This document shows, piece after piece, positions 1 through 34,403 of a DNA stretch of 34,403 nt; the stretch's first letter is position 1; each line of letters begins with the position of its first letter. Location of the stretch: IMG/VR virus record IMGVR_UViG_3300034175_000195, positions 1 through 34,403 of that record; one strand, 5' to 3'. This stretch comes from a virus. The translations under genes and the position numbers were made by a program. The notes below the pieces were generated by a model, which saw nothing but the letters and a program-made list of their open reading frames with translations, had not been told where the DNA came from and searched no databases.

Positions 1-1815
1 AGCCAGTGCCTCTGTAGCTCCCTGCCAGTTGGCCCACAACTCCGCACACTCGGCGTTGGCCTGCTGGTACTGGTCGGCCGCGTTACGGGTCTGGTGTTCT
101 AGCTCCTCAATCTCAGCCTCTAGCTCGGACATGCGTGCTGCGAGCTTGGCTTTTGAACGCGGCGTAGGGGCTGCCTGCCATGAAGCAACTGTCTGGCTGT
201 GTTCGGTTTCGAGTTGGTCTAGCCTAGCCTGCGCCTGCTGGCTGCCTAGTCGAAACCAACGCCGGTAAAGAGTCTCTAGCGCGGCCTCGTATAAAGAGTC
301 TGGCACTTCTTCCATTGCAGCCCGGTACTGAGGATCGCTGAGAACACGCGTACGCATTTCGGTGTATGCCCGCATAGAAGCCACGAGGGCTGCTCTGGCA
401 CGCTCAGGAGCGCGCCCCCGAACACTACCAGCAATCTCGTCAATCGTTGGTAACGTCTGGCCTAGGTAATCCTGTATCACTTCCACGAGTTGGGTTTGAT
501 GAACGCGGTAGGCCTTACATGGGCATTTGTCACGCTCACCCTTCCACGCGTTGTACGAGGAGCACAGGTAGGTTAATGGCCATGTATCGCGTGGCTTGTC
601 TTTGCGGTTGAGTCTGCTACCAACCATGTTGCCACTACAGTTGGCACAAACTACCAGCCCCGCAAAGATGTAACCGCCATTGACTGAGGCGCGTTTTGCT
701 TTGGGCAGCGCGTCTACTTTGGTCTGCACCTGCTGCCATAGCTCAGGGTTTACGATTGGGTCGAATAGCTCACGCTCGCTCATGATCCAATCTTTGCGGG
801 CATGGCGTTTAGGTTTGGCGTCACGCTCTTTTACCTGCCGCGCGCCATCAACAAACTCGCCATACGTGCCGCTGCTATAACGATTCCACGCGGGCCGTCC
901 AATGTATATCGAGTTGGTAAGTAGATCGCGTACAGTAATTGCGTGCCAGTGCGCAGAGTTGGGCGGCGGCGCTATCCCTTGCGTATTGAGTTGCCGAGCC
1001 AAAGTAGACGGCTTTATCTTCTCATTGGCCATCCGGTTAAAAATCATCCGAACTACGTCTAGCTTGGTTGTATCGAGCGTTGGCCGTAGTTGTAAAATGT
1101 CGTCCTTGTCAGCGGCCGGAAAGTTGTTAGGGCCGTCATAACGTGCACGTTGACCGTCTCGGCTGATCTTCACTCGTAATACGTTCTGCTGCTTTTTGAT
1201 CTGGCCATTAGACTTGACGGTTTTAACGTGGCCATTGAAGCCCTCAACCTGTACGCGCCACTGCTCTACAGGATCGCCAGCAGCATCTAACCGTACTGCT
1301 ACCACGTCCATAGCGTAAGGCACTTTGCCGCCCTGCCATTGTCCCTGCCGGGCTAGTAATTGTTTGCCCTCTAGCGCCCGTTCGCTTTTGCTTTGTACTT
1401 CTTTCTCTGAGGTTTCAGACGCCAACCCTGTTTGGAGAAACGAGCCAATATCACCGGCTGTTACTTCTCGCCCGTCGCAAGTGTAGAGGCGGCATTTGGC
1501 TAATCGTAACCTGTGGATCGTGGCGGCAGTCTCGTACTTGTCCCGACTCTCGCAACGGTCCTGCACATCAACGGCAATCCATTGAACTTTACCAGCATCG
1601 ACTAGCCGTAGAAGTCTCTGCCAGTCGGGGCGGTTAGCAGCATCAGCGCGGGTGTTGCCCTCATCGGCAAAGACATAGGCAGGGTCAACAGTAGCGCCAT
1701 TGCTTTGGAGCCAGCGTGTTAGCGTATCCTGCTGGCGTTTGGCATCCTGCAAATCGGTTGAAACGCGTTTGTAAGTTGCACCATTGCCGCTGAGGTTGAG
1801 TGTTGCCGTGGCCAT
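1..1815 (-). CDS. int: Large serine recombinase (phage integrase), C-terminus cut by window edge
   Basis: The frame is open for 605 codons from an ATG at 1815 to the window edge, with AGAGGT as ribosome site. The N-terminal resolvase domain begins YKRVSTDLQ, which puts the catalytic serine at residue 19, and continues with NRPDWQRLL and an arginine-rich VQDRCESR segment, as in this family. Residues about 200-320 form the 'Recombinase' domain (PYAMD, then RMIFNRMANEK, LNTQGIAPPP, and VRDLLTNSIYIGRP). A zinc ribbon follows at about residues 390-432 (CANC ... CPC), and then a long coiled-coil-like tail. This enzyme would catalyse attP x attB integration and, with a directionality factor, excision. 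It is the last gene of the leftward late block and is separated from it by a terminator. The missing 3' end should lie close to attL. Confidence 0.95.
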   Translation of the reverse strand, partial: MATATLNLSGNGATYKRVSTDLQDAKRQQDTLTRWLQSNGATVDPAYVFADEGNTRADAANRPDWQRLLRLVDAGKVQWIAVDVQDRCESRDKYETAATIHRLRLAKCRLYTCDGREVTAGDIGSFLQTGLASETSEKEVQSKSERALEGKQLLARQGQWQGGKVPYAMDVVAVRLDAAGDPVEQWRVQVEGFNGHVKTVKSNGQIKKQQNVLRVKISRDGQRARYDGPNNFPAADKDDILQLRPTLDTTKLDVVRMIFNRMANEKIKPSTLARQLNTQGIAPPPNSAHWHAITVRDLLTNSIYIGRPAWNRYSSGTYGEFVDGARQVKERDAKPKRHARKDWIMSERELFDPIVNPELWQQVQTKVDALPKAKRASVNGGYIFAGLVVCANCSGNMVGSRLNRKDKPRDTWPLTYLCSSYNAWKGERDKCPCKAYRVHQTQLVEVIQDYLGQTLPTIDEIAGSVRGRAPERARAALVASMRAYTEMRTRVLSDPQYRAAMEEVPDSLYEAALETLYRRWFRLGSQQAQARLDQLETEHSQTVASWQAAPTPRSKAKLAARMSELEAEIEELEHQTRNAADQYQQANAECAELWANWQGATEALA

Positions 1816-1841
1816 CCGTGTACCTCTGTAAGCGAGAATAA

Positions 1842-1870
1842 CCCCGCGCGGCTGTTGGGCCGTCGCGGGG
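1842..1870 (-). terminator. GC-rich terminator hairpin upstream of integrase
   Basis: The arms CCCCGCG (1842-1848) and CGCGGGG (1864-1870) pair, and CGG/CCG pairs further inside. On the minus strand the stem is followed by TTATTCT. It sits between the coiled-coil gene (stop at 1889) and the integrase start (1815), so late read-through into the integrase is probably reduced. Confidence 0.6.
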
Positions 1871-1888
1871 CTGTAGGTCGCACCAAAA

Positions 1889-2338
1889 TTATCCAACGTA
1901 TTTATAGGTTTTGCTACGCCCCTGCCCATCAGCCTTAATCGTGCCCTCGCCAATCTCAGTCGCAAAGAGAGTCATCATGCTAGGGTAACCAACGAGCTTC
2001 GAAAGCTCAGTGCCACCAATCGCCTTGCCCTTAGCCTGCTGCAAATGGGCCACAGCTTTATTTTTTTGATCGGTTGTATAGTCACCGGGTTTGTTGCCGC
2101 TCGATTTGCGAGGGCCACGAGTACCAGCCCCGCCCGACTTATGAGGAGCTAAGAACAAAGCAGGCTTGCCAGCGTCTTTTGCAAACTCGTTGTATTTGGC
2201 GAGCGCGTCATCAACAAACTTGCGTTGTTCGTTGGCCTCAGCTTCCGCTATCTCTGCGCGCTGATCTTCTAGCGCTTGCAGTTGCATACGTAGCTTGTCG
2301 CGCTCGGCGTTGAGTTGTTCTAATGTTTTCTTGGCCAT
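1889..2338 (-). CDS. Coiled-coil protein with C-terminal winged-helix-like segment
   Basis: This 149-residue protein starts at the ATG at 2338 (MAKKTLEQL), because GAGGG lies just upstream; a longer frame to 2404 has no such signal. Residues about 3-55 form a strongly charged coiled coil (LNAERDKLRMQLQALEDQ). A Gly/Lys-rich linker follows. The C-terminal 55 residues (AVAHLQQAKGKAIGGTELSK, then ATEIGEGTIKADGQGRSKTY) look like a small winged-helix DNA-binding fold. That layout resembles small nucleoid-binding or regulatory proteins. It lies directly upstream of the integrase, a position where a recombination directionality factor could sit, but nothing in the sequence proves that role. A similar coil plus winged-helix plan is seen in the protein at 28,437-29,105. 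Confidence 0.75.
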   Translation of the reverse strand: MAKKTLEQLNAERDKLRMQLQALEDQRAEIAEAEANEQRKFVDDALAKYNEFAKDAGKPALFLAPHKSGGAGTRGPRKSSGNKPGDYTTDQKNKAVAHLQQAKGKAIGGTELSKLVGYPSMMTLFATEIGEGTIKADGQGRSKTYKYVG

Positions 2339-2432
2339 TGGGTTGCCCTCAGTAGAGTTGCTACAGGGGCTACACCAGCCCCGTATAGAGGCATCTAACC
2401 GCATCTAGGGCTACACGTCAAGTTATAGTTTA

Positions 2433-3095
2433 CTAACGCCCCTGCTCACGGCTGGCCCTACTGCACTTACCACAGGGGTTACGAGGGGCAATAGCAGGTT
2501 GTGACGGGTTGGCTAGTCTCTCTGCCTCATGCTTCTCTGCCCGCGCTAGTGCCTCAGCTTTTCGCTCCTCAATCCAACGAGCCTGAGCCACGGTATATGC
2601 TTCAGCCCATTTCTTCTCAGCCAGTTTGTAAGCCTGCTGGCTGAGCCTGTGCAGGTGAGCGCGATGTTGAGGCGTCCAGTCGTCGTAGCTCGCCGTCTCA
2701 ATAGTCGCGCCACCAACAGCCACGTATGAGATTGGAGATATCAGGGGCAGGTGCAGTATGCCATTAGAGCAATCGAGCGCGGGATAAAGGGGGCTGAGCT
2801 TGCCATCATAAAGATGATAGCTCACAGGCTTGCCGCCGATCTCTTTGGGCAACTCTAAAGCCTCAGCCTGCCAAGCCTGTTGGTCGTGCAGCACGAGCAT
2901 TACGTCAATGTCCTTTGCATCAGTACGCGTGATGGCACTACCAGTAAGATAGACACCAGCCAAATGCTCAGAGTCGTAAACGCCAGCAGCAATAAGCGCC
3001 TGCTCGATCTCTGGCCATAGCTCAGGCACAGCCACGAGTACCGGTCCTGCACCCGTTTTGGTATAGACGTTTGCCAATGTTTCGATGTCGTTCAT
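2433..3095 (-). CDS. Nucleotidyltransferase-like protein (pol-beta fold, MNT type)
   Basis: This 220-residue protein has the signature of the minimal nucleotidyltransferase fold. GSA at residues 52-54 follows a hydrophobic strand (AGVYLTGSA), and DIDVML follows ten residues after GS, giving the metal-binding pair Asp62 and Asp64. A third acidic residue may be Asp in VSYHLYDG. Residues about 150-200 form a charged helix, and the tail carries a CGKCS pair that could bind metal. The ATG at 3095 has a strong AAGGGG ribosome site. It lies between the last tail gene and the integrase, in the late orientation, where phages often carry non-structural cargo. Relatives transfer nucleotides to tRNA, antibiotics or proteins, often as toxin partners; the substrate here is unknown. 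Confidence 0.7.
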   Translation of the reverse strand: MNDIETLANVYTKTGAGPVLVAVPELWPEIEQALIAAGVYDSEHLAGVYLTGSAITRTDAKDIDVMLVLHDQQAWQAEALELPKEIGGKPVSYHLYDGKLSPLYPALDCSNGILHLPLISPISYVAVGGATIETASYDDWTPQHRAHLHRLSQQAYKLAEKKWAEAYTVAQARWIEERKAEALARAEKHEAERLANPSQPAIAPRNPCGKCSRASREQGR

Positions 3096-3104
3096 TACGT
3101 CCCC

Positions 3105-4754
3105 TTAGCTGCTGCTGCTATTGCTGCTACTCGATTGGCTGCTCATGCTGCTACTGCTGTTGCTGCTGTAACTCGATTTACTGCTAGGAGTGCTCAGGCT
3201 GCTAGGGCTGCGGTTGTTGTTACTCGACTCAGAGTAGAGACGGGTATAACTCTCGGCCTCTCCCTCGCACGAGACAGACGCACTGCCACTAGTATTAGCG
3301 CTGCCCCTGTAAAAAGAGTAGTTGCCGCCGATATCTTCATCAGCACTGATAAAGTCTACGTACCATGAGTTTGCACCACTACCGCCACCGATTTGTACAA
3401 TCCACCTGCAACCTTGCTCGCCTTGCCCCTCACGAAATTGGCCAACAGAGATATATCGCGCAGTATACTGCTTCCAAGTGTTAAAATTGGTGTTGTTTTG
3501 AAATCCACCACCCGGTACGTAAACGTCATAAGGCTGCTGTACGTAAAATGACACACTGCCGCCGGAGCCAAACCCGCCACCCAATGACGCCTCTAGTCCG
3601 CTCTGTGTTTGAATCTTAATTGAGTTACCGTTAACGCTGGCGCTAACGCTCGTACTCAGCGTGGTGCAGAAATCATCGGCGTCAACATCGCCACAGGGCT
3701 GCTTACTTCTGCACTTGTTATCGAAAATCTCGATACTGCAATCGGCAGGCGCGTTTAGCTTGGCAGACATACCCGGTGCAGTAACAATGTAATCATCGCT
3801 GCCATCCTCATTTTCAGGGTCGTACTCCCAATCGTAGTCAATGTCGTATAGCTCCCCATCGTTACAACTTACCTGCACACCATTGCCGTAGTCATAATTT
3901 ACCTCATCGCTTTGGTCGCTGGTGTTGTGAGTTGGGCCTAAGTAGTACGGTTGAAATATCTGAGAAGTATTACCGCCGTGGCAATGCTCGCCAACAAACT
4001 GTAATCGTATCTCTAGTACACATTGCTGAGCAGAGTTACGTTGGCTGGCTGTCTCAATCCGAAGAATCCACGCGTTGGCATCGTAGTAGCGTTGTCCGTT
4101 GTAAGGGGCTGGCTTAAATAGCGTCGCGCGTTCACGCACGATTTGCCCGCTACTCTCACTCTCGCTGCTCACACTGGTAAACTCGCCAATGCTTTGGCTG
4201 CTCTGGCTAGACGCACTGCTTTGGCTGCTGGCGCTACTCTTACTGCTGGCGCTGCTTTGGCTCTGAGGAGCACTACTGCTGCTCAGCCCGTCCGTCTGGC
4301 TGCTGCTACTGCTGCTGTTGGTGCTGCTGCTACTGTCACTGCTAGTGCTGCTCAGGCTGCTGCTGCTACTACGGCTGCTGTCACTGCTGCTGCTAGCGCC
4401 GGGGCCGTAGCTTATCCACGTCATCGGTTGACAGTAATAGAAGTAACCCGGATTGCCAGCGTTGGTAAGTTGCAGGGTGGCCGATCCTGAGTACGTAACG
4501 CTCGCACCATTGGTATACTTAACAGGCACACTCCATGATACAACCGCCTCGCAAAACTCAGAGTATTTGCACGTAAACGCGTCTGTACGTCGGCAGGTGT
4601 TGTGGGGTTGACAGGTGCAGCAGTAATCAAACCCGTAGATCAAGTTGTTTAGCTCTACTGCACCATCAATCAACAGCAGAGCACCCCGCTCGTGGTCGGG
4701 GTGGCTGATGACTTTGGGGCCATGTTGTAATTCGTCGTAAGGCGTGCCCGGCAT
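3105..4754 (-). CDS. Ser-rich minor tail / tail-tip protein
   Basis: A 549-residue protein made of three parts. The N-terminal part (about 1-120) is cysteine-rich (CCTCQPHNTC, CKYSEFC) and probably folded. A linker of about 85 residues (about 120-205) is almost all Ser, with Asp, Gln and Ala. A folded region rich in Asn, Gly and aromatic residues follows, with a further set of cysteines and an acidic patch (DYDWEYDPENEDGSDD). The last 40 residues are again Ser-rich and end in SSSSNSSSS. It follows the other distal tail genes with only a few bases between, so a place at the tail tip or fibre base is likely. The Ser tracts are encoded mainly by AGC and AGT, giving a GCTGCTGCT-like pattern on the plus strand. 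No catalytic motif was recognised. Confidence 0.7.
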   Translation of the reverse strand: MPGTPYDELQHGPKVISHPDHERGALLLIDGAVELNNLIYGFDYCCTCQPHNTCRRTDAFTCKYSEFCEAVVSWSVPVKYTNGASVTYSGSATLQLTNAGNPGYFYYCQPMTWISYGPGASSSSDSSRSSSSSLSSTSSDSSSSTNSSSSSSQTDGLSSSSAPQSQSSASSKSSASSQSSASSQSSQSIGEFTSVSSESESSGQIVRERATLFKPAPYNGQRYYDANAWILRIETASQRNSAQQCVLEIRLQFVGEHCHGGNTSQIFQPYYLGPTHNTSDQSDEVNYDYGNGVQVSCNDGELYDIDYDWEYDPENEDGSDDYIVTAPGMSAKLNAPADCSIEIFDNKCRSKQPCGDVDADDFCTTLSTSVSASVNGNSIKIQTQSGLEASLGGGFGSGGSVSFYVQQPYDVYVPGGGFQNNTNFNTWKQYTARYISVGQFREGQGEQGCRWIVQIGGGSGANSWYVDFISADEDIGGNYSFYRGSANTSGSASVSCEGEAESYTRLYSESSNNNRSPSSLSTPSSKSSYSSNSSSSMSSQSSSSNSSSS

Positions 4755-4757
4755 CGG

Positions 4758-5432
4758 TTATTCCACGTAATCAGGATCGTTAGGGTAAGAACCATACTGG
4801 CAAGTGGTGAACCAAAACCCGTAAGTAGTCATTACCTTTTTACCGTCGCCATTGGTTGACTCGTGTTTGCACAGCAGAGGAGCGCTCGGCAACAACCGCC
4901 CATTAGTCGCTATATCACCTAGGTTCATCACGATGCAGGCCTCACCCGTGCTCTGCCACATAGCCGTAGTAAGGTTGCTCGTGCCGTCAATGTCGCCAGT
5001 AGTACGCATCAGCACCGTGCCAGAGTACATACCAAACCCAGCCAGCCTGCTGCCGATATTGACCGTGTACATGCCGCTAGGTGAGTGGTTAAACCAATAC
5101 TCAGGATCGCCAAAAGTGCTGTAGTGCACATGGGCAAGGTGTATAGAGTTTTTGGGTACGGCTGTAGCAGCAGAGGCAATACCAATCTCGGCATAGTTGT
5201 AACCCTTGGCCTCGTAGTTGGCATCAATCACAGTCACGATATGCCCCGCCTGCTTTTCCACGAGCGTTACGACGTACTGTATCTTGCCTGCTACGACTGA
5301 GGAGCTTTTGATTTGAATTAGTACCGGCTCGTCGTATGGTGAGCGCGGGCCAGCAGTAAGGCCACCATCAAAGTATGGAGGGGTTGCCTGTACAGCCTTT
5401 CGAAGTTTATCAATGTCTTTCTCGCTGGCCAT
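4758..5432 (-). CDS. Distal tail protein, unknown
   Basis: A 224-residue protein read from an ATG at 5432 preceded by GGTG. It is rich in beta-type sequence (VQYVVTLVEKQAGHIVTV and SGMYTVNIGSRLAGFGMY are preceded and followed by Gly, Thr and Tyr turns) and holds four Cys near the C-terminus. I do not recognise a named family. It lies three bases from both neighbours inside the tail operon, after the tape measure, where the distal-tail, hub and minor tail proteins are normally found. A structural role at the tail tip is therefore inferred from position only. Confidence 0.7.
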   Translation of the reverse strand: MASEKDIDKLRKAVQATPPYFDGGLTAGPRSPYDEPVLIQIKSSSVVAGKIQYVVTLVEKQAGHIVTVIDANYEAKGYNYAEIGIASAATAVPKNSIHLAHVHYSTFGDPEYWFNHSPSGMYTVNIGSRLAGFGMYSGTVLMRTTGDIDGTSNLTTAMWQSTGEACIVMNLGDIATNGRLLPSAPLLCKHESTNGDGKKVMTTYGFWFTTCQYGSYPNDPDYVE

Positions 5433-5435
5433 ACG

Positions 5436-6314
5436 TTACACCGCAAACAGGCTGCCCATTGGAGTTTTAAGGTAAGGCTTTAGCGTCACCACCGCTGGCT
5501 CATCAGAGGCAGAGGCTTTGGCCTTGCCGAGATTGTCTAGGGGCCACGGCGTCTCTACTTTCTTCAGCGGGTTACCCTTGGCAATGTCTTTAAGAGCGCC
5601 GTTAGTGGCTTTCTCTTTGTAGCCGCGCGAGTCAATATCTTGGTTGAATCCGGCAGGCTCGTACTCGCCCTCTAGGGTAAGTACCTTAAAGCTAAAGCCT
5701 GCCTCCTGTTGTACCTCACTAAGATCAAGTGACGTAGTAAGCAACGTGCCGATTGCGTACGTCTCTCCCTCAATCGTAACGGCATCCTGATTAAGTTTGT
5801 TCATCAGCCCCTCGTAGGTAGCCCGCGTTTTGATGGCTTCTACGTTGCGGGTGAGCTTCCATGTTACTTTGGCCCTGTTGCGTTGCGGGTATTGCGGGAA
5901 CGGCTCACCAGCAGTAGTAACGGCAGCCTTTCCCTCAGAGTCTTTGAAATAGTCAACCCGCTCTACTTTGGAGTTGGTCGAAAACTTGGTTTTACCCACA
6001 GGAGACGTGCCGAGCCACGTATTGTAGGTGTAACCAACCTCGACCGTGATTGTGTCGTAACTGTCGCCCTCGTACTTTGGCGTGTATGAAGTAGCCAGCG
6101 TGTTGGCATGGTAAGGGGTATCGTCGTACGGGCTGTTGTAAGCAGGCAAGCCCGCCTCAGCTTTGTTGATAATCGGCCACGATAACGGAACCTGTTTATC
6201 CTCGTCGTTGCTAAGTTCTATTTTGAATACGCGTGTAGCTTCCACCTTGCCCATATCTTCGGTGTAGCTGGCCGCATTGTAGCTTTCGACTGTCGCAATC
6301 ACTTCTATTGCCAT
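5436..6314 (-). CDS. Tail protein directly downstream of tape measure
   Basis: A 292-residue protein whose ATG at 6314 overlaps the tape-measure stop codon in a TAATG junction, so the two are translationally coupled. It begins with beta-strand-rich sequence (MAIEVIATVESYNAASYTED) and carries repeated Lys/Glu/Tyr-rich strands with no clear catalytic motif. In siphoviruses the gene after the tape measure usually encodes the distal tail protein that caps the tube, and this position and size fit. The assignment rests on gene order, since I do not recognise the fold from sequence. Confidence 0.7.
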   Translation of the reverse strand: MAIEVIATVESYNAASYTEDMGKVEATRVFKIELSNDEDKQVPLSWPIINKAEAGLPAYNSPYDDTPYHANTLATSYTPKYEGDSYDTITVEVGYTYNTWLGTSPVGKTKFSTNSKVERVDYFKDSEGKAAVTTAGEPFPQYPQRNRAKVTWKLTRNVEAIKTRATYEGLMNKLNQDAVTIEGETYAIGTLLTTSLDLSEVQQEAGFSFKVLTLEGEYEPAGFNQDIDSRGYKEKATNGALKDIAKGNPLKKVETPWPLDNLGKAKASASDEPAVVTLKPYLKTPMGSLFAV

Positions 6315-8521
6315 TAGAGTACGTCCCCGCCGCTAGTTTGCTTTACTGTCTTTCTGTCAATGCTTTCTGCGGCCGTTCGAATGCCTTTAACGTCCTCAGC
6401 CATAGCTTTTAGAATCGTGTTGATTACATCTTGTGCACTCTGAGTATTGCTCGCTGTAGGTGCGCCGCCTGCCGTGGCCTTGGCCACCTCAGCCGTAGCA
6501 GCCCCCATAGCAGGAGTGGCCGCGTATCTCAGGGCCATCGACTCGGCCGAGCCTGTGTAGATCGTGCTGCCGCTCTTTGCCCCGCCGCTGTCACTCTCAG
6601 CCGCGCCACCACCAGCAGGAGCACCAGCAGCCGCACTGGCTGGAGCGCCAGCAGGCTTAGGAGCTTGACCGGGTTTGGGTGTCTCGCCGGGTTTCAGAGG
6701 CTTGCCAAGATCGGCTAGCGAACCCGGCAGCCCCTTGATGCCGCCAGCCAGTGCACCACTCTGCCGCTGAGCATCGGTCACACTGTTGGCCCACGAGTTG
6801 GTTAGGTTGTTGGCGAGTGCGTCTCGCTGGCCCTGCAATGACTGCTCTAGCGCCCCTGCCTGCCGTTGCGCAATCTGTGGCAACTCGCTGAGAGTCGATT
6901 TGAAGCCGTCCGTTAGAGGCGTCCACAGGTCACCAAAGCTCACAGCGCCCGACAGCAACCCCGGTAGGTTACTCATAACCTTTACGATGTTGTCGGCAAG
7001 GTTGCTAAACGTGGTCGTGGCAAGGTTGCCAATGTCGGTAAAGATGTTTCCTAGGTTGCTGCCGAGCCACGTTGCATAGGCGGGTATAACCGTGCCAAAA
7101 ACGTACTCAGTCTCGTTACCAGCGCGGACGATGCCGAGCGCGTAGCTCGTTAATGCAAGCTCGGCAATATCACGCCAGTTGGCAATAGCCCACGAGGCAG
7201 AAACAAAACCAACCTGCACAAGATCGGCTAACCACTTAATAGTAGAGCCTACCTGCTGTGATGTCGTTTGAACGCGTCCGCCGGATGACTCGGCCGAGTC
7301 TGCAAAGAAACTCCACACCCAACCAATAGCAGTACCTACGCCATCAGCCACCGTGGTTACCAAATCCCATACGCCTTTAGCGACGTTGGCAACAACCGTA
7401 TACCACGTTACCACACCGTCAGCGATATAACCGGCAATCCAATCAATGTTACTGCCGAGCCACGAGGTAGTAGACTGCCATGCACTCTGCACCCATCCCA
7501 TTGCAGTAGTTACAGCACCAGAGACGGCAGCCATGCCCGCGTAGGCATAAGGGGCAAGGTTGGCCCATGCGTTTTGTAAGTACGATACAGTGCCCGCTAC
7601 AACGGCTTTGATGGCAGGCGTCCACCGGTCAATAACACCCTGCACGGCTGCCCCCACGCTGCCGACAAAGTTACCTAGTCCCGTTACTGCACCTTTAAGG
7701 TTGAACACGTCAATGACTTTGGCAGCTAATCCCGCCATTGTCATGCTGAAATTGTCAGAGAGAGTAGACAGCAGGCCGCTCATAGTGCCCGACTGTTTGG
7801 CCATCATGCCGCCAAACTTGCCACCCTCTTTAGTAAGATCGCCAAAAGCCTTTTCGAGATTGGCAAAAGTAATCTTACCCTCGCTGGCCATCTTCTTTAC
7901 TTCACTCTCAGAGACGCCCAACTGCTTAGCGAACTCCTGTATAACCGGGATACCTCTACCAACGAGTTGGTTGATATCTTCGGCGTACAGCGTGCCTGCC
8001 GTTTTGGCTTTACCGAATAGCTCTGACAACGCACCAATAGGAGCACCCACACCGGCGGCAATGTCACCGATTTGGCGTAGGCTGCCCTGCACGTCTTTGG
8101 CATCAACACCAAACGCCACGAGCTTACGGGCGGCATCGGCCAACTCTGGAAACTCAAAAGGGGTAGAGGCAGCAAACGACTTTAGATCGGACAACATCTT
8201 AGACGCCGCTTCACCCGATCCTAGCAACGTCTCAAAAGCTACCTGTGTCGTTTCAAGGCTGTTGGCCAGCGAGAAGCCACTAGAAAGGCTACTGCCAATC
8301 GTACTCAGGCCAGAACTAAATGCAGACGTAATGCCCTGCACGGCAGTGAACGCAAGCGACGGGCTGAGGGCAGAGAGAAATGATTTACCAACGCCGCTCA
8401 GCGTGCTGCTGATGCCGCTTACTAGGCCAGTGCTGATGCTCAGCGCCTCACGAGCACCGGTAGCAATACCGGCCGTGTTGATGTCCATTAGGACGGATTG
8501 CCTAGATGCTACGCCAGCCAC
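6314..8521 (-). CDS. Tail tape measure protein
   Basis: A 735-residue protein. The N-terminal 280 residues match the tape-measure N-terminal domain: GSGEAASKMLSDLKSFAAS, STPFEFPELADAARKLVAFG, LFGKAKTAGTLYAEDINQL, then GRGIPVIQEFAKQLG. A long helical and hydrophobic middle with regularly spaced Trp follows, then a Pro/Gly/Ala-rich hinge (KPGETPKPGQAPKPAGAPAS) and a short helical C-terminus. The ruler relation of about 1.5 angstrom per residue predicts a tail near 110 nm. The start chosen is a GTG at 8521 because AAGGGG lies eight bases upstream; an internal ATG at 8488 is the alternative. It is co-transcribed with the chaperone pair upstream and overlaps the next gene. Confidence 0.9.
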   Translation of the reverse strand: MAGVASRQSVLMDINTAGIATGAREALSISTGLVSGISSTLSGVGKSFLSALSPSLAFTAVQGITSAFSSGLSTIGSSLSSGFSLANSLETTQVAFETLLGSGEAASKMLSDLKSFAASTPFEFPELADAARKLVAFGVDAKDVQGSLRQIGDIAAGVGAPIGALSELFGKAKTAGTLYAEDINQLVGRGIPVIQEFAKQLGVSESEVKKMASEGKITFANLEKAFGDLTKEGGKFGGMMAKQSGTMSGLLSTLSDNFSMTMAGLAAKVIDVFNLKGAVTGLGNFVGSVGAAVQGVIDRWTPAIKAVVAGTVSYLQNAWANLAPYAYAGMAAVSGAVTTAMGWVQSAWQSTTSWLGSNIDWIAGYIADGVVTWYTVVANVAKGVWDLVTTVADGVGTAIGWVWSFFADSAESSGGRVQTTSQQVGSTIKWLADLVQVGFVSASWAIANWRDIAELALTSYALGIVRAGNETEYVFGTVIPAYATWLGSNLGNIFTDIGNLATTTFSNLADNIVKVMSNLPGLLSGAVSFGDLWTPLTDGFKSTLSELPQIAQRQAGALEQSLQGQRDALANNLTNSWANSVTDAQRQSGALAGGIKGLPGSLADLGKPLKPGETPKPGQAPKPAGAPASAAAGAPAGGGAAESDSGGAKSGSTIYTGSAESMALRYAATPAMGAATAEVAKATAGGAPTASNTQSAQDVINTILKAMAEDVKGIRTAAESIDRKTVKQTSGGDVL

Positions 8522-8523
8522 TA

Positions 8524-8922
8524 TTACTGCCCCTTGGCTGCCTTAGCGGCTGCCCTAATCTCACGCTGTTGCTGCTTAATCGCTTTCTTAGCCGCCTCGA
8601 TTGCCGCCCGCTCTTTGGCCCTCTCACGGGCTATTTGTTCGGGCGGTTTGGTAGATACCGATTGAGCTTTGAACGCTAGACGTAGCTCGTCTAGGCTCGG
8701 CTGTTTGTATTTACCCTTGCCCTTGGGCGCTACGTCCATCAGCGTTTGACGCACAGAGGCAATACGGTAATCCTGCCGCAACTCTCCCCACGGCTGCTGT
8801 TGGTAGGCGTACCAGATATCAAGTACCTGCCGCCTAGTAAGGTGCAGAGCCATTATCTCAGGATGCACCCACGGGCTATTACGCGCCAACTCGTATTCGA
8901 ATACTTCGAACTCAGTTAGCTT
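8524..8922 (-). CDS. Tail assembly chaperone, frameshift extension (T part)
   Basis: This frame has no convincing start of its own; the first candidate is a TTG at 8889. Read in the -1 frame from the run of eight A's at the end of the preceding gene it continues as KLTEFEVFEYELARNSPWVH and on for 132 residues in all. The C-terminal 45 residues are a Lys/Ala/Arg-rich helix (ERAAIEAAKKAIKQQQREIR). It is therefore best read as the T part of a G-T fusion of about 225 residues made by -1 frameshifting, as in lambda-like and HK97-like tails. The fusion would bind the tape measure and help tube assembly. It lies directly before the tape-measure gene, as expected. Confidence 0.82.
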   Translation of the reverse strand, partial: KLTEFEVFEYELARNSPWVHPEIMALHLTRRQVLDIWYAYQQQPWGELRQDYRIASVRQTLMDVAPKGKGKYKQPSLDELRLAFKAQSVSTKPPEQIARERAKERAAIEAAKKAIKQQQREIRAAAKAAKGQ

Positions 8923-8928
8923 TTTTTT
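8895..8928 (-). promoter_or_regulatory. -1 ribosomal frameshift site: A8 slippery run plus stem
   Basis: On the minus strand the chaperone G gene ends CCA AAA AAA AGC TAA. The eight A's lie at 8928-8921 and allow tandem slippage of two Lys tRNAs into the -1 frame, which is open through 8524. A few bases downstream lie two copies of TTCGAA separated by GTA (plus strand about 8896-8910), which can form a short stem, and GTATTCGAATAC is itself a perfect palindrome. Slippery run, spacer and stem together make the classical arrangement. Confidence 0.8.
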
Positions 8929-9200
8929 GGTGGCACAGCAGCCAACTGCCCAATAGCAGCATCAAGCTGTTTTGCATAAGAGACAGGCAGATTAAGTACC
9001 TCATCAATCTGCGCCTCAGTCCAAACGGGTGCACCATCTTGGTACACACACGCGATGAACAGCTTGGCCATCCCCTTAGCGGGTTCTAGCTTATTGGCCT
9101 CAACCGACAACGCGTAGGTAGGCTCGCGGATAGTGAGCACTTCCCCGTCTATCTCTATCTCGGCTGTCTTAGCCGCCTTTGCTTTATCTCTAAAACCCAT
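8916..9200 (-). CDS. Tail assembly chaperone (G part)
   Basis: A 94-residue acidic/helical protein that starts at the ATG at 9200, preceded by AAGGGG. It begins MGFRDKAKAAKTAEIEIDGE, which fits the short beta-then-helix proteins lying between tail tube and tape measure in siphoviruses. It ends PPKKS at a TAA that directly follows the slippery A run. Most ribosomes would stop here and a minority would shift into the T frame. The gene follows the tail tube gene by 11 bases. The assignment rests on order, size and the frameshift site more than on residue similarity. Confidence 0.82.
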   Translation of the reverse strand: MGFRDKAKAAKTAEIEIDGEVLTIREPTYALSVEANKLEPAKGMAKLFIACVYQDGAPVWTEAQIDEVLNLPVSYAKQLDAAIGQLAAVPPKKS

Positions 9201-9211
9201 TTACTTGCCCC

Positions 9212-9667
9212 TTAGGTAGCTACAACTTCGGTCGTGGTAATCAGGCCGGAGCGCTGTACGGCAAAGCTAATGCCAATAGCATCGTCGCTCGTGGCATCCA
9301 TAGATTTATCACACGAGGCGATATAGCCGTCATACGCATCTACAAAACCCGACTCGTCATTGGGGCCAGCAGGTACAGTGGCTTTGATGTCAAGAGTTGC
9401 ACGGCTTTCCTGTGCAGCTTTTAGGCCAGCGTAACCGTCAAACGTGTAATGAGCCTCGCCGCTGTACTCGTTAGGAGTCAGCCAGCCTGCTTTGTACTGT
9501 TTGGTAGCGCCGGGTGATTCGGCATGGGACCAATCAACCTGCCCCGTGGTGTCGCCACCATCTTCCAACGTGGTCAACAGCAGCAACTTTGTGTAAGTGC
9601 CGCTGCTGCCTTTTACGCGATATTCAAACGTCATGCCGTGTGCGATACGGCCTTCATTGTCTGCCAT
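9212..9667 (-). CDS. Major tail (tube) protein
   Basis: A 151-residue protein read from the ATG at 9667 behind AGGGGT. It starts MADNEGRIAHGMTFEYRVKG and is rich in Thr, Gly and Ser with alternating beta strands (GTYTKLLLLTTLEDGGDTTG, then ISFAVQRSGLI). That is the pattern of TP901-1/phi13-type tail tube proteins, which stack as hexamers around the tape measure. It lies between the tail completion gene and the chaperone pair, exactly where the tube gene is found in HK97-like genomes. The size is typical of the short tube proteins. Confidence 0.85.
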   Translation of the reverse strand: MADNEGRIAHGMTFEYRVKGSSGTYTKLLLLTTLEDGGDTTGQVDWSHAESPGATKQYKAGWLTPNEYSGEAHYTFDGYAGLKAAQESRATLDIKATVPAGPNDESGFVDAYDGYIASCDKSMDATSDDAIGISFAVQRSGLITTTEVVAT

Positions 9668-9677
9668 CTAATTACCC

Positions 9678-10097
9678 CTACGCCACTTTGCTGGCGTTAA
9701 TGTCCATTGTGATTGTTTGGCAGTGTAGTGATTCTGTAACCCCTACTACTGCACCAGCCGACTGCTCGCGCGGTCGTCTCTCTCTTAGTAGTACGGCACT
9801 GATGGCCATACCTCCTGCAACACCACTGTAATTTTCCAGCGCATCCTCAACAGCGTTAGCCAAAGCATCCGCCTGCTGAGGTGTCTTTGCCCACGCATGT
9901 ACTTTTACGTTACGTGCACGCATCCTCAGTGTGCCCTCAGCATGGTTGATATACTTAGTACCAACCACGTCGATTACGAGCTTTGGATAAGGCCTTGGCT
10001 CGTTGTCGCCAGCAACGCAAATCTGAGAAGCCTTACCAACAATGCCTATTAGTGTTTCGTCTGCCGCGAAGATTTGGATTAGTGCTAGCTCGATCAC
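9678..10097 (-). CDS. Tail completion / terminator protein (DUF3168-like)
   Basis: A 139-residue protein whose ATG at 10097 overlaps the stop of the upstream gene in ATGA fashion. The sequence runs IELALIQIFAADETLIGIVG, then YPKLVIDVVGT, a conserved VKVHAWAKTPQQADALANAV segment, and VLLRERRP with a closing strand (SLHCQTITMDI). This strand-helix-strand plan and the 'HAWA ... A..l...v..aL' stretch match small tail terminator proteins of the DUF3168/gpU-like group. Its position between an HK97 gp10-like protein and the tube protein agrees. It would cap the tail tube and join it to the head. Confidence 0.78.
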   Translation of the reverse strand: MIELALIQIFAADETLIGIVGKASQICVAGDNEPRPYPKLVIDVVGTKYINHAEGTLRMRARNVKVHAWAKTPQQADALANAVEDALENYSGVAGGMAISAVLLRERRPREQSAGAVVGVTESLHCQTITMDINASKVA

Positions 10098-10555
10098 TTG
10101 CCAACCCCCTTGGCCATCAGCTTATCTATCTCTACTATGGCCTTGCTCATCATGATTTGTTGATTCTGGCTTTTAGTCGCATCCGCCGTACGCTCTACGT
10201 AATGGCTACCGGGTATGCTCCTGCCGTCTCGTGTTTCGTAACCTTCATTAGCCAAGTGGTCGTAAAAGTATGGCGTCTTTCCGTTAGGGTGTTTGCCGTC
10301 TGCACGGCTGTAACTGTCACCTGCACCCACGTTGGCAGTAAATCGGTAGCCCTTATTGCGGATAACAATGATGACACTTATGCGTAGATCGCCCTCATCT
10401 TTGGGCATGTTACTTTTCATTACCTTTTTGGTGTTGGCAGCAGCAGTACGAACACCAGCACGCATAACCCGTTTTTGGGCAGTCTTCGATTGCAGCCCTT
10501 TTAGCATTTTATAGTACGATTTTGTGCCGGTTACTTTGACTGAGCTAGTAGCCAT
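10094..10555 (-). CDS. HK97 gp10-like head-tail joining protein
   Basis: A 153-residue basic protein. The start chosen is the ATG at 10555 (MATSSVKVTGT), which shares a base with the TAA of the upstream gene (TAATG); the frame extends to 10579 but without a better signal. It starts with a helical, Lys-rich region (YKMLKGLQSKTAQKRVMRAG), then AAANTKKVMKSNMPKDEGDL followed by beta strands and a conserved GSHYVERTADATK near the end. The 'A....K..MP...G.L..S' pattern is that of the HK97 gp10 family, which acts at the head-tail interface. Gene order supports it. Confidence 0.82.
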   Translation of the reverse strand: MATSSVKVTGTKSYYKMLKGLQSKTAQKRVMRAGVRTAAANTKKVMKSNMPKDEGDLRISVIIVIRNKGYRFTANVGAGDSYSRADGKHPNGKTPYFYDHLANEGYETRDGRSIPGSHYVERTADATKSQNQQIMMSKAIVEIDKLMAKGVGK

Positions 10556-10893
10556 TACACACCATCCGTGTGGCTGCACATAAGCTCTAGGCAGTCGCGC
10601 CGCATACCAGAAATCTTATAACTCACTACCTGTAATTTACGTTTCTCCCATTGCAGTGCCGAGTAGACACTAGCAGGGAAATTGGGGTGTACCCGCATGA
10701 GTACGCGGTACGTCTGCTGCTCAGGTTTAGAACCTGCTACAGTGGCGTCAGCGCCGGTAACGTCCTGCACCTTGGCCCATGCCGTGTAAAGTGGCTTTTG
10801 ACTGTCTATAAGCGCGCTAAGCTCATCGCGCTGTTGCCCAATGGCAGCCAGTACGGTTACGCGGTCAGTCAATTCGCCAGCGTCCAACAGCAT
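10555..10893 (-). CDS. Head-tail adaptor / head closure protein
   Basis: A 112-residue protein that starts MLLDAGELTDRVTVLAAIGQ. It matches the opening of the phage head-tail joining family ('aGeL..RVtil', then 'WAkVqdv'), here LYTAWAKVQDVTG, followed by YRVLMRVHPNFP and a final LQVVSYKISGM strand. Family members such as SPP1 gp16 close the portal channel after DNA packaging. Its ATG shares the last bases of the upstream connector gene and its TAA overlaps the next ATG, so the three are coupled. Length is typical. Confidence 0.85.
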   Translation of the reverse strand: MLLDAGELTDRVTVLAAIGQQRDELSALIDSQKPLYTAWAKVQDVTGADATVAGSKPEQQTYRVLMRVHPNFPASVYSALQWEKRKLQVVSYKISGMRRDCLELMCSHTDGV

Positions 10894-11423
10894 TAGCCAA
10901 CCCTCGTGCCACGGTTGAGCACGTTAATGGCATCCTCTAGGCCGTGTGCAACCTCGTGTAGCTGCTGCTGTGAGGCAAACTCGCGGTTACGATGATTTGT
11001 AGCGACGTAGCTTTTGATGCTCTTCCGCACGAGCGCAGTAAGAGTTTCATAGCCAGCGGTATAAACTACCACAACTTTGCTGGTGCTCGTGTTGCCGTAC
11101 TGGCTACCTTTGAGGTGTAAGGTAACGAGGTTGCCAATCTGTGTAGTGTGGTAGGTATCCTCATCAAGTAATACCCCGTCAACTGATACGCCGCTCACGA
11201 CGGTATTAGGGCCACGTAGGCGAAGTAGCTCGCCGGGGTAGTAGGTGGCCTCAATCTCACGATTGATGAGCACAGCATCCGTACGCGCCTCGATATAGTC
11301 GATGGCAGCCAACGCCTCTAGCTCTAGCTCTGAGTCGTAGGCGTTGTGGTCTAGTCCACAATATAGCCGTAGCTCAGCAGGCGGAATGGTACTAGACGTT
11401 ACTGGCGATATTTGCTCGTGCAC
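10893..11423 (-). CDS. Head-tail connector protein (gp6-like)
   Basis: A 176-residue protein. Its first half is helical (AELRLYCGLDHNAYDSELEL, then AAIDYIEARTDAVLINREIE) and its middle forms strands (LLRLRGPNTVVSGVSVDGVL, then SKVVVVYTAGYETL). This pattern, with a 'D......L..a...Ie..tg' helix and a 'V.Y.AGY' strand near the end, is that of the HK97 gp6/SPP1 gp15 connectors that bind below the portal. The start is a GTG at 11423, inside the previous gene by 32 bases; the ribosome signal is weak (CGGGG). An ATG is not available near this end, so the exact start is uncertain. Confidence 0.82.
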   Translation of the reverse strand: MHEQISPVTSSTIPPAELRLYCGLDHNAYDSELELEALAAIDYIEARTDAVLINREIEATYYPGELLRLRGPNTVVSGVSVDGVLLDEDTYHTTQIGNLVTLHLKGSQYGNTSTSKVVVVYTAGYETLTALVRKSIKSYVATNHRNREFASQQQLHEVAHGLEDAINVLNRGTRVG

Positions 11424-11604
11424 GCTTGCCCCGCTTGGCCTTTACAGGCTCAGGTACTACCTCAGGCTCAGCAACGGCCTTTACAGCCTCTACTAGCCCG
11501 TCTTTGATTAGTGAGGTTGCTAGAGCATTGTCTAGCTCGTACTCACGCCCCTTGCGGTAACCCACAAACGGCATAGCGAAAGTTTCGAGTGCTCGTACTA
11601 CCAT
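11392..11604 (-). CDS. Small protein between capsid and connector
   Basis: A 70-residue protein starting at the ATG at 11604 (MVVRALETFAMPFVGYRKGR). A longer frame to 11649 would have to begin inside the terminator hairpin, so the shorter form is preferred. It contains the segment YRKGREYELDNALATSLIKD followed by an Ala/Val/Glu/Pro-rich tail and a very basic end (KAKRGKRARANIASNV). Short proteins of this sort are common after HK97-type capsid genes, and their role is not established. It is read downstream of an intrinsic terminator, so its level should be well below that of capsid. It overlaps the connector gene by 32 bases. Confidence 0.7.
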   Translation of the reverse strand: MVVRALETFAMPFVGYRKGREYELDNALATSLIKDGLVEAVKAVAEPEVVPEPVKAKRGKRARANIASNV

Positions 11605-11609
11605 GAAAA

Positions 11610-11640
11610 ACACCGGACGGGCTACTAACCCGCCCGGTGT
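11610..11640 (-). terminator. Intrinsic terminator after the capsid gene
   Basis: ACACCGG (11610-11616) pairs with CCGGTGT (11634-11640), and CGGG (11618-11621) with CCCG (11629-11632), across one mismatch and a seven-base loop. On the minus strand the stem is followed by TTTTTC. It lies 24 bases after the capsid stop and would make capsid transcript more abundant than connector and tail transcript. Confidence 0.82.
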
Positions 11641-11664
11641 CAGAAACAAAACACAACAGGAAGA

Positions 11665-12819
11665 TTAAGCAGGAGCCTTGAAGATACGGGTTACGGCTGC
11701 CTCTACTGCACCAAAGCCGTGGCTCTGGAATAGCTCAGCGCCCTGCTGGTCACGCTTGTAGGGGTTGTTGCTGTAACGTGCCAGACGTGCTGGCTCAACG
11801 TCACGCAAGCGGAAACCCTTATTGCTGATTACATAACCATTCATACCGGTAAGTACGTCCGACTTGTAAATCGGAATACCCATGAACTTGACTAGCTCAC
11901 CGTTCTGCGGATCGACGTACATGAGTGGCTTACCGCTCGTGTCAACCATCGACTCAGCAGCGTTAAACAGGTCAACACTGAACACAGCGAACTTGCTGCT
12001 ATCGTAGCGACGGCTGCCAGCGCGGCGAGCTTTTGCAAGCTCTGGGAAAGTTACAGCCGTTTGCGATGCCGGGGTAACAATCTGGTTAGACGGCAGAGTA
12101 AGCCCATTTAGGTAGGCCACAATGTCGATTTCCAGCGCCTGCTCTTTGGCATCAACCATCTCGCCTAGCAAGTAGTCAAACAGGTTGTAGTTGAGGGCAG
12201 CAATTTGGTTGTTAGACAACCATACGCCCTTAGACGAATACACCTGAGCCTTTAGAAGCAATCCGCCGGTAGGCTCGTTGTGAGTCTCAGGGTTGGTAGT
12301 GTCGTCCTCTTGCTCAGACGTGATTTTGTCACCGGCAGCCATTGCGAGCACAGGGATAAACGTATCGCCAGCGTCCGTGGTGCTGATGACAGTACCACCA
12401 GTAGCCGTTACACCCGCGCGGAAAGCATTGCCGAGCGTAGAAGTAACCGGAGCTAGGATATTCTTAGGCACGAACATACGGTCGTTTGTAGCCGTAGTAA
12501 TCGTGGCGAAATCAGCGTCACGAGCACCAGTGATTACCCACTCAGAGGCATCAGCGGAAAACTCGGCATAGTCGTACTCAGCGGTTACAGCAGGCTTGAT
12601 AGCCTCGAACTTGGCAGACGACTTGACTACTGGCGTACCAGCAGCAAACGCAATATCGAGCTTCTTATAAGCAGAGATACGCTTGTTGATGCTCTCCATG
12701 CTGGCAAAGTTTGCCTCTGCCTTAGCCTCATCGTCAGCGCTAACAGTCTCAGCGCTCAAGAGGGTTTCGGCTTCATTCTTCAGAGCCTTAAAATCGGCTT
12801 CTAGTTTTTCGATATCCAT
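11665..12819 (-). CDS. Major capsid protein, HK97 fold
   Basis: A 384-residue protein. The ATG at 12819 (MDIEKLEADFKALKNEAETL) is chosen because AAAGGTGA precedes it; a longer form to 12852 adds 11 residues. Residues 1-65 are a coiled-coil delta (scaffold) domain that the upstream protease should remove. The rest reads as an HK97-type coat: FVPKNILAPVTSTLGNAF, a P-domain-like helix (FDYLLGEMVDAKEQALEIDI, then VAYLNG), SSKFAVFSVDLFNAAESM, and the late VISNKGFRLRDVEPARLARY with a C-terminal FGAVEAAVTRIFKAPA. It follows the protease gene and is terminated just downstream. The phage head is therefore of the HK97 type. Confidence 0.92.
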   Translation of the reverse strand: MDIEKLEADFKALKNEAETLLSAETVSADDEAKAEANFASMESINKRISAYKKLDIAFAAGTPVVKSSAKFEAIKPAVTAEYDYAEFSADASEWVITGARDADFATITTATNDRMFVPKNILAPVTSTLGNAFRAGVTATGGTVISTTDAGDTFIPVLAMAAGDKITSEQEDDTTNPETHNEPTGGLLLKAQVYSSKGVWLSNNQIAALNYNLFDYLLGEMVDAKEQALEIDIVAYLNGLTLPSNQIVTPASQTAVTFPELAKARRAGSRRYDSSKFAVFSVDLFNAAESMVDTSGKPLMYVDPQNGELVKFMGIPIYKSDVLTGMNGYVISNKGFRLRDVEPARLARYSNNPYKRDQQGAELFQSHGFGAVEAAVTRIFKAPA

Positions 12820-12841
12820 TACTGTATCACCTTTTACGTGG

Positions 12842-13522
12842 TTACTTATCACGCAAACCTCTAGCGATACTCTGCCGCTTCAAGTCTGCTAGTTTGATCT
12901 TCATTAACTGTGGCCTGTAATCCTTTTTTTGCTCTACAGATTTTTCTGTAGGCTCAGGGATAGGCTCAGCACTCTGGTTTACATCGACATTTACAGCGTC
13001 AGCCAGCAGGCCAGCAGTAGCACCCTCAAAACCGGGCGCGTCTACAATGCTAATCTCAGGGTAGCTAAACGATTCAACGTCAAACACCGGGTACAAGTTG
13101 CCCTCTACCTTGCCAATGCGACCACGCGCAGACTTGGCCCCAACAGAGCTAGCCTTTAGGTCGCCGCGCTTGAGTAAGTAGGCTGTATCTCGGCCCAACT
13201 GAGTATCAGGTAAATCAACTTCGAACTGTACGCCGCCCTCAACCTCAAATATGCGGGCCGTGCCGTTACTCGTACGGCCTAGAATCGCACCGGGCTGGTG
13301 TTGGTAACGGATAATTACGTCGGCAGTCGGCTTGGCGCTACCAGCAGCAAAACGCCACTGCACCACTTGCCCATTAGGCAACTTGCGAGGCTCTGAGAGT
13401 TGACCAAAGACTATACCCAGCCCCCGTGCTGTCATCGGCTTGCCGTCCACCGCCGCTGCCACGCTGGCAAACGTAACCGGCTCTGGTACGTCGCTCGAAA
13501 ACTCGTATAGCTCATCACTCAT
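12842..13522 (-). CDS. Prohead maturation protease (HK97 U35 type)
   Basis: A 226-residue serine protease. The expected landmarks are visible: a Gly-rich start (ARGLGIVFGQLSEPRKLPNG), the catalytic His75 in IIRYQHQPGAILG, and a Ser125/Ser126 pair in GDLKASSVG. The late strand is ISIVDAPGFEGATAG. The final 60 residues form a helical, charged tail of the kind thought to bind the capsid scaffold. Its ATG at 13522 sits on an AGGAGG ribosome site and overlaps the portal stop, so it is coupled to portal synthesis. It would cut the capsid delta domain during head maturation. Confidence 0.9.
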   Translation of the reverse strand: MSDELYEFSSDVPEPVTFASVAAAVDGKPMTARGLGIVFGQLSEPRKLPNGQVVQWRFAAGSAKPTADVIIRYQHQPGAILGRTSNGTARIFEVEGGVQFEVDLPDTQLGRDTAYLLKRGDLKASSVGAKSARGRIGKVEGNLYPVFDVESFSYPEISIVDAPGFEGATAGLLADAVNVDVNQSAEPIPEPTEKSVEQKKDYRPQLMKIKLADLKRQSIARGLRDK

Positions 13523-15024
13523 TACAGAACCTCCTGCACGAGCTTGGCCAAGTCGGCTGGCTCACTGGTGCTCACTTGTCGTTTGATTGCGTCTGCGTAA
13601 CGCTGAGCCACACGCTCGGCATCAATGCCCGCGTGGCCGAGCTTCTGAGCACAGGCGTTGAATGCCTGTAGCGCCTGCACCACGTAGCCCGCCTGCTGAT
13701 CTGCAAAGACGTTGGCTTGTGGCACGCTCAGAGGCTTGCTCAGTGCCTTGCTGGCCTTGGCCTCCACACGAGCTACAGCAGCGTCTAGGACGGGCTGCAA
13801 TACAGCCAATGCGTCAACGGGTTGGCTGGCGTGCTCGGCCTCCTGTGGCTGCTCAGGGGCAGGCAGTGCCTTGGCTGCTGGCTTCTCGCCTGCTGGCTGC
13901 TCACGCATGGCGTAGCTCGGATCGCGGTAACCGTCGCCACCATCGCGCGGCCCCTTGCCCACCCAATCACGGCCCTCGTTGTCGTTAAGGATGCCAGCAG
14001 TAACGAGCGCGGCCGCTGCCGTTGTTGCCGTCTCCCAATCGCCACGCTCTAGGTAAGACAAATCACATTCGATGTAATAGCCCTGTGCCTGCTCCTCTGG
14101 TGTAAGTAGTTTGTTGGTAAGCTCCTCATCAAGTTGCTCAGTCCAGTAACGCAAAACGTACCGCACAACTTCACTACCCATAGCAGCAATCGAGCTAAAG
14201 CCTTGGCCGCTGAGCTTGCTAAGCAGGTGCTGTGGCACTCCCCAAAAACGGCTAAACTCCTCAATCAAAAACTGCCGAGTTTCGATAAGCTGAGCATCAA
14301 TGGCAGACGTGGTAAGTGGTACATACTCTGCACCAAACGGCAGCACAGGAGCGCTGCCCGCATTATCAATACCCTTAAATGAATCAGTAAGGGTTTTTTG
14401 CATCGTGGCTAGTTGAGCATCGGTCAGCGGTACAGGTACTTTGATGTAACCAGCGAGGTGGAAGCCATCGCGTAGAAACTTGCGGGCCAACTCCTCTGCG
14501 TTGATGGCTGCCTCAATCGTGCGACGGGCTAGCTCCACAATACTTACGCCGGAGTAACCGTCTAACGACAGAGTTTTGATATGGATTACGTCAAAGTACC
14601 GGTACTTATTCTTGCCAACCTCGTAGATCGGCTCGCCCATTACTACACCGGCTTCGGGATCATCGGCATTGGCAATGCTGATAGTCGCACTGTTCATGGG
14701 GAGATTGTGCAGAGATATGCTGCCTGCCGCGCGGCGGATTGCCATAAGGCCATCACCACAGAGTTGTACATGAGCCAACAGAGTACCAAAGCCAACCGTT
14801 GCATTAGTCCACGGGTTGATACGGTAGCTGAGTACGCCATCTAATGAGTGCTCGACAATCTTGCCTTTTAGCTTGACGTGTTTTGGTAGAACTGAGGGCG
14901 CGGCAGACAGGAACGTAACCGATGCTTTGACACCAGCCACCGTTAGTGCCGAGTGTTCATTCACTACCACAGCATTGGGGCTAAATGCCGCAATATCGCC
15001 AGTTACATTTACTGTATAAATCAA
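13522..15024 (-). CDS. Portal protein, HK97 type
   Basis: A 500-residue protein. The core reads as an HK97-like portal: FDVIHIKTLSLDGYSGVSIV, then a helix (EAAINAEELARKFLRDGFHL), LAGYIKVPVPLTDAQLATMQ, the VPL...D.QLIETRQF helix, and RFWGVPQHLLSKLSGQGFSS. The C-terminal 130 residues are a Pro/Ala/Gln-rich linker followed by helices (VQALQAFNACAQKLGHAG). It would form the dodecameric ring at the packaging vertex. The start is a TTG at 15024, one base beyond the large-terminase stop, with only a weak ribosome signal, so translation may depend on the upstream gene. The N-terminus is slightly shorter than usual. Confidence 0.9.
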   Translation of the reverse strand: MIYTVNVTGDIAAFSPNAVVVNEHSALTVAGVKASVTFLSAAPSVLPKHVKLKGKIVEHSLDGVLSYRINPWTNATVGFGTLLAHVQLCGDGLMAIRRAAGSISLHNLPMNSATISIANADDPEAGVVMGEPIYEVGKNKYRYFDVIHIKTLSLDGYSGVSIVELARRTIEAAINAEELARKFLRDGFHLAGYIKVPVPLTDAQLATMQKTLTDSFKGIDNAGSAPVLPFGAEYVPLTTSAIDAQLIETRQFLIEEFSRFWGVPQHLLSKLSGQGFSSIAAMGSEVVRYVLRYWTEQLDEELTNKLLTPEEQAQGYYIECDLSYLERGDWETATTAAAALVTAGILNDNEGRDWVGKGPRDGGDGYRDPSYAMREQPAGEKPAAKALPAPEQPQEAEHASQPVDALAVLQPVLDAAVARVEAKASKALSKPLSVPQANVFADQQAGYVVQALQAFNACAQKLGHAGIDAERVAQRYADAIKRQVSTSEPADLAKLVQEVL

Positions 15025-15025
15025 C

Positions 15026-16702
15026 TTACGTACCCCATTTAATCATTGATACTTTGCCGTCCCACGCCTTTAGCGCTGCTGCCTGTACCTCTGCCTCATT
15101 TAGTTTCGACACATTGCGACGTAATACCTCTGATATGGCTGAGATAATCGCTACGATGCCGTCAATCTTCAGGTGACGCCTGCCACCCTCGTACTTATCT
15201 GCGCCCGGTTTTTTGGGGTAGAGGTTGTGCCATTTATCAATCCCGAAATCTACGTTACCCGCTTGCCAAGTAAGGCAGTCGTTACGAGCAATGGCAATGC
15301 GTCCACTCTTTAGCCGTGCCATCAACTCATAGCTCGGGTTGCTCAGCGTTAGGCTGTTCTGCTTCACTTCAATACAGGGAACGCCGCCCGCCTCAACACG
15401 CGGAATAACTTCACTGATATACGCGCGGTCGTAGGTAAGGCATTGCACGTCATACTTTTTGCTCAGCTTTATTATGTAGCGTGCTAGTTTTTCTTTGCAG
15501 GCTAAGTCAATAGTTGGCCGCTCGAATAGGTACACTTGCTTTTTGCCTACCCATGTACTGTAGTCGATGCCTTTTTTCTGGTAGTCCCGCGCAGTGTCGG
15601 CAATCATCCAATGTTTAGCTTTGACGGCCCACATATCCCCTTTAGGGTCATAGAACACCATCGCAAGCGCGGTCATATCATCACGTCTGCTGCCGTCTAG
15701 GTGCAGCACGCAAGGCCATTTCTCGTAGCCCTCTGGCAGGTCGGCGGGTTTCTTAGTGCAGTTGGCCCAATGCGTTTGGTCTAATGAGTGGCTTGTATCT
15801 TTAACCCACTGGCTCAGGTAGTAGCGCCGATACTTGGCCTCCTCAGCAGGATTGCTCATCGCTTTGGCTAACTCAATCTCTAACTGATCGGCGCGGCACA
15901 ACTCACCAACAGCAGGATTGCAGGCCAATGCCGTATTGATATCTCGCCAATCCGAAGACTCAGGGGCAGCATAGATAACCGGCAGAAAAGACTCGTCCTC
16001 TACCGGCTCCCCCTTGGCGTTCTGCTCTAGGATGCGTACAGCTTTGTCGTGTTGCTCCCACGCTACGCCTGTACGAGACGGGCCAGCGTTTGTGGCAATC
16101 CACATGATAGGTGCTGCACCTACACGCTTACCCATTGCACTAGTAAGCGCGTCAAAAAGCTCACGGTCTTTGTGCTCATGCAATTCATCTACCAAAACGC
16201 ATGAGGGACGTAGGCCCGCTTTACCCTCGCCCTTGCCTGTGAGAACTTCCCAATAACTTGCATCGTCGGGATAATCCTCGTCGGCCAATCGTATAATCCG
16301 CTGCTGTAGCTCTAGTACAGCTTTGACTCGCGGACTATTGCGTATGATGGCTTTAGCAGGCCGGAACACTGCCTTAACTATCTGGCCGAAGTTTGCGGCA
16401 GCGCAATAGACCTGATTATCTAGCGACTCACACCAGCCCGGTAGAGTATGAAAAATGCCAATGCAATCGAGTAGTCCAGACTTGCCGTTACCCTTACCAA
16501 TGCAAATGTATACATAGCGAAAACGCCGCTCCCCATTGTCGCGCCGCTTCCAACAATACGCCATGTCGATTACATCAATTTCCCATTGTAGAAAACGCCA
16601 CGGCTTACCCTCTGGCGTGTATAGATACTTCTCGCAAAGCTCAATAAACCGCTTGCCCGCCGCCGGGTCATAGTAATACTTATCGCACTCAACTAGCTTC
16701 AA
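15026..16702 (-). CDS. terL: Terminase large subunit (HK97/phi31 type)
   Basis: A 558-residue packaging motor. The ATPase half has Walker A GKGNGKS at residues 69-75 behind YVYICI, and Walker B VLVDE at 169-173, followed by LHEH. A coupling motif-like IMWIATNAG lies near residue 200. The second half holds acidic nuclease residues (CVLHLDGSRRDDMTALAMVF, later YDRAYISEVIP and a final DGIVAIISAISE). Order and spacing match the terminase_1 family. The start is a TTG at 16702, three bases after the small-subunit stop, so coupling is likely. Together with the small subunit and the HNH gene it forms a cos-type packaging set. Confidence 0.93.
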   Translation of the reverse strand: MKLVECDKYYYDPAAGKRFIELCEKYLYTPEGKPWRFLQWEIDVIDMAYCWKRRDNGERRFRYVYICIGKGNGKSGLLDCIGIFHTLPGWCESLDNQVYCAAANFGQIVKAVFRPAKAIIRNSPRVKAVLELQQRIIRLADEDYPDDASYWEVLTGKGEGKAGLRPSCVLVDELHEHKDRELFDALTSAMGKRVGAAPIMWIATNAGPSRTGVAWEQHDKAVRILEQNAKGEPVEDESFLPVIYAAPESSDWRDINTALACNPAVGELCRADQLEIELAKAMSNPAEEAKYRRYYLSQWVKDTSHSLDQTHWANCTKKPADLPEGYEKWPCVLHLDGSRRDDMTALAMVFYDPKGDMWAVKAKHWMIADTARDYQKKGIDYSTWVGKKQVYLFERPTIDLACKEKLARYIIKLSKKYDVQCLTYDRAYISEVIPRVEAGGVPCIEVKQNSLTLSNPSYELMARLKSGRIAIARNDCLTWQAGNVDFGIDKWHNLYPKKPGADKYEGGRRHLKIDGIVAIISAISEVLRRNVSKLNEAEVQAAALKAWDGKVSMIKWGT

Positions 16703-16705
16703 CGC

Positions 16706-17011
16706 TTACCACTTTTTAGATGTCTTAGCTTTTAATGGCAGTCGATCTAGCAGTTTGCCAAATTGTATCTGAGCCTTGCGGCCTGCCTCAATTGCCCCAT
16801 TAGGAGCAATCACCCCGTTAGTCTGTTCAATCATCAGCCCGTACGCGCTCTGAGCTTCTAAGCAGCCGAGATAGGTTGCCCACTGCTCACAGGCTTGGCA
16901 GAGAGTTTCAACGTGCACCGGGCTAGACAGGTCAAAACAACCCTCTAGCTCCTGCCACTTCTCTTTAGCCTTGCCGCTTAACCGTATTGGTGCACCCACA
17001 ATTTTCCTCAA
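16706..17011 (-). CDS. terS: Terminase small subunit (P27-like)
   Basis: A 101-residue helical protein: RKIVGAPIRLSGKAKEKWQE, then CFDLSSPVHVETLCQACEQW, followed by NGVIAPNGAIEAGRKAQIQF and a basic end. 'L...a...W', 'D......lc.a...w' and 'G...Np....' are the marks of the P27 small-terminase family, here slightly short. It is next to the large subunit and downstream of the HNH gene, as in HK97-like cos phages. The start is a TTG at 17011 with GGTGAG upstream. It would recognise the packaging site. Confidence 0.8.
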   Translation of the reverse strand: MRKIVGAPIRLSGKAKEKWQELEGCFDLSSPVHVETLCQACEQWATYLGCLEAQSAYGLMIEQTNGVIAPNGAIEAGRKAQIQFGKLLDRLPLKAKTSKKW

Positions 17012-17067
17012 CTCACCGACGCCTTGTTTTCTAGCTCTGAAAACTTTTCACAGACACCCACACGGTA

Positions 17068-17107
17068 GATACCTTTTTTGCCCTCTAAAATGAGGGGTAG
17101 GGGTATC
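17068..17107. repeat. Nested inverted repeat before small terminase
   Basis: GATACC (17068-17073) pairs with GGTATC (17102-17107), and CCCTC (17081-17085) with GAGGG (17092-17096) inside it. It lies in the 117-base gap between the HNH gene and the small terminase. No T-run follows on the minus strand, so it is not a clear terminator. The place fits a packaging (cos) region, but that is a guess. Confidence 0.45.
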
Positions 17108-17128
17108 GGTAAAATAGTTTCAAAATAC

Positions 17129-17497
17129 TTACTTACCCTCTGCGTCTAGTCTCTCATGGCATGCCCGACAGACACCGATTAGATTGTCTCGTGCATACCA
17201 TTTACTCTTATCGTCTTTGGCCTTTGTCCTATGATGCACGCTGGTCGCCCATGCCGTACCACATACACCACACAACGGCTGCTCTGCTCTTACATGCTTA
17301 CTCGTACGCTTCCATGCACCAGAGCCATACAGGGCTACTAACTCAGGCGTACGCTCACGCCTCTTACGGTCGCTATGCTGTGCTGCCATAGCTTTGGCTT
17401 TGTCCTGTGCCTGCTGCTGTGGCTGGTGCTCAGTGCAGTAGCCACGTTTAGGCAGGATCGCTGCACAGGTCGGATGCTTACAGTGATGACTAGGCAT
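17129..17497 (-). CDS. HNH endonuclease
   Basis: A 122-residue nuclease. An N-terminal zinc site (CKHPTC ... GYCTEH) precedes a charged helix. The HNH core is CGVCG, VHHRTK (first His pair), DNLIGVC with the central Asn, and RACHERLDAEGK with the last His. Two CxxC pairs frame it. The start is taken at the ATG at 17497 (MPSHHCKH), which overlaps the stop of the previous gene by eight bases and has GTAGG upstream; the frame is open to 17518. HNH proteins beside terminase are needed for cos cleavage in HK97-like phages, and the place here agrees. Confidence 0.9.
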   Translation of the reverse strand: MPSHHCKHPTCAAILPKRGYCTEHQPQQQAQDKAKAMAAQHSDRKRRERTPELVALYGSGAWKRTSKHVRAEQPLCGVCGTAWATSVHHRTKAKDDKSKWYARDNLIGVCRACHERLDAEGK

Positions 17498-17879
17498 CAA
17501 ACCTACTACCCTGCACATCTAGTTTCCACAATACTTTTTGCTTAGCGCCGTCTAGGTAAAGTATCGTGTACTCAATCCAATAGATGCCACCAACAGGGCA
17601 GGCAGTAGGCGGCAATACATGCCGCATATTCCAGCCCTCATCATCCTTAGTCCACCCTACCGTACTCGTACCACTCACCAGCACTGCCGTATTGGGTACA
17701 ATGTTGTCATGGGTTACGTCCTGAGGCGTATCGTATGGTGCAACCCTTACATTGATGCTTTGGATTTGATCGCGCGTAGCCAATTCCCCAATGTTGGGGT
17801 TGATAATACGCGTCATCAGTGGCCAGTCTGTATTAGCAATTGCGTAGCCAGTCAGCACTAAGTTATCGTCATCAAACAT
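17490..17879 (-). CDS. Unknown phage protein, beta-rich
   Basis: A 129-residue protein with the ATG at 17879 behind GAGGTAGAGT. The sequence is made of strands and turns (NLVLTGYAIANTDWPLMTRI, then GIYWIEYTILYLDGAKQKVL) with no catalytic motif that I recognise. It lies in a run of four overlapping genes between the fibres and the HNH gene. A small virion or tail-fibre accessory protein is the most likely reading. A chaperone for the fibres is another. Confidence 0.6.
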   Translation of the reverse strand: MFDDDNLVLTGYAIANTDWPLMTRIINPNIGELATRDQIQSINVRVAPYDTPQDVTHDNIVPNTAVLVSGTSTVGWTKDDEGWNMRHVLPPTACPVGGIYWIEYTILYLDGAKQKVLWKLDVQGSRFDA

Positions 17880-18120
17880 ACTCTACCTCGTGTGCCTCAA
17901 CCGGCTTAAACGTCTGGCCAATGACTGAGCACAGGCCTGTAATAGATGATTCGACCAAACGGGCTGTAGCTCCTCTGTGCGAGCCTGCAAACGCCTGATA
18001 TGCAACGACAATACGAGGCTCGCTCTGTTGCTCCCCGACTAATGGCAGCGTGTAGTAGTCAGACAGGCTCAGGCTGGCGTATCGTGCCGCTGAGAGGTTG
18101 TAATAGCCTACTGTTGCCAT
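17872..18120 (-). CDS. Small unknown phage protein
   Basis: An 82-residue protein: MATVGYYNLSAARYASLSLS, then YYTLPLVGEQQSEPRIVVAY, ending EAHEVEYV. No family was recognised and no membrane segment is present. It is coupled at both ends: its ATG shares bases with the stop of the holin-like gene, and its stop overlaps the next start by eight bases. Ribosome signal is GGGGCG. Confidence 0.55.
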   Translation of the reverse strand: MATVGYYNLSAARYASLSLSDYYTLPLVGEQQSEPRIVVAYQAFAGSHRGATARLVESSITGLCSVIGQTFKPVEAHEVEYV

Positions 18121-18425
18121 TACTTATCGCCCCGCTTTTGTTCGTCCACCCAATCCTTGATTAGCAGCAGGTGATTATCCATGCTCTGTAATTTGCCATT
18201 GGTTTTGTGTTGAGCTTCTTTGATTTCGCCTAGGCTTTTGTCTGTTTGTTTGGCTTGCAATTTAAGCTCTAGGATATTGAGCGTATGAATATCTACTCTG
18301 GCTTCGATCTTGGCAGTATCTCTGGTGTTGTCGTCAAGTGATTTTTTCTGCGCGCTATTTCTCCACAGGGCTACCAGCAGGCCACCTGCCGCTACAATGA
18401 TTGATACGATCACTTCTACCCCCAT
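18120..18425 (-). CDS. Holin/XhlA-like membrane-anchored coiled coil
   Basis: A 101-residue protein with one membrane segment near the N-terminus (about residues 3-21, VEVIVSIIVAAGGLLVALWR). A long charged coiled coil follows to the end, with heptads of Leu and Ile (HTLNILELKLQAKQTDKSLG). This plan resembles XhlA-type hemolysin/holin accessory proteins and some spanin-like proteins. Its place between the fibres and the packaging genes is compatible with a lysis role. The ATG at 18425 has GAGGT upstream. No endolysin lies beside it, so the lysis role is only inferred. Confidence 0.55.
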   Translation of the reverse strand: MGVEVIVSIIVAAGGLLVALWRNSAQKKSLDDNTRDTAKIEARVDIHTLNILELKLQAKQTDKSLGEIKEAQHKTNGKLQSMDNHLLLIKDWVDEQKRGDK

Positions 18426-18436
18426 TACTTACCTCG

Positions 18437-19918
18437 TTACGACAGAGTTACCGTGCCAGTCCGGATAACGCCGTCATTGCCACGTAGTTTGATTTTAAGA
18501 TGCGTGCCGTCCGTATAAAAGCTCACGCCATTGTTGGATAGATGCCCGTCTACGATTGCCGTAGTAGACAGTTGTTGTACGATGCCGCCGCTGTTGATTT
18601 TGACTTGGTAAAAGTTGCCCTGAGCACCCATCAAGATATCGCCGCTCGTATTGCGGTAGCAAACAGAGCCAGCAGTCGAGTTACCAAACCAATGGCCGTT
18701 ACTTGCGGCGTAAGCAATCCACGGATTGACACCAGCGCCACCAGAGCCAATACCACTAGCACCCGTTGTTGGCATGTTTACCCATGCACCGCTACCCGCC
18801 GCATCCCATGCGGCTGCCGTAATACGATTGGCTACGTTAACCGTACCAGTTACGTATACAGAGCTTGCAAAAGACGCCGGGCCACCAACGTTGACAGGGC
18901 CACCATAAACGTTGAGGTTCAAAGCGCTGTCTGAGGCCGAGTCGATATGCACGTCATTAGACGATGATATGTAGACAGCCGAGCCACCAGTCAGATTGAG
19001 GTTGGTTGCGGCATTGATAGATAGTGCCGCATTTGTTGGACTATTGATCGTCGCAAATGCAACCGTGCTGGGAAACCTTGCCGGATTGATCGTACCGCTG
19101 CTGATGTTGCTGCCATTCAATGCGATAAGTAACGCCCCGCTACCGGAAAATCCGCCAGTAGCTTGCACAATTGTTTCAGTGTAAAGTGTGTTATACGCAC
19201 GCTGATAACTAAATACCGTAACGTCTACATTTTGGTCCGAGATAGTTAGGCTAGTATCAATGTTGATAACGGCATTGGCTGCCATAGTACCGCCAGCAGT
19301 TGGCAGATAAGGCAGTGCGGGTATACGCGCGGGGTTGATCGCACCCGTTAGATTGCTGGCGTTTAACTGGCCACTAAGGTAGTTTGCAGAAACGTGCCCA
19401 TTAAAGTAATAGTCACCAGAGCTACCAGCGTAGCTAATGGCTAAACCGCCGTCCGTGCCTTCGAGTCGTACAGTCTGCTCGTTGATTCCGTCGTTAATTT
19501 CAAACACACCATTGGTGCTGCCATCACCACAAATAAAACTAGTCAACGAATAAATCGGGCCGTTGACTACTCCACCGCTCGCAAGTGAGAGGTAAATAGA
19601 CGACAGCGACGGCAGCCGCGCGGGGTTGATCGCACCAGTAAGGTAGCTGGCGTCAAGTGCCCCATACAAACTACCTGCGTACACGCCAACATCGCAGTAC
19701 AAGTCACCGGCAGCGTTGACAGTGATACCGTTACCGCCTGACGTTTGCAGACGTACAGCGGAGTAACCGTGGAGAATTGGACCATCCCAATTGTCATCGT
19801 ACAACAAACGATGGTTTTCGTCGTCTACCCCCGACAGGTAAAGCGTGTTGTTGCTCAGTTGTACTGGCCCGTTTAGGGTCAACTCCCCTGCTACTGTTAA
19901 TGATGTCTTGATCTTCAA
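18437..19918 (-). CDS. Tail fibre / baseplate-type repeat protein
   Basis: A 493-residue protein of the trimeric fibre kind: Gly/Ser/Asn-rich with repeated strands and no cysteine clusters. Three copies of a motif recur: LTGAINPARLPSL, LTGAINPARIPAL and SSGTINPARFPS. Two of these are also nearly identical at DNA level (19327-19360 and 19617-19650). The first third begins LTVAGELTLNGPVQLSNNTL, typical of fibres with a phage-type N-terminal strand repeat, and the end is HLKIKLRGNDGVIRTGTVTL. The start is a TTG at 19918 a few bases past the stop of the upstream fibre gene. It would take part in receptor binding. Confidence 0.75.
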   Translation of the reverse strand: MKIKTSLTVAGELTLNGPVQLSNNTLYLSGVDDENHRLLYDDNWDGPILHGYSAVRLQTSGGNGITVNAAGDLYCDVGVYAGSLYGALDASYLTGAINPARLPSLSSIYLSLASGGVVNGPIYSLTSFICGDGSTNGVFEINDGINEQTVRLEGTDGGLAISYAGSSGDYYFNGHVSANYLSGQLNASNLTGAINPARIPALPYLPTAGGTMAANAVINIDTSLTISDQNVDVTVFSYQRAYNTLYTETIVQATGGFSGSGALLIALNGSNISSGTINPARFPSTVAFATINSPTNAALSINAATNLNLTGGSAVYISSSNDVHIDSASDSALNLNVYGGPVNVGGPASFASSVYVTGTVNVANRITAAAWDAAGSGAWVNMPTTGASGIGSGGAGVNPWIAYAASNGHWFGNSTAGSVCYRNTSGDILMGAQGNFYQVKINSGGIVQQLSTTAIVDGHLSNNGVSFYTDGTHLKIKLRGNDGVIRTGTVTLS

Positions 19919-19924
19919 AGCGAA

Positions 19925-21712
19925 TTACCCGGTTACGATTACACGATATTGAGCAGCGGTAGGCGCGGGATTGAATGTCAGCGTTACCGTGTTGGTGTCT
20001 GTCATTACAATATCGGCGTAAACTACCTCGTATGTCGAGTTATCGCGTACCATTACGGTTACGTCTCTCGTACCTAGGTTGTGGGTAACTGCGATTGAAG
20101 TTGCCGAGTTGTTGCCGATGTCCTGAGCATAGGTTTGGGCAATACGCTTGCCTGTATCCGCTAGGCCAGAGTCGCTACGTGCACCCGCTTTAGTGGTCGA
20201 TCCTGTACCACCGCTGCCGACGCCGAACACGCCACTGATCTTGGCACTGCTTAGGCTGGTGAGCCATGCAGGATCGGCGTACGTTGCATCCGTCTGTACA
20301 ACTGAACTACCTACATTAAGTACGATGTTGGCGCTACCGTCTGTGCCCGATACGGTAACCTTATTGGTCGTACCTTGCAACAGTCGGGTAACGACTGTGT
20401 TTGCCGCGCTTTTTAGGAGTAGGCCAGCCTGATTAGTGCCTGTAGCCGAGCCTACAACAGAGTGCACTGATTGCAGGGCTGTTGATACTGATACGTCATC
20501 CGCGTTTACAACAATGCCCATACCAGCGCCAACGTCAAACGTGTTACCCGTTTTGGTAAGGCCAGCACCGGCAGTAAGATTTTGGCCACCGTTGAACTGC
20601 ACAAACGTCAAAGCGGTTGTATTTAGAGTAATTGGGTTGGCAGTTTGCAGATACCATGCGGACGAACCATAGGTAGTGCCAGCCGTAACGAGGAAATACA
20701 TGCCTTGCGTTACTTCGGATGAGCTATCGGCGTCTGTTGCTCGTGCCCATGCACCAGCGGCAACCACGTAAATACCGTTTTGGCTTGCCGTGCTTTGACC
20801 GATTACGGCTACACGTTCACCGACAACGAGGTTTACGCCGTCGATTGTCTGAGTACCGCTGAGCGTTACGTTGGCTGTGGCAACCGCTTTAACAGGGTCT
20901 TTAACGTCAAGGCCTTGGCTCGCTGCTGTTACTTGGCCCTGCACCCAACCCATCGTTGCCGCGTCCTGTGCGCTCGTCGGATCGGCAAGGTTGCTGAGGC
21001 GTCCACTGCCTGCATTAAGGGAGACACCGCTGCTGGCCACGAGCGTTGGGCTGGTGGCGAGTACAACAGCGCCCGTGCCCGTGGTCGTGTTGGTCAAATC
21101 AGAGGCAGCAAGCGTGCCACTCGTCCAGCCCGTGGCGAGCTTGCCAGAGCCATTGGAGGCAGGGATTGTATTAGCAGCAGGCGTGGCGCTGGCGTCGAAG
21201 CCATCGTGTTTGTCGGCGTTCAAACCGGTTACGAGTTGGCCCGTTGCGTTGGTCCCCAGCGCGAATGGAGCACCAGCAGAGCTAGGGTTGTACGTGTGAA
21301 CGGCTGTAATCGTCCGTGCAGTCGAGTTGTGCACGTATTGCGTGTGGTCGTCGTTGGTAAGGCCAGTTAGATTGGCATGGCTGATTTGTCCACCACCAGC
21401 AGCATTACTGTGGTTGTGCTGAGCGTTAACGTGGCTGGCAATCGTCGGGGTAACAATTGTTGGGCTGTTGGCCAATACAACAGCGCCAGTACCCGTAGTA
21501 CCGTTAGTTAGATCGGCCGCGCTTTTTACGCTGTTGGCATCGGTAACGATCGCCTGCCATGTACCGTTAAGGTAGATGTAATACTTATTGTCAACGGTAT
21601 TCGCGTAGATTTGACCAACAGCCGGAGCACTAGGGGCAGCAGCTAGATTTTGAATCGCAGCATTTTGAAGCTCGTTTTTGTTTAGATTGAGACTTGTTAC
21701 CCACTTTGCCAT
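19925..21712 (-). CDS. Tail fibre protein with receptor-type C-terminal module
   Basis: A 595-residue fibre read from the ATG at 21712 behind GGAG. It holds two copies of a fibre repeat, DLTNGTTGTGAVVLANSPT and DLTNTTTGTGAVVLATSPT. A conserved central segment follows (VNLVVGERVAVIGQSTASQN, then GIYVVAAGAWARATDAD) of the kind seen in many phage tail proteins. The last 60 residues (SIAVTHNLGTRDVTVMVRDN, then NTVTLTFNPAPTAAQYRVIV) form a module shared with the protein upstream. Collagen-like or catalytic motifs were not found. It probably sets host range together with its two neighbours. Confidence 0.82.
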   Translation of the reverse strand: MAKWVTSLNLNKNELQNAAIQNLAAAPSAPAVGQIYANTVDNKYYIYLNGTWQAIVTDANSVKSAADLTNGTTGTGAVVLANSPTIVTPTIASHVNAQHNHSNAAGGGQISHANLTGLTNDDHTQYVHNSTARTITAVHTYNPSSAGAPFALGTNATGQLVTGLNADKHDGFDASATPAANTIPASNGSGKLATGWTSGTLAASDLTNTTTGTGAVVLATSPTLVASSGVSLNAGSGRLSNLADPTSAQDAATMGWVQGQVTAASQGLDVKDPVKAVATANVTLSGTQTIDGVNLVVGERVAVIGQSTASQNGIYVVAAGAWARATDADSSSEVTQGMYFLVTAGTTYGSSAWYLQTANPITLNTTALTFVQFNGGQNLTAGAGLTKTGNTFDVGAGMGIVVNADDVSVSTALQSVHSVVGSATGTNQAGLLLKSAANTVVTRLLQGTTNKVTVSGTDGSANIVLNVGSSVVQTDATYADPAWLTSLSSAKISGVFGVGSGGTGSTTKAGARSDSGLADTGKRIAQTYAQDIGNNSATSIAVTHNLGTRDVTVMVRDNSTYEVVYADIVMTDTNTVTLTFNPAPTAAQYRVIVTG

Positions 21713-21746
21713 TTACATACTCCTGCCGCCTTTTAGAGCCAGCCTA

Positions 21747-22220
21747 TTACCTTAATGATGCTTTACCGCTGAACCCGCCACTAAACGTGAGGGTTACTGT
21801 GTTTTCGTTTGGGTAGAAGTAATCGCCATAGAGGGTGCTACCTGCTGAGTCGATTACCGTTACCGATGGGTACTTGCCCATATTGTGATTGATCGTCCAA
21901 ACCGCACTAGGCGTGCTCTGTACGTGCAGGTAGCTATCAATCGTTGTGTCGATGCCGTCTACCTCGGCCACGAGTGCTGCTATTTGGCTTCGGACCTCGC
22001 TTAGCCCATGAGCATTGGTGTTAGCCGTATGAGTTGCCACGGTTGCTGCTGTAGCCGTCTGTGCACCCTGTACGCCTGCAATGGCGGCAGCCTGAGCGGT
22101 GGCAAGGTCGCTGAGCACGCCTAGGCCGTGGTCGATCGCATTGCCTCCCTCTCCCGGTATTGGGCGAGGGTGCAGGCGCGGTACGCCGTTATGATCGGGT
22201 ACTAGGGTTACCTCAGGCAT
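21747..22220 (-). CDS. Short fibre-associated protein with shared tip module
   Basis: A 157-residue protein that starts MPEVTLVPDHNGVPRLHPRP, with GGAGG before the ATG at 22220. The middle is an Ala/Thr-rich helix with heptads (ATAQAAAIAGVQGAQTATAA). The C-terminal 55 residues (AVWTINHNMGKYPSVTVIDS, then NTVTLTFSGGFSGKASLR) match the end of the long fibre at 19,925 in order and key residues: 'HN-G', 'V-V-D' and 'NTVTLTF'. It is the first gene of the late tail-fibre set. It may trimerise and carry a second receptor-binding head or cap the fibre. Confidence 0.7.
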   Translation of the reverse strand: MPEVTLVPDHNGVPRLHPRPIPGEGGNAIDHGLGVLSDLATAQAAAIAGVQGAQTATAATVATHTANTNAHGLSEVRSQIAALVAEVDGIDTTIDSYLHVQSTPSAVWTINHNMGKYPSVTVIDSAGSTLYGDYFYPNENTVTLTFSGGFSGKASLR

Positions 22221-22348
22221 TTACATGGCCTCCACTGCTACCGGTACTACTACACAAGCCCACAGGAAAAAGCTCAATAAAGTACATATCTACCCTTACT
22301 AACTTATCGTCGTGCACTCCTCTTTTAGTTAACCTAGCCTGTTAAGCG

Positions 22349-22459
22349 TTATGGATCGATAGTGAGTTTTGCAGGCGTGTACTTTGGCGGCAGCGTGGGG
22401 TAGGTCTGGTTGTTAACAATGCTGAAGCTAAGGTCAAACTTACTATTGATCTCTTGATT
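22349..22459 (-). pseudogene. Possible 3' remnant of a lost phage gene
   Basis: After an in-frame TAG at 22460-22462, 36 codons run open to a TAA at 22349. They read NQEINSKFDLSFSIVNNQTY, then PTLPPKYTPAKLTIDP, a protein-like sequence with no start codon. The other 260 bases of this gap (22,221-22,648) hold nothing that I can support. The stretch lies between the fibre genes and the accessory insert, where an insertion could have cut off an older gene. Confidence 0.3.
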
Positions 22460-22648
22460 CTAAACCTGTCAGCTTACGCAACCGTGTTGAGAGAGCGAGA
22501 CCGTGCGGCTGGCCGTTCACAGAGTATCAATAGCCACAATTCCAGTAAATGATTACGAGTGAGATATCACGCCCATAAAGTCGAGAGTTTTTGATTGACA
22601 TGCAAGACGCAGCAAGTCAAACTCACGCCTTTTATCAATGGGGGCTGC

Positions 22649-23575
22649 ATGAATGCTATCTACAGACACCGTAAATGCTTTGTAGTTCTTGTGACGCTAT
22701 TGCTCGTTTCAACAGTCTGCCAAGCAGAAGAGCAGACGCGTCGAACATTTATCGACTTGGCGGGGAAAAAGGAAAAGACACGGCATTTTGTCGTGTTCGT
22801 TGCCCGTAATGATACGATTAACGGGCACGCGTTTGTTGTTTGGGGAGTTGAGGACGATAAGAAGCAGATAAGCAGCCAAGCAGCCTTTGGGCAATATGCA
22901 GATAAGCTCGATGCCGGCGTGCTCTTATTGCGCAAAGTTCCGGGGGGTATCGCAAATGAGGCTGTGCGCGGTACGGCTCCGGGGGACAGATTGCAGGTTA
23001 TCGTCCGAGTGAATGCAGAGGCCTACAAGGCGTCTCAAGACATTCTACATACTTGGGAAAAGACTTCTGACTTCCAACTGTTGAAAAAGGATTGCGTAAC
23101 ATTTTCTATGGAGATTGCGAAAGCGGTTGGCTTGGATGTTCCAGAGCGAGATATCACGAATATATTGCCGTGGTACTATGTCGATACCTTAGCAGAGGCC
23201 AATACAGACAAGGCTGCCGAGACGGCGAAGGCAATGAACAAACCTCATCCTGCCCCTGTAAAAAAGAAAAAGCGTTCTTTTTGGAGAAGTGTCGGCAACG
23301 GGTTCAAAAAAGTCGGCAAAGGAATCGGTTGGGTGGCGGACAAAATCTCGGATATCGTTCCCAGTGACGAAGGTAAACCAAGCCCCAACGGAAATGGCAA
23401 TGGCAATGGCAATGGCAATGGCAATGGTAATGGTAATGGTAATGGTAATGGTAAAGGTAAAGTGATTGAGCAAGATGAATATGTTTTAGTCTTTCCAGAT
23501 GATGTTATAAGTCCGTCACCCGAGTTCATTGCTCAGCAGAAAAAGACGAACGCCTCGAATAAGAAGAATAAATAG
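22649..23575 (+). CDS. Secreted papain-fold (permuted NlpC/P60-like) protein with amphipathic tail
   Basis: A 308-residue protein, on the opposite strand from the late genes. The ATG at 22649 is chosen because GGGGG lies upstream and because it gives a clean Sec signal peptide (basic start, hydrophobic core about 10-21, likely cut after CQA at residue 26). The folded domain has His60 in TINGHAFVVWG and Cys149 in KKDCVTF. His-before-Cys is the order of permuted papain-like enzymes such as the YiiX/YaeF and LRAT groups. A cationic amphipathic stretch (SFWRSVGNGFKKVGKGIGWV) and a run of Gly-Asn pairs follow. Base composition is lower in GC than the late genes. Likely a lysogeny-expressed accessory protein; an endolysin role is less likely. 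Confidence 0.72.
   Translation: MNAIYRHRKCFVVLVTLLLVSTVCQAEEQTRRTFIDLAGKKEKTRHFVVFVARNDTINGHAFVVWGVEDDKKQISSQAAFGQYADKLDAGVLLLRKVPGGIANEAVRGTAPGDRLQVIVRVNAEAYKASQDILHTWEKTSDFQLLKKDCVTFSMEIAKAVGLDVPERDITNILPWYYVDTLAEANTDKAAETAKAMNKPHPAPVKKKKRSFWRSVGNGFKKVGKGIGWVADKISDIVPSDEGKPSPNGNGNGNGNGNGNGNGNGNGNGKGKVIEQDEYVLVFPDDVISPSPEFIAQQKKTNASNKKNK
23390..23460 (+). repeat. Hexanucleotide tandem repeat (Gly-Asn)n
   Basis: Repeats of GGCAAT and then GGTAAT run in tandem inside the secreted-protein gene and encode about ten Gly-Asn pairs. A unit of six bases keeps the frame, so slippage would change only the linker length. The switch from C to T in the third position midway suggests two separate expansion events. 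Confidence 0.9.
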
Positions 23576-23707
23576 AGTTGCCGTTATTTCTTGACGAGCA
23601 TGGGCCAGAAACACGACAAAGCCAACTGCCACCTGTGTGGCCAGATTGCCAAACTCACGGTTGGGCACGTACCGCCCCAACGCTGTAGTGCCTGCTCGGT
23701 ATCAGCA

Positions 23708-24289
23708 TCATGGGCTAGATGGAGAAGTAGCAGGCGGGGTCGGCGTTGAACTAACACTCGCTCTACCAATTCCGAATGCTACCGCCATAGCAAGCACAAT
23801 CGCGCCAATCGCAGTTTTTACTGCATGATTGGCCCACTCGCCGCGATTGGCAGCTAAAAAGCTCTTTGGCTTATCGGCAGCAATAGGACGGCTGACTGGG
23901 ATAAACGCACGTCCACCCTGCCACCCACCCGCTTCGGAATGCTTTTCAACAAGCTCACTTAATGCTCGATCAAGGTCGCTCATTAGAGCGACAGCCTTAC
24001 TATCGTGTGAATTGCTTGTAAGTTGGAACCACAGGCTTTCTCTGTAGATCGTTACATATGGAGGAAAGTAGTCATCGGACATCGCCGCGTGAATACGCAA
24101 AGCATCCGCATGATCCATTTTCATGCGTAAAGCGCCCAACTCAGATATGTCGTCTATCTTCCACTCGTCGGCCGTAACTTCTGGCTTGTATCCATGCTTG
24201 ATTATGATGTTGCACAGCATCTCTACGTCATCTAAGTGAAGAGTAATGCGTTCATAGCTCTTCCTCGGGTCTTTCGGCAAGTGCTTCAT
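23708..24289 (-). CDS. C-terminally membrane-anchored protein, unknown
   Basis: A 193-residue protein. The N-terminal 130 residues look cytoplasmic, with a 'ITLHLDDVEMLCNII' start, a KIDDISELGALRMKM helix and a strand pair (PYVTIYRESLWFQL). One membrane span lies near residues 157-175 (AVKTAIGAIVLAMAVAFGIG). A Ser/Pro/Thr-rich end follows. I recall uncharacterised bacterial proteins with this layout but no function. It converges on the secreted protein gene at 22,649 and has no good ribosome signal. Its place in the accessory segment suggests a lysogenic conversion or exclusion gene. Confidence 0.6.
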   Translation of the reverse strand: MKHLPKDPRKSYERITLHLDDVEMLCNIIIKHGYKPEVTADEWKIDDISELGALRMKMDHADALRIHAAMSDDYFPPYVTIYRESLWFQLTSNSHDSKAVALMSDLDRALSELVEKHSEAGGWQGGRAFIPVSRPIAADKPKSFLAANRGEWANHAVKTAIGAIVLAMAVAFGIGRASVSSTPTPPATSPSSP

Positions 24290-24382
24290 GTTAGTTTCTC
24301 AAATGCTGTATCTTAACTTAATATGCCAGACGCCAAACATAGTCGTTGAACATCTTACCAAAACCACGGAAGAGCGTAAAAC

Positions 24383-24476
24383 GCCGCATAGTGCCTCACG
24401 GGGCGTTTGTTTGCCTCAGGAGGGGCCAACACCCACCCTACGCCACCGCTGTCAATCCTGAGGCCTCCTATGCGGC
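24383..24476. repeat. Nested inverted repeat F (large cruciform)
   Basis: GCCGCATAG (24383-24391) pairs with CTATGCGGC (24468-24476), and inside it CCTCAGG (24414-24420) pairs with CCTGAGG (24457-24463). It opens a 430-base tract between 24,290 and 24,815 that holds no gene I can support but six inverted repeats. Confidence 0.65.
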
Positions 24477-24526
24477 AGGCCACGGGGCGTGGCGGGCGGG
24501 CTGCACCCCATTGCCTTTTGAAGAGA

Positions 24527-24552
24527 CTGAGAATCGCTTACGCGATTCTCAG
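24527..24552. repeat. Perfect hairpin A, 11-base stem
   Basis: CTGAGAATCGC (24527-24537) and GCGATTCTCAG (24542-24552) pair perfectly around a four-base loop. No T-run follows on either strand, so it is not a standard terminator. Confidence 0.8.
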
Positions 24553-24627
24553 AAGCCCGAAGCGTAAGTAGTATGGGGGAGTTTCTAGGCGCTCTTTTAC
24601 TACAGCTAAAGGGGTATGGGGATAGGG

Positions 24628-24664
24628 TGTTGTAGAAGGGGAGTTTTAACCCCCTTCTACAACA
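24628..24664. repeat. Perfect hairpin B, 14-base stem
   Basis: TGTTGTAGAAGGGG (24628-24641) and CCCCTTCTACAACA (24651-24664) pair perfectly around a nine-base loop that can itself fold (GTTTTAAC). It is the longest stem of the series. Confidence 0.85.
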
Positions 24665-24673
24665 TCCCCTGAC

Positions 24674-24719
24674 TTCTTTTACACTCTCTATTTCTCTAGG
24701 CTTGGCAAGTGTAAAAGAA
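24674..24719. repeat. Perfect hairpin C, 12-base stem, long loop
   Basis: TTCTTTTACACT (24674-24685) pairs with AGTGTAAAAGAA (24708-24719) over a 22-base loop. Its outer edge is followed by AAGAAATGATTT, a short motif that recurs after hairpin D. Confidence 0.8.
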
Positions 24720-24743
24720 ATGATTTCCTAAGACTTTTGATGC

Positions 24744-24777
24744 TTCTTCGGCGCTCATTTTTAGCAGCGCCGAAGAA
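24744..24777. repeat. Perfect hairpin D, 12-base stem
   Basis: TTCTTCGGCGCT (24744-24755) pairs with AGCGCCGAAGAA (24766-24777) over a ten-base loop. The right arm is repeated in hairpin E, so D and E are related copies. Confidence 0.85.
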
Positions 24778-24789
24778 ATGATTTGGTAC

Positions 24790-24814
24790 TTCTTTGGCGC
24801 TCAGCGCCGAAGAA
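24790..24814 (-). terminator. Hairpin E directly after the helicase-like gene
   Basis: TTCTTTGGCGC (24790-24800) pairs with GCGCCGAAGAA (24804-24814), with one G-T pair. It starts one base after the stop codon of the gene at 24,816-26,309, so on the minus strand it is the first structure that transcript meets. A real poly-T run is missing, so termination may be weak or the stem may protect the RNA end. Confidence 0.55.
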
Positions 24815-24815
24815 A

Positions 24816-26309
24816 TCATAGGTCACCTAACTGGCTACCTAGAGAGTGTGCAGACAGCTTTGACGCCAGCCTGTATAGGGTTACTGGCCGTCCTTTTCCT
24901 GTCTTCTCCCCGATGCGCTCCACAATCCAGCCCTCAGCCAGCGCACCCGCGAACTTATCCCGCGACGCCCGTATACTCAATCCGCCATCGCGTGCTCGCT
25001 GCTCAATCGTCTCCCGACTGTCGGCCGTCTCATTGCAGAACGTCTCCGCGTACTGCCGAGTTGTAAGCTCACGCTTTGGCTTGGCCTTGGTTGCCTGCTG
25101 CTCGATCACAGGGGCATCGGTGGCCGTCCAGAACGGGTAAGCCCATTGCAGAGTCAATCTGCCCACAGGAGGAAATGCACGAACCACGGCGGCAAGCTCG
25201 GCCTGCTCAGGAGCATCGGCCTGAGCCTCGCCCACTTTGGTGATTGCACGTAGAACGATATGCGCATCAGCAGCGCGGCTCTGTGCTCCACCACCTGCCC
25301 CCGTATCGGTTACCGATTTGCCCTGCTGAGTGCCTTTTGCCGAGTGGTGCACATTGATAATCGCACAGCCCATTTTACGGCTGAACCCGTCCAATTCGTT
25401 ATAGAGTTGCGTCCAGTGCGAGTTAGAGTTTTCGTCAAAACCGGCCGGGTAGAAACGGTACAGAGCGTCAAAGATGATGAGATCATAGCTGCCGTAGTTG
25501 GGTAGCTCTTGCATCAACTCATCTAGTCCCCGCAATCCTTCATCGCGTAGGCAGACGTAATCAATGCCGTCCTCGTACCCGCCGCACGATTTGATCTGAT
25601 CTAGCCGCTTGCCGAGTGTGTGGCCGTGTAGCTCGTTATCCACTAGGAGCACTTTGGATGGCCTGCATTCGAATCTGCCCAGCCACTTACCCCCATTGGC
25701 CAACCTGTGTGCAAGGTCGTGCACCATCCATGACTTTTTCATTTTCGGAGACGCGACTAGATTTGCGATCTCGCCTTTTCGCAAAAGGCCTTCGATCAGG
25801 ATGGGCGGTTCTGGTAACCGTTCAATGGCGTTTGATGTTCGGATTCTTAGGGGTGGCCGTTTAGGCGCATCTACCTTTTGCAGCTTGGCGATTACGTCGG
25901 CAATGTCTAGTTTACCTTTAGCTGCTTCTCCCAGAGAGTAGGCGGCGTCTTTTATACGAGCCTCACGCTCAGACTCAATGAGCACGCCTGCAATATCGAT
26001 CCACGTATCGGGTTTGATTGAATAGCCTAACTGTCGGGCAGAGGAGTAAAGCGCTTTAAGTCCGATTGCGTCCCTCTTGCGATTGGCCTTGGCCAAAGTA
26101 TCAGTGTAGATCGATACCCCCTCTGAGGTGAGTAGCGAGCCATCCTCACGCCATCGATTGGCTACCAACTCGGCTATGGGGCGGGAGTCTTTACTAAAGC
26201 TACTCAGCGGCGGCATATCCGTAGCCAACCACTTCTCGATAATGTTAGGGTGATGCACCAGCAGCCCTAGTAGCTGCGTTTCAGCTTTCAATCGTTCTTC
26301 CACTGTCAT
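24816..26309 (-). CDS. RepA/DnaB-type replicative helicase-like ATPase
   Basis: A 497-residue protein. Residues 1-130 resemble the helical N-terminal domain of DnaB-like proteins (EERLKAETQLLGLLVHHPNI). The RecA-type core spans about 165-385. Its P-loop is altered: ASPKMKKS at 186-193, where the usual Gly before Lys is replaced by Lys. Walker B is LIIFD at 277-281, and a sensor-like VHHSAKG follows at 320-326. The C-terminal 110 residues look like a winged helix (SIRASRDKFAGALAEGWIVE). It follows a strong AAGGATT ribosome site. It is the only replication-type enzyme in the prophage. The ATG at 26309 follows a terminator-like hairpin. Confidence 0.8.
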   Translation of the reverse strand: MTVEERLKAETQLLGLLVHHPNIIEKWLATDMPPLSSFSKDSRPIAELVANRWREDGSLLTSEGVSIYTDTLAKANRKRDAIGLKALYSSARQLGYSIKPDTWIDIAGVLIESEREARIKDAAYSLGEAAKGKLDIADVIAKLQKVDAPKRPPLRIRTSNAIERLPEPPILIEGLLRKGEIANLVASPKMKKSWMVHDLAHRLANGGKWLGRFECRPSKVLLVDNELHGHTLGKRLDQIKSCGGYEDGIDYVCLRDEGLRGLDELMQELPNYGSYDLIIFDALYRFYPAGFDENSNSHWTQLYNELDGFSRKMGCAIINVHHSAKGTQQGKSVTDTGAGGGAQSRAADAHIVLRAITKVGEAQADAPEQAELAAVVRAFPPVGRLTLQWAYPFWTATDAPVIEQQATKAKPKRELTTRQYAETFCNETADSRETIEQRARDGGLSIRASRDKFAGALAEGWIVERIGEKTGKGRPVTLYRLASKLSAHSLGSQLGDL

Positions 26310-26334
26310 TGGCCGTAATCCTTATAAAACGAAA

Positions 26335-26373
26335 GCCCCACGAGGTGCGATTACGGCGCGGCCCTCGTGGGGC
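26335..26373 (-). terminator. Terminator/attenuator in leader of helicase-like gene
   Basis: GCCCCACGAG (26335-26344) pairs perfectly with CTCGTGGGGC (26364-26373). On the minus strand the stem is followed by TTTCGTTTT. It lies 26 bases before the ATG of the helicase-like gene and after the small genes to its right, so it could stop or attenuate early transcription. Confidence 0.75.
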
Positions 26374-26394
26374 AGGAGGAAACTTGTATTGTGC

Positions 26395-26502
26395 TTAGCT
26401 TTGGGCCGTAATTACCTCAGCTGTTAAACTATTCCGAGAAGCCGTATAAGCTCCTCTAAAATAATCCTGAGGAGTTACAGGGCCACATTTACTATCGACC
26501 AT
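26395..26502 (-). CDS. Possible 35-residue small protein
   Basis: A short frame from an ATG at 26502 to a TAA at 26395 reads MVDSKCGPVTPQDYFRGAYT, then ASRNSLTAEVITAQS. It sits alone in the 224-base gap between the DUF2314-like gene and the helicase-like gene, just before the terminator hairpin. No good ribosome site is visible, so it may be noncoding leader. Confidence 0.3.
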   Translation of the reverse strand: MVDSKCGPVTPQDYFRGAYTASRNSLTAEVITAQS

Positions 26503-26533
26503 GCACGGCTAGTAGGATCGGGCCGACACTAAA

Positions 26534-26803
26534 TTAGTGAACGGCTACCACGTCGGCGGGTTTGAAACGCACAGGATCGCCTAGGCTGTGGGATTCACAA
26601 TACATCGGGACGTTATCGAGAACGCCGATTAGATCGCCTTCATGCACAGCCACTACTTTTACCCACATCCACTCTTTACTGTTGGGTACTTCGAAAGCGA
26701 TTTTCACAAGTCGGCCGACGAACCACTCGGCCGCGCCGTCGAACGCACCGGGCTGGTAGTAACCTTTCGGGACCAACTGCATATTATTGTTCTTCATGCT
26801 CAT
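26534..26803 (-). CDS. DUF2314/DUF2185-like small protein
   Basis: An 89-residue protein from an ATG at 26803 (MSMKNNNMQL); starts at 26797 and 26821 are also possible. The core has the pattern of the DUF2314/immunity-type domain: WMWVKVVAVHEGDLIGVLDN, then VPMYCESHSLGDPVRFKPAD. That is 'W..V......G...G.L.N.P.......GD.V', ending in a hydrophobic DVVAVH. The family's role is unknown, and members are common in toxin-immunity settings. It overlaps the outer start of the divergent plus-strand membrane-protein gene, so both may share a control region. A small palindrome (CACTAAATTAGTG) covers its stop codon. Confidence 0.65.
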   Translation of the reverse strand: MSMKNNNMQLVPKGYYQPGAFDGAAEWFVGRLVKIAFEVPNSKEWMWVKVVAVHEGDLIGVLDNVPMYCESHSLGDPVRFKPADVVAVH

Positions 26804-26852
26804 GAGTATGCCGCCCCACATTCACTGGCCAAGCGGGTGCAGGCCAAATATC

Positions 26853-27413
26853 ATGCTCGATATGGATATTCACATCTCCACAGGGGACGGCACAAATTGG
26901 CAGGGCTGGCTAACCGCCCTCGTGGCCCTAGCGGTTTGCGTCGTTACTACGCTGTCGTATTTAGTAAATCGACAGAAACTCAGGCTCGATCTATTTGAGC
27001 ATCGGTTTGAACTTTACCGGCAGATGAATCTATTGATGGAAAAGTCAGACGACATAGGTGCTAGAACCGCTACCGAACATTTAGAACATTGGCATCGATG
27101 TATTGCTGAAGCTCGTTACATGTTCGGGCCAGCAGTCGCTAAAGCTGTTGGTGAAGTTGAGCACGAGATAGATAAAATGGTGATTCAAAACATTTTCCTA
27201 GATGCCAAAAGGGGCATAGACGATGCTGGCTACTTTGAAACGATGAAACAAAAGCTAGAGCATTACGTGGCGGCGGTAAATAAAATGGCTGTAGTCCGCA
27301 ATATGCTTATACCCTATATCGATTTCTCCAAAGTAGGATTAGAGGGGCAGCTTACCAGTGCAGGCCGACAGTGCGTTAAGTGGTACAAAAAGCAGGCGGC
27401 AGATTACAGGTAA
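26853..27413 (+). CDS. Single-span membrane protein with long cytoplasmic helix region
   Basis: A 186-residue protein. The ATG at 26853 has GCAGG upstream; starts at 26787 and 26862 are possible. A membrane segment lies near residues 19-37 (WLTALVALAVCVVTTLSYLV). It is followed at once by NRQKLRLDLFEHRFELYRQM, a segment I have seen in many uncharacterised small membrane proteins. The rest is helical. It is divergent from the DUF2314-like gene and converges on the AAA+ gene at 27,489, with a shared terminator between. Its strand and membrane location suggest an accessory gene such as superinfection exclusion; that is inference. Confidence 0.7.
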   Translation: MLDMDIHISTGDGTNWQGWLTALVALAVCVVTTLSYLVNRQKLRLDLFEHRFELYRQMNLLMEKSDDIGARTATEHLEHWHRCIAEARYMFGPAVAKAVGEVEHEIDKMVIQNIFLDAKRGIDDAGYFETMKQKLEHYVAAVNKMAVVRNMLIPYIDFSKVGLEGQLTSAGRQCVKWYKKQAADYR

Positions 27414-27433
27414 AACAAAGCCTTGGCCTTATA

Positions 27434-27501
27434 GGGTGAGGTGTTAAAACCATTAGACTGTTAGACCGGTCTAATAGTCTAATGATTCTTACCCCTCACC
27501 C
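27434..27501. terminator. Bidirectional terminator with nested 34-base palindrome
   Basis: The stretch 27451-27484 is a palindrome with a single mismatched pair (16 of 17 positions match), centred on ACCGGT. Around it GGGTGAGG pairs with CCTCACCC (27434-27441 and 27494-27501). It sits between two convergent genes. The symmetry is better than a terminator needs, so a protein-binding (operator) role is possible too. Confidence 0.75.
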
Positions 27502-28370
27502 ATGCCCTGTGATTGCTTCCACTTTTGCAAATACAAGTTGTAGCTTGCCCGCTTCAGCCCGGTAATCTTCTCGAACTCAGCAGCCTGTTGGTTGAACGTA
27601 TCGCCAGCCATCTTCTGCCGTAGCTCAGCAACTACCTGTAGTTGGGGCTGCTCATCAAACCACGTTGCCAGTAACCAATCGCGCCAGTTGTTGCCTAGCA
27701 ACTTCTCCCTTTTGGTATCCGTGTACCACCTGATAGAAGGCTCGTAGATTCGGGTGAGGTTGGCTCCTAGGTAATCGTAAATATCCGTGTGTTCGGCAGG
27801 CCACCACGTACCAACGTAACGATGGATTTCCTGAGCACTCGGCGAGAACACAACAATCTTGGCGCGGTCAAATACTGCCTGCAAATCCCTACGCACTTTT
27901 GGCAGACTATTGCACAGGATGCAAAGACGGCTACTCGTGGTGTAACTGTTGGGTACTCCCAAAGATTCAAGCCACGTATTTTGTTTTTCCCAGCTTAGGT
28001 GCTTTTGCTCGCGGTCACTGCCAAGCGCTTTGAAGAGCGCTGTTGCCCCCTTCTCCTCTAGTAAGCCGTCAACGTCATCTAGGATGATTGGCATATCCTC
28101 GTTGGCGTGGTCCTGCCTGCACCAGTACACAGCAGAATACAAACCGACAGGGCTAGCAGCATTGTTGATGTAACGCGCTCCTTCAATAGATTCAAAGTGA
28201 TAGCTCTTACTCGTGCCATGTTGACCAACTACAATCAGAAACGGAGTCTTAAATCCGTTGTGGCCAACCGTGAACTCGCTAGCAATACGATCTAGCTCGG
28301 CAAACGTCCGAACCATTTGCACGCGAACACCACGAGCGCGTAGCTGCCCTAATTCTTTTTCGTAAGTCAT
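27489..28370 (-). CDS. Phage/plasmid AAA+ ATPase with altered P-loop
   Basis: A 293-residue protein that starts at an ATG (28370) behind GAGGTAACTAAAT. Walker A reads GQHGTSKS at 49-56, where the consensus Gly before Lys is Ser. Walker B is MPIILDDV at 93-100. Downstream lie HLSWEKQ, LGVPNSYTTSSRLCILCNSL, VFDRAKIVVFSP and EIHRYVGTWW. I recall these as landmarks of an AAA+ family of unknown function common in phages and mobile DNA of Planctomycetota and other bacteria. It sits one gene upstream of the replication-type block. A helicase-loader role is possible but unproven. Confidence 0.75.
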   Translation of the reverse strand: MTYEKELGQLRARGVRVQMVRTFAELDRIASEFTVGHNGFKTPFLIVVGQHGTSKSYHFESIEGARYINNAASPVGLYSAVYWCRQDHANEDMPIILDDVDGLLEEKGATALFKALGSDREQKHLSWEKQNTWLESLGVPNSYTTSSRLCILCNSLPKVRRDLQAVFDRAKIVVFSPSAQEIHRYVGTWWPAEHTDIYDYLGANLTRIYEPSIRWYTDTKREKLLGNNWRDWLLATWFDEQPQLQVVAELRQKMAGDTFNQQAAEFEKITGLKRASYNLYLQKWKQSQGMGEG

Positions 28371-28392
28371 ATTTAGTTACCTCAGTTAAAAC

Positions 28393-28420
28393 CACAACAA
28401 CCGCGTTAACGGTTGGTGTG
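28393..28420 (-). terminator. Intrinsic terminator between early genes
   Basis: CACAACAACCG (28393-28403) pairs with CGGTTGGTGTG (28410-28420) with one mismatch over a six-base loop. On the minus strand the stem is followed by GTTTTAAC. It comes between the coiled-coil gene (stop at 28437) and the AAA+ gene (start at 28370). Confidence 0.7.
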
Positions 28421-28436
28421 ATGTAGCAGACTAGTG

Positions 28437-29105
28437 CTATACGGCAGCAGTCTCGTTGGCCAACTCGTATACCGTCTCGTTACGTTGGCCAAGCAGCCGA
28501 ACGCCGCGCGACTTGAGTTGATCGGCAAGGTTACCCGGCCGAGTGAGGCCAGCCTCTTTGATCTTCGTGCCCAACGTCAACGTGTGCAGCTTGCCGCCCG
28601 CTTCTTTGATCCAACCAATAACCAAATCGGCAACCTTGCCGCTCGGCTGTTTGGTCGGTTGCGGGCGGTAATCCGGGTCAACCTGTTGGCGGCGCTCAGA
28701 CAGCTTGGCAAGCTCAGCCTTGGCGTGCTGCAAACGCTCGATAGCGTCGGCATTGGTTGCGCTCCACTGTTCGCGAACCTTGCGGCAGGCGTCAGCGGCG
28801 GCAGTCACCAACCGGTTGGCTTCCGCGATCATCGGCCGCAAGTCGGTGTCAATCTCCTCGTCGTTGTCGGCGGGCAACACGTTGGACAATTGCCCGTCCA
28901 ACACGTCGGCTACCTCGATACAGGCATCGACATACCCCGGAGAGTCGGCCTGTGCCTCCAACTCGGCCACGCGATCCTCTGCCGCCTCGTGGGCAGCAAC
29001 TACTTTGGTCTTGCGCTGTTCGGCCAGCGCGGCAATTTGCTGGTCGATGTCGTCCAGCCCGGTAATGTCTACGGCTTCTACGGTAACGTCTGCACTCTCG
29101 GTCAT
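28437..29105 (-). CDS. Coiled-coil protein with C-terminal winged helix
   Basis: A 222-residue acidic protein. The ATG at 29105 (MTESADVTVEAVD) is chosen for its GGAG ribosome site; a TTG at 29180 would add 25 residues. Residues about 15-160 are helical and coiled (DDIDQQIAALAEQRKTKVVA, then NADAIERLQHAKAELAKLSE). The last 70 residues (VADLVIGWIKEAGGKLHTLT, then KIKEAGLTRPGNLADQLKSR) read as a winged-helix domain. The plan recalls a DNA-binding regulator. It is the best candidate here for a phage transcription regulator, because no other clear repressor is present. No family name is claimed. Confidence 0.7.
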   Translation of the reverse strand: MTESADVTVEAVDITGLDDIDQQIAALAEQRKTKVVAAHEAAEDRVAELEAQADSPGYVDACIEVADVLDGQLSNVLPADNDEEIDTDLRPMIAEANRLVTAAADACRKVREQWSATNADAIERLQHAKAELAKLSERRQQVDPDYRPQPTKQPSGKVADLVIGWIKEAGGKLHTLTLGTKIKEAGLTRPGNLADQLKSRGVRLLGQRNETVYELANETAAV

Positions 29106-29244
29106 GGTCTCTGCTCCTAGCTGTGGCTCCCCCTTGGCCAACAACGAGTTGGCTTTACGGTTTGCCGGGTTTTCTTTCAAAAGCCTTGGCTCTGGCGTTA
29201 GCCAAAATCAAGGTGTCCACGTTTGTAACCAGCGGCCCTGCCAA

Positions 29245-29333
29245 GTCTGGTAAAACGACAAATTGCCGAGACAGAGCAAAAAAACGCGGCCTCTACTGTA
29301 TAACCCGTTTTTTCTCAGGTCTGGTAAAACGAC
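29245..29333. repeat. Two 15-base direct repeats in early control region
   Basis: GTCTGGTAAAACGAC occurs at 29245-29259 and again at 29319-29333, 74 bases apart. The pair sits between the coiled-coil gene (start 29105) and the small gene at 29315-29551, whose last codons overlap the second copy. The repeats could be operator sites. Confidence 0.7.
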
Positions 29334-29551
29334 GCGCTGCCGGTCATTTTGATCGTGAGGTGTGCCAACCGCTGGCTATCACTCTCATCAACAATGCCGT
29401 GCCTATGCTGCCGTTCGTAGATCGCTACAGCTTCCCGCGCCTCAGCCAACGTAACCCGTCGATTGAGGCAGGCGGCATTAGCTACGTTGCGGTAGTCTGC
29501 AATCCTGTGCTCGACCTCGCTATGTCCTGTATGATTCGCGGTACGGTACAT
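29315..29551 (-). CDS. Small early protein
   Basis: A 78-residue protein from an ATG at 29551 behind AAGGA. The sequence MYRTANHTGHSEVEHRIADY, then VTLAEAREAVAIYERQHRHG, is mostly helical and charged, with no named domain. It comes first in the leftward early block after a structured leader (29587-29669). A small regulator is a reasonable guess. Confidence 0.55.
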   Translation of the reverse strand: MYRTANHTGHSEVEHRIADYRNVANAACLNRRVTLAEAREAVAIYERQHRHGIVDESDSQRLAHLTIKMTGSASFYQT

Positions 29552-29586
29552 CTAACAACATCCTTCACCCCCTATAGAATAGAAAA

Positions 29587-29669
29587 AGCCCTAGACGATT
29601 ACCCCTCAGTACCGGCAAGGTAGGGGCAACCGCTAGGGCTATCTATCTAAGTCGTCGTTACCTTGCCGG
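29587..29669 (-). promoter_or_regulatory. Interleaved inverted repeats upstream of early gene
   Basis: AGCCCTAG (29587-29594) can pair with CTAGGGCT (29633-29640), and CCGGCAAGGTA (29612-29622) with TACCTTGCCGG (29659-29669). The arms alternate, so both stems together would make a pseudoknot-like fold, or the two may be exclusive. It lies between the gene at 29,725 and the ATG at 29,551 and may control that message. Confidence 0.55.
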
Positions 29670-29724
29670 GTTTCGATGTACAGAATCTAGCACGGTCAGC
29701 CACGCCGTCAACCTATATTTCTAG

Positions 29725-30039
29725 CTAAAACCGGAGTATCCCAATGTCGCAAAGTAGGTTACGTTCACGCCACCTACTCTGCTTCTCTACATCTAGTATG
29801 CCTGCTAGTCCCCCGCTAGTGGGCCAAGTATCCAAATCTACACTAGAGTAGCCAAAAGCAGGGAGTTTGAGCACATTCCGCAAAAACAGGCGCATAGTTG
29901 AGTATGCCTTTTTACCCACTAGCACCCTACGTTTTTGGCCTGTTGAGGGGCGAGTATCCGATTGTGGCCCCGACAGCCCCGGCAGGCCTGAGGGCCGATC
30001 GTTCATAAGTCGAGCAAAGATTTTCTCAGGATCGGTCAA
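29725..30039 (-). CDS. Small unknown early protein
   Basis: A 104-residue protein from a TTG at 30039 (LTDPEKIFARLMNDRPSG); an ATG at 30006 is the alternative. The frame stays open to the right as far as a stop near 30,100 and reads ERWAGGGCQQKSLTDPEKIF, yet offers no usual start there, so a longer origin that has lost its start is possible. The middle is Pro/Gly/Ser-rich, and the end (LFLRNVLKLPAFGYSSVDLD, then CDIGILRF) looks folded. No family is recognised. Confidence 0.45.
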   Translation of the reverse strand: MTDPEKIFARLMNDRPSGLPGLSGPQSDTRPSTGQKRRVLVGKKAYSTMRLFLRNVLKLPAFGYSSVDLDTWPTSGGLAGILDVEKQSRWRERNLLCDIGILRF

Positions 30040-30332
30040 AGATTTTTGCTGGCAGCCCCCGCCAGCCCAACGCTCAGGCCTTGAATGGCTCAGGATGGCT
30101 CAGTGTTCGGCTCGACCGGCCGGAGCTTCGGCGTGACTGCACGGCGTACCGGCTCGTGGTTGACCACGTTCGCTCGGCTTCGGCGCTGTGCTCAGAAACT
30201 CATCGGCGATTGGCCAACTTGCGTGGTCATAAGACACAGCACTCACGCCACCATGAGGCTATGCAAGCTCGTTGGCAGCGGCAGGAGCTTCCATAGTCGC
30301 CTGTTGCATTGTCACATTGCTAGACTGATGGC
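30040..30332. other. Divergent control region without a supported gene
   Basis: This 293-base gap separates leftward early genes from the rightward nuclease gene, so promoters for both should lie here. A tandem ATGGCTCAGG-like duplication lies near 30,084-30,100, and a short hairpin (GCTGGC/GCCAGC) near 30,048-30,066. No clear -35/-10 pair was picked out. Several frames are open but read as low-complexity shadows. Confidence 0.5.
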
Positions 30333-31097
30333 ATGACTCGCATTGAAGACGAATATCATCGCACCCTCGTTGCCTTGCTCATCAACACGAACCAGCGTGA
30401 ATTAGCATCCGCAATGATCGACGGCGGAATTGATTTTATGACTCATGGTGACATCAATAGTGGCCCAACCGGCCTCTACGTTGATGTGCCTGCAAGTGCG
30501 TATAGCCTCATCACCGGCAACCACGAGTTACGGGACACGTTGGTTGCCGCCGCTGCAACTGTAGCAGACGGGCGGTTCTCCGATGGCTATGGCAACGTCA
30601 TCACTGCTGACATCGCTATACGGCTGAAATTGGTTGAAGTAGAAAAAGACTGGCAGGCCGTTGCACGAGAGTTGATTATCAACTTCAAGGGCAACAATCA
30701 GGGAGCAGTCAGCAAACTGATGGCAGAGCGCAACAGTCGTCAAATGATTATCTACAACGAGGCACAATACGCCTCACGCTCAGAAGTGAGAATTGCGCAG
30801 GAGTTAGAACGTCGCGGTGTGCTGTTCTTTCCGCTAGCGATGGCCATCCGAGCGGAGACGGGGGAAAATTGGAAAGATCATAGAGAAGCTGATTTCCTTG
30901 TCTGTGATGACGGCATATGGGGTGTTTTGGAGGTTTGCTACCATCCGGACCGTTACGAACAGGACAAAGAAAAAGATGCTTGGTGGAAGCAATCTGGCAT
31001 CCTGTGTATAGAGCACTACACGGCTGAACGATGCTTTAATGAGTCAGCAAGAATAGTGACCGAGTTTTTGACTATCTTGTCAAAACACCGCCGTTGA
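30333..31097 (+). CDS. PD-(D/E)XK nuclease-like protein (restriction or anti-phage type)
   Basis: A 254-residue protein on the plus strand. The C-terminal 110 residues show a PD-(D/E)XK arrangement: Glu151 in a helix (SRSEVRIAQELERRGVLFFP), Asp187 in READFLV, and Glu200 in GIWGVLEVCYHP, followed by DAWWKQSGILCIEHY. That helix-strand-strand order with D-x12-E-x-C is close to Vsr/DUF559-type and restriction-enzyme folds; the last residue is Cys rather than Lys. The N-terminal half is of unknown fold and may recognise substrate. No good ribosome site precedes the ATG. It lies near the attachment site, where phages often carry defence cargo. Confidence 0.65.
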   Translation: MTRIEDEYHRTLVALLINTNQRELASAMIDGGIDFMTHGDINSGPTGLYVDVPASAYSLITGNHELRDTLVAAAATVADGRFSDGYGNVITADIAIRLKLVEVEKDWQAVARELIINFKGNNQGAVSKLMAERNSRQMIIYNEAQYASRSEVRIAQELERRGVLFFPLAMAIRAETGENWKDHREADFLVCDDGIWGVLEVCYHPDRYEQDKEKDAWWKQSGILCIEHYTAERCFNESARIVTEFLTILSKHRR

Positions 31098-31154
31098 AGA
31101 CTTATTCAACTAAGCCCCATTGACGGGCCATGTTGCCCAACCGACTCTTGCTCC

Positions 31155-31373
31155 ATGAAACGTATAAAAGTGAGCATCAGGGCAGGCGAGAAAATCCGTG
31201 GCATCGTTCGGTTGAGGCAGCGCGATACCGCAATCGTGTTTACATTGACAGACGGTCGTAAGATCGAAGTTGATTTGATGGAAAGCGAGGCAGGCACTCT
31301 GCTGCTACGGTCGCACGATGGGGCTGTAACCGTCTCGCCCCGCCATCAAACGCTAGAGGTCACGACGGTCTGA
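31155..31373 (+). CDS. Small beta-rich protein, unknown
   Basis: A 72-residue protein: MKRIKVSIRAGEKIRGIVRL, then RDTAIVFTLTDGRKIEVDLM and AGTLLLRSHDGAVTVSP. It reads as five or six short strands, like a small barrel. The Lys/Arg-rich start could bind nucleic acid. It lies 57 bases after the nuclease-like gene on the same strand, so the two may be co-transcribed. It is not a CsrA by its key residues. It has no clear ribosome signal. Confidence 0.5.
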   Translation: MKRIKVSIRAGEKIRGIVRLRQRDTAIVFTLTDGRKIEVDLMESEAGTLLLRSHDGAVTVSPRHQTLEVTTV

Positions 31374-31378
31374 GCTTG

Positions 31379-31609
31379 CTAGGTCAGCTTCTGTACACGA
31401 GCCGCAGCCTGTGCAGCCGTGTTGTTGTAGACGAGCAAAGACGTACGCAACGACTCTTTAGCGATGGCGAACCACTGCACTGCCTGCTGCTCGTTTGGCT
31501 TCTTGCCAATTTCGGCCTTAGCAGTCTTGTAGTCGTTTACGGCGGTAGCCAGTTGACCTAGAGCACCGCCTACAAGGTCGTCTAGTTGCTTATCTGTTAA
31601 GTCAGCCAT
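31379..31609 (-). CDS. Small helical phage protein
   Basis: A 76-residue protein from an ATG at 31609 with AAGGA upstream: MADLTDKQLDDLVGGALGQL, then AVNDYKTAKAEIGKKPNEQQ and a helical end. It is all-alpha and soluble. It belongs to three small minus-strand genes near the right end, convergent with the small plus-strand gene, with five bases between the two stops. Function unknown. Confidence 0.65.
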   Translation of the reverse strand: MADLTDKQLDDLVGGALGQLATAVNDYKTAKAEIGKKPNEQQAVQWFAIAKESLRTSLLVYNNTAAQAAARVQKLT

Positions 31610-31633
31610 GATTTTCCTTTACACGTAGCAGGG

Positions 31634-31831
31634 CTACGTGCCCTCTTCCATCGCCTCAAACTCGCCATCGGGTGTCAACCGAACGCGGATGGTAACTCGA
31701 CCGTTAGCCGTATGAACCGTGTGAGTGAGAATCGAAAGGGCGCTCGGGGTGTACGTCTGCCCCGCCGCCTCCTGTCGCACTTTGAGTGCCTGTTGCTCAT
31801 CCCACCACTGGTTTGCTCGTTCTAGCGTCAT
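31634..31831 (-). CDS. Small phage protein with helix and strand
   Basis: A 65-residue protein from the ATG at 31831, which is preceded by a GGAGGTG ribosome site, the best of the region. It reads MTLERANQWWDEQQALKVRQ, then SALSILTHTVHTANGRVTIR and ends in an acidic stretch. The frame is open further right to 32,275, but the strong ribosome site fixes the start. Function unknown. Confidence 0.7.
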   Translation of the reverse strand: MTLERANQWWDEQQALKVRQEAAGQTYTPSALSILTHTVHTANGRVTIRVRLTPDGEFEAMEEGT

Positions 31832-31913
31832 GCCGCACCTCCAAAAAAGGAGAGTGATGATAGGCCAGCCAAACAACGTATCGAGGAAGTATTTTAGATC
31901 GTCTGCCCTACAC

Positions 31914-32120
31914 TCACCCCTTCCGCGCTCGTCCCTCTCGCTTGGCCTTACGTGCACGCTCAGGGTCGCTCCAATACTGCCGAGCCTTGCTGGCCCGACG
32001 TGCAGCCCTGTAAGCCTCTGAGCTTGCGTGGCGCTGTCGATGTCGGGCACTCCTAACGCAAGCCTGCTGGCGTCGTCTTTCGTCCTGTTCTGCTGGGGTT
32101 TCGTACGCAAACGTGTACAC
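31914..32120 (-). CDS. Small very basic protein at the attachment junction
   Basis: A 68-residue Arg/Ala/Glu-rich protein: VYTFAYETPAEQDERRRQQA, then AYRAARRASKARQYWSDPER. It could bind nucleic acid. The start is a GTG at 32120 with no clear ribosome site, and it lies about 28 bases from the estimated junction with host DNA. In the free phage the gene may begin further upstream, in what is now the left end. It overlaps the end of the interrupted host frame. Confidence 0.5.
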   Translation of the reverse strand: MYTFAYETPAEQDERRRQQACVRSARHRQRHASSEAYRAARRASKARQYWSDPERARKAKREGRARKG

Positions 32121-32928
32121 GCGGGTAAGCAGGGTTTGCGTGGCTGTGGATCGCGTCGTCGATCTTGAAAAACCCGTCGGCCCGTTCCTTTGCTGCGCCC
32201 CGGCAGTCGGACCAGAGCGGGCAGCCGGCGCATTCGTGCTCGGGCGGGCAGTGTTCGATCACGTCGAGCAGGCACCAGCGCACCAGCACGCGGCCGGTCT
32301 CGACGGCGTCATCGACGAGCTGCCGCATTAGGCCGAACGGCTTGTGCAGCGTGGACAAGGCTTCGATCGAGCCGCGCATCGGCTTCACGCCCGCCTCCTC
32401 GTCGCGGTCGGTCATGCCGCGGCTGCGCGTGGTCAGCTGGGCGGCCTCCCAGACCAGCGGGTCGAACAGTTCGATCTCGTCGCAGCGCACCTTCTGCACA
32501 CGCAAGCCGCGTACGCTGCGCTGGCTTTGCGTCAGCACGGCGGCGGTGGATTTGTTCTTCAGGATTACCTTGCGGGCGGTGGATTTCGGATTGGCGATGA
32601 TGTCGTCGCCGAGCCGCTCCAGGTGTGGGAGCAAGTGTTCCCACATACGTAGGCTCTGCTCCAGACTGCCGCCGAGGATGCGGACGGCGACGCCGGGCTT
32701 GTGCAACAGGTCGAGTAGCGTGACGACGGCGGCGAGGCTGGTTTTCCCGCCGCCGCGCGGGGCCCAGACGATCTGGTCGGCGCTCGGCTCGAAGTAGGCG
32801 CGGCAGACGTATTCGAACGGCGCGTTGTGGCCCGGGCAGACCGCTTTGCGCGGAATGTGCAGGCCGGTGTGGGTGACGATCCACGCGTGAAGTGCGTCAG
32901 GCGTGAGGCAGGGATCGGAAACGGACAT
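32053..32928 (-). pseudogene. Host terminase-like ATPase gene interrupted by the prophage
   Basis: This 291-residue frame starts at an ATG at 32928 with AGGAG upstream. The ATPase half is intact: a VWAPRGGGKTS P-loop, LLDLLHKPGVAVRILGG, KNKSTAAVLTQSQRSVRGLR and a Walker B-like VRCDEIELFDP. It continues to a Cys cluster (CPPEHECAGCPLWSDC) and IDDAI. The last 31 residues look phage-derived, and the C-terminal nuclease half is missing, presumably left of the prophage. Codon use and GC match the host flank. Terminase-like genes outside prophages are known in some high-GC genomes. Here the gene supplies attB. Confidence 0.7.
32115..32165. other. Probable attR region (phage/host junction)
   Basis: To the right of about 32,150 the minus-strand frame reads host-type terminase sequence ending FFKIDDAI. 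To the left it runs into HSHANPAYPRV, unrelated to the family, and the base composition falls. A serine-integrase crossover is therefore placed within these 50 bases. The partner attL lies outside the window, so the exact two-base core cannot be set. Confidence 0.55.
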
Positions 32929-33032
32929 GGCGGGCTCCTGGGTGGGAGAACGGGACGTGAAATGAGCAGGCGGATTGAAGTAGCGGAACGGCGCGGGCTC
33001 ACTCTCCCAGTGCTCCGGGAAGTGCCGCGGGC

Positions 33033-33280
33033 GGGTCAGGGTGAGGGCCGCGCGTGAGAACGGCCTAAACATCGAACGGGCGGCGCTCGGCAGATATCAC
33101 CACGGAGGCACAGAGGCACGGAGAAGAAAGAACAAGGAATGGCCTTTCTTAATCTTCTCCGTGTCTCCGTGCCTCCGTGGTGATATCTGCTCTGCCCACC
33201 GGACCGGTTGCCGGGTGCGCCCGACGACGTGAGCGGGTAGGCGCTTCCACATCGTTGGTCGTCGGCCCTCACCCTAACCC
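33033..33280. repeat. Outer inverted repeats bounding an intergenic element
   Basis: GGGTCAGGGTGAGGGCCG (33033-33050) and its inverted copy (33263-33280) match in 17 of 18 positions. They enclose the palindromic element at 33,090-33,190 and the intergenic region between two host genes. The pair may be a mobile non-coding unit or two copies of a dispersed repeat. Confidence 0.6.
33090..33190. repeat. MITE-like palindromic element
   Basis: Two 37-base arms (33090-33126 and 33154-33190) match in inverse order with two mismatches, around a 27-base centre. The arms begin GCAGATATCACCACGGAGGC. CACGGAGGCACGGAG-type palindromes of this kind are dispersed in several high-GC genomes. It gives spurious small frames on both strands. 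Confidence 0.85.
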
Positions 33281-33831
33281 TCTCCCGTGGGTACACAGGA
33301 GAGGGGACCAGAGGGCGTCGCGTGATCTTGAAGCGTGATCGTGCGCCAGAAGTAGATCGCCTCGTCGCTTGTCAGCGGATCGGCGCGGGTAAAGCCGCTG
33401 TGTTCGAACATGGGGTGGGCTCGGCCCATGCGGGCGGCGGCTTCGATGTAGGGCGTGGGGCAGGCGGCGCAGAGGCGGCGGATCAGAGCGCTCGACAGGC
33501 CGAGGCTGCGGAACTGCGGGTGCACGATCACGCGGCTGATCGTGCGCAGGTTCACGTTGACCCAACGCAATCTTTGGCCGAACTTCATCGGGCGCAAGCC
33601 GAAGACGCGGTGGCGGGTGCGGTTCAGGGCGGACGGGTAGCTTAGGACCGCGACGCCGACCGTGCGGGGCGGGCCGTCGTCGGGCAGCCAGCGGGCGGCG
33701 ACCACGGCGGCCCACGTGGCGGGACGCAGGCCCACGTAGTGGAAGCGTTCCAGCGCCGCGTAGTCGCCGCGCGTGCCGGGTGTCAGTTCAAGACGGCCGG
33801 GAAGGAAATGGGGGCGGTTTTGTGTTATCAT
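33274..33831 (-). CDS. GNAT family N-acetyltransferase, host
   Basis: A 185-residue protein from an ATG at 33831; a TTG at 33843 is also possible. GNAT hallmarks are visible: a start-side strand, then FHYVGLRPATWAAVVAARWL, VGVAVLSYPSALNRTR, the central strand VNLRTISRVIVHPQFRSLGL with the acetyl-CoA loop (QFRSLGLSSALI), and AAARMGRAHPMFEHSGF. The substrate is unknown. The last codons and the TAG lie in a dispersed repeat (33,278-33,305), so the C-terminus was probably altered by its insertion. It is divergent from the zinc-ribbon gene and collinear with the terminase-like gene. Confidence 0.82.
   Translation of the reverse strand: MITQNRPHFLPGRLELTPGTRGDYAALERFHYVGLRPATWAAVVAARWLPDDGPPRTVGVAVLSYPSALNRTRHRVFGLRPMKFGQRLRWVNVNLRTISRVIVHPQFRSLGLSSALIRRLCAACPTPYIEAAARMGRAHPMFEHSGFTRADPLTSDEAIYFWRTITLQDHATPSGPLSCVPTGEG
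33278..33305. repeat. Repeat hairpin overlapping the GNAT 3' end
   Basis: CCCTCTCC (33278-33285) pairs with GGAGAGGG (33298-33305). It is joined to the outer inverted repeat at 33,263-33,280 and reaches into the acetyltransferase coding sequence, supplying its last codons. It may serve as that gene's terminator or RNA 3' end. Confidence 0.7.
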
Positions 33832-33869
33832 GTCTCGCACCAATTCGTGTGTTTGCGTCAGGTCGTGCC

Positions 33870-34403
33870 ATGTCTGAAGAAATCATTTGTCCGGATTGTG
33901 GGGGCGTAATCGGCGGCGAGCCGGGCAGCGGCCGCGCCGTTTGCCGCTGCTTCGAGCCGCGTCGCACCGTCGTCGCCCCGCCCGCGCCGCCGTCGGACCC
34001 GGTCACAGACCACACGGAGCTGAACCAGAAGCTCTGCCGCATCTGCAGCCGCGATTTGCGCGGGCACCGGCGGCTGAAGGACTCGCGCGGCTACATCTGC
34101 CTCGACTGCGACGCCGCCGAGCGCGGCGTGCCGCCGGCGGGCGTGGAGCAGGACCTGAGCCTGATCCCCTGCCCCGAGTGCGGCCGCAAGCTGAAGCCCG
34201 AGGGCATCACCACGCTGAACGGCGCGGTGATGTGCAAGCGCTGCGTCGCGGAGTTCAAGGAGCTACGCAAGTACAAGGCCCCGCCGCCCGGCCTGGAGAT
34301 TCACAAGGAAGCCGAAAAGCAGTCGCTGCGGAACCTGCTGATCCTCGCCGGCGTGCTGATGCTGATCATGCTGCTGGCTTGGCTGGGGTGGATCGGGCAG
34401 TAA
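33870..34403 (+). CDS. Zinc-ribbon protein with C-terminal membrane anchor, host
   Basis: A 177-residue protein; the ATG at 33870 (MSEEIICPDCGG) has AGGT upstream, and a longer frame to 33780 is less likely. It has three zinc-type sites: CPDCGG with CRC, CRIC with CLDC, and CPECGR with CKRC. The linker between the first and second is Pro/Ala-rich. A single membrane span near residues 157-174 (LLILAGVLMLIMLLAWLGWI) closes it. GC is high and codon use is host-like. It is divergent from the GNAT gene with 38 bases between. Role unknown; a membrane-bound metal-binding or RNA-polymerase-type ribbon protein are possibilities. Confidence 0.8.
   Translation: MSEEIICPDCGGVIGGEPGSGRAVCRCFEPRRTVVAPPAPPSDPVTDHTELNQKLCRICSRDLRGHRRLKDSRGYICLDCDAAERGVPPAGVEQDLSLIPCPECGRKLKPEGITTLNGAVMCKRCVAEFKELRKYKAPPPGLEIHKEAEKQSLRNLLILAGVLMLIMLLAWLGWIGQ

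Follow-up and report, generated by a model that had tools for sequence, protein, structure and literature searches.

A prophage ending inside a terminase ATPase gene, with signs of nesting in a phage-derived packaging cassette

The window analysed here (IMG/VR virus record, 34,403 bases) is best read as holding a temperate tailed phage that was integrated via a large serine integrase into the terminase (TerL) ATPase gene of a phage-derived chromosomal cassette, so that the prophage would lie nested within what is left of another viral element. A probability of about 0.68 is attached to this reading. Left of the junction with the flanking DNA, the window is an integrated temperate tailed phage of complete appearance, ~32 kb long and with 50-54% GC. 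The presence of genes for a serine integrase, a TerL, a portal protein and a tape measure protein (Table 1) bears out the prophage call of the initial annotation of this DNA. The integrase, of which 655 aa fall within the window, is encoded at the end of the prophage opposite to the junction. In IMG/VR, the prophage TerL has only remote relatives (24-28%), so none of them provides a sister prophage with flanks. Two other phage proteins stand out by their composition: that encoded at 3105-4754 has long low-complexity stretches rich in Ser, and that encoded at 22595-23575 has a (GN)n stretch.

Table 1. Coordinates of the features discussed in the window and, in the last two lines, in related loci.
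Feature	Position	Strand	Remarks
Large serine integrase (Resolvase + Recombinase + Zn ribbon)	1..1965	-	3' end lies outside the window; attL predicted immediately left of 1
Prophage tape measure protein	6314..8521	-	
Prophage portal protein	13522..15024	-	
Prophage TerL, full-length (ATPase + nuclease)	15026..16702	-	Unrelated to the cut ATPase
Short putative phage ORF	31914..32120	-	Bounds the right end of the prophage; no family
Foreign 31-residue tail + stop, not terminase	32053..32148	-	Similarity and GC3 change
Prophage/flank junction interval (putative attR)	32121..32148	.	Bounded by the end of similarity and the GC3 drop (32149) and by the start of the nearest phage ORF (32120)
Interrupted TerL ATPase gene	32149..32928	-	260 codons remain, with Walker A, DE, coupling motif and Cys cluster intact
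MITE/REP-like hairpin of CCACGGAGGCACAGAGGCACGGAG	33090..33190	.	38-nt arms, 95% complementary; between the GNAT and cut ATPase genes
GNAT acetyltransferase, PHROG_886 type	33274..33843	-	PHROGs E=2e-13; upstream neighbour of the cut ATPase gene
Divergent zinc-ribbon membrane protein gene	33870..34403	+	Probably chromosomal; beyond the GNAT gene
Split-terminase example (nuclease, TerS-like HTH, ATPase-only TerL)	L033:642-1142, 1190-1645, 1952-2920		
Non-coding element examples	L033:3355-3600, L032:10759-11004, L037:2115-2360, L040:10940-11185		

The interrupted gene is a TerL ATPase up to the residues IDDAI (32149). It forms the 5' part of a 291-aa frame on the minus strand, with an ATG at 32928, a stop at 32053 and an AGGAG 5' of the start; the frame and the ribosome-binding site are intact, and there is no nonsense mutation 5' of the junction. 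Walker A (APRGGGKT, from 32763), Walker B with the catalytic Glu (DEIE, from 32481) and a coupling-motif-like STLH (from 32355) follow one another in the TerL order and are kept across the family alignment, and a Cys cluster (C..CPLWSDC) is also present. The ORF has no match in Pfam or NCBIfam, and its matches in PHROGs are TerL families with modest E values (phrog_9, 1.3e-4; phrog_7579, 2.8e-4). Tblastn and profile alignments connect it with full-length TerLs (L004-L009, L091-L119 and that of phage Mvi-JY20, a relative of 553 aa), and further relatives are found in viral contigs. A profile of the full-length relatives matches D6E TerL (E=1.8e-7) in the nuclease part of the latter. At the structural level, the 12 best PDB matches of the AlphaFold model are all terminases (Z 6.2-7.3; T4, P74-26, HK97, T7); the model itself is poor (pLDDT 55), and the fold match is therefore taken as supporting evidence. 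The cut gene resembles the TerLs of D6E, P74-26, T4 (gp17) and SPP1 (G2P) in its ATPase motifs and in its fold matches to TerL ATPase domains. Unlike known TerLs, it breaks off where the linker begins, and no nuclease domain is visible in the window, where tblastn found no RNase H-fold nuclease outside the prophage's own TerL. Scans of viral sequences with single proteins (the cut ORF, the GNAT and the integrase) gave no matches, the plasmid collection held no relative of the cut ATPase, PADLOC made no defence assignment for the cut ORF or the GNAT, and Rfam had no match anywhere in the window.

The nature of the interrupted locus can be approached from the 2.2-kb flank, in which the GNAT-ATPase cassette has ~65% GC. 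The GNAT matches a gene of the SSU5/nickie type whose annotation reads 'ABC-type ATPase fused to a predicted acyltransferase'. When viral contigs were scanned with a GNAT alignment, a TerL was found within ~6 kb in 59 of the 60 loci with a PHROG_886-type GNAT, usually in the order ABC-GNAT-TerS-TerL, although these loci are mostly close kin and the 59 are not independent events. In phages of the SSU5/nickie type, the gene order is ParB, ABC, GNAT, TerS, TerL, portal. What the window shares with this module is a PHROG_886 GNAT gene that precedes TerL in the same orientation. The SSU5/nickie TerL is of a different, fused subfamily (E=0.03 between the window and SSU5 TerL), and in known phages the GNAT family is tied to a TerL subfamily other than that of the window. 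No PHROG_886 match was obtained among 37 records with relatives of the window's ATPase, and a search run without a positive control found no window-type GNAT in 297 genomes of the phylum of G001, a Syntrophales MAG. Neither an ABC or ParB gene nor a capsid gene of a second element is visible within the flank. On the strength of the GNAT-TerL linkage in 59 of 60 loci, the flank is best taken for a phage-derived packaging cassette in which the prophage is nested, and the MITE/REP hairpin together with the divergent zinc-ribbon gene suggests that this cassette is probably chromosomal and possibly a remnant.

The same flank bears on another explanation, according to which the ATPase is a domesticated host gene of other function, with the GNAT as its partner, that served the phage as a chromosomal attB. 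The motifs and the ribosome-binding site are intact and codon usage is host-like up to the break, the MITE-like repeat and the membrane gene suggest a chromosomal setting, and the short flank shows no other viral gene, all of which speaks for it. However, the GNAT family belongs to a phage packaging module, and all recognisable relatives of the ATPase are located in viral contigs or in phage-like islands that also encode nuclease, TerS-like and ParB proteins, which makes domestication unlikely. The proposal of the initial annotation that a prophage occupies a host terminase-like gene is upheld in so far as the prophage ends inside a TerL-type ATPase gene, but the PHROG_886 GNAT next to it speaks for viral packaging machinery and not for an ordinary host gene. 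Of the two origins considered there for the interrupted gene, a remnant phage or a conserved host gene, the adjoining GNAT favours a remnant of another phage, and the host-gene option is less favoured.

The position of the break is sharply defined. Similarity to ~60 relatives, which go on with [TS].KR..S..[TA]W..E.LC..PS.EGLIY.EFD, stops exactly at ..DGFFKIDDAI (32149), and GC3, which is 0.75-1.0 in the codons up to this point, falls to 0.55 and 0.50 in the next two blocks. This is in agreement with what had been noticed from the letters alone, that is, a terminase-type ATPase with P-loop, Walker B-like strand and Cys cluster whose frame turns foreign after IDDAI, where base composition drops. 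When eight relatives are aligned with it, the window can be followed through ..ADGFFKIDDAI, with no recognisable match in a single residue beyond. The final 32 codons of the frame (32148-32053) are a chance extension and no terminase. Since similarity and GC3 end at 32149 and the putative phage ORF starts at 32120, the junction falls within ~28 bases. A perfect 8-bp inverted repeat surrounds it (ACGCAAAC at 32105-32112 and GTTTGCGT at 32134-32141), for which the chance expectation, calculated from the repeat density in the window, is 0.05; this repeat is suggestive, fitting a serine-integrase site without proving one. That the junction is an assembly chimera of a phage contig and a chromosomal contig has to be considered for a metagenome-type virus record, but it appears quite improbable, as the integrase lies at the far end, as in an integrated phage, and there is a single abrupt change, placed where the leftmost ORF of the flank meets the rightmost ORF of the phage. 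A break caused by an IS insertion or a deletion and not by this phage's integrase, with the phage end elsewhere, finds a parallel in a related ATPase gene (L081:10699-10815) broken at the homologous codon, after IDDA and thus in nearly the same place, by a sequence in which AAATTGACCCC motifs recur in IS-like fashion, but it is highly improbable here given that the ORF list of the window shows no recognisable transposase at 31.1-32.1 kb and that composition stays phage-like up to ~32.1 kb.

The form of the gene before its interruption can be judged from its closest relatives, which were drawn from one genome-collection scan, from the 297-genome sample of the phylum of G001 and from IMG/VR. ATPase matches were present in 6 of the 297 sampled genomes, several of them with multiple copies. 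The closest relatives are 40-48% identical to the window over the whole ATPase, and nearly all are ATPase-only genes that end in ..GLIYKEFDxxxHVV and a stop, ~45 residues past the window's break. It follows that the window's gene is truly cut, near its likely natural end. The initial annotation had held that the same short gene in a related strain without a prophage would speak against an insertion; a short gene does exist in relatives without a prophage, but it is ~45 residues longer than the window's piece, so this objection is borne out only by half. Its expectation that the nuclease half of the same gene would be found leftward has become doubtful, as the nearest relatives are ATPase-only without any prophage and mostly have their nuclease in a separate gene upstream. 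This separate gene encodes ~165 aa with invariant D16, D75 and HH..D151..RYF. Pfam Terminase_6C is matched by 7 of 29 separate nucleases (best 3.9e-5), and an AlphaFold model (pLDDT 91) has its best PDB matches in the large-terminase nucleases of D6E, SPP1, P22 and G20c. The nuclease gene is located upstream on the same strand, 0.5-3.8 kb off, in 46 of 62 ATPase-only loci, often with a TerS-like HTH gene between the two. Many of the remaining loci are on contigs too short to show a nuclease; L038, L039, L041, L044, L058, L069 and L104 have at least 2 kb upstream and no nuclease match. An intron as the cause of the ATPase-only form was rejected, there being no Rfam intron at this place and the nuclease being upstream, not downstream.

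The split-terminase loci (L032-L090), a little-described group, comprise viral and MAG loci, uncultured and mostly of Syntrophales type. The window's ATPase has in common with them the Cys cluster and the C-terminal DGFxxIxDAI stretch. In contrast to their TerS-like HTH and separate nuclease genes, the 1.5 kb that the window holds upstream of its ATPase shows a GNAT and no nuclease. In a tree built with IQ-TREE on a reduced sequence set, the window and the clade are separated from full-length TerLs with support of 94.1/90, and the clade without the window has 71/71; the window's ATPase falls outside the split-terminase clade, as its sister on a long branch. This sister position implies that the gene may have been nearly complete when it was cut: it may have been a standalone ATPase, now without its last ~45 codons, or a fused TerL. 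Some actinobacteriophage annotations list ATPase and nuclease as separate genes, so the split itself is not to be called unprecedented; literature searches found no paper on TerLs whose ATPase and nuclease are encoded separately, the nuclease gene being the upstream one. TerL inteins have been described (PMC7156551).

Under the preferred reading of a prophage nested in a packaging cassette, the serine integrase of the ~32-kb phage would have inserted it into the 3' part of the ATPase gene of a cassette in which a GNAT gene precedes the TerL ATPase gene, and the junction would be the product of integrase-mediated recombination. The last ~45 codons would be found in the left flank, and a nuclease domain might possibly be there too. 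The cassette would be a decayed or immobilised element and not an active provirus. The pre-insertion product would have acted as the ATP-driven DNA-pumping motor of the cassette's element, loss of the C-terminal linker would disable this motor while the prophage stays, and the prophage would package with its own, unrelated TerL. A more ambitious proposal places the cut gene, as a deep branch, in the split-motor lineage and takes the conserved DGFxKIDDAI codons as the target of the integrase; the resident motor would then be disarmed by lysogeny and re-armed by precise excision. This proposal is regarded as a long shot. If the presence of a phage in the packaging ATPase of another element is true, lysogeny would be a switch on the particle formation of a competitor. 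The TerL motor and nuclease are textbook domains of one protein, and the split-terminase clade bears directly on the coupling of packaging and cleavage.

Nested prophages are already known. In E. coli, prophages integrated into prophages have been described; there, the attB sites within the outer prophage stem from the host chromosome (Nakamura et al. 2021, PMC8112680). Like that case, in which a complete prophage sits inside another at a specific attB, the window would represent a prophage in a viral element; unlike in that case, coding sequence of a packaging ATPase is disrupted here, and the integrase belongs to the serine recombinases. The word 'terminase' is absent from the text of that paper. 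The split-terminase clade and its adjoining non-coding element are the more unusual by-products of this analysis. This element lies ~0.5 kb 3' of the split ATPase gene, is conserved in 23 loci, has an invariant core GGACCA-GGGGAGTCGCCGGTCCATAAAAAATCTCCCC with several compensatory pairs around it, and corresponds to no Rfam family; it may be a structured RNA beside a packaging gene. A second terminase-nuclease-like paralogue is encoded in the same elements (L071:4397-4984 and L066:3644-4174), the L066 copy being 25.7% to the first nuclease (E=7e-6). Finally, the MAG G001 has eight split-ATPase matches on separate contigs (C102-C366), some of them frameshifted, which suggests that it contains several related elements, of which some have decayed.
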